A DNA stretch of 44,349 bases from an uncultured Reyranella sp. (GTDB lineage Bacteria > Pseudomonadota > Alphaproteobacteria > Reyranellales > Reyranellaceae). The stretch lies in contig CALDNT010000177.1 of the NCBI GenBank assembly GCA_937915145.1, positions 1-44,349 of the forward strand. Reading direction: 5' to 3'. A model generated the notes under the pieces. The model did no database searches, was not told where the DNA came from, and saw nothing but the letters and a program-made list of their open reading frames with translations. This document shows, piece by piece, positions 1 through 44,349 of the stretch. Numbering within the stretch: position 1 is the stretch's first letter; every line of letters starts with the position of its first letter. Both the position numbers and the translations under genes were made by a program.

Positions 1-1
1 C

Positions 2-166
2 AGCATTGCCAGGGCCGTGGCCTTGGCATGCGCCTCCGAAACCGCCCAGCTTATTGCCGCAACCAATGTCGACAATGACCCGAAAGTCGCCAACGCCATC
101 CGTATGGATACCGACAGACGCGCCTTGCAGTACGTCCTGCGGGTTCGTGGCGAGCGCTGGACTTAG
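2..166 (+). CDS. 3' end of a small protein paralogous to the next gene (partial)
   Basis: An open frame enters from the left edge and ends at TAG 164-166. Its last ~54 residues align by eye with the C-terminus of the next gene: both share a V(A)xAVALAC core, then ET(A/N)QLIA(A/V)TN, then DP(K/Q)V. This reads as a tandem duplicate whose 5' part lies outside the window. No catalytic motif is visible and the function is unknown. By analogy with its neighbour it is probably an exported or lipid-anchored small protein, but its signal region cannot be seen here. Confidence 0.6.
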   Translation, partial: SIARAVALACASETAQLIAATNVDNDPKVANAIRMDTDRRALQYVLRVRGERWT

Positions 167-226
167 CAGGACCGTGCAGTTTGATGGAACGGTAATGCTT
201 GGCTATGATTTTCGATCGCGACGGCC

Positions 227-625
227 ATGAGAAATGCATCGATGAATTTTCCAGAACGATCCATTCGAGTCACTCTGGCCGGTTTCGCGTCGGCCACACT
301 CATTCTGTCCGTGGGGGGATGCCATTCCGCCACGCTGCTTGGCGAGGCAGGGCAAAGCAACCCAACGGCGGTGACGAAAATCGAGCGAGCATATGAGGCT
401 CGCGACGCCTGTCTTGCAAAAAATGCCGTTCCATCGAGCAGCACCAACTCAGACGTTGCCAGCGTCGCGGCCGCCGTTGCCCTGGCGTGCATGCCCGAGA
501 CCAATCAGCTGATTGCCGTGACCAATCCCTATCAGGATCCGCAGGTAACGGCGGCCATTCTGAAAGACAGCGATTCCAAAGCCACGAGGTTCGTCATGCT
601 GGCCCGGGGTGACGGAGCGAAATAG
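227..625 (+). CDS. small putative lipoprotein, tandem paralogue of the upstream partial gene
   Basis: 132 residues. A basic N-terminus is followed by a hydrophobic stretch (about residues 16-30) ending in SVGGC, which resembles a lipobox, so the mature protein would start at Cys32 and be lipid-anchored in the periplasm. The remainder is a small Ala-rich domain with the ALAC..ETNQLIAVTNPYQDP segment shared with the partial gene just upstream. An alternative in-frame ATG lies at 242. I do not recognise the family. The gene converges on the minus-strand membrane protein and overlaps its end by 32 bp. Confidence 0.6.
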   Translation: MRNASMNFPERSIRVTLAGFASATLILSVGGCHSATLLGEAGQSNPTAVTKIERAYEARDACLAKNAVPSSSTNSDVASVAAAVALACMPETNQLIAVTNPYQDPQVTAAILKDSDSKATRFVMLARGDGAK

Positions 626-950
626 CCTGTTCTGCCACACGCTGAAGAGCGTGGGGGATATGGTCATTTCCGCCGAGTTGCCGCCGGCACTCACTGGTCA
701 GCTGATTGGTCCGTTGCTCACTACAAGGTTTCTTGCGCTCGATCTCTGCCGCGCAGAAATAGAACGCCAGCCCTCCGATAATCCACAGAAAGACCGACAT
801 GTCGACCGCACGATCGAACACCGCATCGACCTCGCGCGACTCACCGTTCGGCGCAGACAGCGAAACGACAAACCTGAGTGCGAGAATGCTGAGTGGCAAG
901 GTCGCCGCGCCACAGGCAAGGTAAATCAAGGTCAGTTCGCCCAGCGTCAT
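594..950 (-). CDS. small two-helix membrane protein, unknown function
   Basis: 118 residues. Two hydrophobic segments are visible, one near residues 4-30 (LTLIYLACGAATLPLSILAL) and one near 50-70 (VFLWIIGGLAFYF). A polar, basic tail follows that resembles no domain I know, so the true C-terminus could differ. The ATG at 950 is preceded by AAGGGGG at good spacing and overlaps the stop of the upstream small gene as ATGA, the typical layout of translational coupling. The adenylate cyclase lies upstream on the same strand. Function unknown. Confidence 0.55.
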   Translation of the reverse strand: MTLGELTLIYLACGAATLPLSILALRFVVSLSAPNGESREVDAVFDRAVDMSVFLWIIGGLAFYFCAAEIERKKPCSEQRTNQLTSECRRQLGGNDHIPHALQRVAEQAISLRHPGPA

Positions 951-1126
951 GCGGCCCCCTTTCCGGACTCCTGTCCGCGCGCCCGCTCGATGGCGTCAAG
1001 AATCTCGCTCAGGCCGTTCCAGTACACGACGCCCTGCTTGGCCAACTCGTCCCGTACGGTGCGGATCAGACCCGCCTTCCTGATCATGAGGTCTGCGAGT
1101 TCGATCTTGGCGGATTGGTTCGGCAC
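947..1126 (-). CDS. 59-residue protein coupled to the downstream membrane protein
   Basis: This short frame runs from GTG at 1126, with GGGAGAG six bases before it, to a TGA that overlaps the next ATG as ATGA. The protein is charged and helix-rich (IELADLMIRKAGLIRTVRDE, then GVVYWNGLSEILDAIERARG), with no membrane segment or signal. A shorter version could start at ATG 1087. The clear Shine-Dalgarno and the coupling argue that it is translated. The family is not recognised. It lies 86 bp downstream of the adenylate cyclase stop and may be co-transcribed with it. Confidence 0.5.
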   Translation of the reverse strand: MPNQSAKIELADLMIRKAGLIRTVRDELAKQGVVYWNGLSEILDAIERARGQESGKGAA

Positions 1127-1212
1127 GAATGGCTCTCCCAGCTGCTTGCGTCGCGTTGCATACAGTGCGCGACCTGTCGGCGCTCGACAAGCACTGACCG
1201 ATTCCCTGGTTC

Positions 1213-3345
1213 CTAAAGCCTCAGCAGCCAGGCCTCGACGTTGCCTTTGCCTTTAACTTCGATCGGACCGCGTGCTTCGAACACGAACTGATCCTTGAGG
1301 CGCTCGTAGACCGGGCGGGTCACCTGGATCGAGTCGGGGATGCCGCCCGATTCCATGCGGCTGGCCAGATTCACGGTATCGCCCCAAAGATCGTAGATGT
1401 ACTTGCTCTTGCCGATGACGCCGGCCACCACCGGACCACTGTTGATGCCGACACGCAGTTTCATCGAAACGCCATGCTCCATGGCATGCTCGCGCGTGAT
1501 ATGGACCATACGGATCGCCATCCGCACCATGCGTTCAGCATGGTTGGCCACCGGCTCGGGCAAGCCGCACACAGCCATGTAGGCGTCGCCCACCGTCTTG
1601 ATCTTCTCTATTCCGAGTTCCTGCGCCGCGACGTCGAAGCGCGAGAACAGACCGTTGAGTAGCGTCACGACCTCATAGGGCGGCATGTCCGAGGACAGCG
1701 CGGTAAACCCCACCAGATCGGCGAACGCAACCGTAACTTCGGCGAAGCCGTCGGCAATACCCTGCTCGCCGCCGCGCAGCCGGTTGGCGATCGGCGCCGG
1801 CAGGACATTGAGCAGCAGTTCCTCGTTTTCGCGGTTCTTGTTGTCGATGACGACGTTCTTCTCGCGCAACTCGTCGACCATGCCGTTGAAGGCGAGACAG
1901 AGCTGTCCAATTTCGTCGCGCGTGCGAACCGCAACCTTGGTATCATAGTCGCCGCCGGCGAACCGCGTCACGCCGGCCGTGAGCTCGCGCAGCGGTCCAA
2001 GCAGCGCGCGTGACAGCCAGGCGCCGGTGACGAGTACGACCAGCAGGGCGACCGCGCCCATGATCGCCAGGTCCCGGCGCAACCGATAGATCGGCGCGAA
2101 GGCTTCGTCGGCATCGATGTCGGCGATCAGGGCCCAGTTGAGCCCGGGAATCGTGAGTGGGCCCCAGGAAGCCAGCGTCGGAACGCCGCGATTGCCGATG
2201 ATTTCACCGGTCCCCTCGATACCAGCCAGTGCTGCCCGGCTCGCCGTGGTTTCGACGCGCTGGTGCAACACGGGCGTATCGAAGCGCCGAATCGCGGCGA
2301 TTTCCTCCGCCGAGGCCCCGCTGGCTTTGATATCTGCAAAGTACTTGTCGCGGTTCTCGTAGAACTCTCGTGGGCCGGACCGCACGAGATGATCAGGGCC
2401 GACGAGGTAGGCCTCGCCTGTCGCCCTGAATCCTTCGTGGCGCCAGCGTCTGCCACCGGTCACGATCTTGTCGATCTCGGCATCCGACAACTGGGCGATC
2501 AGAACTCCGATGACAACGCCCCGGTCGATCACGGGAGCTGCCATAAAGGCCGTTGGTTCGTCGATCGCCGGGGCGTAAAGCGCGAAATCCTCGAGACACG
2601 TGGCCGACCGTTCGGCGGCCGTCGCGCAGCGGGCGACGGCAATGGCCGCGTTCGAGTGCCGGTAAGGTCCGGTCTGGAAGGACGTCGCAAAATCCACGTC
2701 CTTGTCGACGGTATAGACGAGCCGTCCCGTCCGGGCATCGGCGAGCATGAAATCGTCGAAGCCGACAGTCGTGGCCGCGGCCCGCATCAAGAGGTGGTAG
2801 ACGGAATGCACCTTGCTATAGGCGCTGCCATCCCCGGCGTCGTCGAGCAGCCGCCGCCGCCCACTCGGATGCGGGTTCTCGACGATGTAATGGTACTGGA
2901 GATAGTAAGATCCGGGACGCGCCGGAAGATAGTCGGCAAGGATCGGTTCCGTGCCCGTGGCGCGGCGCAGCTCGGGCAGGAAATTCTTGCCGTACCAAGC
3001 GCCGACTTTGTCGCGCAACTCCACCGGCGCTCCGGCCTGGTCGAGTTCATCGACCGCAATCCGAAAACCACGCGTCGCATCGACCACCATCTTCGATGCG
3101 GCGAGAAGGCGCAATTCGTTGCCGATGGTGCGGAAGTAGTTCTCCACCTGACGCATCTTGGACTCGCGTGCGGCAGTAAGCTGATCGAAGATCGCCTGCT
3201 CCAGCGCATCGCGGGAACGGACGTAGCCCATCACGCTGGTGACCACGACCGCGGTCGCCCCCAGCAGGATCAGGATCGCAAACAGTTTTGCCGCCAGCCC
3301 CCAACGCACGGGGCGTGGCGAGCCGGTCATGGCGTTGGGTTGCAT
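1213..3345 (-). CDS. membrane-anchored class III adenylate cyclase (sensor-HAMP-cyclase)
   Basis: 710 residues. Order: N-terminal membrane helix (about 15-40), a large periplasmic region of Cache-like sensor type (about 45-420), a second helix (about 422-444), a HAMP linker (about 445-498), and a C-terminal class III nucleotidyl cyclase domain (about 530-705). FADLVGFT carries the first metal Asp and KTVGDAYMA the second. EKIKT supplies the base-selecting Lys, and YDLWGDTVNLASRM supplies the matching Asp plus the Asn/Arg transition-state pair. The Lys/Asp pair points to ATP, so the product should be cAMP made in the cytoplasm in response to a periplasmic signal. The ligand is unknown. All key residues look intact. 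Confidence 0.93.
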   Translation of the reverse strand: MQPNAMTGSPRPVRWGLAAKLFAILILLGATAVVVTSVMGYVRSRDALEQAIFDQLTAARESKMRQVENYFRTIGNELRLLAASKMVVDATRGFRIAVDELDQAGAPVELRDKVGAWYGKNFLPELRRATGTEPILADYLPARPGSYYLQYHYIVENPHPSGRRRLLDDAGDGSAYSKVHSVYHLLMRAAATTVGFDDFMLADARTGRLVYTVDKDVDFATSFQTGPYRHSNAAIAVARCATAAERSATCLEDFALYAPAIDEPTAFMAAPVIDRGVVIGVLIAQLSDAEIDKIVTGGRRWRHEGFRATGEAYLVGPDHLVRSGPREFYENRDKYFADIKASGASAEEIAAIRRFDTPVLHQRVETTASRAALAGIEGTGEIIGNRGVPTLASWGPLTIPGLNWALIADIDADEAFAPIYRLRRDLAIMGAVALLVVLVTGAWLSRALLGPLRELTAGVTRFAGGDYDTKVAVRTRDEIGQLCLAFNGMVDELREKNVVIDNKNRENEELLLNVLPAPIANRLRGGEQGIADGFAEVTVAFADLVGFTALSSDMPPYEVVTLLNGLFSRFDVAAQELGIEKIKTVGDAYMAVCGLPEPVANHAERMVRMAIRMVHITREHAMEHGVSMKLRVGINSGPVVAGVIGKSKYIYDLWGDTVNLASRMESGGIPDSIQVTRPVYERLKDQFVFEARGPIEVKGKGNVEAWLLRL

Positions 3346-3539
3346 CGGTGGACTCTAGTTGATTTCGCGGTGTCGCGGGGCGGAAATCGTGGCCGCGACC
3401 GCAGCCGCTCCATGCGACGACTTTGCGCAGTCATCGGACCGCCGCCGTTCCGCATGGCGTCACCAAACGCTGCGCCCTCTATCCATCAACTTCGCCGCCG
3501 ATGGGACTGTCGAGGCCAAGGGACACCTCGAGAACGCCC

Positions 3540-4503
3540 GGGCGAAAATCAACTGCGGCATGTACCTGCCGCCGACTCACGTCAACAACACCGGCAGAAT
3601 CGAGCCGATGGCCAGGCCCATCACACAGGAGAGCGGCGGCACGATCGTGTTCGAGATCTTCACCGGCGGATCGGTTGCGAAGGCCAACGCCTCGGTCGCC
3701 ACGGCAGCTGCGATGGGCGCCATGCCTCCCCCCAGCATCGCCTTCGTGATCTTCGGTTGGTACACCGAGACCCCGATCGGCAAGCTACTGATCGCCGGCA
3801 TCTTTCCCGGCCTTCTCAACGCCGGACTGCTCGCCGCGTTCATCATCGGCTACTGCGTCTGGAGGCCCGAAGCCGCACCGCCGCCCGACGAACATCCGAC
3901 CTGGCACGAAAAATTTGCCATCCTCCTTGAGGCATGGCCTATCCCTGCGTTCATCCTCGCGTGATCGGCGGCATCTACAGCGGGCTAACGATCGCAACCG
4001 AGGCCGCTGCGTTCGGCGCCTCCTGTGCTCTGGTCATCGCCTGGCTGCGCAGTGGCCTGACCGCCGAGGACTTCCACCAGAGCATCGTCGACACACTGCA
4101 TTCCGGATTGCCCCAGTTCATGGGCGGCCTGGTCGCAACCATGGATCTCGGTCTCTACGGCGTGATCTTCTTCATGGTGATCATCTACCTGATCCTCGGC
4201 TGCTTCCTCGATCCCATCGGCATCATCCTGATCACGCTGCCGATCCTGCTGCCGATGTGGAAGGCAGTCGGCGCAGACATGATCTGGATGGGCATGCTGG
4301 TCGTGATGCTGCTGGAGATCGGGCTGCTGACTCCGCCGGTCGGCCTCAATGCCTTTGCGGTCAAGACCGTCGTCGGCGACGCCGTGCCGCTGTCGACGAT
4401 CCTCCGCGGCTTGATCTGGTTCATCGCCGTCGATGTCATCGTCGTGGCACTGCTGATCGCCTTTCCGGAGATCAGCCTGTACCTGCCCGGCAAGCTCGAG
4501 TGA
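3540..4503 (+). pseudogene. collapsed TRAP transporter relic: dctP fragment fused to dctM fragments
   Basis: The 5' part (about 3540-3693) reads like the mature start of a DctP receptor: YLPPTHVNNTGRIEPMAR, then GGTIVFEIFTGGSVAKAN. It runs straight into DctM large-permease sequence (SVATAAAMGA, then PPSIAFVIFG, TETPIGKLLIAGIFPGLL), so the rest of dctP, all of dctQ and the start of dctM are missing. Within the DctM part about 28 residues are absent after AAAMGA. A frameshift near 3955-3964 moves the reading from the frame ending PAFILA to the one reading VIGGIYSG. A further stretch of about 20 residues is missing before GLPQFMGG. The C-terminal half (LGCFLDPIGI, TPPVGLNAFAVK) is well preserved. 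It cannot encode a working transporter. Confidence 0.85.
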
Positions 4504-4509
4504 GCTGAC

Positions 4510-5244
4510 CTACTTCTTCTTTTCCGTATAAGCCCCGCCCGACGAAGCGGCGCGCACCTCTGCCGCCGTCTTTGCCTTGCGCAGGAGCACAAGCCGCGCC
4601 GCCTCATCGTCGAGCATGGCGCGCGCGTTCTTCAGAACCGCACCGGCATGCCGCGGCGGAAATTTCACGGCACCGTTCTCATCCATGTGGATCAGTTCGC
4701 CTGGTGCTACGTCCATACCGCCGACCGACACCGGGACGTTGACTGACTGCACCGCCATCTCGCCGTGACCGGCAGTCACTCCACCCAGCAGCAACTGAAA
4801 GTTCAACTTCCGGATCGCATCGACGTCGCGCGACGGCCCGTTGGACAGCATGCCGACGCAGCCCACCGCCATCATGGAACTGATCATCATCTCGCCGGCG
4901 AGCCCCGCTTTTGCCATCAGCTCGGGCGGCCATTTCTGCTGTATCACCAGGACGGTCGGCTTCTTCATGGCGTCGAGCGCGTCGATCACGTCCATGAATG
5001 AGAGCCGGCCGGAATAATTCGGGTCGGGCAGACCGTAGACGCAGGTCACAGCGTATCCCACGATCGCACCCATCTCGGGATAGATGCAGCGGATCGAGGT
5101 ATCGGTATACCAGTTCTCAGTCCATGGATTGTACAGGCCGAGGCACAAAGGGTTCTTCGGGTACGTCGCCACGACGTTTGTGATGGTCGGCGTGTCGATC
5201 TTGCGTAGCTCGGCGAAGAGCTGGTCATCAGAAATCTCGGTCAT
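4510..5244 (-). CDS. RraA / HMG-aldolase-like family protein
   Basis: About 244 residues of the RraA-like fold, which includes 4-hydroxy-4-methyl-2-oxoglutarate aldolases, oxaloacetate decarboxylases and RNase E inhibitors. The conserved metal/substrate region is seen as GCVGMLSNGPSRDVDAI, with the Arg-Asp pair typical of the aldolase members. TPTITNV near the N-terminus also fits. An in-frame ATG at 5253 exists, but AAGGGG (5255-5260) sits directly against it and is correctly spaced (10 nt) for the ATG at 5244, so I prefer 5244. It probably cleaves or decarboxylates a small 2-oxo acid; the substrate is not predictable. It converges on the TRAP relic with a 6-bp gap. Confidence 0.85.
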   Translation of the reverse strand: MTEISDDQLFAELRKIDTPTITNVVATYPKNPLCLGLYNPWTENWYTDTSIRCIYPEMGAIVGYAVTCVYGLPDPNYSGRLSFMDVIDALDAMKKPTVLVIQQKWPPELMAKAGLAGEMMISSMMAVGCVGMLSNGPSRDVDAIRKLNFQLLLGGVTAGHGEMAVQSVNVPVSVGGMDVAPGELIHMDENGAVKFPPRHAGAVLKNARAMLDDEAARLVLLRKAKTAAEVRAASSGGAYTEKKK

Positions 5245-5323
5245 GATGGGCATACCCCTTGATTGGTCCCGTCGTTCTTCGCGCGAATGTCCACGGCAGG
5301 CAAGCGCGCCGACGTGGCTGACG

Positions 5324-6427
5324 TCACGGAACGAAAATCAGGAAGACGAAGGTCGCAAACAGCACGAGATGCACGAAGCCCGGCAGGATGTTGGTGCGAC
5401 CGCCTCCAAACGTCACCAGGCTGATGCCGAATGTCAGGACCAGGAGGATGGTGTCGTGCATGTCGAGGCCGAGTTCCAGCGGCCGGTCCAGCAGCAGCGC
5501 CAGGACACTAACGGCAGGGATGGTCAGTCCGATCGTGGCAAGGGACGATCCCAGGGCAAGGTTCAGGCTTTTCTGCAGCTCGTTGCGCCGCGCCGCACGC
5601 AACGCGGAGAGGGTTTCGGGCAGCAGCACCAGCAACGCCACCAGGAGCCCCACCGCCTCCAGCGGTGCACCCACAGCCGCGACGGCGGATCCAACCGATC
5701 CGGCAAAACTCTTGGCCAGCAGCACGACGGCAACAAGCGCCACGACGAGCAGCACCACGCTTTCCCAGAACCGCCGTGCCGCGAGTACGTCATCTGCCGG
5801 CTCGTCGTCCGGAGCGGCGCCGGTATCCGAGAGGAAATAGTCGCGGTGACGCACTGTTTGGACGTAGAGAAACACGCCGTAGAGGATGAGTGTCGCAATT
5901 CCGACGAAGATGAGCTGCGCAGGGGTGTAGAGCGGTCCCGACACGCTTGTCGTATAGGTCGGCAGAATGAGGGTGAGAGTCGCCAACGGCATCAGGACGA
6001 CGAGATAGGCATTGGTGCCCGGCAGGCGGAAGCCCTGCTCGCCATAGCGCAGACCGCCCACGATCAGGCAAAGCCCGACCAGGCCGTTGCAAACCACCAT
6101 GATTACCGAGAAGACCGTCTCACGGGCCAGTGCCGGGTGGCCGTCACTTGCCAGCATGATCGACAAAATCAGCGCCACCTCGATCACGGTGACAGCGACC
6201 GTCAGCACCAGCGTCCCATAAGGCTCACCCAGGCGATGGGCGATTACGTCGGCATGATGGACCGAGGCGAACACCGCCGCCATCAACATGACGAGCCCAA
6301 GAACTGGAACCGCCACGGCCACGACTGGTGACGCAAAGCCATCCCCGGCGAACCCTGCAACCGCGAGGGCCGCGGCCATGCTGAGCGGTGGGGTCACCCG
6401 CCATAGCAGTCGCTTGCGCGCGCTCAT
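5324..6427 (-). CDS. chaA: ChaA-type sodium-potassium/calcium proton antiporter
   Basis: 367 residues, highly hydrophobic, with about ten or eleven membrane helices. It carries the CaCA/ChaA signatures GEPYGTLVLTVAVTVIEVAL in the first half and LLPETLSALRAARRNELQ with NLALGSSLATIGLTIPAV in the second; the repeated acidic motifs (VIEVAL and PETLSA) are the ion-binding alpha repeats. It should exchange cytoplasmic Na+, K+ or Ca2+ for protons across the inner membrane. The open frame extends upstream to 6532, but GGAGGG six bases before ATG 6427 marks the likely start and gives the usual family length. It lies 74 bp downstream of livM on the same strand. Confidence 0.88.
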   Translation of the reverse strand: MSARKRLLWRVTPPLSMAAALAVAGFAGDGFASPVVAVAVPVLGLVMLMAAVFASVHHADVIAHRLGEPYGTLVLTVAVTVIEVALILSIMLASDGHPALARETVFSVIMVVCNGLVGLCLIVGGLRYGEQGFRLPGTNAYLVVLMPLATLTLILPTYTTSVSGPLYTPAQLIFVGIATLILYGVFLYVQTVRHRDYFLSDTGAAPDDEPADDVLAARRFWESVVLLVVALVAVVLLAKSFAGSVGSAVAAVGAPLEAVGLLVALLVLLPETLSALRAARRNELQKSLNLALGSSLATIGLTIPAVSVLALLLDRPLELGLDMHDTILLVLTFGISLVTFGGGRTNILPGFVHLVLFATFVFLIFVP

Positions 6428-6501
6428 TGCCGCCCTCCGGTGGTGACAGTTGTTCGATGTATACTGAAGAGCGCGCCCGGTTGCGACCCGGTCGGTCGTG
6501 G

Positions 6502-7434
6502 TCAGCCCGTCGAACGGCGAGATCTCCACCACTCGCCAAGCTCGCCGACCACGCCCTTGCGGAAAGCCAAGACGATCACGACGAAGATCAGACCCTGGAT
6601 CACCAGCACGAATTCTCCGAAGGATGCAAGATAGTTCTGCATGGTGATGATAATGAAGGCACCGACAACGGGACCGACAATCGTGCCGAGGCCGCCAACC
6701 AGGACCATCAGCACAACTTCACCCGACATCGCAGCACTCACATCCGTCAGCGTCGCGAACTGCATCACCATCGCTTTGGTGGCGCCAGCGAGGCCTGCCA
6801 GCGCCGCCGACAGCACGAAAGCCAGCAACTTGTAGCGGTCGGCCTCGTAGCCCAGCGACACCGCACGCTGTTCGTTGTCACGAATCGCCTTCAGTACCTG
6901 GCCGAACGGCGAATGGATGATCCGATAGACGGCGCTATAACCTAACAGGAAGATCGCCAGTACCACGTAGTACAGAACCCGATCGTCCCTGGTTGGGATC
7001 AGACCGCCCAACAGAGGCTTGCGGGTGATGCCCTGCAGGCCATCCTCACCGCCGGTGAACGGTGCCTGAACACAGAAGAAGTAGATCATCTGAGCGAAGG
7101 CGAGCGTGATCATGGCGAAATAAATTCCCTGGCGGCGGATCGCCAGCACACCGGTGACCAAGCCGAGCAAAGCCGCGCCGGCGACACCGGCAAGAAGACC
7201 GAGCTCGGGCGGCATGTTCCATGCCTTCACCGCATAGCCGAAGAAGTAGCCCGCAATACCAAAGAACATCGCATGGCCGAAACTCAACAGACCCGCGTAG
7301 CCCAACAACAGATTGAAGGCACAGGCGAACAATGCAAAGCAGAGTGCCGTCATCAGAAACACCGGATAGGCGAACCACGGTGCCGCCAGCGCCAACACGA
7401 TCAACACTACGCCGATGAGACGCTGGGCGTTCAT
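6502..7434 (-). CDS. livM: LivM-type branched-chain amino acid ABC permease
   Basis: 310 residues with about nine or ten membrane helices and the LivM motifs LLLGYAGLLSFGHAMFFGIAG, IRRQGIYFAMITLAFAQM and SPFGQVLKAIRDNEQRA (the ATPase-contact loop). It is one of the two inner-membrane permeases of a HAAT-family importer. The ATG at 7434 overlaps the livH stop as ATGA, which fixes the start; the much longer open frame reading upstream (to 8139) is only the shadow of livH. The substrate may be branched-chain amino acids, amides, urea or aromatic acids; the family alone does not decide. Confidence 0.92.
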   Translation of the reverse strand: MNAQRLIGVVLIVLALAAPWFAYPVFLMTALCFALFACAFNLLLGYAGLLSFGHAMFFGIAGYFFGYAVKAWNMPPELGLLAGVAGAALLGLVTGVLAIRRQGIYFAMITLAFAQMIYFFCVQAPFTGGEDGLQGITRKPLLGGLIPTRDDRVLYYVVLAIFLLGYSAVYRIIHSPFGQVLKAIRDNEQRAVSLGYEADRYKLLAFVLSAALAGLAGATKAMVMQFATLTDVSAAMSGEVVLMVLVGGLGTIVGPVVGAFIIITMQNYLASFGEFVLVIQGLIFVVIVLAFRKGVVGELGEWWRSRRSTG

Positions 7435-8312
7435 TTGGTCTGCCCGAACAGACCGGCCGGCTTGACCAGCAACACGATCGCCATGATGACGAAGATCACC
7501 GTATTGGACGCTGGCGGATAGAACACCTTGGTCAGGCCTTCGACCAGACCGAGGCCGAACCCGGTAATGATCGAGCCCATGATCGAACCCATGCCTCCGA
7601 TTACCACGACGGCGAACACAACCAGCACCAGGCTGGTGCCCATCAATGCCGAGACCTGCTGGATGGGTGCGGCCAGCACACCGGCCAGAGCCGCCAGTCC
7701 GACGCCCAGTCCGTAGGTGAGCGTGATCAATCGCGGTACGTTGATGCCGAAGGCACGCACCAGAACCGGGTTCTCGGTCGCGGCACGCAGATAGGCGCCG
7801 AACCGCGTGCGCTCGATGCCGTACCAGGTGGCGAGGCAAATCAAGAGTGCGGCAACAACGACGAAGCCACGATAGTAGGGCAGGAACATGAACCCGAGGT
7901 TGACGCCGCCTGGAATCGGACTTGGATACGGTACACCCGAGGAACCCCACTTCCACAGGAACAGGCCTTCGATGACCAGCGCGAGGCCGAAGGTCAGCAA
8001 GAAGCCGTAGAGGTGATCGAGATGATAGATGCGCTTCAGCATCAGCTTCTCCAGCACCACGCCGAACAGCCCGACGATCACCGGTGACAGCACCAGCGCA
8101 ATCCAGAACGGAATGTCGAGTTGCGTCAGCAGCAGCCAAGCGGCGAACGCGCCCATCATATATTGTGCGCCGTGTGTGAAGTTGATCACGTTCAGCATGC
8201 CGAAGATGACGGCCAGCCCCAGGCTCAGCATGGCGTAGAACGCCCCGTTGATCAGCCCGAGCAGCAGCTGCCCGAACAGCGCCTGCGGTGGAATGCCGAG
8301 AAGTTCGAACAT
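7431..8312 (-). CDS. livH: LivH-type branched-chain amino acid ABC permease
   Basis: 293 residues with about eight helices. Typical LivH sequence is seen: LINGAFYAMLSLGLAVIFG, NVINFTHGAQYMMGA and FGAYLRAATENPVLVRAFGIN (the EAA-like ATPase contact), then VVVIGGMGSIMGSIITG. The frame is open to 8354, but ATG 8312 (MFELLGI) lies just 7 bp behind the livF stop and gives the usual length. It pairs with LivM in the membrane to form the import channel driven by LivG/LivF. Confidence 0.92.
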   Translation of the reverse strand: MFELLGIPPQALFGQLLLGLINGAFYAMLSLGLAVIFGMLNVINFTHGAQYMMGAFAAWLLLTQLDIPFWIALVLSPVIVGLFGVVLEKLMLKRIYHLDHLYGFLLTFGLALVIEGLFLWKWGSSGVPYPSPIPGGVNLGFMFLPYYRGFVVVAALLICLATWYGIERTRFGAYLRAATENPVLVRAFGINVPRLITLTYGLGVGLAALAGVLAAPIQQVSALMGTSLVLVVFAVVVIGGMGSIMGSIITGFGLGLVEGLTKVFYPPASNTVIFVIMAIVLLVKPAGLFGQTK

Positions 8313-8319
8313 CGCGGTC

Positions 8320-9025
8320 TCACACCCCCAGATAAGCCTGCAGCTTGGCGGCACTCTGCGCCACGTCGGCCGCGACGACCATGTCGACGACCCGGCCGTC
8401 CTCCATCACGTAGTGACGGTCGGCCACGGTCGCGGCGAAACGGAAATTCTGCTCAACCAGCAGGATGGTGAATCCACGGGCCTTGAGCTGGCGGATGACC
8501 TCGCCAATGCGCTGCACGACAACAGGCGCCAGACCCTCGGTCGGCTCGTCGAGCAGCAAAAGACTTGCGCCGGTGCGTAGCGTGCGGCCGATCGACAGCA
8601 TCTGCTGCTCGCCCCCCCGACAGCTTGGTGCCTTGGCTCCTCCGGCGCTCCTGAAGGTTGGGAAACAGCCCGTAGATGTCGGCCAGACTCATGCCGCCCG
8701 GCTTAACGACCGGTGGCAGCATGAGGTTTTCCTCGACGTCGAGGCTTGAGAATATGCCACGCTCCTCCGGACAATAGGCGATGCCAAGCCGGGCGATCTG
8801 GTCGGATGGATGGCTGACGGTTTCACGATTCTCAAACCGCACTGAGCCCGAGCGCTTCTCAAGGATGCCCATAATCGACTTCAGTGTCGTCGTCTTGCCG
8901 GCACCGTTGCGCCCCAACAGGGTCACCAATTCGCCGCGACCGATTTCGAGTCCAACACCGTGGAGGATGTGCGACTCGCCGTACCAGGCCTGCAGGTCCG
9001 CGACCTGTAGAATATTCTCAACCAT
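8320..9025 (-). CDS. livF: LivF-type ABC ATPase, interrupted by a +1 shift in a G7 run
   Basis: Joining two frames gives a complete LivF of about 234 residues. The first frame holds Walker A (GRNGAGKTT), YCPEERGIFSSLDVEENL and the start of the signature LSGG. The second holds EQQMLSIGRTLRTG, Walker B with LLLDEPTEGLAP, and the LVEQN switch region. The join is at 8612-8618 (C7 on the + strand, G7 in the gene). Six Gs would read LSGGEQQM; seven give LSGGRAAD and leave the frame. This is a sequencing/assembly error, a true inactivating mutation, or slippage. The start is ATG 9025 (MVENILQ), overlapping the livG stop by 8 bp; an in-frame ATG at 9040 is the alternative. Confidence 0.85.
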
Positions 9026-9776
9026 GGCCGGTCCCGACATAGGCTTCGATCACCAGAGGATTCCTGGACACGCTTGCGTAGGGCCCTTCCGCCAGCACCT
9101 CGCCGCGCGCCAGCACGGTGATGATGTCACTGAGATCGGCAACCACGGACATATTGTGCTCGACCATCAGGACGGTACGATTTCGGGCAACAGCGCGAAT
9201 AAGCGCGGCGATGCGTTTGATATCCTCTTGTCCCAACCCCGCCATCGGCTCGTCGAGCAACATCATTTCAGGATCGAGCGCCAGCGTGGTCGCGATCTCG
9301 AGCGCACGCTTGCGACCGTAGGGCAATTCCACGGCCGACAATTCGGCGAATGAGCCGAGCCCCACCGCCTCGACCAGCTCCAGGGCACGCGCATCGAGAT
9401 TTTCAAGCACCCTCTGGGAACGCCAGAAGTGGAACGAATTGCCGAGCTTGCGCTGCAGCGCCACGCGCACGTTTTCGCGCACCGACAGATGCGGGAACAC
9501 CGCCGAAATCTGGAAGGACCGCGCCAGTCCCATGCGGGCGATGGCCGCCGGCGTACTGCCCGTGATGTTGCGGCCATTGAAGCGGATCCGGCCCGACGTC
9601 GGCGTCAGAAAATGGGTGAGCAGATTGAAGAACGTCGTCTTGCCCGCGCCGTTCGGGCCGATCAGCGCATGTATCGTCCGGCGACGCACACGCAAATCAA
9701 CATTATTCACCGCGACGAAACCTTTGAATTCTTTCGTCAGCCCGATCGCCTCAAGAATTATGTCTTGTTCGGCCAT
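9018..9776 (-). CDS. livG: LivG-type branched-chain amino acid ABC ATPase
   Basis: 252 residues. Walker A is GPNGAGKTTFFN, followed by the family-typical GRNITG region and GLARSFQI; the signature region is LPYGRKRALEIA, Walker B is MMLLDEPMAGLG, and the switch is VEHNM. It lacks a canonical LSGGQ, as LivG proteins often do. It is the first gene of the leftward livG-livF-livH-livM set. GGGGGGAG lies immediately before the ATG, which is unusually tight spacing. It supplies ATP hydrolysis on the cytoplasmic face. Confidence 0.92.
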   Translation of the reverse strand: MAEQDIILEAIGLTKEFKGFVAVNNVDLRVRRRTIHALIGPNGAGKTTFFNLLTHFLTPTSGRIRFNGRNITGSTPAAIARMGLARSFQISAVFPHLSVRENVRVALQRKLGNSFHFWRSQRVLENLDARALELVEAVGLGSFAELSAVELPYGRKRALEIATTLALDPEMMLLDEPMAGLGQEDIKRIAALIRAVARNRTVLMVEHNMSVVADLSDIITVLARGEVLAEGPYASVSRNPLVIEAYVGTGHG

Positions 9777-10008
9777 CTCCCCCCACGGTGTGCCAAATAG
9801 ACCGAAGCTCGGCGCCGCTGTCCAGCGCTGGCACCCAGCTATGAACGGCTGAACCTCTCCATCCCGACCAGTCCGGAAGAAGTGCTGCAGCCCTTCTTAT
9901 CCTTGCCATCTCGTCCGGCATCGGGCTCGCCGCCAAGTCGGTCACGGACGGGCTGAAGTTGAACCCGGCGCAGTTCGGCAACTAAGTGGCTCTCTAAGCG
10001 GCAGAGAA
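9777..10008. other. 232-bp intergenic region between the Bug receptor gene and livG
   Basis: No convincing gene. One + strand frame (about 9842-9984) reads a short hydrophobic stretch (LLILAISSG) followed by LKLNPAQFGN and a stop. It has no start codon and matches no family I can name, so it may be a decayed gene end or chance. The region must also hold the promoter for the leftward liv genes unless they are read through from the Bug gene; no clear -35/-10 pair was picked out. Confidence 0.3.
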
Positions 10009-10983
10009 TCAGTCGGCGCGCATACCCGCCTCCTTGATGACTTCCGCCCACTTCTTTCGGTCGGCGACGATCGTCGCCTTCAGGTCGGCTGGCGAACCGA
10101 TGATCGTGTCCATCCCGCTTTCCTCGAAGCGCTTCTGCACCTCCGGCTTGACGACGGCCGCGTGCAGCGCCTTGTTCCAGAAATCCACGAGGCCGGTCGG
10201 CAGCCCTTTCGAGCCGAATACAGCGAACCAGTTGACCACGCTGAAGCCAGGCAAGTACTGCGAAATCAGCGGCAGCTTGGGAAACATCGGTGATCGCCGC
10301 GGCGCCCCGAAGGCGACCGGGATCAAGTTGCCACCGCCGATCTGGCCGAGGAATTCCGGCATGTTACCGAACATCATGCTGACGTTTCCGGCGATCATGT
10401 CCTGAATCGCCGGTGCGCCGCCGCGATACGGCACATGCAGGATGTCGACGCCGGCCATCTTCTTGAAGAGTTCGCCGGCCAGGTGCTGCGAGGTACCGTT
10501 TCCGGCCGAAGCGTAAGTGAGCTTGCCGGGGTTTGCCTTGGCGTAGGCAATCAGCTCCGGCACGGTCCGATACGGCACGTGCTTCCCCACGACCAGCATG
10601 TTGTAGACACCGACAATGTTGGCGATCGGCGTCAGGTCGGTGTCGACGTTGATCGGCAGCTTCTGGCCCGGCATCACCGGCGAGACGCACAATGCCGCCA
10701 TGGCCGCCAGCCCGATCGTCCGGCCGTCAGGCGGCGACTTGGCCACGATTTCGTTGGCGATGAAGCCACTTGCACCGGTCTTGGTGTCGACAATGACTTT
10801 CTGGCCGACCTCCGGCGCGGTCGCTTCGGCCAGAATCCGGCACAGCAGATCAGCAGTGCCTCCCGGCGCGAAACCACACAGGAATCGCACGTCGCCACTC
10901 AGCTTCTGCGCCCGTGCCGGCCAGCCCGTCATTGCTCCGATTACTGCACCGGTGCCGGCGCCCACGAATGTTCTACGTTGCAT
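10009..10983 (-). CDS. Bug/TctC-family periplasmic solute-binding protein
   Basis: 324 residues. The N-terminus looks like an exported leader (MQRRTFVGAGTGAVIGA, cleavage near ARAQ), with a twin-arginine-like start. The mature protein has Bug-family landmarks: FAPGGTADLLCRILA, the DNKPGA-equivalent DTKTGASG, PPDGRTIG, NVDTDLTPIA, KLTYASAGNGTSQHLAGE and HVPYRGGAPAIQD. Such receptors bind small carboxylates and normally serve a TctA/TctB permease. Neither is present here; instead the next genes downstream are the liv ABC set, which has no LivJ-type receptor of its own. Confidence 0.92.
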   Translation of the reverse strand: MQRRTFVGAGTGAVIGAMTGWPARAQKLSGDVRFLCGFAPGGTADLLCRILAEATAPEVGQKVIVDTKTGASGFIANEIVAKSPPDGRTIGLAAMAALCVSPVMPGQKLPINVDTDLTPIANIVGVYNMLVVGKHVPYRTVPELIAYAKANPGKLTYASAGNGTSQHLAGELFKKMAGVDILHVPYRGGAPAIQDMIAGNVSMMFGNMPEFLGQIGGGNLIPVAFGAPRRSPMFPKLPLISQYLPGFSVVNWFAVFGSKGLPTGLVDFWNKALHAAVVKPEVQKRFEESGMDTIIGSPADLKATIVADRKKWAEVIKEAGMRAD

Positions 10984-11083
10984 TTCAGGTCCTCGCCTAG
11001 CGACTTCAGCCTGCCACCGTTCCGCAACGACGAAGTCCGCGGGTGACGCCGCGGACTCCCATTCGAAGGTGTAATGTTTGCGG

Positions 11084-11410
11084 TTACTTGACCGAAGAGA
11101 ACGCAGTCGGCGTCAGCATCTGGACGGAAACGTTCGCAACGATCTGGCCATCCTTCTCAGTCTCCGCCCGCTTGGCATGCCATTCCGGATCGGCCGCAAA
11201 CGCGTTCCACTTCTTTTCACGATCAGCCAGCGAGTCCCAGGCAAGGAAATAGGTGAGTTCCTGATTGGATTCACCCACCAACGTCGTGAAGAAGCCGGCC
11301 TGCTTGATCCCGTGCCTTTCCCAGATCTTGAGCGTGATGGTGGCAAAGCGGTTGAGCAGCGCCGGCAGACGGCCCGGCAGGCAACGGTAGACTCGCATTT
11401 CGTAGATCAT
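11084..11410 (-). CDS. NIPSNAP family protein
   Basis: 108 residues of ferredoxin-like dimeric alpha-beta barrel type. IYEMRVYRCLPGRLPALLNRF at the start and LTYFLAWDSLADREKKWNAF in the middle are typical of NIPSNAP proteins, whose biochemical role is generally unknown although many sit in catabolic operons. A strong GGGAGGAAGAG precedes the ATG. It starts 10 bp after the stop of the metallo-hydrolase gene on the same strand, so the two are almost certainly co-transcribed. Confidence 0.88.
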   Translation of the reverse strand: MIYEMRVYRCLPGRLPALLNRFATITLKIWERHGIKQAGFFTTLVGESNQELTYFLAWDSLADREKKWNAFAADPEWHAKRAETEKDGQIVANVSVQMLTPTAFSSVK

Positions 11411-11420
11411 CTCTTCCTCC

Positions 11421-12308
11421 CTAGAAATTGGCGTCGAAGCGCGGCACGAAGCCGCTTCCCTTGTGGTCGATGTGACAGGTGAATGGTGCGCCGAAGTGAC
11501 AAGGCATCAGCCGCGCGCCGGTGCCGGCGCAATGTTCGAGCGTCTCGCGGCGGCTCTTGCGCGCGCCGACAGGCTCGGCGCAGGCGAAGCTGTTCCACTC
11601 CGGGTGATAGACCTGTACCGCGTAGTGCAGGATGTCGCCGCAGAACAGCGCCTTCTCACCCTTCGATTCGAACTTGATGGCGATGGTGCCGGGCGTGTGG
11701 CCGGGTGCAGGCGTGACGCTCATGTTCTCGTCGAGTTGGGCGGCGCCATCGACCATCTGCATCAGGCCGGCCTCGGCCACGGGCAGCACCGAATCGCGGA
11801 ACGAGCCGGCGTTGGCCGGCCCGGTCTGGGGATCGCTGTCGAGCTTGAGATAGTGCTCGTAGTCGGCACGGCTCCACACGTACTTCGCGTTCTTGAAGGT
11901 CGGCACCCACTTGCCATTCTCCAACTGAGTGTTCCAGCCGACATGATCGACATGCAGGTGGGTGCACATCACCATGTCGACCTCGTCGGGCTTCACGCCA
12001 GCCGCCGCCAGCCGCTCGAGATATTTGGTTTCCATGAGATGCCACTTGGGCCGGTGCGGTCTGGGCTTGTGGTTGCCGACACAAGTGTCGATCAGGATGC
12101 GCTTGCCGCCGATCGTGAGCAGCCAGCTATGGACACTGAGCTTCAGGAAACCCGACTCCCTGTCGTAGTGGGCAGGCATCAGCCAGTTCGCGTGCCGGTC
12201 GACCACCGCCGGATCCCAGTCGGGAAAGAAAACCTTGGCGTCGAAATTGGGTTCGTAGCTCTCCTCGATACGCCGCACCGTCGCCGCACCGAGCTTGACT
12301 TCAGTCAT
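11421..12308 (-). CDS. metallo-beta-lactamase fold hydrolase (lactonase-like)
   Basis: 295 residues. The dinuclear zinc motif THLHVDHVGWN lies near residues 112-122, followed by later ligands in PAPGHTPGTIAI and FCGDILHYAVQV, and a C-terminal CHFGAPFTCHI. The layout resembles the AHL-lactonase/quorum-quenching branch of the superfamily, but lactone specificity is an inference; many relatives hydrolyse other esters or lactones. No signal peptide, so cytoplasmic. It forms a unit with the NIPSNAP gene just downstream. Confidence 0.88.
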   Translation of the reverse strand: MTEVKLGAATVRRIEESYEPNFDAKVFFPDWDPAVVDRHANWLMPAHYDRESGFLKLSVHSWLLTIGGKRILIDTCVGNHKPRPHRPKWHLMETKYLERLAAAGVKPDEVDMVMCTHLHVDHVGWNTQLENGKWVPTFKNAKYVWSRADYEHYLKLDSDPQTGPANAGSFRDSVLPVAEAGLMQMVDGAAQLDENMSVTPAPGHTPGTIAIKFESKGEKALFCGDILHYAVQVYHPEWNSFACAEPVGARKSRRETLEHCAGTGARLMPCHFGAPFTCHIDHKGSGFVPRFDANF

Positions 12309-12377
12309 GCCTGTTCCTCCCAGCCGCCGGCAAGCTTAGCGTCGCCGGCCGGCTTTCGGGAAGGGCAGTATTTCGCT

Positions 12378-12674
12378 CTAGAACATCATCCTCGTCATCG
12401 CGCGGTGGTGCGCGAAAGCAGCGATCCCCGCCCCACAGAGCGGCGCCACGGCGAGCAGGATGACGAAATGCACGCCGAGCAGCCGGGCATCGAATGTGCC
12501 AGGCAACGCGATCGCCACGACAACCGTCATTGCGAAGAAGACGACAGCAAAACTCACGCCGCTTGCGGCCCCGGCCAGCAGCGAGATGAAGATCGAGGGC
12601 GCCCGGTCATAACCAATGTAGTAGCTGAGAGCCAACGCGGCACTGCAAGCGACGCCGGCAGTAATGCTTTCCAT
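12378..12674 (-). CDS. small three-helix membrane protein, unknown
   Basis: 98 residues from ATG 12674, which is preceded by GAGAGGTGG; a TTG start at 12689 is possible but less well placed. Three hydrophobic segments are visible: about residues 5-20 (ACSAALALSYYIGY), 27-55 (SLLAGAASGVSFAVVFFAMT) and 70-90 (HFVILLAVAPLCGAGIAAF). The tail is basic. It is divergent from the amidase; the region between includes the small palindrome AGACTgatAGTCT (12731-12743). Confidence 0.6.
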   Translation of the reverse strand: MESITAGVACSAALALSYYIGYDRAPSIFISLLAGAASGVSFAVVFFAMTVVVAIALPGTFDARLLGVHFVILLAVAPLCGAGIAAFAHHRAMTRMMF

Positions 12675-12780
12675 GATCCACCTCTCCAATACGCTCCCGA
12701 CTTGCGAGACATCAGAGTCGACACTCGGTAAGACTGATAGTCTGAGACAAGCCGGCTAATCTGGAACCAATCAAAAGCGC

Positions 12781-14202
12781 ATGTCTGAACGCCCCCTTCC
12801 GTGGATTTCTGCATCGGCGCTTACGACACTTTACGCTCGTGGCGCTCTTTCACCGGTCGATGCGGTCGATGCAATGCTGCTACGCGCATCGGCACTGCAG
12901 CCACATCTCAACGCTTTCGTAATAATCGACTCCGACGGTGCGCGCGCCGCGGCCAAGGCGTCGGAAGCACGTTGGCGGAGTGGCGCGCCACTGTCGCCGC
13001 TCGATGGTGTGCCGACGTCGATCAAGGACACCACGCCGGTCAGAGGCTGGCCGACGCGCTATGGCTCGCACGCAACCGACGACACGCCCGCCACCGAAGA
13101 TGCACCCGTCGCCGGACGATTACGCGCTGCCGGCATGGTCATTCTCGGCAAGAGCGCGACGCCGGAATTCGGCTGGAAGGCGCTTACCGATTCGCCGCTT
13201 CAGGGCACGACCCGAAACCCCTGGAACCTCAATCACTCGCCTGGTGGTTCCTCTGGAGGGGCTTCGGCACTCACCGCTGCCGGCATCAATCCCTTTAACC
13301 ACGGCAACGACGGCGGTGGCTCGATCCGCATCCCCGCGGCTCACACCGGTCTGGTCGGCCTGAAACCAAGCTACGGCCGCATTGCCCAGTATCCCGCCGA
13401 CTCGCCATTCGCCGACGTGATCTCCCAAGGCGTTCTGTCGCGCACCGTACGCGACACGGCGTTGGCGCTGAACGTCATGGCCGGGCCCGACCCGCGCGAC
13501 TGGCGTTCGCTGCCGGCCGAGGCGCGCGACTACACCATCGGCCTCGAGGACGGCGTGCGCGGCATGAGGATTGGCCTCAGCCTCGACCTCGGCCATGTGA
13601 AGGCCGAGGCCGAGGTCGCAGCCCTGATCGCCATCGCCGCGAAGCGCTTCGAGGAGCTGGGCGCGCACGTCGAAGAGGTCGGCCCGTTGATCGAACCGTT
13701 GCAGAACGCCTTCGAACCGCTGTGGATCGGCAGCTTCGCCACCCGGTTCCGCCAGATTCCGTCGCAGCTACACGGCAAGCTCGATCCCGGCTTCCGTGCC
13801 GCCGCCGAAAAGGGCTTGGCAATTACACTTGCCGACTACGCCAGAGCCTACGAAGCCAAGTCCAAGCTCGCGCGCGATCTCGCCCTCTGGCACGAGAAAT
13901 TCGATCTATTGCTGGCGCCGGTGACACCGACGGCGCCGCCGCCGGTGGAAACGCTCTATAATTCAGACGCCTTCCCGCGCTGGACCAAGGGCGCCGCCTA
14001 TACCCTGCCCTGCAATCTCACCGGTCAACCGGCCGCTTCGATGCCGGCCGGCCTTACACGCGCCGGCCTGCCAGTGGGACTGCAGATCATCGGTCCGCCA
14101 CGCGCCGACCACCTCGTCCTGCGCGCGATGCGCGCCTACGAAAGCGCGAGCGGCTGGACGTGGCCGCAAGCCAATGTGCTGGAAACTCTGGGGAAACTCT
14201 GA
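12781..14202 (+). CDS. amidase signature family hydrolase
   Basis: 473 residues, normal length for the family. The Ser-cisSer-Lys triad is complete: Lys82 in SIKDT, Ser157 in GGSSGG and nucleophile Ser181 in DGGGSIRIPA. Other landmarks are LDGVPTSIKD, AGMVILGKSATPEFG and GLVGLKPSYGR. It hydrolyses a carboxamide; the substrate is unknown. No signal peptide, so cytoplasmic. It stands alone between a divergent membrane protein and a convergent secreted protein. Confidence 0.93.
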   Translation: MSERPLPWISASALTTLYARGALSPVDAVDAMLLRASALQPHLNAFVIIDSDGARAAAKASEARWRSGAPLSPLDGVPTSIKDTTPVRGWPTRYGSHATDDTPATEDAPVAGRLRAAGMVILGKSATPEFGWKALTDSPLQGTTRNPWNLNHSPGGSSGGASALTAAGINPFNHGNDGGGSIRIPAAHTGLVGLKPSYGRIAQYPADSPFADVISQGVLSRTVRDTALALNVMAGPDPRDWRSLPAEARDYTIGLEDGVRGMRIGLSLDLGHVKAEAEVAALIAIAAKRFEELGAHVEEVGPLIEPLQNAFEPLWIGSFATRFRQIPSQLHGKLDPGFRAAAEKGLAITLADYARAYEAKSKLARDLALWHEKFDLLLAPVTPTAPPPVETLYNSDAFPRWTKGAAYTLPCNLTGQPAASMPAGLTRAGLPVGLQIIGPPRADHLVLRAMRAYESASGWTWPQANVLETLGKL

Positions 14203-14217
14203 GCACGCCGTCCGGCG

Positions 14218-14589
14218 TCAGCTCAAAGGCTCACCGGTGATGAAGCAGAATACACGGCCATAGGTCTCGCAGAGGTGCGGCTGGCGATCGGGCGTCGGCA
14301 TCGAGATGATCTTGTTCTTTGGGACGACCAGCCAGCCACGGCCATCCCAGGCGCGGTACATGCCATCCTCTCCGAGATAGGCTTGGGTCGGGCGGCAATC
14401 GCCCTCCTTGCCGTCCTCGGGACCGTTGCAACAGCTTATCCCTATGTCGGGCTGCTTGAGCTTCTTGTACCAGTCGTGGTTCTCGGCATGGCCGTCGCCA
14501 TGCCGGCCGGAAGGCAGCGCAGACTGCGCCATTGCTGCCAGCGGCAGCAATGCCAGCACGAGCGCAAGGCGTGTGACCGGCACAACCAT
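14218..14589 (-). CDS. secreted Cys-rich protein of unknown function
   Basis: 123 residues. There is a clear Sec signal (about residues 1-22, ending AAMAQS). The mature part begins HDWYKKLKQPD and contains a Cys-Cys pair (ISCCNG), a third Cys in GDCRP, then HLCETYGRVFCFITGEP. The five cysteines suggest disulfides in the periplasm. Proteins with the same HDWY...SCC..DCRP...GxVYCFxPGE pattern are common, unnamed alphaproteobacterial exported proteins to my knowledge. The family function is unknown. It converges on the amidase with a 15-bp gap. Confidence 0.7.
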   Translation of the reverse strand: MVVPVTRLALVLALLPLAAMAQSALPSGRHGDGHAENHDWYKKLKQPDIGISCCNGPEDGKEGDCRPTQAYLGEDGMYRAWDGRGWLVVPKNKIISMPTPDRQPHLCETYGRVFCFITGEPLS

Positions 14590-14647
14590 AAGGATGCCAG
14601 TCTAGCACTGCGCGACCGGGACTCCTATGCGCTGCCCAAACCCAGGT

Positions 14648-15547
14648 TCAGTCGAGATCCAACCCGTTCATTCCGGCGTTCTTTCGTGCCTTCTTGGCCA
14701 GTTCGGTCAGGATCTTGCCGGCTTGCCGCGGGTCTTCGATCTGCTCGGCCTGCGGACCTTTGTGCCAGCCTTCGGCGACGGCGAAGATGCCGTTTCCCGC
14801 CTGGAAGACGCGGCCGGTGATCTCGCGGCTCTCCTCACTTGCCAGCCAGGTCGCAACCGGCGCGATCCAGCGCGGGCTGCGCGTCTTCTTGTCTTCCTCG
14901 GTGTATTCGCGGAGATCCTCGGTCATGCGCGTAAACGCCGACGGCGAGATCGAGTTCACGGTGATGCCGTAGCGGCCGAGCTCGCGCGCGGCGATGACGG
15001 TGAACGAGGCGATGCCGGCCTTGGCGGCACCATAGTTGGTCTGGCCGATATTGCCGTAGATACCCGACACCGAGGTGGTGGTGATGATGCGCGCATCGAC
15101 CGGGCCGCCCTTCGCCTTGGTCTGGTCGCGCCAGTAGGCGGCGGCATGGCGGGCCGGCGCGAAGGTACCTTTGAGATGCACCTTGATGACGGCATCCCAC
15201 TCCTGTTCGCTCATGTTCACCAGCATGCGGTCGCGCAGGATGCCGGCGTTCAGCACCACGGCATCGAGCTTGCCGAACGTTTCGACCGCCTGGTCGATCA
15301 TGCGCTTGGCGCCGTTCCAGTCGCTGACGTCCTCACCGTTGGCCACGGCCTCGCCACCCTTTGCCTTGATCTCGTTCACGACCTGCTGGGCGGCGGAGAC
15401 GTCCTGGCCGGTTCCGCCGCGGTCGCCACCGAGGTCGTTGACCACGACCTTGGCACCATGCTCGGCCAGCATCAGGCAATGCTCGCGGCCCACGCCGCGG
15501 GCGCCGCCGGTCACGATCGCCACCCGTCCCTCGCACAATCTTGCCAT
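14648..15547 (-). CDS. short-chain dehydrogenase of the MFE-2 / 17-beta-HSD4 type
   Basis: 299 residues. The NAD(P) motif TGGARGVGR is near residue 13, NDLGGDRGG marks the MFE-2-like loop, NAGILRD follows, and the catalytic Ser and YGAAK Tyr/Lys follow TTSVSGIYG. The extended C-terminus (GWHKGPQAEQIEDP) is also typical of multifunctional-enzyme-like SDRs that oxidise 3-hydroxyacyl-CoA or steroid side chains. Substrate inferred only. It is divergent from the serine hydrolase gene 74 bp away. Confidence 0.9.
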   Translation of the reverse strand: MARLCEGRVAIVTGGARGVGREHCLMLAEHGAKVVVNDLGGDRGGTGQDVSAAQQVVNEIKAKGGEAVANGEDVSDWNGAKRMIDQAVETFGKLDAVVLNAGILRDRMLVNMSEQEWDAVIKVHLKGTFAPARHAAAYWRDQTKAKGGPVDARIITTTSVSGIYGNIGQTNYGAAKAGIASFTVIAARELGRYGITVNSISPSAFTRMTEDLREYTEEDKKTRSPRWIAPVATWLASEESREITGRVFQAGNGIFAVAEGWHKGPQAEQIEDPRQAGKILTELAKKARKNAGMNGLDLD

Positions 15548-15621
15548 TGCTCCCTCCCGTTTCTGGCGTGTCTGGTCCCGCCATCCTGCGCTAGTCTAGC
15601 TGCCTACCGAGGAGAACCGCC

Positions 15622-16848
15622 ATGGACACACTGCCGCTCGTCGCCCCCGAACAGGTCGGACTTTCCGCAGCGCGGCTCGACCGCGTGCGAAACTGGATGC
15701 AGCATCAGGTGACCGCCGGAAAGCTGGCCGGCCTGACCGTCGCCGTCATGCGCCGCGGCGAGCTCGCCTTCGCCGAGACCCTCGGCAAGGCCGACCTTGA
15801 GCGCAACAAGCCACTGCGGCCGGATACGATCTTTCGGATCTATTCGATGACCAAGCCGCTCACGACCACGGCGATCATGATGCTCTACGAGGCCGGCCAA
15901 TTTCAGCTCGACGACCCGATCTCGAAATTCATCCCGGCGTTCGCCAATCCGCGCGTCTATTCGGGCGGCTCGCGCGGCAAGATCGACAGCGTGCCGGCAG
16001 AGCGAGAGATCAATTTCCGCGACCTCATGACCCACACCTCGGGCCTGACCTACGGCTTCATGGAAAGCAACCCGGTCGACGCCGCCTACCGCGCCAAGGA
16101 CGGAGTGGATTTCCAGACCGCCACGACCAGCCTCAAGCAGGTGGTCGAGAAGCTGGCGACCATCCCGCTGATCGCCCAGCCGGGCAAGGCGTGGAACTAC
16201 AGCGTCGCCACCGATGTGCTGGGGTATCTGGTCGAAGTGATTTCCGGCCAGCCCTTCGAGGTGTTCCTGCGCGAGAAGGTGATCGAGCCGCTCGGCATGG
16301 TCGACACCGACTTCCACGTCCCGGCCGACAAGCATGAACGCTTTGCCGCCAACTATTCTGCCGGCCCCGGCGGCAAGCTGGAACTGCTCGACGATCCCGG
16401 CAAGAGCCGCTACCTGGCGCCGCGCAAGGTAAACTCGGGCGGCGGCGGCCTGGTCTCGACCGCTTCGGACTACCTTCGCTTCTGCCGCTTCATGCTGAAC
16501 AAGGGCGAGCTCGACGGGGTGCGCCTGCTCGGCCGCAAGACGGTCGAGCTCATGACCATGAACCACCTGAATGGCGACATGGCCGACATGGGCACGCCGC
16601 GCTTCTCCGAATCGACCTACACCGGCATCGGCTTCGGCCTCGGCTTCTCGGTCATGATCGACCCAGCCAAGGCCTTCATCGCCGGTACCCCCGGCGAGTA
16701 CGCCTGGGGCGGCGCCGCCTCGACCGCCTTCTGGATCGATCCGGTCGAGGACATGGCGGTGGTACTTCTGACCCAGCTCATGCCGTCGTCGACCTACCCG
16801 ATCCGCCGCGAGCTGCGCGTGCTTACCTACCAGGCGATCGTCGACTGA
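15622..16848 (+). CDS. beta-lactamase fold serine hydrolase (class C / esterase-like)
   Basis: 408 residues. The SxxK motif is SMTK with Ser75 and Lys78; the YxN-position motif is WNYSVATD with Tyr193; late Gly-rich sequence (YAWGGAASTAFWIDP) replaces KTG. The family includes esterases, D-aminopeptidases and lactonases more often than true beta-lactamases. There is no evident signal peptide, which favours a cytoplasmic esterase. GAGGAG precedes the ATG. It is followed 14 bp later by the dioxygenase and then the MFS gene, so these three likely form an operon. Confidence 0.9.
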   Translation: MDTLPLVAPEQVGLSAARLDRVRNWMQHQVTAGKLAGLTVAVMRRGELAFAETLGKADLERNKPLRPDTIFRIYSMTKPLTTTAIMMLYEAGQFQLDDPISKFIPAFANPRVYSGGSRGKIDSVPAEREINFRDLMTHTSGLTYGFMESNPVDAAYRAKDGVDFQTATTSLKQVVEKLATIPLIAQPGKAWNYSVATDVLGYLVEVISGQPFEVFLREKVIEPLGMVDTDFHVPADKHERFAANYSAGPGGKLELLDDPGKSRYLAPRKVNSGGGGLVSTASDYLRFCRFMLNKGELDGVRLLGRKTVELMTMNHLNGDMADMGTPRFSESTYTGIGFGLGFSVMIDPAKAFIAGTPGEYAWGGAASTAFWIDPVEDMAVVLLTQLMPSSTYPIRRELRVLTYQAIVD

Positions 16849-16862
16849 CCGGAGCCAGGCAC

Positions 16863-17738
16863 ATGCGCAACACCGGTTCCATCACCGTCCGCAAGCTGCA
16901 TCCGCTGTTCGGCGCGGAGGTCCTGGGGATCGACATCACCCGACCGCTCAGCGCCCGAGAGTTCGGCCCCATCCGGGCGGCATTCGAGGAGCATTCGGTA
17001 CTGCTGTTCCGCGACCAGCCGATGGACGACGACAAACAGACCGTCTTCAGCGAGAACTTCGGCCCGCTCGAGACCACCGGCAGTTCCAATCCCGCCGCCG
17101 GCACCAAGTTCCAGCGCCAGTCCAACCTCGACATCGAGACCGGCAAGCCGATTCCGAACGACGACATGCGCATGATCTACCAGAAGGCCAACTACTTCTG
17201 GCACTCCGACTCCTCGTTCAAGCGCATCCCGTCGCTGTGCTCGATGCTGACGGCGCGCATCTGCCCGCCGAGCGGCGGCAACACCGAATTCCTGTGCATG
17301 CGCGCAGCCTGGGATGCACTGCCGCCAGCGATTCGGGCAACGGTCGAGCCGCTGGTCGCCGAACATGCGCTCGCCTATTCGCGCGACCGCGTTCAGCCGG
17401 GAATCCTGAGCGCCAAGGCGCTGGCCGAGCTGCCGCCGGTCAAGCAGCGCCTCTATCGCGACAACCCGATCAACGGCCGCCGCGCGCTCTACCTCGGCGC
17501 CCACGCCGGCCACATCGTCGGCTGGCCCTACGAGACCGGCCGCGCCTTCCTGGCCGAACTGATGGAACGCGCCCAGCAACCGGAATTCATCCTGTCGCAC
17601 GAATGGCGCGAGGGCGACTCGATCGTGTGGGACAACCGCGCCGTCCTGCACCGCGCCACCGCCTACGACACGGTCAAGCACAAGCGGCTGATGCAGCGCA
17701 CGACGATTGGGGGCGACGCGCCCACCGTCCCGCAATAG
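16863..17738 (+). CDS. TauD/TfdA family Fe(II)/2-oxoglutarate dioxygenase
   Basis: 291 residues. The iron ligands are His114 and Asp116 in WHSDSSF and His263 in NRAVLHRATAYD, with the 2-oxoglutarate Arg near 279 in QRTTIGG. The core FWHSDSSFKRIPSL and the length match 2,4-D dioxygenase-type members. It oxidises an organic acid with release of succinate and CO2; the substrate is unknown. It sits between a serine hydrolase (14 bp upstream) and an MFS permease (4 bp downstream), suggesting uptake and then oxidative opening of one compound. Confidence 0.92.
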   Translation: MRNTGSITVRKLHPLFGAEVLGIDITRPLSAREFGPIRAAFEEHSVLLFRDQPMDDDKQTVFSENFGPLETTGSSNPAAGTKFQRQSNLDIETGKPIPNDDMRMIYQKANYFWHSDSSFKRIPSLCSMLTARICPPSGGNTEFLCMRAAWDALPPAIRATVEPLVAEHALAYSRDRVQPGILSAKALAELPPVKQRLYRDNPINGRRALYLGAHAGHIVGWPYETGRAFLAELMERAQQPEFILSHEWREGDSIVWDNRAVLHRATAYDTVKHKRLMQRTTIGGDAPTVPQ

Positions 17739-17741
17739 ACG

Positions 17742-19115
17742 ATGGCCGAACCCGTCCAGGACGGAATGCCAGCGGGCCTGCCGCGCCTGCTGGCGGTGGC
17801 CACCATTACCATCGGCCTCACGATGTCGGTGCTGAGCAATTCGATGACCAACCTCGCGCTGCCCTACATCGCGCAGGATCTCAACATCACCGCCGAAAGC
17901 TCGATCTGGATCGTCAATGCCAGCCAGATCGCGCTCATGGTCTTCCTGCTGCCGGTGGCGGCGCTGGCCGACATCGTGGGCTACCGCCATGTCTACCGCT
18001 TTGGTCTTGCCCTCTTCTGCCTGGCTTCGCTCGGCTGCGCCCTGGCACCATCTCTGCCGTGGCTGATCGCCGCGCGCGCCTTCCAGGGGCTGGGGGGCTC
18101 GGCGATCATGGCGATCCAGCCGGCGCTGGTGCGCTCGATCTATCCCCGCGCCCAGCTTGGCCGCGGGCTGGGCTTCAACACCACCGTGGTCGCCACCTCG
18201 CTGGCCGCCGGCCCCTCGATCGGCGCCGCGCTGCTCAGCATCACCTCGTGGCCGATCCTGTTCGCCGTCTACGTGCCGCTGGGGATCATCTCCTTTGCGC
18301 TGGCCGAACGCTACCTGCCTCACACCACCCACACCCGCCGCCCCTTCGACGTGCTCTCCGCCATCATGTCGGGCTTCACCTTCGGCCTGCTGATCTTCGG
18401 GATCGACGGCATGGCGCACGGCCACGCCCTGTGGCTGATCGCGACCGAACTTGCCGGCGCTGTATTGCTGGGCACGCTGTTCGTGTGGCGCCAGACCCGG
18501 CTTAGCGACCCGATGATGCCGGTCGAGATCTTCCGCCGGCCGCTGTTCTCGCTGTCGATTTCGGCCGCGGCCTGCACCTTCACGGCCCAGGGACTGGCCT
18601 TCGTCAGCCTGCCGTTCTTCTTCGCCACCGTGCTCGGCCGCAGCGCCACCGACACCGGTATCCTGCTGACGGCGTGGCCGCTGGCGCTGGCTTTCATGGC
18701 ACCGATCGCCGGCCGCCTCGCCGACCGCCACCATGCCGGCCTGCTGGGCGCCATCGGCCTCACCAGCATGACCGCGGGCCTGGTGCTGACCGCGCTGCTG
18801 CCGCCCGATCCCTCGGCCGCCAATATCATGTGGCGGCTGGTGCTGTGCGGCGCGGGCTTCGGCATCTTCGCTGCCCCCAACAACCGGCTGATGATGAACG
18901 CCGTGCCGCGCGAGCGCAGCGGCAGCGCCGGCGGCATCATCGCCTCGGCCCGGACCTTGGGCCAAACCATGGGTGCCGCCCTGGTGGCGCTGGTGTTCGG
19001 CCTGTTCGACTTCTCCAGCGGCGGCGCCGCCGATGCCGCCCGTGCCGCGATCTGGCTGGGCGCCGGTTTTGCCGCGCTGGCGCTGGCGATCGGGAGTCTC
19101 CGGCTGCGGCACTAG
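17742..19115 (+). CDS. MFS transporter, DHA2-like
   Basis: 457 residues and about 14 membrane helices. It has the motif A-like ALADIVGYRHVYR loop and the motif C-like GPSIGAAL of DHA2-type drug:H+ antiporters, plus a second-half motif GRLADRHHAGLLG. The start lies 4 bp behind the dioxygenase stop, so the two are co-translated. It could export a toxic product or import the dioxygenase substrate; antiporter family membership favours efflux. Confidence 0.92.
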   Translation: MAEPVQDGMPAGLPRLLAVATITIGLTMSVLSNSMTNLALPYIAQDLNITAESSIWIVNASQIALMVFLLPVAALADIVGYRHVYRFGLALFCLASLGCALAPSLPWLIAARAFQGLGGSAIMAIQPALVRSIYPRAQLGRGLGFNTTVVATSLAAGPSIGAALLSITSWPILFAVYVPLGIISFALAERYLPHTTHTRRPFDVLSAIMSGFTFGLLIFGIDGMAHGHALWLIATELAGAVLLGTLFVWRQTRLSDPMMPVEIFRRPLFSLSISAAACTFTAQGLAFVSLPFFFATVLGRSATDTGILLTAWPLALAFMAPIAGRLADRHHAGLLGAIGLTSMTAGLVLTALLPPDPSAANIMWRLVLCGAGFGIFAAPNNRLMMNAVPRERSGSAGGIIASARTLGQTMGAALVALVFGLFDFSSGGAADAARAAIWLGAGFAALALAIGSLRLRH

Positions 19116-19301
19116 CGTTTTCCGGCACACCTCGTTGTGCCACGCGGTGTGCCGCAAGCTGTGCCACAAACCGCTTCCAAGCTCCTGAGAAGATACGCGA
19201 ATCGGCCCCCGATCAGCTGTGCCGCCGAGGCCGGGCGATAGGCATCATCAGTGTCCACTGTTGCCGCCTTCGACCTCCATCGTACTGCACCCGCGCCAAT
19301 C
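19116..19301. other. non-coding spacer between convergent genes
   Basis: Nothing recognised as a gene. Near the MFS stop there are three loose repeats of the TGTGCC(A/G)C type (about 19137-19168). The region leads into the terminator at 19302-19336. Confidence 0.4.
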
Positions 19302-19336
19302 AAAGAAAAACGCCCGATGGATGAGTCCATCGGGCG
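19302..19336 (-). terminator. intrinsic terminator of the Rieske oxygenase gene
   Basis: A perfect 11-bp stem (CGCCCGATGGA at 19311-19321 and TCCATCGGGCG at 19326-19336) with a 4-nt loop. On the minus strand it is followed by TTTTTCTTT. It lies 80 bp beyond the stop of the leftward Rieske gene. A second, weaker hairpin (CGTGGGA/TCCCACG) lies at about 19342-19364. Confidence 0.85.
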
Positions 19337-19415
19337 TCTGGCGCGTGGGATTGAGTCTCCCACGATGATGGAAATCGTAGCCGAAAACGGCGGATTCTGC
19401 AAATTCGTCAGCCAG

Positions 19416-20510
19416 TCATGCCGATGCCTGCGTTATCGCCGGATGTTGCCCATTTGCGACGGCGGACGCGTCCGCTCCGGCTTCCTCCTCGATCAGCCGG
19501 GCCATCAGCCGCCGGAACTGATTGAGCGCGCCATCCGAGGCGGTAGCCAGCATGCGCGGCCGTGGCGTCCGGTCGATGACGCGCTGTTGCGCCTCGATCA
19601 TGGCGTTGTCCTCGTCGAACGCCCGGCGAAACAACTCGATCTGCGCGTCGGCCTGTTCTTCGTTGGCGCTTTCGCGGTCGAGGCAACTCGAGAAGTAGTA
19701 GATCGACTGCTTTTCATCGATCGGCGTGATCGCCTGGCTGGTCTGCGAGACCCAGAACGGTTCCAGATCGGGCCGGGGTGCCGCCATGTCGCCGGCAGCG
19801 GCCGAACCTGGCGGATAGAACCTGCTGGAGAGAAGGAAGACGCCCGGCGCCAGGTAGTCGTAGGACTGCCAGCTGTCGGTGCGCGCATCGGCCGGCCGCC
19901 CGAGATAAGGCGCCAGCGGGTTGTTCACCACCCATCGCTCGACACGCAGGCCACGCGCCAGAGACGTGGTGCGCGGGCGGCTGTCGGCCCACGCCATGCT
20001 GTTGCGCCCCAGCGTCTTGGCATGAACGTAGCTGAGGTGCGACAGGTCGAGCAGATTGTCGTTGATCAGTTCGTAGTTCGCCTTGTAGGCCAACTCACCC
20101 GTTCGCATGATCCAGCCGGCCTCGCCATGGCCGAGCGCGCGTGGGATCAGGGCGGGGTCGGCGCTTGCCGGATCACCCATCCACACCCAGACCCAACAAT
20201 CCCGTTCAACCACGGGATAGGCTCTCACTCCAGCCTTGCCGGGCACGAACGACTGGCCGGGGATTTCGATGCACTTGCCGGACGGCGCGAACTTCAGCCC
20301 GTGATACATGCAGCGCAGATCGTCGCCTTCCAGGCGTCCAAGCGACAGCGGCGCCAGGCGGTGACAACAACGGTCCTCAAGAGCGACTACGGCACGGTCG
20401 GCCTTGCGATAGAGCACGACCGGGTCGCCCAGCATCGTGCGGGTGACCAGGCCATCGGCGGGAAATTGGTGGCTCCACCCGGCCACGTACCAGCAGTTCC
20501 GCAAGAACAT
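19416..20510 (-). CDS. Rieske non-heme iron oxygenase, large subunit (VanA-like)
   Basis: 364 residues. The N-terminal Rieske [2Fe-2S] domain has the ligands CCH in DRCCHRLAPLS and CMYH in LRCMYHGLKF; the mononuclear iron site is seen as NDNLLDLSHLSYVH (Asp..His....His). Short length and the MFLRNCWYVAGW start resemble vanillate demethylase-type oxygenases. It would hydroxylate or demethylate an aromatic compound using electrons from a separate reductase, which is not in the window. A MarR regulator gene lies 100 bp upstream on the same strand. Confidence 0.93.
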   Translation of the reverse strand: MFLRNCWYVAGWSHQFPADGLVTRTMLGDPVVLYRKADRAVVALEDRCCHRLAPLSLGRLEGDDLRCMYHGLKFAPSGKCIEIPGQSFVPGKAGVRAYPVVERDCWVWVWMGDPASADPALIPRALGHGEAGWIMRTGELAYKANYELINDNLLDLSHLSYVHAKTLGRNSMAWADSRPRTTSLARGLRVERWVVNNPLAPYLGRPADARTDSWQSYDYLAPGVFLLSSRFYPPGSAAAGDMAAPRPDLEPFWVSQTSQAITPIDEKQSIYYFSSCLDRESANEEQADAQIELFRRAFDEDNAMIEAQQRVIDRTPRPRMLATASDGALNQFRRLMARLIEEEAGADASAVANGQHPAITQASA

Positions 20511-20601
20511 CGGGACCCTCCTCTGTCGGACGACCGTCGCACGCCGCGGCCATTTCCAGCTTCAGACGCCGAAATATCGGAATAAATGCTCATCTACTTT
20601 G

Positions 20602-20615
20602 GTTGACCTGTCAAC
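20602..20615 (-). promoter_or_regulatory. palindrome overlapping a -35-like element, candidate MarR operator
   Basis: GTTGAC-CT-GTCAAC is a perfect 6-bp inverted repeat. Read on the minus strand it contains TTGACA, a consensus -35. It overlaps the marR-family stop codon and lies about 92 bp before the Rieske start. Binding of the MarR protein here is an inference, and the -10 box is not clear. Confidence 0.4.
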
Positions 20616-21144
20616 TTTCTACGGCGCCCTTCTGGCCGCCGCCAAGCAGTGCCACTGGATCGAAGGCATCGACCCGCGACGCCGACGCAAGCATTCGGTG
20701 CAGCAACCCGGCCAGCGCGCGGACCTCGGCCCGCTCGAAAGGCGCCAGCAGGCGGCGCTCCCGCTCCCGGGTGACCACCATGACCTCGCTTTGCACGCGC
20801 CGCCCTTCGGTCGACAGCTCGGCAATGCGCTGACGGCTGTCGCGCCGGTCGGGCATGACGCGGGCCAGTTTACGCCGCTCGAGGCCCGCCAGAGCGCGGC
20901 TGACCGCCGCCTTGTCCACGCCCATGATCTCCGCTGCCCGGCTCGCGGGAATGCGCGGCTCAACGGACAGGATCCACATCAGGCGGATTTCGGTAAGGCC
21001 GAGCCCGAAGGCGCGGCGATAGTGTCGTGAGGCGCCGCTCGACAGCTGGTTGGAGATCGCGCCGAGCAGATAGGGAACGAACTGCCTGAGCTCCCGCGCC
21101 GCAGGAGTTGTCGCCGCCCCCTTTCGCTTACCTTGTCGTCGCAT
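20611..21144 (-). CDS. MarR family transcriptional regulator
   Basis: 177 residues from ATG 21144, chosen because GGGAAGGA precedes it; the frame is open to 21201. A winged helix is seen with LTEIRLMWILS, IPASRAAEIMGVDKAAVSRALAGLERR and the wing MPDRRDSRQRIAELSTEGR. The dimerisation helices flank it. MarR proteins usually repress a nearby operon and release DNA on binding an aromatic ligand; the Rieske oxygenase gene directly downstream is the obvious target. Confidence 0.9.
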   Translation of the reverse strand: MRRQGKRKGAATTPAARELRQFVPYLLGAISNQLSSGASRHYRRAFGLGLTEIRLMWILSVEPRIPASRAAEIMGVDKAAVSRALAGLERRKLARVMPDRRDSRQRIAELSTEGRRVQSEVMVVTRERERRLLAPFERAEVRALAGLLHRMLASASRVDAFDPVALLGGGQKGAVES

Positions 21145-21197
21145 CCCGCCATCCTTCCCGCACTTCGCCGGGACGCTACCCGCGCACGACACCAGCG

Positions 21198-22151
21198 TCA
21201 CGCCGCAGCATGCATTTCCCTGAACAGCGACGGCGCCATGCCGAAGCGGCGCTCAAAGGCCTGGCCGAGCCGCGCCGACGACCGCAGCCCGACCTTGATC
21301 GCAATGGTCTTGAGCGGCAGCCCCTCGGCCAGCAACGTGCGCGCCACATCGAGGCGCAGGCTTTCGACGAAATGCGCCGGCGTCTTGCCGGTGGCCTCGG
21401 TGAATTTGCGATAGAAGCTGCGCTCCGAAAGGCCGGCACGCGCTGCAAGCGCCGGCACGTCGAGCGGAAGTTCGAGATGGGCAGCCATCCAGTCGGTCAG
21501 CTCGACGAATGGCGTCTCGGCAGCGGTCTGCGCCTGCAGCAGGGGACTGAACTGCGACTGAAAACCCGGCCGGCGGGCGTAAAGCACGAAATGCCGCGCG
21601 ATCAGGTTGGCCATCGCGGCGCCGAGATCGGCCTCGACCAGCGCCAGCGCCATGTCGATGCCGGTGGTGACGCCGGCCGAGGTCCAGACCTTGCCGTCGA
21701 CGACATAGAGCGAGTCCGAATCGACCTTGAGGGCGGAGAAGCGCTCGGCCAGCGGGCCGCAGCTCGCCCAGTGCGTGGCTACCCGCCGGCCATCGAGCAG
21801 CCCCGCCGCCGCCAACACGAAGGCGCCGGTGCAGACCGAACCGTAGCGCCGGGCCTTCGGCGCGGCTCTGCGGAGCCAGAGCCGCAGATCTTCGCGCGCC
21901 ATCACCGCGCGCAGCCCCTGCGAACCGCCGGCGACCAGCAAGGTATCGGGCTGCCCACCGATCCGCCTGGAGTGCAGCACTACGCCCGAATTGGTCGCGA
22001 CCGGCCCACCGTCGGGCGATACGATCTGCAGATCGTAGAATGGATGCTGGCGGGCCTCGTTGGCCGCGCCGAACACGGCCGCAGGGCCGGAGACATCGAG
22101 GAGCTGGCAGCCGTCATAGCCAACGAGGACGATGCGATGCAGTCGGGTCAT
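21198..22151 (-). CDS. GlxA-type AraC family regulator with DJ-1/PfpI domain
   Basis: 317 residues from ATG 22151; the frame continues to 22226 but the extra residues (including FFAALRMT) are the translation of a dispersed repeat, so they are not real protein. The N-terminal DJ-1/PfpI domain (about 1-180) has the elbow SVCTGAFVLAAAGLL; the C-terminal AraC HTH pair (about 215-315) has LAARAGLSERSFYRKF and IAIKVGLRSSARLGQAF. It probably senses a small molecule and activates or represses the divergent DJ-1-type gene. Confidence 0.92.
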   Translation of the reverse strand: MTRLHRIVLVGYDGCQLLDVSGPAAVFGAANEARQHPFYDLQIVSPDGGPVATNSGVVLHSRRIGGQPDTLLVAGGSQGLRAVMAREDLRLWLRRAAPKARRYGSVCTGAFVLAAAGLLDGRRVATHWASCGPLAERFSALKVDSDSLYVVDGKVWTSAGVTTGIDMALALVEADLGAAMANLIARHFVLYARRPGFQSQFSPLLQAQTAAETPFVELTDWMAAHLELPLDVPALAARAGLSERSFYRKFTEATGKTPAHFVESLRLDVARTLLAEGLPLKTIAIKVGLRSSARLGQAFERRFGMAPSLFREMHAAA

Positions 22152-22170
22152 TGGCAGAAAATAGCCAATG
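22149..22170. repeat. inverted repeat at the start of the GlxA-type regulator gene
   Basis: CATTGGC (22149-22155) and GCCAATG (22164-22170) are perfect complements around an 8-nt AT-rich spacer. The left arm includes the regulator start codon. It could be an autoregulatory operator or an mRNA hairpin masking the start. Confidence 0.45.
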
Positions 22171-22196
22171 CTTGTCATTTCCGCCAGAGACCAATC

Positions 22197-22225
22197 TGTC
22201 ATCCTGAGCGCAGCGAAGAATGACA
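22197..22225. repeat. REP-like dispersed extragenic repeat
   Basis: TGTCAT and ATGACA (6-bp inverted ends) enclose CCTGAGCGCAGCGAAGA. This core is a well-known dispersed bacterial repeat whose chance translations (FAALRMT on one strand, CHPERSEE on the other) recur in databases; both are visible here in the flanking frames. It lies in the divergent promoter region of the two DJ-1-type genes. Confidence 0.7.
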
Positions 22226-22246
22226 ATCGTACTCGAGGAGACCCCC

Positions 22247-22933
22247 GTGGCTGAACCCATCCAGATCGGCATCCTGCTCTACCCCAATGTCACCCAGCTC
22301 GATGCCACCGGACCGGCACAGGTGCTGGCGCGCGTACCCGGCGCGGTCCTGCACATGATCTGGAAGACGCTGGATCCGGTGCCAACCGACGCCGGCTTTT
22401 CGATCGTACCGACCACGACCTTCGTCGACTGCCCGAAGCTCGACGTCATCTGCGTACCGGGTGGCGGCGGCCAGGTGGCGCTGATGACCGATCCCGAGAC
22501 CCTAGACTTCCTGCGCAAGCAGGCCGCGACTGCGCGCTATGTCACTTCGGTCTGCACCGGCGCGCTGGTGCTGGGCGCGGCCGGCCTCCTGAAAGGCTAC
22601 AAGTCGGCCTGCCATTGGGCGTGGCGCGACATGCTGCCGGCCTTCGGCGCCATTCCGGTCGCCCAGCGTGTGGTCCGCGACCGCAACCACATCTCGGGCG
22701 GCGGTGTCACGGCCGGGATCGACTTTGGCCTCACGGTCGCGGCCGAACTTGCCGGCGAGGAAGTGGCGAAGTCGATCCAGCTCGCCCTGGAGTACGATCC
22801 ACAGCCGCCGTTCGATTCGGGCACACCCGAAAAGGCCGGCCCCGAGCGCGTGAAGCGTTTCCGCGAGCGGATTTCGGGCCTGCTTGCGACCCGGCAGAAG
22901 GCCAATAACGCCGCCGCGACCCGCCTCGCCTGA
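22247..22933 (+). CDS. DJ-1/PfpI family protein, isonitrile hydratase-like
   Basis: 228 residues from GTG 22247, chosen because CGAGGAG is six bases before it; the ATG at 22220 falls inside the REP-like repeat. The catalytic Cys is in the nucleophile elbow SVCTGALVLGAAGLLKG, and the acidic residue in QLDATGPAQVLAR matches InhA-type isonitrile hydratases, which convert isonitriles to N-substituted formamides. The activity is inferred. It is divergent from the GlxA-type regulator and is followed 1 bp later by the DUF1272 gene. Confidence 0.88.
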   Translation: MAEPIQIGILLYPNVTQLDATGPAQVLARVPGAVLHMIWKTLDPVPTDAGFSIVPTTTFVDCPKLDVICVPGGGGQVALMTDPETLDFLRKQAATARYVTSVCTGALVLGAAGLLKGYKSACHWAWRDMLPAFGAIPVAQRVVRDRNHISGGGVTAGIDFGLTVAAELAGEEVAKSIQLALEYDPQPPFDSGTPEKAGPERVKRFRERISGLLATRQKANNAAATRLA

Positions 22934-22934
22934 G

Positions 22935-23243
22935 ATGCTCGAACTCAGGCCGACCTGCGAGAATTGCAACAGGGCACTGCCGCCGGCATCGCTCGAGGCG
23001 CGCATCTGCACCTACGAGTGCACCTTCTGCGCCGATTGCGTCGATGGCCTTCTCTGCAACGTATGCCCGAACTGCGGCGGCGGTTTCGTGCCGCGACCGG
23101 TCAGGCCAGCGACCAACTGGAAGAACGACAACTTCCTCGGCAAGGATCCAGCCACGACGAAGGTCAAATACCGGCCGGTCGATCCGGCAATCCACGCGCG
23201 TTTCCTGATGGTGCTGAGGACGCTGCCACCCCAGGCACGATAA
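22935..23243 (+). CDS. DUF1272 zinc-binding protein
   Basis: 102 residues. The Cys-rich N-terminal half is typical of DUF1272: RPTCENCNRALPP, CTYECTFCADCVDGLLCNVCPNCGGG, probably holding two zinc ions. The C-terminal part is polar with no known motif. Start ATG 22935 follows the previous stop as TGAGATG, so it is likely co-translated. A frame extension upstream to 22884 overlaps the previous gene and is not needed. Function unknown. A shrunken copy of this gene lies at 27423-27482. Confidence 0.88.
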   Translation: MLELRPTCENCNRALPPASLEARICTYECTFCADCVDGLLCNVCPNCGGGFVPRPVRPATNWKNDNFLGKDPATTKVKYRPVDPAIHARFLMVLRTLPPQAR

Positions 23244-23347
23244 CGCCGCATCTCCCGGATGAATCATTGAACTGACCCGCGTCGCATCCATTCGAGCCAT
23301 CGGATTCAGCATCTTGTTCGATTGGATCGAGGTCGAGGATGATGTAG

Positions 23348-23668
23348 CCAGCGGGTGAGACGAAATCCGACGCTCTGCGTCTCGATTTCGATCGCCGCCT
23401 CAAGCTGCAGTTTCAAGGTTCGAGTATGGCCTCGTTGACCGGCGCACGGGTCGAAGCGGTCGGCATGATCCGGGCAGGGTATCCCCTGCCCTGCGCCGGC
23501 ATGCTGCACCGGTCGGTGTTCGGTCGGTGTGCCGGATATGAAGACGTCAATGATGCCGACCGGCTGGGACTTGATTCCGCGATACGCTGGATCGGCAGTC
23601 GAGCGCGTTCATGGCCACCGTTCGCCGCCTGCCAGAACCCGGAACATTTTTTTGCGGTAACCGGATAG
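23348..23668 (+). pseudogene. IS1380-family transposase remnant (N-terminal part)
   Basis: The frame reads LDFDRRLKLQFQGS, then after a scrambled stretch LHRSVFGRCAGYEDVNDADR and DSAIRW. These match the IS1380-type pattern DFDRR(x)KLEFHGS ... LLRQSVFGRLAGYEDVNDAERL ... DPAMRW. There is no start codon at the proper place, the middle is shortened or frameshifted, and the frame ends at 23666 before any DDE residues. No terminal inverted repeats were identified. Confidence 0.75.
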
Positions 23669-23736
23669 CGACGACACGCAATCCGTACTTACCTCCCTAT
23701 CGGAGAATCGGAGTTCACAAGAGACATTCACCGCGT

Positions 23737-23764
23737 TTGGTCATTCAAGTTTGAAAGGTATTTT
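23737..23764 (+). promoter_or_regulatory. possible promoter in front of the hairpin cluster
   Basis: TTGGTC (23737-23742) and TATTTT (23759-23764) are separated by 16 bp, in an AT-richer patch ending just before the first hairpin at 23781. Weak match; proposed only because of its position. Confidence 0.2.
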
Positions 23765-23780
23765 ACACAGTTTTGGCAGT

Positions 23781-23950
23781 GCTCACCGCGTGAGCGCCCG
23801 CACACCACACAGAGTTCCGCCTAGCCCGCCAGCGGCCCCCAGGCCGTTCATCGAAGCCTTCTTCCCACACACAACAAGGCTTCGATAATCCCACACCCAG
23901 GCGGGCTCGCATGGAAGGCTGGTCGTTGCCCACACGACCGGCCTTTCATG
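23781..23950 (+). ncRNA. candidate structured RNA or folded DNA element with nested hairpins
   Basis: Parts, in order: hairpin GCTCAC-cgc-GTGAGC (23781-23795); outer stem AGCCCGCC (23823-23830) with GGCGGGCT (23900-23907); inside it hairpin CGGCC-ccca-GGCCG (23833-23846) and an 11-bp hairpin, arms 23850-23860 and 23876-23886; then a 17-bp hairpin, arms 23910-23926 and 23934-23950. The last has two non-Watson-Crick positions, both G-U pairs if the + strand is transcribed but A/C mismatches on the other strand, favouring + strand RNA. CCCACAC occurs three times, in or next to loops (23864, 23890, 23929). No poly-U end is seen. Function unknown. Confidence 0.4.
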
Positions 23951-24375
23951 GCTATGGCGTCAATTGTCCCACAGGCAACTCCCGGCGCTGCATTGCCCCT
24001 GAACAAAATTGAGAAAGTGACCAAAACACCGCGGCGGCGCCAGGAGCCGATACCGGCACCAGCCAATCGTGGCACGCCCATAAAGATGCGTCTCGGCTTC
24101 CGCGTCACCTGCAATGCGTTCGGGGTGCCGATCCACTCAATGTGCCACATTCGGGGCCGATGGGTTCCCGGCGGACAATGGACGCCGTCGTCGGTCTCGC
24201 CGCGTGGCGGTAGGCGGATTCTGTCAAACATGTGACAGGCAATATCCACAAGATGTAGCGGGATTCGACGCCGAAGTGGGCCCACTTGGGGCGCAACTGC
24301 GTTAATATGCTAAGAGCGGTCTGGTCTGACCGACCCAGCCATGCGTATGCGCTGTGACAATAAGGAGCGGCGTGG
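23951..24375. other. non-coding stretch before the small gene at 24376
   Basis: Open frames exist on both strands (for example 23948-24235 +, 23848-24285 -) but they have no recognisable domain, and the minus one runs through the hairpin cluster, so I do not call them. Visible structure: CTGTCA-aacatg-TGACAG (24222-24239) and the nested palindrome GGTC-TGGTCTGACC-GACC (about 24317-24334) close to the likely promoter of the 24376 gene. Confidence 0.35.
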
Positions 24376-24597
24376 ATGCGTCTCAATCCTCAAGAATTGG
24401 CCGAGATACTGTCAAACGGCGGTTCCCTAAGAATTGGGTCGCAGGGCCTGTCCGATGACCAACTCCTGCATCTTGGCATGTATGCCAAGGGCAGGGGCCT
24501 GCTCACGATCGTCGTGAATTCTCCCTTATCGCACGCGACCATGGTGCAGATCGCCGCGAGCGGCGACGGCGCGGTCACGTTCGACCTGACGGGCTAA
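24376..24597 (+). CDS. 73-residue protein of unknown function
   Basis: A good AAGGAG precedes the ATG by about 8 bases. The protein is compact with alternating helix and strand propensity: LNPQELAEILSNGGSLRIG, LSDDQLLHLGMYAKGRG, LLTIVVNSPLSHATMVQIAA, GAVTFDL. No membrane segment or cysteine. The repeated 'search for a position, then strand' look suggests a small alpha/beta domain. Not recognised. The end overlaps, antisense, the 3' end of the IS1595-like frame by 72 bp. Confidence 0.55.
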   Translation: MRLNPQELAEILSNGGSLRIGSQGLSDDQLLHLGMYAKGRGLLTIVVNSPLSHATMVQIAASGDGAVTFDLTG

Positions 24598-25221
24598 CGC
24601 CTCTGACGCCGCGCTCCTACCCGCAGTGAGGCGCGTGTCCCGAGGCGCGATCGTGGAGGTCAACCGAAGTGCGAACCCTGTGGACTTGGGAATTGCTGGA
24701 AGGGGCCGCGACTTTGCCGGCCGAGGGGAGCCCAATTGGGGCCTCGTTTCGGCGTTTGCCACAGACTTCGCGGTGATATGCTTGTGTAGTGGCGCGGCAG
24801 TGGCCCGCGGCTCGCTCGGCACGACATCGCAGCCCGCAGCGGCCGCCTCGGCCAACCGCCGGACCATCGACGACGCCGTCTTGAAGGAAACGTTCAGGAT
24901 CTGCTGAAGATGGTGCGGCCGCATCGGCCTGGTGCCGCCCTCCGTCAAACAGATCGCCTGCAGCCATTTGTGCACGGGAACGTGGCTGCCACTGAACATC
25001 GTGCCATGCGTAATGGAGAAGATCTTCCGGCAGGCATAGCACTTGTAGGCGCCAAGCCGGGTCGTTGATCCATTCAGCTTGCCGATCCGCTCCCTGCTCG
25101 CGCAACGCGGGCAGCATATTCCGTCCGGCCAGCGCATTTTTTCGAAATACCGCTGCGCGCTCTCTTCATCGGCAAACCACGACAGCGTTTCGCGATCAGC
25201 CCCTTCAAGGTTCGATCCCAT
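24526..25221 (-). CDS. IS1595-like zinc-ribbon/HTH protein lacking the DDE domain
   Basis: From ATG 25221 about 231 residues. The N-terminal 125 match the start of IS1595-family transposases: YFEKMRWPDGICCPRC, a second knuckle YKCYACRKIFSITHGTMF, then SHVPVHKWLQAICL and LQQILNVSFKTASSMVRRL. Transposases continue into a DDE(N) catalytic domain (VDETY..GGK); here a low-complexity Ala/Arg/Pro tail follows instead and runs antisense through the end of the 24376 gene, so the natural C-terminus is doubtful. Either a truncated transposase or a domesticated DNA-binding fragment. The frame is open upstream to 25365. Confidence 0.6.
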   Translation of the reverse strand: MGSNLEGADRETLSWFADEESAQRYFEKMRWPDGICCPRCASRERIGKLNGSTTRLGAYKCYACRKIFSITHGTMFSGSHVPVHKWLQAICLTEGGTRPMRPHHLQQILNVSFKTASSMVRRLAEAAAAGCDVVPSEPRATAAPLHKHITAKSVANAETRPQLGSPRPAKSRPLPAIPKSTGFALRLTSTIAPRDTRLTAGRSAASEALARQVERDRAVAARGDLHHGRVR

Positions 25222-25272
25222 CACCACCCTCGCACCCAACGTCTGCTCGAACACGTTCGAGCCCCCAGAAAC

Positions 25273-25302
25273 CTGTCCACGCCTTCCCACGGGTGTGGAC
25301 AG
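25273..25302. repeat. perfect inverted repeat upstream of the IS1595-like gene
   Basis: CTGTCCAC (25273-25280) and GTGGACAG (25295-25302), 14-nt spacer. It lies 52 bp before the likely start of the leftward IS1595-like gene and may be an operator or part of an old element end. Confidence 0.4.
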
Positions 25303-25350
25303 TTCGCAGGGATTGAACGCTTTCCGGCGTCGCAAATACAGAGAAATCGG

Positions 25351-25377
25351 GTTGAATATTTTCAATGTAAATTCAAC
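25351..25377. repeat. AT-rich inverted repeat, candidate operator
   Basis: GTTGAAT (25351-25357) and ATTCAAC (25371-25377) with an inner TTGAA/TTCAA. AT-rich in an otherwise GC-rich region, between the leftward IS1595-like gene and the rightward kinase gene, so it could serve either promoter. Confidence 0.35.
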
Positions 25378-25694
25378 TAGCTGTTTGCCATCGCAGCGTT
25401 CGGGCGCCGCTTGATGTGTCCTTGCACAAGATCAAGGACGGCCGGTAAGAGATTGAATCACACGGAATTTGAGGTTCCGTCGACCCGTCATTCCACCATT
25501 CCGAAAGTGGTGCCGCGACACCGTCGCCGCCATCGGTGGCGGTGTCTCGACTTTTGTAACGTTTGGATGTACGTAATTTATCCACAGACATTTGCACAGT
25601 GCGAGGTCGCACGCGATGTGCCACCGCCCCCCATCAAAGGGGTCGACGACCGATAAGGACGACACGTTTCTGTTGTGCACGGGAGGCAACAGAC
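25378..25694. other. upstream region of the kinase gene with a hairpin and a DnaA-box match
   Basis: No gene seen. GACACCG (25517-25523) pairs with CGGTGTC (25540-25546) around a further GC-rich stem, forming a strong hairpin followed by CGACTTTTG. TTATCCACA at 25578-25586 is an exact match to the DnaA-box consensus. The frame of the kinase is open back to 25563 but the ribosome site at 25681-25686 sets the start later. Confidence 0.35.
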
Positions 25695-27326
25695 ATGACC
25701 GGAGAACCGGCTGGGAAGTCGGATCGTATCGACCGGACCGGACATTACTCGGCGCTGGCCGCCGGAGTCATGATCGATCGATACAGGGTGGTCTCGGTGC
25801 TCGGGCAGGGTGGCTTCGGCATCACCTATCGCTGCCGCGACACACAGCTTCATCGCGATGTGGCGGTCAAGGAATACCTGCCGGCGGCGCTGGCAGTGCG
25901 CCAGGACGATCGCGCGGTGCTGCCGCGATCGACCGAGGTGTCAAAGGATTTCGTCTGGGGCCGCGGCCGCTTCCTCGATGAGGTCCGCGCGATGGCACTG
26001 CTTGGTGACGCACCGGCAGTGGTGCGCGTCTACGATTTCCTCGAGGCGCACGGTACGGCCTATGTCGTGATGCAGCTGCTCGAGGGTGAGACGCTGGAGC
26101 GACGGCTGCAGCGTGAAGAGCGACTGTCTCAGGCCATGATCGAGCGCATCCTGCAGCCGATGCTTGCCGGTCTCGACCGAATACATTCCGTGGGCTGCCT
26201 GCACCGTGACATCAAACCGGCGAACATCATGCTCGCGCCGGACGGCTCGCCGACCCTTATCGACTTCGGCGCCTCGCGCATGGCCGTGGCCGGCCGCTCG
26301 CCGGCGATGACGGCCGTCTTCACGCCGGGCTATGCGGCGCCCGAGCAGTCGACGTCGGGCCGGCAAGGGCCGTGGACCGACGTCTATGGGCTCGCCGCCA
26401 CGCTTTACACCTGCGTCAATGGCACGCCGCCGCCCGGCGTCATGGACCGCGTCTTCGAGGGCGTTCCGGTATCCTCACTCGAAACCACCGGCGAGGATTA
26501 TTCACCGGGCCTGCTGGCCGCCATCGAGGCCGGCCTCGTGCTCCGGGCCGAGGCGAGGCCCCGCAGCATCGATGCCTGGCGCAAAGTCCTGGCGACCGGT
26601 CTGTGGGCCGCGCCCGTCGAGGCACTGCCCGACGCGGTGCCCATAGCGGCGCCCGTTTCGACGTCCGCACCGGCGCCGGCACCGAAGCCATCGCGTCCGA
26701 TCGTGCCGGGATTGCCCCGGCGACGCCAGCCAGCGGCACTCGCGGTGGCGGCATCAATCGCCGTCGTCGCCCTGGCCGGCATCGCCATTGCCCTCGTCGC
26801 GCCGGGAGTGCCGGCCGAGCGCGCCGGTCGCGACGTGGTGACGGCGAAACTCAACGAAGTCGCCGCCCAGCAGGCGGTGGTGGAGGCGGCGGCCCGCGAC
26901 GCGCAACTCCAGGAACAACTGGCGGCCCGGGCGATCGAGGAGGCCCGACGCGACGGCGAGCAGGCCGAAAGCAACCTCGGGCTGTCCCGCCGCGACCGAC
27001 AGAAGCTCCAGGTCGCGCTGGCGGCGGCGGGCTTCGACGTCGGCGGCGCCGATGGCGCGTTTGGTCCGCGCTCGCGCGAGGCCATCGCCGACTGGCAGCG
27101 CAGGCGCGGCGATATCGCGACCGGCTTCCTGACGGCCACGCAGAAGGCCGCCCTGGTGGAAGAAAACGTAGCCGCCATCGACCGCTGGGACGCGGCGCAG
27201 AGGCTGGCCTACGTCCGCTACGAAGAAGCGCGATGGCGCGCCCGAATCGAAGCAGAGGAGCGGCTTCACCGGCAACAGGCCACGATATCGCCGCCGCGCA
27301 CGGGCTGGCGATGGCCGTGGCAATGA
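25695..27326 (+). CDS. membrane Ser/Thr protein kinase with peptidoglycan-binding-like domain
   Basis: 543 residues from ATG 25695; GGGAGG precedes it by 8 bases. The Hanks-type kinase domain (about 30-300) is complete: Gly loop GQGGFGITY, Lys near 58 in VAVKEYLP, catalytic HRDIKPANIML near 170, DFGAS near 189 and the APE-equivalent APEQ. A Pro/Ala-rich linker is followed by one helix (about 345-370), a charged coiled-coil (about 385-425) and a PG_binding_1-type repeat (about 430-485; LQVALAAAGFDVGGADGAFG, then AIADWQRRRG). The layout suggests a cytoplasmic kinase coupled to the cell wall, as in PASTA kinases but with a different sensor. No phosphatase gene is adjacent. Confidence 0.9.
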   Translation: MTGEPAGKSDRIDRTGHYSALAAGVMIDRYRVVSVLGQGGFGITYRCRDTQLHRDVAVKEYLPAALAVRQDDRAVLPRSTEVSKDFVWGRGRFLDEVRAMALLGDAPAVVRVYDFLEAHGTAYVVMQLLEGETLERRLQREERLSQAMIERILQPMLAGLDRIHSVGCLHRDIKPANIMLAPDGSPTLIDFGASRMAVAGRSPAMTAVFTPGYAAPEQSTSGRQGPWTDVYGLAATLYTCVNGTPPPGVMDRVFEGVPVSSLETTGEDYSPGLLAAIEAGLVLRAEARPRSIDAWRKVLATGLWAAPVEALPDAVPIAAPVSTSAPAPAPKPSRPIVPGLPRRRQPAALAVAASIAVVALAGIAIALVAPGVPAERAGRDVVTAKLNEVAAQQAVVEAAARDAQLQEQLAARAIEEARRDGEQAESNLGLSRRDRQKLQVALAAAGFDVGGADGAFGPRSREAIADWQRRRGDIATGFLTATQKAALVEENVAAIDRWDAAQRLAYVRYEEARWRARIEAEERLHRQQATISPPRTGWRWPWQ

Positions 27327-27422
27327 CCCATCCATCGTCCCGGCAAGGCGCCCTTCCCTCCTGGAAGCACCGGTGAATTTCGGCTTCGAGCGCCTCACGG
27401 CCGCATCCGGGCGGCCGTTGCG

Positions 27423-27482
27423 GTGAGAGTCAGGCCGACCTGGGAGGACTCCAACGGAGCGCTGCCGCGGCAGGCACGATAA
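27423..27482 (+). pseudogene. 60-bp relic of a second DUF1272 gene
   Basis: Translated from GTG 27423 it reads VRVRPTWEDSNGALPRQAR and stop. Compared with the intact gene at 22935 (start LRPTCENCNRALPP, end PPQAR stop), the first 16 codons and the last four are joined and about 80 codons are gone. DNA identity includes the 13-mer TCAGGCCGACCTG and the 12-mer CAGGCACGATAA. Both first-finger cysteines have been lost (Trp, Ser). Confidence 0.75.
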
Positions 27483-27547
27483 GATCGCCGCAACGCAGTC
27501 TGGCAGGTGCATTTGCTCGTCCTGGCCGCGGAATCTAGGTTGCAGCC

Positions 27548-28009
27548 ATGAAGATGCTCGAGCTTAAAGTCCCTCCTCCCGCCGTGGCGCTGGCTGCCGC
27601 CTTGGCGATGTGGCTGGCGACATCGGCGTCAGGCGCCCTCAACTTGACGCTGCCCAACCGTCTCGCGATCGCGAACACGCTGGCCGTGCTCGGCATCGCG
27701 ATCTCCATGGCCGGCTTCTTTTCGTTCCAGCGTGCCGGAACGACCGTCAATCCGACACGGCCCCACGCCACGTCGTCGCTCGTCGAGGGCGGAGTCTATC
27801 GCTACACGCGCAACCCGATGTATCTTGGACTCCTGCTGGTGCTTGCCGGATGGGCTGCCTATCTGTCGAACGCCGTTGCGCTGGCCGGCCTCGTGGTATT
27901 CGTCCTCTACATCAACCGCTTCCAGATCGGACCCGAGGAGCGGGTACTGGCCGCCAAATTTGGAACCGCCTTCGACGACTACAGGCGTCGAACCCGACGC
28001 TGGATCTGA
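27548..28009 (+). CDS. isoprenylcysteine carboxyl methyltransferase-like membrane protein
   Basis: 153 residues with about four membrane helices. The ICMT/PEMT-like core is clear: VEGGVYRYTRNPMYLGLLL followed by the C-terminal PEERVLAAKFGTAFDDYRRRTRRWI, which form the SAM-binding site at the membrane face. Bacterial members methylate small or lipid substrates that are mostly unknown. The nearest preceding gene is the DUF1272 relic. Confidence 0.88.
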   Translation: MKMLELKVPPPAVALAAALAMWLATSASGALNLTLPNRLAIANTLAVLGIAISMAGFFSFQRAGTTVNPTRPHATSSLVEGGVYRYTRNPMYLGLLLVLAGWAAYLSNAVALAGLVVFVLYINRFQIGPEERVLAAKFGTAFDDYRRRTRRWI

Positions 28010-28249
28010 GCCAACGGCGCGGTTGGCGCCCGCGCCGGCTTCCCTGCACGCTTTTGATACAATCGACCGGGCCGGCCTCCCGATATCCCCGACAATGGCG
28101 GCGGAGGACTGCGACCAAGCTGCCCAAGTGGGTCGACGTCAGGCCTTACGACGACATCAGGATCGGCGAGCACTCGATCACCACCGGAACGCCACAGGGG
28201 CTCGAACTGACGATTGCCGAAGCCATCGCTTCCTCCAAGCGCAGCCTGA
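28010..28249. other. intergenic region with a possible decayed coding stretch
   Basis: A + strand frame without a start codon reads KLPKWVDVRPYDDIRIGEHS and TPQGLELTIAEAIASSKRSL (about 28118-28284), which looks protein-like and runs antisense into the end of the next gene. I cannot assign it; it may be a gene remnant. Nothing else is seen. Confidence 0.25.
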
Positions 28250-28798
28250 CTAAGCCGCGCCCGCGGTCGCGCTTTCGATGGTGATCGCCTTGCCGGCGGC
28301 CATGTCGAACTTCAACCGCCGCACATAGTCGAGGTCGCGTCCGGTAACGCGCACGAAGCGACTGCCCTCGGGATAGTCGATCGAATGAATGGCGCCGACA
28401 TCGTAGACACCGGCGTGACCGGGCTCGAGCCGGTAGCTCTTGACCTGTTCGAGCTTGGCCTCGCCCGCCTCGGCGCCGCCATCGAGCCGCCTGAACTCGC
28501 TCATGTCGGTGTGCTTGATCGCCTGACCGTAGACCGCCCAGGACGGGCCGTGGTCGTGCGGCGGGCTCTTGTGTGGCTTGGCGTTGCAATGCGCCAGCAC
28601 GACGAAGCCCAGATCCTTGTCCTCGTAGAGCTTGCGTGCGCCCAAAGGCGCAGCGGCGCCCACGGCTTCCTCGACGAAGGCCTTGTTGGTCAGCAGTTTT
28701 TCCAGAAGCACGCGAACCTGCTCGCGGCCGGCGGGGCCGCTGTGAGCCTTGAGGGCCGCTTGCGCGTCCTTGACGAAGGCATCGAGTGTGTAGGTCAT
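28250..28798 (-). CDS. cysteine/3-mercaptopropionate dioxygenase-type cupin
   Basis: 182 residues. The cupin iron site is seen as PPHDHGPSWAVYGQAIKHTDM (two His) with a third His in GAIHSIDYPEGSRFVRVTGRDLD. This is the thiol dioxygenase family, which adds O2 to the thiol of cysteine or 3-mercaptopropionate to give a sulfinic acid. The true start is ATG 28798 (GGGAG before it); the much longer frame upstream overlaps the acyl-CoA dehydrogenase antisense and is spurious. Confidence 0.85.
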   Translation of the reverse strand: MTYTLDAFVKDAQAALKAHSGPAGREQVRVLLEKLLTNKAFVEEAVGAAAPLGARKLYEDKDLGFVVLAHCNAKPHKSPPHDHGPSWAVYGQAIKHTDMSEFRRLDGGAEAGEAKLEQVKSYRLEPGHAGVYDVGAIHSIDYPEGSRFVRVTGRDLDYVRRLKFDMAAGKAITIESATAGAA

Positions 28799-28869
28799 GG
28801 CGGTAAACTCCCTGGAACCAAGTGGAAATGATCTGCCCCGGCGGTGGCCGGTGTCAACGGTCCTACCTC

Positions 28870-30030
28870 TCAACGTCCGCCAAGGATGCGCCGTGCGATC
28901 ACCATGCGGTGGACCTCCGAGGGCCCCTCGTAGACCCGCATGGTCCGGACCTTCTGCGCCATGATCGACAGCGGCAATTCCTGCGTCACGCCCATGGCAC
29001 CGAAGGCCTGCTGGGCATGATCGATGATCTCGGTCGCCATCTCGGTGGCGAAGACCTTGATCATCGAGGCTTCCATCCGCACGTCGCGGCCGTCGTCCTG
29101 TTTCACGGCGGCGTCCATGACCATGAGACGGCAGGCGTGGAGCTTCATTGCGGCGTCGGCCACCCACCACTGGATCGCCTGACGGTCGGCCAGTTTCTGG
29201 CCGAAGGTGACGCGCTGGTTGGCGTGCTCGACCAGCATGTCGAGGGCACGCTGGGCCATGCCGGTGCACCAGGCGCCCATCTGCAACCGGCGCACGGTGA
29301 GGCGAAGCTGCATCGGCGCGAAGCCGGCACCGACCTTGCCCAGCACCTGGCTTTCATGCACGCGGCAATCCTCGAACACGACCTCGTAGGTGCGCTGGCC
29401 CGCCAGCATCGGAATCGCGCGTGCCACGACCAGGCCCTTGGTGCCCTGGTCGATCAAAAAGGCGGTGATGCCGCCGCGCGAGCCGAGGGCGGTGTCGGTC
29501 ACCGCCATGGCGATGGTGAAGTCGGCCTTGGCAATGCGGCTGATCCAGATCTTGCGGCCGTTGATCACCCAGTCGTTGCCGTCCTTCACCGCTCTCGTTT
29601 TCATGCCGGCCGGATCGCCGCCCGCACCGGGCTCGGAAATGGCGATGGCCGAGCTGGTGAGACCGGCGGCGTAGGGTTCGAGATATTTCTTGCGCTGCTC
29701 GGGGCTGGCCGTTGCCAGCAGCATGTGCAGATTGGGAGAATCCGGCGGGAAGGTAAAAGGCACGCAGGTGTAGCCGATCTCCTCGTTGACGCCGACCAGC
29801 GCGACCGCCGGCAGGTTGGCGCCGCCCACCTCCTCCGGCACGTCGAGCGCCCACAGGCCGAGCTCCTTGCACTGCTTGAAAAGCCTGGCGTTCTCCTCGT
29901 CGTTGAGCGACGCCGGCTGGCCGGCCGCGAAGCGATCGAGGATGTTCTTCTCCAGCGGCATCAGCTCGTTGCGCACGAACTTCTTCACCAGCTCGCGCAA
30001 CATCGTGTGTTCTTCACTGACCTGGTGCAT
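28870..30030 (-). CDS. acyl-CoA dehydrogenase
   Basis: 386 residues, normal length. FAD/substrate motifs: AIAISEPGAGGDPAG, the substrate loop DWVINGRKIWISR, VTFGQKLADRQAIQW, and the C-terminal YEGPSEVHRMVIARRIL with the catalytic base Glu near 368. It catalyses FAD-linked alpha,beta-desaturation of an acyl-CoA, passing electrons to ETF. Chain length cannot be read from the sequence. Probably followed by the thiol dioxygenase in the same direction (about 70-bp gap). Confidence 0.94.
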   Translation of the reverse strand: MHQVSEEHTMLRELVKKFVRNELMPLEKNILDRFAAGQPASLNDEENARLFKQCKELGLWALDVPEEVGGANLPAVALVGVNEEIGYTCVPFTFPPDSPNLHMLLATASPEQRKKYLEPYAAGLTSSAIAISEPGAGGDPAGMKTRAVKDGNDWVINGRKIWISRIAKADFTIAMAVTDTALGSRGGITAFLIDQGTKGLVVARAIPMLAGQRTYEVVFEDCRVHESQVLGKVGAGFAPMQLRLTVRRLQMGAWCTGMAQRALDMLVEHANQRVTFGQKLADRQAIQWWVADAAMKLHACRLMVMDAAVKQDDGRDVRMEASMIKVFATEMATEIIDHAQQAFGAMGVTQELPLSIMAQKVRTMRVYEGPSEVHRMVIARRILGGR

Positions 30031-30148
30031 TGACCATCCCCTGTTTCGTCGCCCTCGAGCGGGGTACCCCCGCCCTGTAGCGTAACCGAGGGGCCTGTTC
30101 TGCCTCGAACATAAAAAGAGGTCTTTCCGCTCTGCGCTTCGCGCTTCA

Positions 30149-30168
30149 GCGCGGAGGTTGCTCCGCGC
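30149..30168. repeat. strong hairpin between two leftward genes
   Basis: GCGCGGAG (30149-30156), loop GTTG, CTCCGCGC (30161-30168). It lies 16-36 bp downstream of neither-strand poly-U, but just after the stop of the NMT1-like receptor gene (30184) in its direction of transcription, with an A-rich block (30114-30118) further on. Likely a transcript end or a REP-like unit. Confidence 0.45.
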
Positions 30169-30183
30169 GAGTCGGGACTAAGA

Positions 30184-31224
30184 TTACGGCGGCTTTCCGA
30201 TACCCTTGTTCACGAATTCCAGCGTGTAGGCCAGCGCGACATCCAATCCCCTGGGCAGGACGTCGACCTCGGCCATCGACTGGTAGAAATTAATCCAGCG
30301 CGCATTGCTCATGGCGCCAATGCCGTCCTTCAACGCGTCGCCCGACATCACGATGCCGCGCGCCTTCAGGACCTTTATGGCATAGGCGATGCGGGCGTCG
30401 GTCTGGTCGGGGTTGTGCTTCTTGATGAGCGCGTTGGCCGCCTCGATGCCCGGCCCGCCGCCCAGGTACTGCGCCCAGCCCTCCAGCGTCGCATCGACAA
30501 AACGCTGCACCAAATCCTTCTTCTCCGCCGCCATGCGCCGCGAGATTGCGATGGTGGTCTGGTAGGCGCTGAAGCCGGCATCGGCGATCAGCAGCACTTC
30601 GGGCGGCCGGCCGAGCGCCTGGGCGATCGAATAGGGCTCGGACGACAGGAACCCCTGTTGCACGGCGTTCTTGTCGGCGAGGAACGGCGCCATGTTGAAG
30701 GTATAGGGACGCAGCTGGGTGTCGCTGAGGCCGTACTTCTTCCTGAGGTACGGCCAGTAGGTCACGCGCCCGCCATTGCCGATCAGCAAGGTGCGACCGC
30801 TGAGCTTGTCGAAGCCGTCGAGTCCCGATCCGGGATGGCCGATCAGCACCTGCGGATCCTTCTGGAAGATCGCGGCGATGGTGTAGAACGGCGCGCTTTC
30901 GCGGACGAAGGTGAAGGCCTCGAAACTGTTCGACATGATCATGTCGACGCGGCCCGTCAGCAGAAGCTGGCCGATGTTGAGGCTGGGACCACCCTGGCGC
31001 AGGTCGCACTCGATGCCGGCCCTGGCATAGAGGCCGGCGGCGATCGCCTGGTAGTAGCCGCCATGCTCGGCCTGGGCCCGCCAGTCGGTCTGAAAGCTCA
31101 CCTTGTCGAGTGTCCGGGCACGCGGCCGGCGGGCCATCGGTACCAGCAAGGGGCCGGCCAGAGTGAGGCCCAAGCCGCCCCGAAGTGCCGCACGGCGGCC
31201 CACACGCCAAGCCCCCGCCATCAT
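30184..31224 (-). CDS. NMT1/THI5-like ABC substrate-binding protein
   Basis: 346 residues from ATG 31224, which overlaps the upstream gene's stop as ATGA; the frame is open further back but would run through that gene. The N-terminus (RVGRRAALRGGLGLTLAG) resembles a twin-arginine exported leader. The mature part has the family features KVSFQTDWRAQAEHGGYYQA (substrate pyrimidine/sulfonate type), GLYARAGIECDL, GRVDMIMSNS and YSIAQALGRP. It would bind a small heterocycle, taurine-like or pyrimidine compound for an ABC importer, but no permease or ATPase gene is next to it. Confidence 0.85.
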   Translation of the reverse strand: MMAGAWRVGRRAALRGGLGLTLAGPLLVPMARRPRARTLDKVSFQTDWRAQAEHGGYYQAIAAGLYARAGIECDLRQGGPSLNIGQLLLTGRVDMIMSNSFEAFTFVRESAPFYTIAAIFQKDPQVLIGHPGSGLDGFDKLSGRTLLIGNGGRVTYWPYLRKKYGLSDTQLRPYTFNMAPFLADKNAVQQGFLSSEPYSIAQALGRPPEVLLIADAGFSAYQTTIAISRRMAAEKKDLVQRFVDATLEGWAQYLGGGPGIEAANALIKKHNPDQTDARIAYAIKVLKARGIVMSGDALKDGIGAMSNARWINFYQSMAEVDVLPRGLDVALAYTLEFVNKGIGKPP

Positions 31225-32009
31225 GGCGCCAGACTCGCGCCGCGGCGGTCGAAGGTATTGGCCAGTATCTCCCACAGCGCGCCGTTCGAAACCGAAAGCG
31301 CGCCCGCCGACGGCAACCAATTCTCCCATGAGACGCGCGACTCGGGTGGCGGATGCCAGTCGGTGGGAAAGGCGCCGACATCCAGGCCGGCCAGCCGGGC
31401 GAGGCGCAGCGCGCGAGGCATGTGGACGGCCGACGTCACCAGGGCGACGCGCCCGTCCTTCACCAGTGTGCGCACATGGCGGATGTTCTCGATGGTATTG
31501 AGCGACTGCCCCTCGGTGACAATAGCGGACTCAGGCACGCCGAGATCGGACAGGAAGATCCGCATCGCATCGGCCTCGGTCATCTTCGGGCCGCCGGTTT
31601 GCGCCAGAAGCGAGCCGCCACTGGCGATGACGAGAGGCGCCACCCCGCGATGGTAAAGTCGCGCCGCCTCCCAGATGCGGTCGGCGGCTTCGGTCAGGTC
31701 GGGCTCGGGTACGTCGGGCGGCGCGGCCGGCGCGATGCCGCCACCCAGCACCACGATGGCATCGTAGCAGCAGGCCGGGGCCGCCTTGGCTGCGGCGCGC
31801 GCCTCGTCCTGCAACGGCATCATCAGGGCATCGGCGACCGGCGGCAGCGACATCAGCAGAAGTTCGGCAATCGCCAGCCCGACCGCAAGCCGCGCCAGGC
31901 GACGCAGCCCGAACAATGCCAGCATGGCAGCGACCACAAGCCCGACCGCCAGCGATGCCGGCGGCAGGGCCAGCTGGCCCAGGAATTTGAGGACGATGAA
32001 CGTATCCAT
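31221..32009 (-). CDS. YdcF/ElyC family (DUF218) membrane protein
   Basis: 262 residues. Two N-terminal helices (about 10-30 and 38-58) are followed by the DUF218 domain: YDAIVVLGGGIAP, LYHRGVAPLVIASGG, ESAIVTEGQSLNTIENI and VALVTSAVHMPRALRLA. ElyC-type proteins affect envelope and lipid-carrier metabolism in Escherichia coli, but the exact reaction is not settled. It overlaps the downstream receptor gene by 4 bp (ATGA), so the two are translationally coupled, an odd pairing. Confidence 0.88.
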   Translation of the reverse strand: MDTFIVLKFLGQLALPPASLAVGLVVAAMLALFGLRRLARLAVGLAIAELLLMSLPPVADALMMPLQDEARAAAKAAPACCYDAIVVLGGGIAPAAPPDVPEPDLTEAADRIWEAARLYHRGVAPLVIASGGSLLAQTGGPKMTEADAMRIFLSDLGVPESAIVTEGQSLNTIENIRHVRTLVKDGRVALVTSAVHMPRALRLARLAGLDVGAFPTDWHPPPESRVSWENWLPSAGALSVSNGALWEILANTFDRRGASLAP

Positions 32010-32135
32010 GCCGATGTACGCCAGGGGCGGCTATAAGAGGCGGTCATACGCGTCCACGATGCCTGCGGCAAAGAGTTCCGACATGATGCTCGACACACTT
32101 TCAATGGATGCCTCCCCGCGGGCATGCGTGCTGCG

Positions 32136-32528
32136 ATGATTTCGCATGTGCATGTCGGCGTCACCGATTTCGAGCGCGCCTTCGCCTTCTATTCAGATGT
32201 GATGGATGCGCTGGGCTTCCCGCTGAAATTCTGCGACCGCGAGCGCCCGTGGGCGGGCTGGATGCCGACAGCCGCGGCGCGGCCGCTCTTCCTGATCGGC
32301 CGCCCACACGACGGCGAGGGTGCCGCGCCGGGAAACGGCCAGATGGTGGCGTTGCTGGCGCCGAGCCGCGCGGCGGTCGATGACTGCCACCACCGGGCGT
32401 TGTCCGGCGGCGGGCACGACGAGGGATCGCCGGGCCTGCGGCCGCACTACCATCGCGACTATTACGGTGCCTACTTCCGCGATCCCGACGGCAACAAGAT
32501 CTGCGTCTGCTGTCACGATCCCGAGTAG
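32136..32528 (+). CDS. VOC family (glyoxalase/dioxygenase-like) protein
   Basis: 130 residues from ATG 32136 (MISHVHVGVTDFERAFAFY); an ATG at 32124 adds four residues and neither start has a clear ribosome site. It has the paired beta-alpha-beta-beta-beta modules, with metal-site candidates His in SHVHVG and Asp/Glu in YYGAYFRDPDGNKICVCCH. Function within the VOC superfamily (isomerase, lyase, dioxygenase, resistance) cannot be assigned. Convergent with the HU gene. Confidence 0.8.
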   Translation: MISHVHVGVTDFERAFAFYSDVMDALGFPLKFCDRERPWAGWMPTAAARPLFLIGRPHDGEGAAPGNGQMVALLAPSRAAVDDCHHRALSGGGHDEGSPGLRPHYHRDYYGAYFRDPDGNKICVCCHDPE

Positions 32529-32544
32529 CGAACAACCCGGGCAG

Positions 32545-32585
32545 ACAAAAAGAAGGGCGGGCCCGGTTTGCACCAGCGCCCGCCC
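32545..32585 (-). terminator. intrinsic terminator of the HU gene
   Basis: Stem GGGCGGGC (32555-32562) with GCCCGCCC (32578-32585), 15-nt loop. On the minus strand it is followed by TTCTTTTTG. It lies 21 bp after the HU stop codon. Confidence 0.85.
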
Positions 32586-32605
32586 GATCTTCGGTTGGAA
32601 ACGAC

Positions 32606-32902
32606 CTAGATCGCTTCCTTGAGATCCTTGGCGACGCGGAAGGCAACCTTCTTCGATGCCTTGATCTTGATCGCTTCGCCAGTCGCGGGATTGCGACCCA
32701 TGCGTGCCGGACGCGCGCGCACCTGGAAGATGCCGAGGCCGGTGACGCGAACCTTGTTGCCCTTCTTGAGATGCTTCACGACCAAACCGATGAACTCATC
32801 GAGGGCGCCGGTGGCGTCCTTCTTGGTCATGCCCGTCTTCTCGGCCAGCTCGGCCGCGACCTTGGACAGCGGGACAGTCGGAACAGTGGTTTTGGTAGCC
32901 AT
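32606..32902 (-). CDS. HU family DNA-binding protein
   Basis: 98 residues, a little longer than the usual 90 because of a Thr/Pro-rich N-terminal lead (ATKTTVPTVP). The HU fold is clear: AAELAEKTGMTKKDATGALDE, KVRVTGLGIFQVRARPARMGRNPATGE (beta arms, with the GRNP tip) and KKVAFRVAKDLKE. It bends and compacts DNA as a dimer. A TTATCCACG (32979-32987), close to a DnaA box, lies upstream. Confidence 0.94.
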   Translation of the reverse strand: MATKTTVPTVPLSKVAAELAEKTGMTKKDATGALDEFIGLVVKHLKKGNKVRVTGLGIFQVRARPARMGRNPATGEAIKIKASKKVAFRVAKDLKEAI

Positions 32903-33087
32903 GGTGGAGGGGTCCCTTACGTTTTTTCGTTACACCAACGTCTTCCTGACGCCCCAGGACAGCGCCGGCGACCCAAGGTTATCCACGAATCGTCCTCCCG
33001 CAAGCCCGGAACACGCGAAAAATGTCGATTTCTGTGGCTTTTTCGGTCATTTGAGGCGCCATCCACCGACAGCAGAGAGTACGCCGC

Positions 33088-33990
33088 GTGCCAAAGCCCG
33101 AATTGATCCCGACTTTCAGCACCGCCGTGAACACCTGGCAGTGCGACGAAAACGATCATCTGAACGTTCAGTTCTACACCGAATTCGGCCATGAGGCCTC
33201 GGCGCACCTGCTCGCCGGCCTGGGGCTGGGGCCGCGCGCGCAACGCGCCGCCGGCCTCGTTGTGACTGTCGCGGAGGACCATGTCCGCTACCTCCGCGAG
33301 TTCCGTGTCGTTGATGCGGTCGAGGTCCTCTCGGCTCCGGTCGAGATCGGCACCGACTACCTCGTGGCTTATCACGAAGTACGCAATCGCGGCGACGGCG
33401 CGGTCGCGGCAACCATCCGCCGGCGCGTCGTTTGCAACCGACCGTGGCCGGAGATCTTCCGCGCCCGAGCGGCGGCGGCCCGGATGGAGTTGCCGACGAA
33501 GGCTCAACCACGCAGCGTCGGGAATCTAACCCTGCCCGATCTGACGCTGGCCGACGCACCGCGGACCGGCCTGGTCGATATCGGCCGAACCGTGATCACA
33601 CCCGATGAATGCGACGAGAGGGCTGAGTTCCTGCCGCGCCATCAGTTCGGCCGCTATTCCGACGGCGCACCGGTGCTCTGGAACCACCTCGGTTTCGACC
33701 GCGCCGCGATGCAGGCGCGCCAGGAAGGCTCGGTCGTGGTCGAGATGCTGAACCACTACCGTCGGCCGCTGCGCGCCGGCGATCTCGCGGTGGTGATGAG
33801 TGGCCTCGCGAGCTTCACCGACAAGACGCTGGTCTTCACGCACTTCCTGTTCGAGGCCGAGACCGGCGTACTCGCCGCCTGCGCCGAGGCCGTCGGCATG
33901 AAGTTCGACCAGAAGGTTCGCAAGATCATGACCTTCAGCCCCGAAGACCAGGCGCGGCTCGCCGCGCGCAAGCTTCGCCTGGCTGCCTGA
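33088..33990 (+). CDS. double-hotdog acyl-CoA thioesterase family protein
   Basis: 300 residues beginning at GTG 33088. Two 4HBT-like hotdog halves: NTWQCDENDHLNVQFYTEFGH (Asp/His active-site region) and a second starting near FLPRHQFGRYSDGAPVLWNHLGF. It probably hydrolyses an acyl-CoA or serves as a dehydratase-like binder. The region between its start and the HU gene is the divergent promoter zone. It converges on the aldehyde dehydrogenase with a 10-bp gap. Confidence 0.82.
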   Translation: MPKPELIPTFSTAVNTWQCDENDHLNVQFYTEFGHEASAHLLAGLGLGPRAQRAAGLVVTVAEDHVRYLREFRVVDAVEVLSAPVEIGTDYLVAYHEVRNRGDGAVAATIRRRVVCNRPWPEIFRARAAAARMELPTKAQPRSVGNLTLPDLTLADAPRTGLVDIGRTVITPDECDERAEFLPRHQFGRYSDGAPVLWNHLGFDRAAMQARQEGSVVVEMLNHYRRPLRAGDLAVVMSGLASFTDKTLVFTHFLFEAETGVLAACAEAVGMKFDQKVRKIMTFSPEDQARLAARKLRLAA

Positions 33991-34000
33991 GGCGGGGTCG

Positions 34001-35503
34001 CTAGACGGCGAGGTTGACCGTCACGCTCTTGCGCTGGGTGAAGCTGTCGAGCATGCCCTCGAGCGAGAACTCGCGGCCGAGCCCGCTCTGCTTGAAGCCA
34101 CCGTACGACATGCCGGGCGTCTGGCCGCCGCCCTGGTTGACCTGCACCCAGCCCGATTCGATGGCGTGGGCGGCGCGCAGGCCGCGGCCGATGTCGTGCG
34201 TCCAGACATAGGCGGCCAGACCATAGTGACTGTCGTTGGCCATGCGGATCGCCTCTGCCTCGTCGCTCCAGCGGATCGCCACCAGCACCGGCCCGAATAT
34301 CTCCTCACGTGCCAGACGCCAGTCGTTCGAGCGGTCGGCGAACACGGTCGGCAGGGTGAAATAGCCCTCGGAGAGCGGACCGGTCTTGGGCGGCAGGCCG
34401 CCGAACACCAGCTTGGCGTCGGAACGCTTCAGACCCTCGTCCACGTATTTGCAGACCTTGGTGTACTGCTTGTTGTTGATGATCGCGCCGATGTCGGAGG
34501 CCTCGTCGAGGGGATCGCCGATCTTGAGGGCGGCGGTCTTCTTCTCGAGCTTGGCGAGGAAGGAATCGAAGATGTCCTCGTGCAGGAACAGGCGCGAACC
34601 CGCCGTGCAGCTCTGGCTCTGCCGCGTGAAGCGCATGGCGTTGATGATACCGTCGACCGCCCAATCCTCGTCGGCGTCGGGGTAGACGAGCGAAGGGCTC
34701 TTGCCACCGAGTTCGAGCGACACCGGCACGATGCGCTCGGCCGCCGCGCGCATGATCACCTTGCCGACCTCGGTCGAGCCGGTGAAGGAGAGCTTGGCGA
34801 TCCTGGGATGATTGGCGAGCGGGCCGCCGCACTCCTCGCCGTGGCCGGTGATCACGTTCAGCACGCCCGGCGGCAGGAATTCCTGGCAGACGTCGGCCAT
34901 CATCAGAACGCCCATCGGCGCGTCCTCGGCCGCCTTCAACACCAGCACGTTACCGGCGCAAAGTGCCGGGGCGATCTTGAGCGCTCCCAGCATCACCGGC
35001 GCATTCCACGGGATGATGGCGCCGACGATGCCGATCGGCTCGCGGCGCGTGTAGGAAAGCACGTGCTCGCCCAGAGGCACGGTCTCGCCCTTGAGCTCCG
35101 ACGCAAGCCCGCCGAAGTACCGGAAGACGTCGGCCGCGAGCCTGGCCTCGCCGCGTGCCTGGGTGCGCAACGCGTTGCCGGTCTCAAGCGCGATGGTGCG
35201 TGCCATCTCCTCGGCCCGCGCCTCCATCGCCTCGGCGATCTTCAGCAGAAGCTTGCCGCGTTCGCGCGGCACCACGTTCTTCCAGGCCACGAAAGCCTTG
35301 TCGGCCGCAGCGACCGCAAGATCGACGTCGGCGGCGGCCGCGCGCGGCACCTCGGCCACGGCGGTGCGCTTGCCGGGATTCTCCACCGTGATGCGCAGGC
35401 CGGAAACGCTGCCGACCCACTTGCCGTCGATCAGCATGCCCTTGGGCCGGTAGGTGCCGGCGGGCTGGGAGAGCGGTGCTGTCTGTGGGGCGGTCATCGA
35501 CAT
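34001..35503 (-). CDS. NAD(P)+-dependent aldehyde dehydrogenase
   Basis: 500 residues. Landmarks: IPWNAPVMLGALKIAPAL, FTGSTEVGK, catalytic Glu near 264 in LELGGKSP, catalytic Cys near 300 in QSQSCTAGSR, and EIFGPVL. It oxidises an aldehyde to its acid in the cytoplasm. GGAGG lies about 7 bases before the ATG. An intrinsic-terminator-like hairpin ends only 18 bp before the start codon, leaving almost no space for a separate promoter. Confidence 0.94.
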   Translation of the reverse strand: MSMTAPQTAPLSQPAGTYRPKGMLIDGKWVGSVSGLRITVENPGKRTAVAEVPRAAAADVDLAVAAADKAFVAWKNVVPRERGKLLLKIAEAMEARAEEMARTIALETGNALRTQARGEARLAADVFRYFGGLASELKGETVPLGEHVLSYTRREPIGIVGAIIPWNAPVMLGALKIAPALCAGNVLVLKAAEDAPMGVLMMADVCQEFLPPGVLNVITGHGEECGGPLANHPRIAKLSFTGSTEVGKVIMRAAAERIVPVSLELGGKSPSLVYPDADEDWAVDGIINAMRFTRQSQSCTAGSRLFLHEDIFDSFLAKLEKKTAALKIGDPLDEASDIGAIINNKQYTKVCKYVDEGLKRSDAKLVFGGLPPKTGPLSEGYFTLPTVFADRSNDWRLAREEIFGPVLVAIRWSDEAEAIRMANDSHYGLAAYVWTHDIGRGLRAAHAIESGWVQVNQGGGQTPGMSYGGFKQSGLGREFSLEGMLDSFTQRKSVTVNLAV

Positions 35504-35521
35504 GTGGGTCCTCCGGTCCTG

Positions 35522-35547
35522 AAAAAGCGGGCCGGAGTTTGGCCCGC
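35522..35547 (-). terminator. terminator hairpin between the VOC gene and the aldehyde dehydrogenase gene
   Basis: Stem GCGGGCC (35527-35533) with GGCCCGC (35541-35547), 7-nt loop, followed on the minus strand by TTTTT (35526-35522). It ends the leftward VOC transcript 37 bp after its stop, or acts as an attenuator for the aldehyde dehydrogenase gene, whose ATG is 18 bases further on. Confidence 0.75.
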
Positions 35548-35583
35548 ATGCCGCGACGCGACAAGACCGGCCCGAATCGTCCC

Positions 35584-36024
35584 TTACTTATTATTTTTCA
35601 AGGGCTTACGCTTCCGCCGCGCGGTCATCTCACCGTATTTCATGCCCTCGAGCTTGAGCCCATCGGGATCGAGAAAGAAGACGGCGTAATAGTCGTCGTA
35701 GTACTCGGCGGCGGAATCGACGATGCGCACCTTCTCCTTCTCGAGGAACGCCTGCAGCGCGTCGACGTCCTTCCGGCGGCGCAGCTCGAAGGCGTAGTGG
35801 TGGAGCCCGACATCGCCGATGCGATGGGTCTTCCGGCCTTCCGCCGGCGCGATCCAGTATCGCGTCCGCCCGTTGGTCCAGCCAATGGTGGTGCCGTAGT
35901 CGTCCGACAGCTCGAAGCCCAGGAACGCAAACAGCTTGGCGTAGAAGGCCTTCGACTTCTCGTAGTCGCTGACCCGGACGGAAATGTGATCGATGCCGAC
36001 GACGCGGGATTTGTTGCGGGCCAT
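35584..36024 (-). CDS. VOC family (glyoxalase-like) protein
   Basis: 146 residues. VGIDHISVRVSDYEKSKAFYAKLF at the start and DVGLHHYAFELRRRKDVDALQAF in the middle mark the two VOC modules; the end YYAVFFLDPDGLKLEGM holds a typical metal-site Glu. AGGAGG precedes the ATG by six bases. Substrate unknown; the gene is divergent from a solute receptor gene. Confidence 0.88.
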   Translation of the reverse strand: MARNKSRVVGIDHISVRVSDYEKSKAFYAKLFAFLGFELSDDYGTTIGWTNGRTRYWIAPAEGRKTHRIGDVGLHHYAFELRRRKDVDALQAFLEKEKVRIVDSAAEYYDDYYAVFFLDPDGLKLEGMKYGEMTARRKRKPLKNNK

Positions 36025-36116
36025 GAGGCGCCTCCTGTAATTCCGGTGGTCACGGCGGTCGGGATATCGGATGGTTTCCCGCCCGCCGCAGGATGGACCA
36101 AACAGGGACAGAGATC

Positions 36117-36989
36117 ATGAATGCGATATCGAAAAAGCTCGGCCTCCTGACATTTGCACTTGGCACCGTACTGGGCTCCGCCGTTCTGGGCGGCGACGCG
36201 CTGGCCGGTACCCTCGACGACATCCGCCAGAGCAAGACGCTGCGGCTGGCCTTCCGCGAGGACGCGCCGCCGTTTGCCTACAAGAATCCCGCCGGACAAC
36301 CCACCGGCTTCATGATCGAACTCTGCCAGGCAGTGGCCAAGGACCTCGCCCGCCAGCTCAAGCTGCCCGACCTGAAGGTGGCCTACGTCCCGGTGACCAC
36401 GACCAACCGCCTCGACGCGCTCACCCAGAACAAGGCCGATCTGATCTGCGACTCGCTGACACAGACGGTGGACCGCCGCGCGATCGTGGATTTCTCTGTG
36501 CCTACCTTCATCGACGGCACGACCTTCGCCATCCGCAACGACGGTCCGCAGGATCTGAAGCTGCTCTCCGGCAAGAAAGTCGGCGTGGTCGACGGCACGC
36601 TGACCGCCGAGGGAACGCGACAATCTTTGGCCGCGCTCCACATCACCGCCGACATCGTGGGTTTCAAGACTTTCGAGGAAGCGATGGCCGCCCTGGAAAA
36701 AGGCAGCATCGCCGCCTATTTCGCCGGCCGCTCAATGCTGGCCTACATGATCAAGGGTCACCCGGATGCCGCCCGCATCCTGCTGGCCAGCACCTATCTC
36801 ACCTATGAGCCGTTTGCGCTGGCGATGCGCCGAGGCGACGGCGACTTTCGTCTCGCCGTCGACACCGCACTCAGCCATGTCTACCGGTCGGGCGAGATCG
36901 GGACCATTTTCTCCAATTCCTTTGGTCCCAAGGACCGGCCGACACCGGTGCTGCAGTCGCTCTACATCATCTCGACCTTGCCGCAGTAG
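36117..36989 (+). CDS. periplasmic amino-acid-type solute-binding protein (PBP3 family)
   Basis: 290 residues from ATG 36117; the frame extends to 36093 without a better ribosome site. A Sec signal is evident (LGLLTFALGTVLGSAVLGG, cleavage near ALAG). Mature features are KTLRLAFREDAPPFAYKN, GQPTGFMIELCQAVAK, ADLICDSLTQTVDRRAIVDFS and GKKVGVVDGTLTAEG, as in glutamate/glutamine-type receptors. No permease or ATPase gene is adjacent, so it is an orphan receptor or feeds a distant ABC transporter. Confidence 0.9.
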   Translation: MNAISKKLGLLTFALGTVLGSAVLGGDALAGTLDDIRQSKTLRLAFREDAPPFAYKNPAGQPTGFMIELCQAVAKDLARQLKLPDLKVAYVPVTTTNRLDALTQNKADLICDSLTQTVDRRAIVDFSVPTFIDGTTFAIRNDGPQDLKLLSGKKVGVVDGTLTAEGTRQSLAALHITADIVGFKTFEEAMAALEKGSIAAYFAGRSMLAYMIKGHPDAARILLASTYLTYEPFALAMRRGDGDFRLAVDTALSHVYRSGEIGTIFSNSFGPKDRPTPVLQSLYIISTLPQ

Positions 36990-37013
36990 GCTGCACGCCC
37001 TACCTCTGGCGCA

Positions 37014-38033
37014 ATGTCTTCCCTCACCCGTCTGTCCGTCCTCGACCAGTCGATTGCCGTCGCTGGCCGCCCGCAGGATCAATCGATCCGCAACACCGTA
37101 GCGCTCGCCCAACATTGCGAGTCCCTGCGATACGAGCGCTTCTGGGTGTCGGAGCACCACAACCACCCGACCATCGTCGGCACCGCGCCGGAGATCGTGA
37201 TCGCGGCGATCGCCGCCACCACCCGGCGCATCAGGGTTGGCAGTGCCGGCATCATGCTGCCGCACTATGCGCCGTTCAAAGTCGCCGAGGTCTTCCGCGT
37301 GCTCGACGCCCTGGCCCCCGGCCGCATCGACATGGGGCTCGGCCGCGCCCCGGGTTCGGACGGACGCACGGCCTTCGCGCTCAATCCGGCGGCCAACGAA
37401 CGGCCCGAGCATTTCCCCTCCGACGTGCGCGACCTTATCGCCTGGGTCCACAACGAACCCCTAGTCGAACGCCATCCCTTCGCCGCGGTAAAGGCGTTTC
37501 CCCAGGGCGCCACGGCGCCGGAGGTGTGGATATTGGGCAGCTCCGACTACGGCGCCCAGGTCGCCGCCCTGTTCGGCCTGCCCTACTGCTACGCCTGGTT
37601 CTTCAGCGACGGCGCCGGCGGTCAACGCGCGATCGACCTTTACAAGCGCACCTACCGGCCGAGTGTCCGTCATCCCGAGCCGCGTTCGGGGCTTTGCGTC
37701 TGGGCATTGGCCGCCGAGACGATGGATCAGGCGCAGTACCATTTCACGTCGCGCGCCCTGTCACGCATCAATCGCGACAAGGGCATCCTGGTGCCGCTGG
37801 AAGCGCCTGACGTTGCCGCCGCCCAGTCCCTCAGCGTTCACGAGCAGGCGCGCATGGAACAGTTCCGAAAGGATTCCTTCGTCGGCACCGGTCCCGAAGT
37901 CGCCGGCCGCATCCGCGATCTCGCGGCCCAAGTCGGCGTCGAGGAAATGGCCGTCGTCACCTGGACCCACGACGAGGAAGTGCGGCGCGAGAGTTACACG
38001 CAGCTCGCGCGCGCCTTCGACCTCAAGGGTTAG
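37014..38033 (+). CDS. LLM class flavin-dependent oxidoreductase
   Basis: 339 residues of the bacterial luciferase-like family: RFWVSEHHNHPTIVGTAPEI, RIRVGSAGIMLPHYAPFKVAE and GRIDMGLGRAPGSDG, the MsnO8-type pattern. It uses FMNH2 (or F420) to oxidise an unknown substrate. It starts 25 bp after the receptor gene. Its stop codon overlaps the stop of the convergent gene by two bases. Confidence 0.92.
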   Translation: MSSLTRLSVLDQSIAVAGRPQDQSIRNTVALAQHCESLRYERFWVSEHHNHPTIVGTAPEIVIAAIAATTRRIRVGSAGIMLPHYAPFKVAEVFRVLDALAPGRIDMGLGRAPGSDGRTAFALNPAANERPEHFPSDVRDLIAWVHNEPLVERHPFAAVKAFPQGATAPEVWILGSSDYGAQVAALFGLPYCYAWFFSDGAGGQRAIDLYKRTYRPSVRHPEPRSGLCVWALAAETMDQAQYHFTSRALSRINRDKGILVPLEAPDVAAAQSLSVHEQARMEQFRKDSFVGTGPEVAGRIRDLAAQVGVEEMAVVTWTHDEEVRRESYTQLARAFDLKG

Positions 38034-38611
38034 CGCGCCTCCGTCCAGCTTTCCGAGAAGGCCAGCGCACAGGTGCTGAAGGGGCGGCCTTCACGCTCGC
38101 GCTTCCATGGCAGGCCACGCGCCTGCATGCCATCGACCGTGAGGCGGGCGCCGAGCGCCGGCACCAGCACGGTGCAAACGCCGTAAGGGCGTGGATTCGG
38201 GGCCTGGTTGGGCTCAGTGTGAATCAAGAGCGGATCACCGATGTCATACCAGGTGAGGGCCACTTCTGAATCGGCCGCGGAGACATGCTCGGTCCAGAAA
38301 TAGCGCGGGTCGCCGGTGCGGTTGAACTCGGCGTCGATTACCGGAATGGCGAGATCCTTGAGTTCGGGATTGAGCATGCCTTGCACCGTCTGCTGCAGCC
38401 AGCGCGCCATGGCGATGTTGTCGGAATAGATACGCCAATGACCGTGCGTCAGCTCGCTCTTGAGATAGAGCACATGCCCCGGCCCAGCGGGGCAGAACAG
38501 AATGCGCCAGAAGCTGGCGTCGGTTGAGTTGGGATCGCCGTCCTTTTCGCTGAGACGGATGAATGGATTCTCGCCGGTGACGATCACACGGTTGGGGTCT
38601 GCGACGGGCAT
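38030..38611 (-). CDS. conserved-looking protein of unknown function
   Basis: 193 residues, no signal or membrane segment. It begins PNRVIVTGENPFIRLSEKDG and has ASFWRILFCPAGPGHVLYLKSE, ARWLQQTVQGML, PRYFWTEHVSAADSEVALTWYD and a C-terminal LPWKREREGRPFSTCALAF. The Trp/His/Glu-rich middle could form a beta-barrel active site but I recognise no family. It starts 9 bp after the hydroxyacid dehydrogenase stop, so the two genes are likely co-transcribed and work on the same compound. Confidence 0.65.
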   Translation of the reverse strand: MPVADPNRVIVTGENPFIRLSEKDGDPNSTDASFWRILFCPAGPGHVLYLKSELTHGHWRIYSDNIAMARWLQQTVQGMLNPELKDLAIPVIDAEFNRTGDPRYFWTEHVSAADSEVALTWYDIGDPLLIHTEPNQAPNPRPYGVCTVLVPALGARLTVDGMQARGLPWKREREGRPFSTCALAFSESWTEAR

Positions 38612-38620
38612 TCTGGCCTC

Positions 38621-39589
38621 CTATAGAACCTGGTTGCGCAAGCTCTTCTCGTCGCGCCACAGGCGATCGAGGTTTTCCATCAGGATGTCGAGGACATTGT
38701 CCTCGTAGGCCCGGGTCTCGCCCGCGGTGTGCGGCGTTATGAAGACATTAGGCATCGTCCAAAGTGGCGAGTCGGCGGGCAAGGGCTCGTCGGCGGTGAC
38801 ATCGAGCGCCGCCGCCCAGATCCTGCCGGCCTTCATGGTGGCGATCAGCGCCGCCTCGTCGGCGACTTTGCCGCGGGCGACGTTCACGAACACCGCCGAA
38901 GGTTTCATCGCGGCAAAGGCCGCCGAGCTCATCAAGCCGGTGGTCTCGGGTGTCAACGCACAGGCGAGCGCCACGAAATCGGCTTCAGGCACAAGTTTCA
39001 CCAGATCGCCCATGCCGTGGATCGCATCGGCCCCGTTGACACCGGCCTTGGGATCGCGGCGGATGCCAACCACCTTCATGTCGAAGGCCTTGGCGAGCTT
39101 GGCGAGATGGCTGCCGATGCGGCCCATGCCGACGATCAGCAGCGTCTTGCCACCCAATTCATCCTCGCGCTGGGTAAGATCGCCCAACATGCCGCGCCAT
39201 ACTTTCTTGTGCTGATTGTCGCGCGCCTCGGGCAGGCGCCGCGCGATCGCGAGGATCAGCGCAAGGGCATGTTCGGCAACGGCGCGGGCATTGACGCCGG
39301 CCGCGCTTGCGAGGCGAATGCCCTTGGCACCCAGCATTTCCTTGGAATACTGGTCCATGCCGGAGCTGATGGACTGGATGAATTTGAGCTTCGGAGCGTG
39401 CGCGATCAGGTCGTTCTTCCACATGCCGGAAGCCAGCACGACATCGGCCTCGCCAATCCGCTTCACCAGATCGTCATAGGCGCGGACCTCAAAGCACTTG
39501 ATCCCGGTCTTGCGCAGTTCGAAACGGTCCATCATGCGGTATGCCGCGTGTGCGAAGCAGATTGTCAGACTATCTCTCGTCGGAAACAT
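38621..39589 (-). CDS. D-2-hydroxyacid dehydrogenase
   Basis: 322 residues from ATG 39589, which follows GGGGGAG; six further residues to 39607 are possible. The NAD domain motif GMGRIGSHLAKL, the Arg of NVARGKVADEAAL, the Glu in TADEPLP and the His in TPHTAGE make up the family active site. It reduces a 2-oxo acid (or oxidises a D-2-hydroxy acid) with NAD(P)H. It is divergent from the HpcH/HpaI aldolase, which would make or use a 2-oxo acid, suggesting a shared pathway. Confidence 0.92.
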   Translation of the reverse strand: MFPTRDSLTICFAHAAYRMMDRFELRKTGIKCFEVRAYDDLVKRIGEADVVLASGMWKNDLIAHAPKLKFIQSISSGMDQYSKEMLGAKGIRLASAAGVNARAVAEHALALILAIARRLPEARDNQHKKVWRGMLGDLTQREDELGGKTLLIVGMGRIGSHLAKLAKAFDMKVVGIRRDPKAGVNGADAIHGMGDLVKLVPEADFVALACALTPETTGLMSSAAFAAMKPSAVFVNVARGKVADEAALIATMKAGRIWAAALDVTADEPLPADSPLWTMPNVFITPHTAGETRAYEDNVLDILMENLDRLWRDEKSLRNQVL

Positions 39590-39648
39590 GGCACTCCCCC
39601 AGTACAAGGTGTCAGAGTAGCCCGAACAGCACCTCCGGGGGAAACCGT

Positions 39649-40497
39649 ATGAACCGCAATCCGCTTCGTGAACGCCTCAACGCCGGCAAACCGACCGTTG
39701 GCACGCACATCCTGTCAGCGTGGCCGACACTGGTCGAACTGATCGGCCACTCCAAGCAATACGACTATGTCGAATTCACTGCCGAGTACGCGCCTTTCAC
39801 CATGCACGATCTCGACAATCTGGGCCGCGCCTTCGAACTCATGAACATGTCGGGCATGATCAAGATCGAGCAGACGCAGTACACCCACCAGGCGATGCGC
39901 GCGATCGGTTCGGGTTTCCAGAGCGTGCTGTTCGCCGACATCCGCAGCGTCGAGGATGCCAAGGCCGCCGTAGATGCCGTCCGCGCCGAGACGACGATGG
40001 CCAAGGGCGCGCGCGGCCGCGGCCGGCTGGGCGTCGGCATGCGGCGCGACGTCGGCACGGTGCGTACGGGCGGCACACCCGCCTATGTCGATGCCCTGAA
40101 CGAGGTCGTGATCGCCATCATGGTCGAGAAGAAGTCGTGCGTGGACGATCTCGACGCCATTCTCTCCGTACCCGGCATCGACATGGTTCAGTTCGGTGCT
40201 TCGGATTTCTCGATGAGCCTCGGCAAGACCGGCCAGTATGCCGACGCCGAGGTTCTGGCGGCCGAGAAGAAGACGATCGAGACCGCGCTCCGGATGGGCC
40301 TGCATCCGCGCGTCGAACTGCGCGATCCCAGCCAGGCCGGCAAGTATCTCGAGATGGGCGTAAAGCATTTCTGCATCGGCTGGGACGTGCGCATCCTGGC
40401 GGACTGGTGGGACACCAAGGGCGCGGAGATGCGCGGCATGCTGGGCGGCGGAGCCGATGCGCCGGCCAAAGCCACCGTCAAAGCCGGCAACTACTAA
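39649..40497 (+). CDS. HpcH/HpaI family aldolase
   Basis: 282 residues from ATG 39649 with GGGGGA nearby; an upstream open stretch is not coding-like. The family metal site is visible as the Glu of IMVEKKSCVDDLDAIL and the Asp of FGASDFSMSLG, with VLFADIRSVEDA before them. Class II aldolases of this type split 4-hydroxy-2-oxo acids into pyruvate and an aldehyde. Its 3' end overlaps the start of the next gene by 41 bp. Confidence 0.9.
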   Translation: MNRNPLRERLNAGKPTVGTHILSAWPTLVELIGHSKQYDYVEFTAEYAPFTMHDLDNLGRAFELMNMSGMIKIEQTQYTHQAMRAIGSGFQSVLFADIRSVEDAKAAVDAVRAETTMAKGARGRGRLGVGMRRDVGTVRTGGTPAYVDALNEVVIAIMVEKKSCVDDLDAILSVPGIDMVQFGASDFSMSLGKTGQYADAEVLAAEKKTIETALRMGLHPRVELRDPSQAGKYLEMGVKHFCIGWDVRILADWWDTKGAEMRGMLGGGADAPAKATVKAGNY

Positions 40498-42670
40498 ACC
40501 GCCGGGCAAGCCCCTCGTGAAGCCGCCAATCGCGCCGCGACGCCCCTCGCGGCGCACTCTGCATGGCGTCACCATCTCGGACGACTATGCCTGGCTGAAG
40601 GACGAAAAGTGGCAGCAGGTGCTGCGCGATCCCTCGGTTCTCGATCCCGGCATTCGTGACTATCTCGAGGCCGAAAACGCCTATGCCGAGGCGATTCTGG
40701 CGCCGACGCAGGTGCTGCAAAAGATATTGGTCGCGGAGATGCGTGGCCGCATCCAGGAAGACGATTCCGGCGTCCCGACGCCGGATGGACCTTTCGCCTA
40801 TCTGTGGCGGTTTCGCGAGGGTGGCCAGCACCAACTGATCGGTCGGACGCCGCGCGCAGGCGGCGAGGTACAGATCGTCCTCGATGGCGATGTACTGGCC
40901 AAGGCCTCGCCTTACTTCAAGTTCGGCAGCAGCCGGCACTCGCCGGACCACCGACTTGAGGCGTGGAGCGCGGACCTGCGCGGATCGGAATATTTCACCA
41001 TCCGGGTACGGCGGTGGGACACGGGCGAAGACTTGCCCGATACCATCGATCAGACCGACGGCAGGGTCGTGTGGGGCCGTGACGGGACGTTCTTCTATTA
41101 TGTTCGGGTCGATGAAAATCATCGTCCGTTGCAAGTGTACCGCCACCGGCTCGGCTCGCCACAGGCCGACGACGTCCTCGTCTTCGAGGAGGAGGATATC
41201 GGCTGGTTCACGCGCGTCGAGGTGAGCGCCAGCCACCGCTTCTGCATCATCGCCGGTGGCGATCATGATACCTCCGAGCAACGCCTGATCGACCTCTCCA
41301 CGCCGGACGCCGTGCCATGCCTGATCGCGCCGCGGGAGAAGGGCGTGCGCTACAGCGTCGCCGAGCGTGACGACGATCTGTTCATCCTCACCAACGAAGG
41401 CGGCGCCATCGATTTTCGTGTCGTGACCGTGCCGCTCGCTGCGCCCGGGCGTTCGAACTGGCGCGAGTTGATCCCTCACCGGCCGGGCGTCCTTATCCTC
41501 AGCATCGAGCTCTTTGCCGGCCATCTCGTCCGACTGGAGCGGGCAAACGCCCTACCTGCAATCGCGATCCGCGACCTGAGTGACGGAAACGAGCACGTCA
41601 TCGACTTCGACGAGGCAGCCTATTCGCTCGACCTGGCGAGCGGCTACGAATTCGAGACGACGACGATGCGATTTTCCTACTCATCAATGACGACGCCGGC
41701 CGAAGTCTACGATTACGACATGGTGCAGCGCGCGCGCACCCTGCGGAAACGCCAGATGATTCCCTCCGGTCATGACCCGGCCCTCTATGTGACGACGCGG
41801 ATCACGGCGGTATCGCACGACGGTGCCGAGGTTCCCGTCACGATCCTGCACCGCCGCGACCTTGTTCGCGACGGCAGCGCCCCGCTCCTGCTCTATGGCT
41901 ACGGTTCCTACGGCATGGCCATGCCGGCGTCCTTCGCGGCAAATCGCCTGTCACTGGTAGATCGCGGCTTCGTCTATGCCATCGCCCATGTCCGCGGTGG
42001 CTCGGACAAGGGCTGGTCGTGGTATCTCGACGGCAAGCGCGGGAAGAAGACGAACACGTTCGACGATTTCGCCGCGGCTGGTTGGGCGCTGATCGCCGCG
42101 AAATACACATCCGCCAAGCGCATCGTCGGTCATGGCGGCAGCGCTGGTGGCATGTTGATGGGCGCGGTCGCCAACCGCGCCGGTGACCTCTTCGCCGGGA
42201 TCGTGGCCGAAGTGCCTTTTGTCGACGTGCTCAACACCATGCTGGACGACGAACTGCCGCTCACGCCACCCGAATGGCCCGAATGGGGCAACCCGATCAC
42301 GGATGAGACGGCGTTCCGGACCATCCTGTCCTACTCGCCATACGACAACGTCGCCGCCCGACATTATCCCGCAATCCTGGCGATGGCCGGCCTCACCGAC
42401 CCCCGCGTCACCTACTGGGAGCCGGCGAAGTGGATCGCGCGCCTGCGCGCCACCACGGCCTCGGGTGGGCCGTTCGTCCTGCACACCAATATGGGTGCAG
42501 GTCATGGCGGAGCGTCCGGGCGCTTCAACCGGCTGGACGAGGTGGCCATCGCCTATGCTTTCGCTCTGTGGACGGTCGGGCTGGCAATCCCACCGGGGAA
42601 AGGCCGCCGTAGCGTCGCCGCTGCTGGAGAAGTCGGCCCGCCTGTCCACGATTCTCAAATAGATTTTTAG
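40457..42670 (+). CDS. ptrB: prolyl oligopeptidase family peptidase, oligopeptidase B-like
   Basis: About 737 residues. The N-terminal beta-propeller begins near YAWLKDEKWQQVLRDP and includes the family-typical LEAENAYAEAIL. The C-terminal alpha/beta hydrolase has GYGSYG, the nucleophile Ser in GHGGSAGGMLMG, the Asp near LTDPRVTYWEPAKW and the His in GAGHGG. It cleaves small peptides after basic residues if it is a true OpdB. The start is uncertain: ATG 40457 overlaps the aldolase by 41 bp and adds a basic, Pro-rich lead; GTG 40516 is an alternative. The last 20 residues are an unusual Gly/Arg-rich tail. Confidence 0.88.
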   Translation: MRRPKPPSKPATTKPPGKPLVKPPIAPRRPSRRTLHGVTISDDYAWLKDEKWQQVLRDPSVLDPGIRDYLEAENAYAEAILAPTQVLQKILVAEMRGRIQEDDSGVPTPDGPFAYLWRFREGGQHQLIGRTPRAGGEVQIVLDGDVLAKASPYFKFGSSRHSPDHRLEAWSADLRGSEYFTIRVRRWDTGEDLPDTIDQTDGRVVWGRDGTFFYYVRVDENHRPLQVYRHRLGSPQADDVLVFEEEDIGWFTRVEVSASHRFCIIAGGDHDTSEQRLIDLSTPDAVPCLIAPREKGVRYSVAERDDDLFILTNEGGAIDFRVVTVPLAAPGRSNWRELIPHRPGVLILSIELFAGHLVRLERANALPAIAIRDLSDGNEHVIDFDEAAYSLDLASGYEFETTTMRFSYSSMTTPAEVYDYDMVQRARTLRKRQMIPSGHDPALYVTTRITAVSHDGAEVPVTILHRRDLVRDGSAPLLLYGYGSYGMAMPASFAANRLSLVDRGFVYAIAHVRGGSDKGWSWYLDGKRGKKTNTFDDFAAAGWALIAAKYTSAKRIVGHGGSAGGMLMGAVANRAGDLFAGIVAEVPFVDVLNTMLDDELPLTPPEWPEWGNPITDETAFRTILSYSPYDNVAARHYPAILAMAGLTDPRVTYWEPAKWIARLRATTASGGPFVLHTNMGAGHGGASGRFNRLDEVAIAYAFALWTVGLAIPPGKGRRSVAAAGEVGPPVHDSQIDF

Positions 42671-42701
42671 CCGGCAGGGTGCCTGATTGCCGATTACCTT
42701 T

Positions 42702-42727
42702 GCAGGAGCTGAATTAGCGGCGCCTGC
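42702..42727. repeat. imperfect inverted repeat upstream of the TRAP genes
   Basis: GCAGGAGC (42702-42709) and GCGCCTGC (42720-42727), 7 of 8 complementary, about 85 bp before the TRAP receptor gene. Possible operator; no regulator gene is adjacent. Confidence 0.3.
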
Positions 42728-42810
42728 ATGAATTGGCTGTAGACACGGTATTGTAGGCGAGGCCATCTTGTCGTGAAGAGCAATTAGCTCAATCCATGTG
42801 GAGGAAAATC

Positions 42811-43866
42811 GTGCGTAAATCGTTAGTTGGCGTATTTGCTTTGGCATCGTTTGGCGCCGCCGCGCTGGCTGCCTCGCCTTCGTTCGCCGTCGATGGACCC
42901 AAGGTCGCGTGGAACCTGTCGGTCTGGGGGCCGCCGCGCGCCTTCACCGCCGGCATCGCCGCGCTCAGCGAATACGTCTCCAAGGAAACCGAGGGCAAAT
43001 TCACCATCAAGATCCACTACGGCGACGCGCTGTCGAAAGGTCCCGACAACCTAGACAACATCAAGCTCGGTTCGTTCGAGATGGCGCAGATCTGCACCGG
43101 CTACCATCCCGGCAAGCATCTCGGCATCAACGTACTCGACCTGCCCGGCCTGCCGCTGGCCGATCCCGAAGTGCACGCCATGGTGCACGACGTGGTCTAC
43201 AAGGACCCCTATATCGTCGCCGAATTCAAGCGCTGGAACGCCATGCTGCTGATGTCCGTGTTGCAGCCGCAGTCCGAGTTCATGGGCGTGGGCGACGCGC
43301 CGGAGAAGATGTCGGACTACAAGGGCATGCGGGTGCGCGCGCTGGGCGGCACCGGTGCCGCGATGAAGAACCTCGGTGCAGTGCCGACGTCGGTGCCAGC
43401 GCCGGAAGTCTACAATTCGCTCGAGCGCGGCGTCTTCCGGGCCGTGGCATTCCCCTACACCTACGCCTTCGCGTCCTACAAGATCCCCGAGATATCGAAG
43501 TGGTACACGACCAACCTGTCGCCGGGCGCCAACAACTGCCCGACGGTGGTGGCGCTCGACGCGTTCGGCAAGCTGCCGCCGCAGTATCAGGAGCTGCTCA
43601 TAAAGGGCAGATCTGTCGGCTATGCGGCACTGATCAAGGCACACACCGAATCCGACAAGAAGAACCTCGCGGATTGGGAGAAGAAGGGTCTCAAGGCGAT
43701 CGTCTACTCGCCAGCCGAACTCAAGATCTTCGAGGAAGTCGGTGCCGCGCCGGTGTGGAAGGCCTGGGTTGCGGATAACGCCGCCAAGGGCGTGCCGGCC
43801 CAGCAACTTCTCGACCTGATCCTGAGCGAGACGAAGAAGGCCAAAGCCAAGCTCGGCAAGAACTAG
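42811..43866 (+). CDS. dctP: TRAP transporter solute-binding subunit DctP
   Basis: 351 residues from GTG 42811, which has GGAGG six bases before it; ATG 42796 is in frame but has no ribosome site. The Sec signal is clear (RKSLVGVFALASFGAAALAA, cleavage near SFA). Receptor landmarks are EYVSKETEGKFTIKIHYGDAL, MRVRALGGTGAAMKNLGAVP (family Arg for the substrate carboxylate) and NSLERGVFRAVAFPYTYAF. It captures an organic acid in the periplasm. The small permease gene follows after 28 bp. Confidence 0.92.
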   Translation: MRKSLVGVFALASFGAAALAASPSFAVDGPKVAWNLSVWGPPRAFTAGIAALSEYVSKETEGKFTIKIHYGDALSKGPDNLDNIKLGSFEMAQICTGYHPGKHLGINVLDLPGLPLADPEVHAMVHDVVYKDPYIVAEFKRWNAMLLMSVLQPQSEFMGVGDAPEKMSDYKGMRVRALGGTGAAMKNLGAVPTSVPAPEVYNSLERGVFRAVAFPYTYAFASYKIPEISKWYTTNLSPGANNCPTVVALDAFGKLPPQYQELLIKGRSVGYAALIKAHTESDKKNLADWEKKGLKAIVYSPAELKIFEEVGAAPVWKAWVADNAAKGVPAQQLLDLILSETKKAKAKLGKN

Positions 43867-43894
43867 TGCAGCCCATGAGGGGAGGCGGCGCCTG

Positions 43895-44349
43895 ATGGCC
43901 CGCCGCGAAACATCCATGGGCGGGGCGGCACTGGGCCGCCTCGACCGCAGTCTGCAGGTCGTCGAGTTCGTCAGTGCCGTCGTGGCCGGAGTTGTGATCT
44001 TCGGCGTCATGTGGGTAGGCGTTGCCGAGATTTTCCTGCGCAAGGGCTTCAACAGCCCGCTCTATGGCCAGCTCGACTTCATCGAGCAGACCATGGCGCT
44101 CTACACGCTGCTGCCGATCTCCTATTGCTACCGCAAGGCCGGGCATATCCGTGTCGATGTCGTCGCCGGCCACTTCAAGGGCCGCGGCAAATGGATTGCC
44201 GAGCTCGGCGCCTCGATAGCCGCCTTCGCGCTCGTCGTCGCCCTGCTGCCGGGCATCCTGCATTTCTTCGACAACGCCTATTACATCGGCGACTCGACAA
44301 TCAACACGCAGTGGCCGACCTGGCCCTCGAAGCTGGTACCGGTCGTCGG
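43895..44349 (+). CDS. dctQ: TRAP transporter small permease DctQ (partial, runs off the right edge)
   Basis: Open to the window end, at least 151 residues. A GGGGAGG precedes ATG 43895. Sequence shows the DctQ plan: a first helix (AVVAGVVIFGVMWVGVAEI), FIEQTMALYTLLPISYCYRKAGHIRVDVV, the amphipathic linker and a further helix (IAAFALVVALLPGIL). It couples the receptor to the large permease DctM, which should lie just to the right. The unrelated collapsed TRAP relic at 3540-4503 is a separate older set. Confidence 0.88.
   Translation, partial: MARRETSMGGAALGRLDRSLQVVEFVSAVVAGVVIFGVMWVGVAEIFLRKGFNSPLYGQLDFIEQTMALYTLLPISYCYRKAGHIRVDVVAGHFKGRGKWIAELGASIAAFALVVALLPGILHFFDNAYYIGDSTINTQWPTWPSKLVPVV

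Follow-up and report, generated by a model that had tools for sequence, protein, structure and literature searches.

The hairpins at positions 23781–23950 of the window (the whole 44,349-nucleotide stretch of an uncultured Reyranella genome analyzed here) are, by sequence comparison, a divergent, strain-specific extra copy of a Reyranella small-RNA gene. The RNA family is apparently undescribed and is carried by nearly all Reyranella beside a regulator gene. We think it rather probable that the element arose by duplication of a trans-acting sRNA resembling LhrC and has since diverged, and that this sRNA would have its own promoter under the control of a PraR-like protein and loops that bind Shine-Dalgarno (SD) sites. 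The family matches no Rfam model and belongs to a genus for which no sRNA work was found in the open-licence literature.

Fold and conservation of the RNA

A preliminary description of the window, made from the letters alone, had reported five stems of 6, 8, 5, 11 and 17 bp, two of them nested in the 8-bp stem, and CCCACAC at 23864, 23890 and 23929. All five stems and all three motifs were located at these positions. The features are as follows:

23630–23713, no strand assigned: place of the standard promoter; operator and -10-like element not recognizable in the window copy (alignment, operator scan)
23714–23950, + strand: extent resembling the predicted standard RNA transcript, including its predicted 5′ end (alignment with loci L002 and L004; promoter spacing in 57 loci)
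23781–23795, + strand: 5′ accessory hairpin, GCTCAC/GTGAGC, 6 bp, beyond the conserved core (fold and alignment)
23823–23907, + strand: outer stem P1, 8 bp, arms 23823–23830 and 23900–23907, enclosing P2 and P3 (fold; both-side changes in 4 of 8 pairs)
23831–23848, + strand: hairpin P2, C-rich loop (fold; both-side changes in 2 of 5 core pairs)
23850–23886, + strand: hairpin P3, 11 bp, loop holding CTTCCCACACAC (fold and alignment)
23864–23870, + strand: CCCACAC in the P3 loop (kept in 57 of 60 aligned copies)
23890–23896, + strand: CCCACAC in the single-stranded joining segment (kept in 53 of 60 aligned copies)
23910–23950, + strand: terminator-like hairpin, 17 bp, two pairs G-U, without a T-run 3′ of it in the window copy (fold)
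23929–23935, + strand: CCCACAC in the terminal loop (1 of 60 aligned copies, the window copy only)
23951–24017, no strand assigned: 3′ flank in which likeness to the standard locus persists (alignment with L002 and L004)
23848–24285, − strand: open reading frame (ORF) overlapping the RNA copy

In the fold of the window copy, P2 has five core pairs, or seven counting its A-U and G-U ends. The + strand of 23771–23960 has a minimum free energy of −89.2 kcal/mol (z = −7.49), and none of 200 dinucleotide shuffles is as low; the − strand reaches z = −3.56, also with no shuffle as low. The difference between the two z-scores indicates that reading the + strand as RNA is right, and the fold bears out the suggestion that the 17-pair stem keeps all its pairs, two of them G-U, in the RNA of this strand. 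The raw energy is unexceptional in the GC-rich window, where 48 of 442 stretches of 170 nt are as low, so the weight rests on the excess over shuffles and on conservation.

Conservation outside the strain had been proposed as a check. A DNA search matched the element in 58 of the 65 Reyranella genomes, its own included. The covariance model R2 was positive in 59 of 75 family genomes, comprising 58 of 65 in the genus, the single sister-genus genome (G070, with two RNA copies) and none of nine in three other genera. At the level of the order the model was positive in 59 of 76 genomes, and in a sample of the class in 4 of 385, all Reyranella, or one genus of 276; with strict filters and at most eight candidates per genome scored, the RNA was found in none of the other 275 genera. 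In a pattern search, 40 records matched; their titles read Reyranella, Enhydrobacter aerosaccus, or unclassified Alphaproteobacteria, Rhodospirillales, Rhodospirillaceae or Proteobacteria. Many RNA-bearing genomes hold more than one copy.

The comparative analyses covered 61 loci, with 60 copies in the motif alignment. A first RNAalifold model (R1) lacked P2 and P3 because the aligner had shifted both hairpins, and R2, the structure named here, was therefore built from 24 loci picked for good alignment, with 37 left out. In these 24 loci, 98.8% of the cells hold a standard pair (97.3% in shuffles), six pairs show double changes (1.4 in shuffles), and 12 cells do so (1.6 in shuffles), values reached by none of 500 shuffles. 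The count of further pair types, 14, is not clearly above the 12.3 in shuffles, 48 of 500 of which reach it. Double changes are confined to P1 and P2; P3 and the terminal hairpin are nearly invariant. The preliminary description had named stems broken without compensation as evidence against the element; what we observe are compensatory changes in P1 and P2. The terminal hairpin is present in all 60 aligned copies, its loop reading CCCCAA in 57. The longest T-run behind it measures 3–5 in 50 of the 59 full-tail copies and 1–2 in nine, including the window copy, in which a terminator scan found no terminator.

Comparison thus shows a conserved RNA in which a P1-P2-P3 core of about 130 nt is combined with C-rich unpaired segments and followed by a terminal hairpin; from its predicted start the RNA measures up to about 240 nt. 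Among the identities first offered, that of a small RNA is well supported by conservation, compensation and a promoter box (see below). The other two, a mobile-element end or a recombination site, found no support: the order relative to a TetR-like gene is fixed in 56 of 61 loci. The RNA had no match in plasmid, phage and viral collections, and no direct repeats of at least 12 nt occur within 23500–24400. A protein-coding stretch was rejected, as the core varies from 120 to 134 nt over 60 copies, with single-base indels; the ORF at 23948–24232 (+ strand) has no Pfam match. A known Rfam family was likewise rejected, in agreement with the earlier remark that the element fits no recognized class: the window has no match at the gathering threshold, and in three loci no match at E up to 5 overlaps the RNA.

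Three ORFs lie downstream of the RNA copy in the window. A 74-aa ORF about 0.4 kb past it (24373–24597, + strand) has no Pfam match. A 279-aa ORF 0.6 kb downstream (24526–25365, − strand) contains an IS1595-type transposase zinc-ribbon domain, and there is no sign that it moved the RNA copy. The third, of 587 aa (25563–27326, + strand), joins a protein kinase domain to a peptidoglycan-binding domain.

Promoter and neighbors of the standard locus

Standard copies of the RNA have a predicted promoter of their own, consisting of a conserved box and a -10-like element, in 57 of 61 loci. Boxes resembling ATATGCnnTTTTGCAnnTnAC precede the first RNA (RNA1) in these 57 loci and the TetR-like gene in 56 of 61. 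Beyond the box, the best match to the -10-like TGTTAAGT is found at 36–38 nt in 54 of 57 RNA1 promoters and at 36 nt in 51 of 56 TetR promoters. In 10 loci the box is just 56–66 nt from the core; here, the RNA would start near P1 and the 5′ accessory hairpin would be missing.

In 56 of 61 loci the TetR-like gene shares the strand of the RNA and starts 223–315 nt past its core; of the remaining five, one is the window copy, two are extra copies and two lie at contig ends. Its product scores 22.8 bits against Pfam TetR_N, just below the cut-off of 24. An ortholog (at least 65% identity) is present in 56 of the 58 RNA-bearing genus genomes, and in the other two the RNA lies at a contig end. Among 16 family genomes without the RNA, an ortholog occurs only in G058, where the contig ends about 200 nt upstream of the match. 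In 33 of 58 genomes, the TetR gene has a sibling RNA of like layout at its end, some 1 kb distant from the first RNA. The 5′ arm of its P1 is TetR coding sequence just ahead of the stop codon, which is itself contained in the P2 loop. The three siblings folded have z-scores of −8.5 to −11.3. Covariation in the sibling is slight: among 21 siblings, double changes affect one pair, where shuffles give 0.6, and sliding by +2 yields an equal score.

In 56 of 61 loci the RNA lies 0.22–0.32 kb upstream of the TetR-like gene and is encoded on its strand, which raises the question whether the RNA is a cis-acting leader (attenuator or riboswitch) of that gene. We consider this very improbable. The RNA is closed by its terminal hairpin, and the TetR gene has an operator and a -10-like promoter of its own between the RNA and the start codon. 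The copies in L001, L060 and L061 have no TetR gene in the flanks examined, the list of TetR orthologs contains none beside the extra copies of G031, G036 and G047, and the sibling RNA lies at the 3′ end of the gene. Based on the extra copies without TetR and the separate TetR promoter, a riboswitch or leader was rejected. We propose that the RNA would be made from its own promoter, and that the 3′ end of the TetR mRNA would give rise to the sibling.

The RNA and TetR promoters have an operator, GATATGCNNNNTTGCA, in common. It is rare elsewhere in these genomes. In the window's genome the pattern occurs at three sites: one belongs to RNA1, one to TetR, and the third precedes an XRE gene near metK, which we provisionally take to be PraR-like. 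The pattern is found in 61 of 65 genus genomes, mostly at two to three sites each and at most at six; the reversed pattern, used as a control, gives one site over all 65, and none of 400 random window stretches comes within two mismatches of the operator. Some further RNA copies also carry the operator. At least 12 sites, two of them in G047, lie away from RNA1 and TetR and have not been traced to the XRE gene. In G041, which has no RNA, the pattern precedes the gene of a small protein, behind which lies an ORF of at least 717 aa (L152 from about 1862), possibly another target of the regulator.

The XRE protein contains an HTH_3 domain, and in G006 its gene lies between lnt and metK. The name PraR-like is provisional and follows from this domain and the gene order; a PDB search with the protein returned other HTH proteins only. 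Where both are on one contig, the gene is 4–8 kb from RNA1. Its promoter has the operator within two mismatches in 12 of 13 testable genus genomes, compared with none of 10 genomes outside the genus and none of six paralogs. No site precedes the PraR-like gene in G041 or in the sister genus (G070), which has both RNA and TetR; this speaks against PraR control. Three genomes, G055, G028 and G032, keep the operator at the PraR-like gene in the absence of both the RNA and a TetR ortholog, which points to the PraR-like protein as the binder. This protein is the likely controller of the RNA and TetR promoters through the predicted operator they share. Alternatively, the TetR-like protein itself may bind the operator, a reading we regard as possible but doubtful. 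The RNA, the TetR gene and both operators co-occur, and the sister genus has an operator at the RNA and none at the PraR-like gene, as would suit TetR binding; such binding does not account for the sites that persist in the three genomes lacking a TetR ortholog, and the operator contains TTGCA, close to the TTGCAA of PraR in R. leguminosarum.

In the available text of three studies (PMC4149787, PMC5527310, PMC10688885), TTGCAA is the motif reported at PraR promoters in R. leguminosarum, that of praR itself included. It disagrees with the PraR consensus from SELEX, CAAC-N5-GTTG, and the disagreement among published sites also speaks against PraR control here. The Reyranella regulator resembles the PraR/PhrR/CdxA proteins described there in being an XRE regulator with a neighborhood conserved in the class. 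It differs in its operator, which is longer and seen only in Reyranella and the sister genus. No sRNA target of PraR, PhrR or CdxA is reported in the searched parts of these papers, which also do not name metK beside praR, and no paper joining PraR, an sRNA and Alphaproteobacteria was found in the open-licence literature. The RNA may connect riboregulation with a regulator that is broadly conserved in Alphaproteobacteria. In Rhizobium, attachment proteins are affected by PraR, according to the title of one of these studies (PMC4149787).

In L149, metK and the RNA are separated by an ABC transporter gene (3832–6030). The ABC transporter of Reyranella massiliensis (L109 6193–7986) scores best with type I secretion models, below their cut-offs.

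Proposed pairing of the loops and related systems

The C-rich loops of the RNA probably act by pairing with mRNAs. In our proposal, the redundant CCC-containing loops would bind the G-rich ribosome-binding sites of target mRNAs in the manner of LhrC. As a weak test, pairing was analyzed in the 1134 start regions predicted over 1.2 Mb of a single genome (G047); the start caller shows a clear ribosome-binding signal and favors certain SD words, including GGGAG. All four unpaired segments pair better with start regions than with upstream or internal ones. Compared with permuted loops, this preference stands out for the P2 loop, equalled by 0 of 12 permutations, and for the terminal loop, equalled by 1 of 12; the P3 loop and the joining segment, equalled by 3 of 12 and 4 of 12, do not exceed permuted sequences. 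In start regions, all four real segments form fewer strong pairings than the permuted mean (131 versus 234, 95 versus 144, 259 versus 302 and 225 versus 346). GGGAG, GGGGA and GGGAA are enriched near starts, an enrichment to be read with the caller's preference for SD words, GGGAG included, in mind; TGTGG and GTGTG are not enriched near the G047 starts. With two of the four segments above permuted controls and TGTGG and GTGTG unenriched, pairing of the loops with SD sites is plausible only. The search over the 1134 regions gave candidates and no clear winner.

The start regions of the PraR-like gene (14 loci) and of the TetR gene (44 loci) are poor partners of the loops. That of TetR is among the least complementary, with a mean percentile of 0.82–0.93 over the 44 loci, and six examples contain no G-rich site.

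We also considered whether the RNA is a decoy, whose CCCACAC and CCCCA single strands titrate an RNA-binding protein as Csr/Rsm sponges do, with C-rich sites in their place. Conservation of the unpaired repeats is high, at 57, 53 and 57 of 60 copies, they include ACAC, whose complement is unenriched at start regions, and the frequent occurrence of more than one copy per genome would also suit a sponge. There is no candidate protein, however, and the P2 and terminal loops do prefer start regions; we judge a decoy unlikely and favor pairing with mRNAs.

The closest parallel is the LhrC family of Listeria monocytogenes (PMC4132741), a multicopy sRNA with its copies under one regulatory system. 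According to the available text, its UCCC motif recurs in loop A, a single strand and the terminator loop and blocks the Shine-Dalgarno site. A redundant C-rich motif of this type, in loops and a single strand, is present in the Reyranella RNA in 57, 53 and 57 of 60 copies. Unlike LhrC as described there, the Reyranella RNA has no Rfam match, comes from another phylum, has other stems and a motif reading TTCCCACAC/CCCCA, and has one sibling at the end of a gene. SmelA075/SmelA099 of Rhizobiales are alphaproteobacterial sRNAs that also repeat a C-rich motif in several loops; that motif, given as CCUCCUCCC in the available part of PMC3927594, occurs in none of the 60 Reyranella copies. The CcsR1-4 RNAs of Rhodobacter sphaeroides derive from the 3′ UTR of ccaF1, a small RNA-binding protein gene (PMC8625941, available text), and are thus sibling sRNAs from a 3′ UTR, as we propose for the Reyranella sibling. 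They differ in being RNAs processed from one 3′ UTR, whereas Reyranella has a stand-alone gene and one 3′ sibling; the likeness is one without homology shown.

We tentatively suggest, while regarding it as somewhat improbable, that these components form a module of new architecture. A PraR-like XRE regulator would act on an operator found mainly at its own gene, the sRNA gene and the TetR gene, and the TetR mRNA would carry another version of the sRNA at its end, one stem arm lying in the last codons. One signal would then yield the regulator and two sibling RNAs, the second tied to transcription of the full gene, and the TetR start region would be as if shielded from the sibling RNA of its own gene. 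With two RNAs flanking a single gene and, as a rule, two to three operator sites in each genome, the circuit is small and testable.

The divergent copy in the window

The window's genome has three clear copies of the RNA, the window copy among them. A second DNA match in other genus genomes reaches 81.5 bits at most, not near the strength of the window copy. The likeness of this copy to the standard locus extends from about 23714, the predicted start region of the standard gene, to about 24017; as it continues through 23951–24017, the duplication was larger than the transcript.

The upstream elements are lost. The best operator match in the window copy has four mismatches, the chance level (random stretches mostly have 4–5), and the -10-like element is gone in the alignment with L002 and L004. 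A weak promoter-like pair had been proposed just upstream. This proposal is not borne out, as a scan detected no sigma-70-like pair there and its sole + strand match is inside the element. The loss of operator and -10-like element makes the activity of the window copy doubtful; with the promoter lost and the fold kept, the copy would be either transcribed from elsewhere or decaying. The missing T-run counts less against it, since the run is also short in 8 of 58 other copies.

Compared with L003, the window copy is changed at 2 of 68 paired and 13 of 60 unpaired positions, and both paired changes keep G-U pairs (hypergeometric 0.0010; 0.0002–0.0029 over four references). A like bias is seen in most of the 12 standard copies compared, with L014 showing the reverse. 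The P2, P3 and terminal loops of the window copy are changed. Because the changes avoid paired positions, selection seems to have maintained the fold for some time, during which these three loops changed. The question is whether the copy is now a non-functional relic of the duplication, its motifs merely inherited, and here we find the balance nearly even. The lost operator and -10-like element, the changed loops and the lack of a second DNA match of near strength in other genus genomes are all consistent with a relic; neutral decay, in contrast, would not avoid paired positions (2 of 68 versus 13 of 60). The odd hairpin set of the window thus becomes an sRNA duplication with its loops changed and its stems kept.

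Six extra copies were found in other genomes. Those in G031, G036, G047 and G070 have an exact operator 142–148 nt upstream, the copy in G052 has one with two mismatches, and the copy in G060 has none. The G060 copy (L148 7181–7504) starts 124 nt behind a tRNA-Glu gene.
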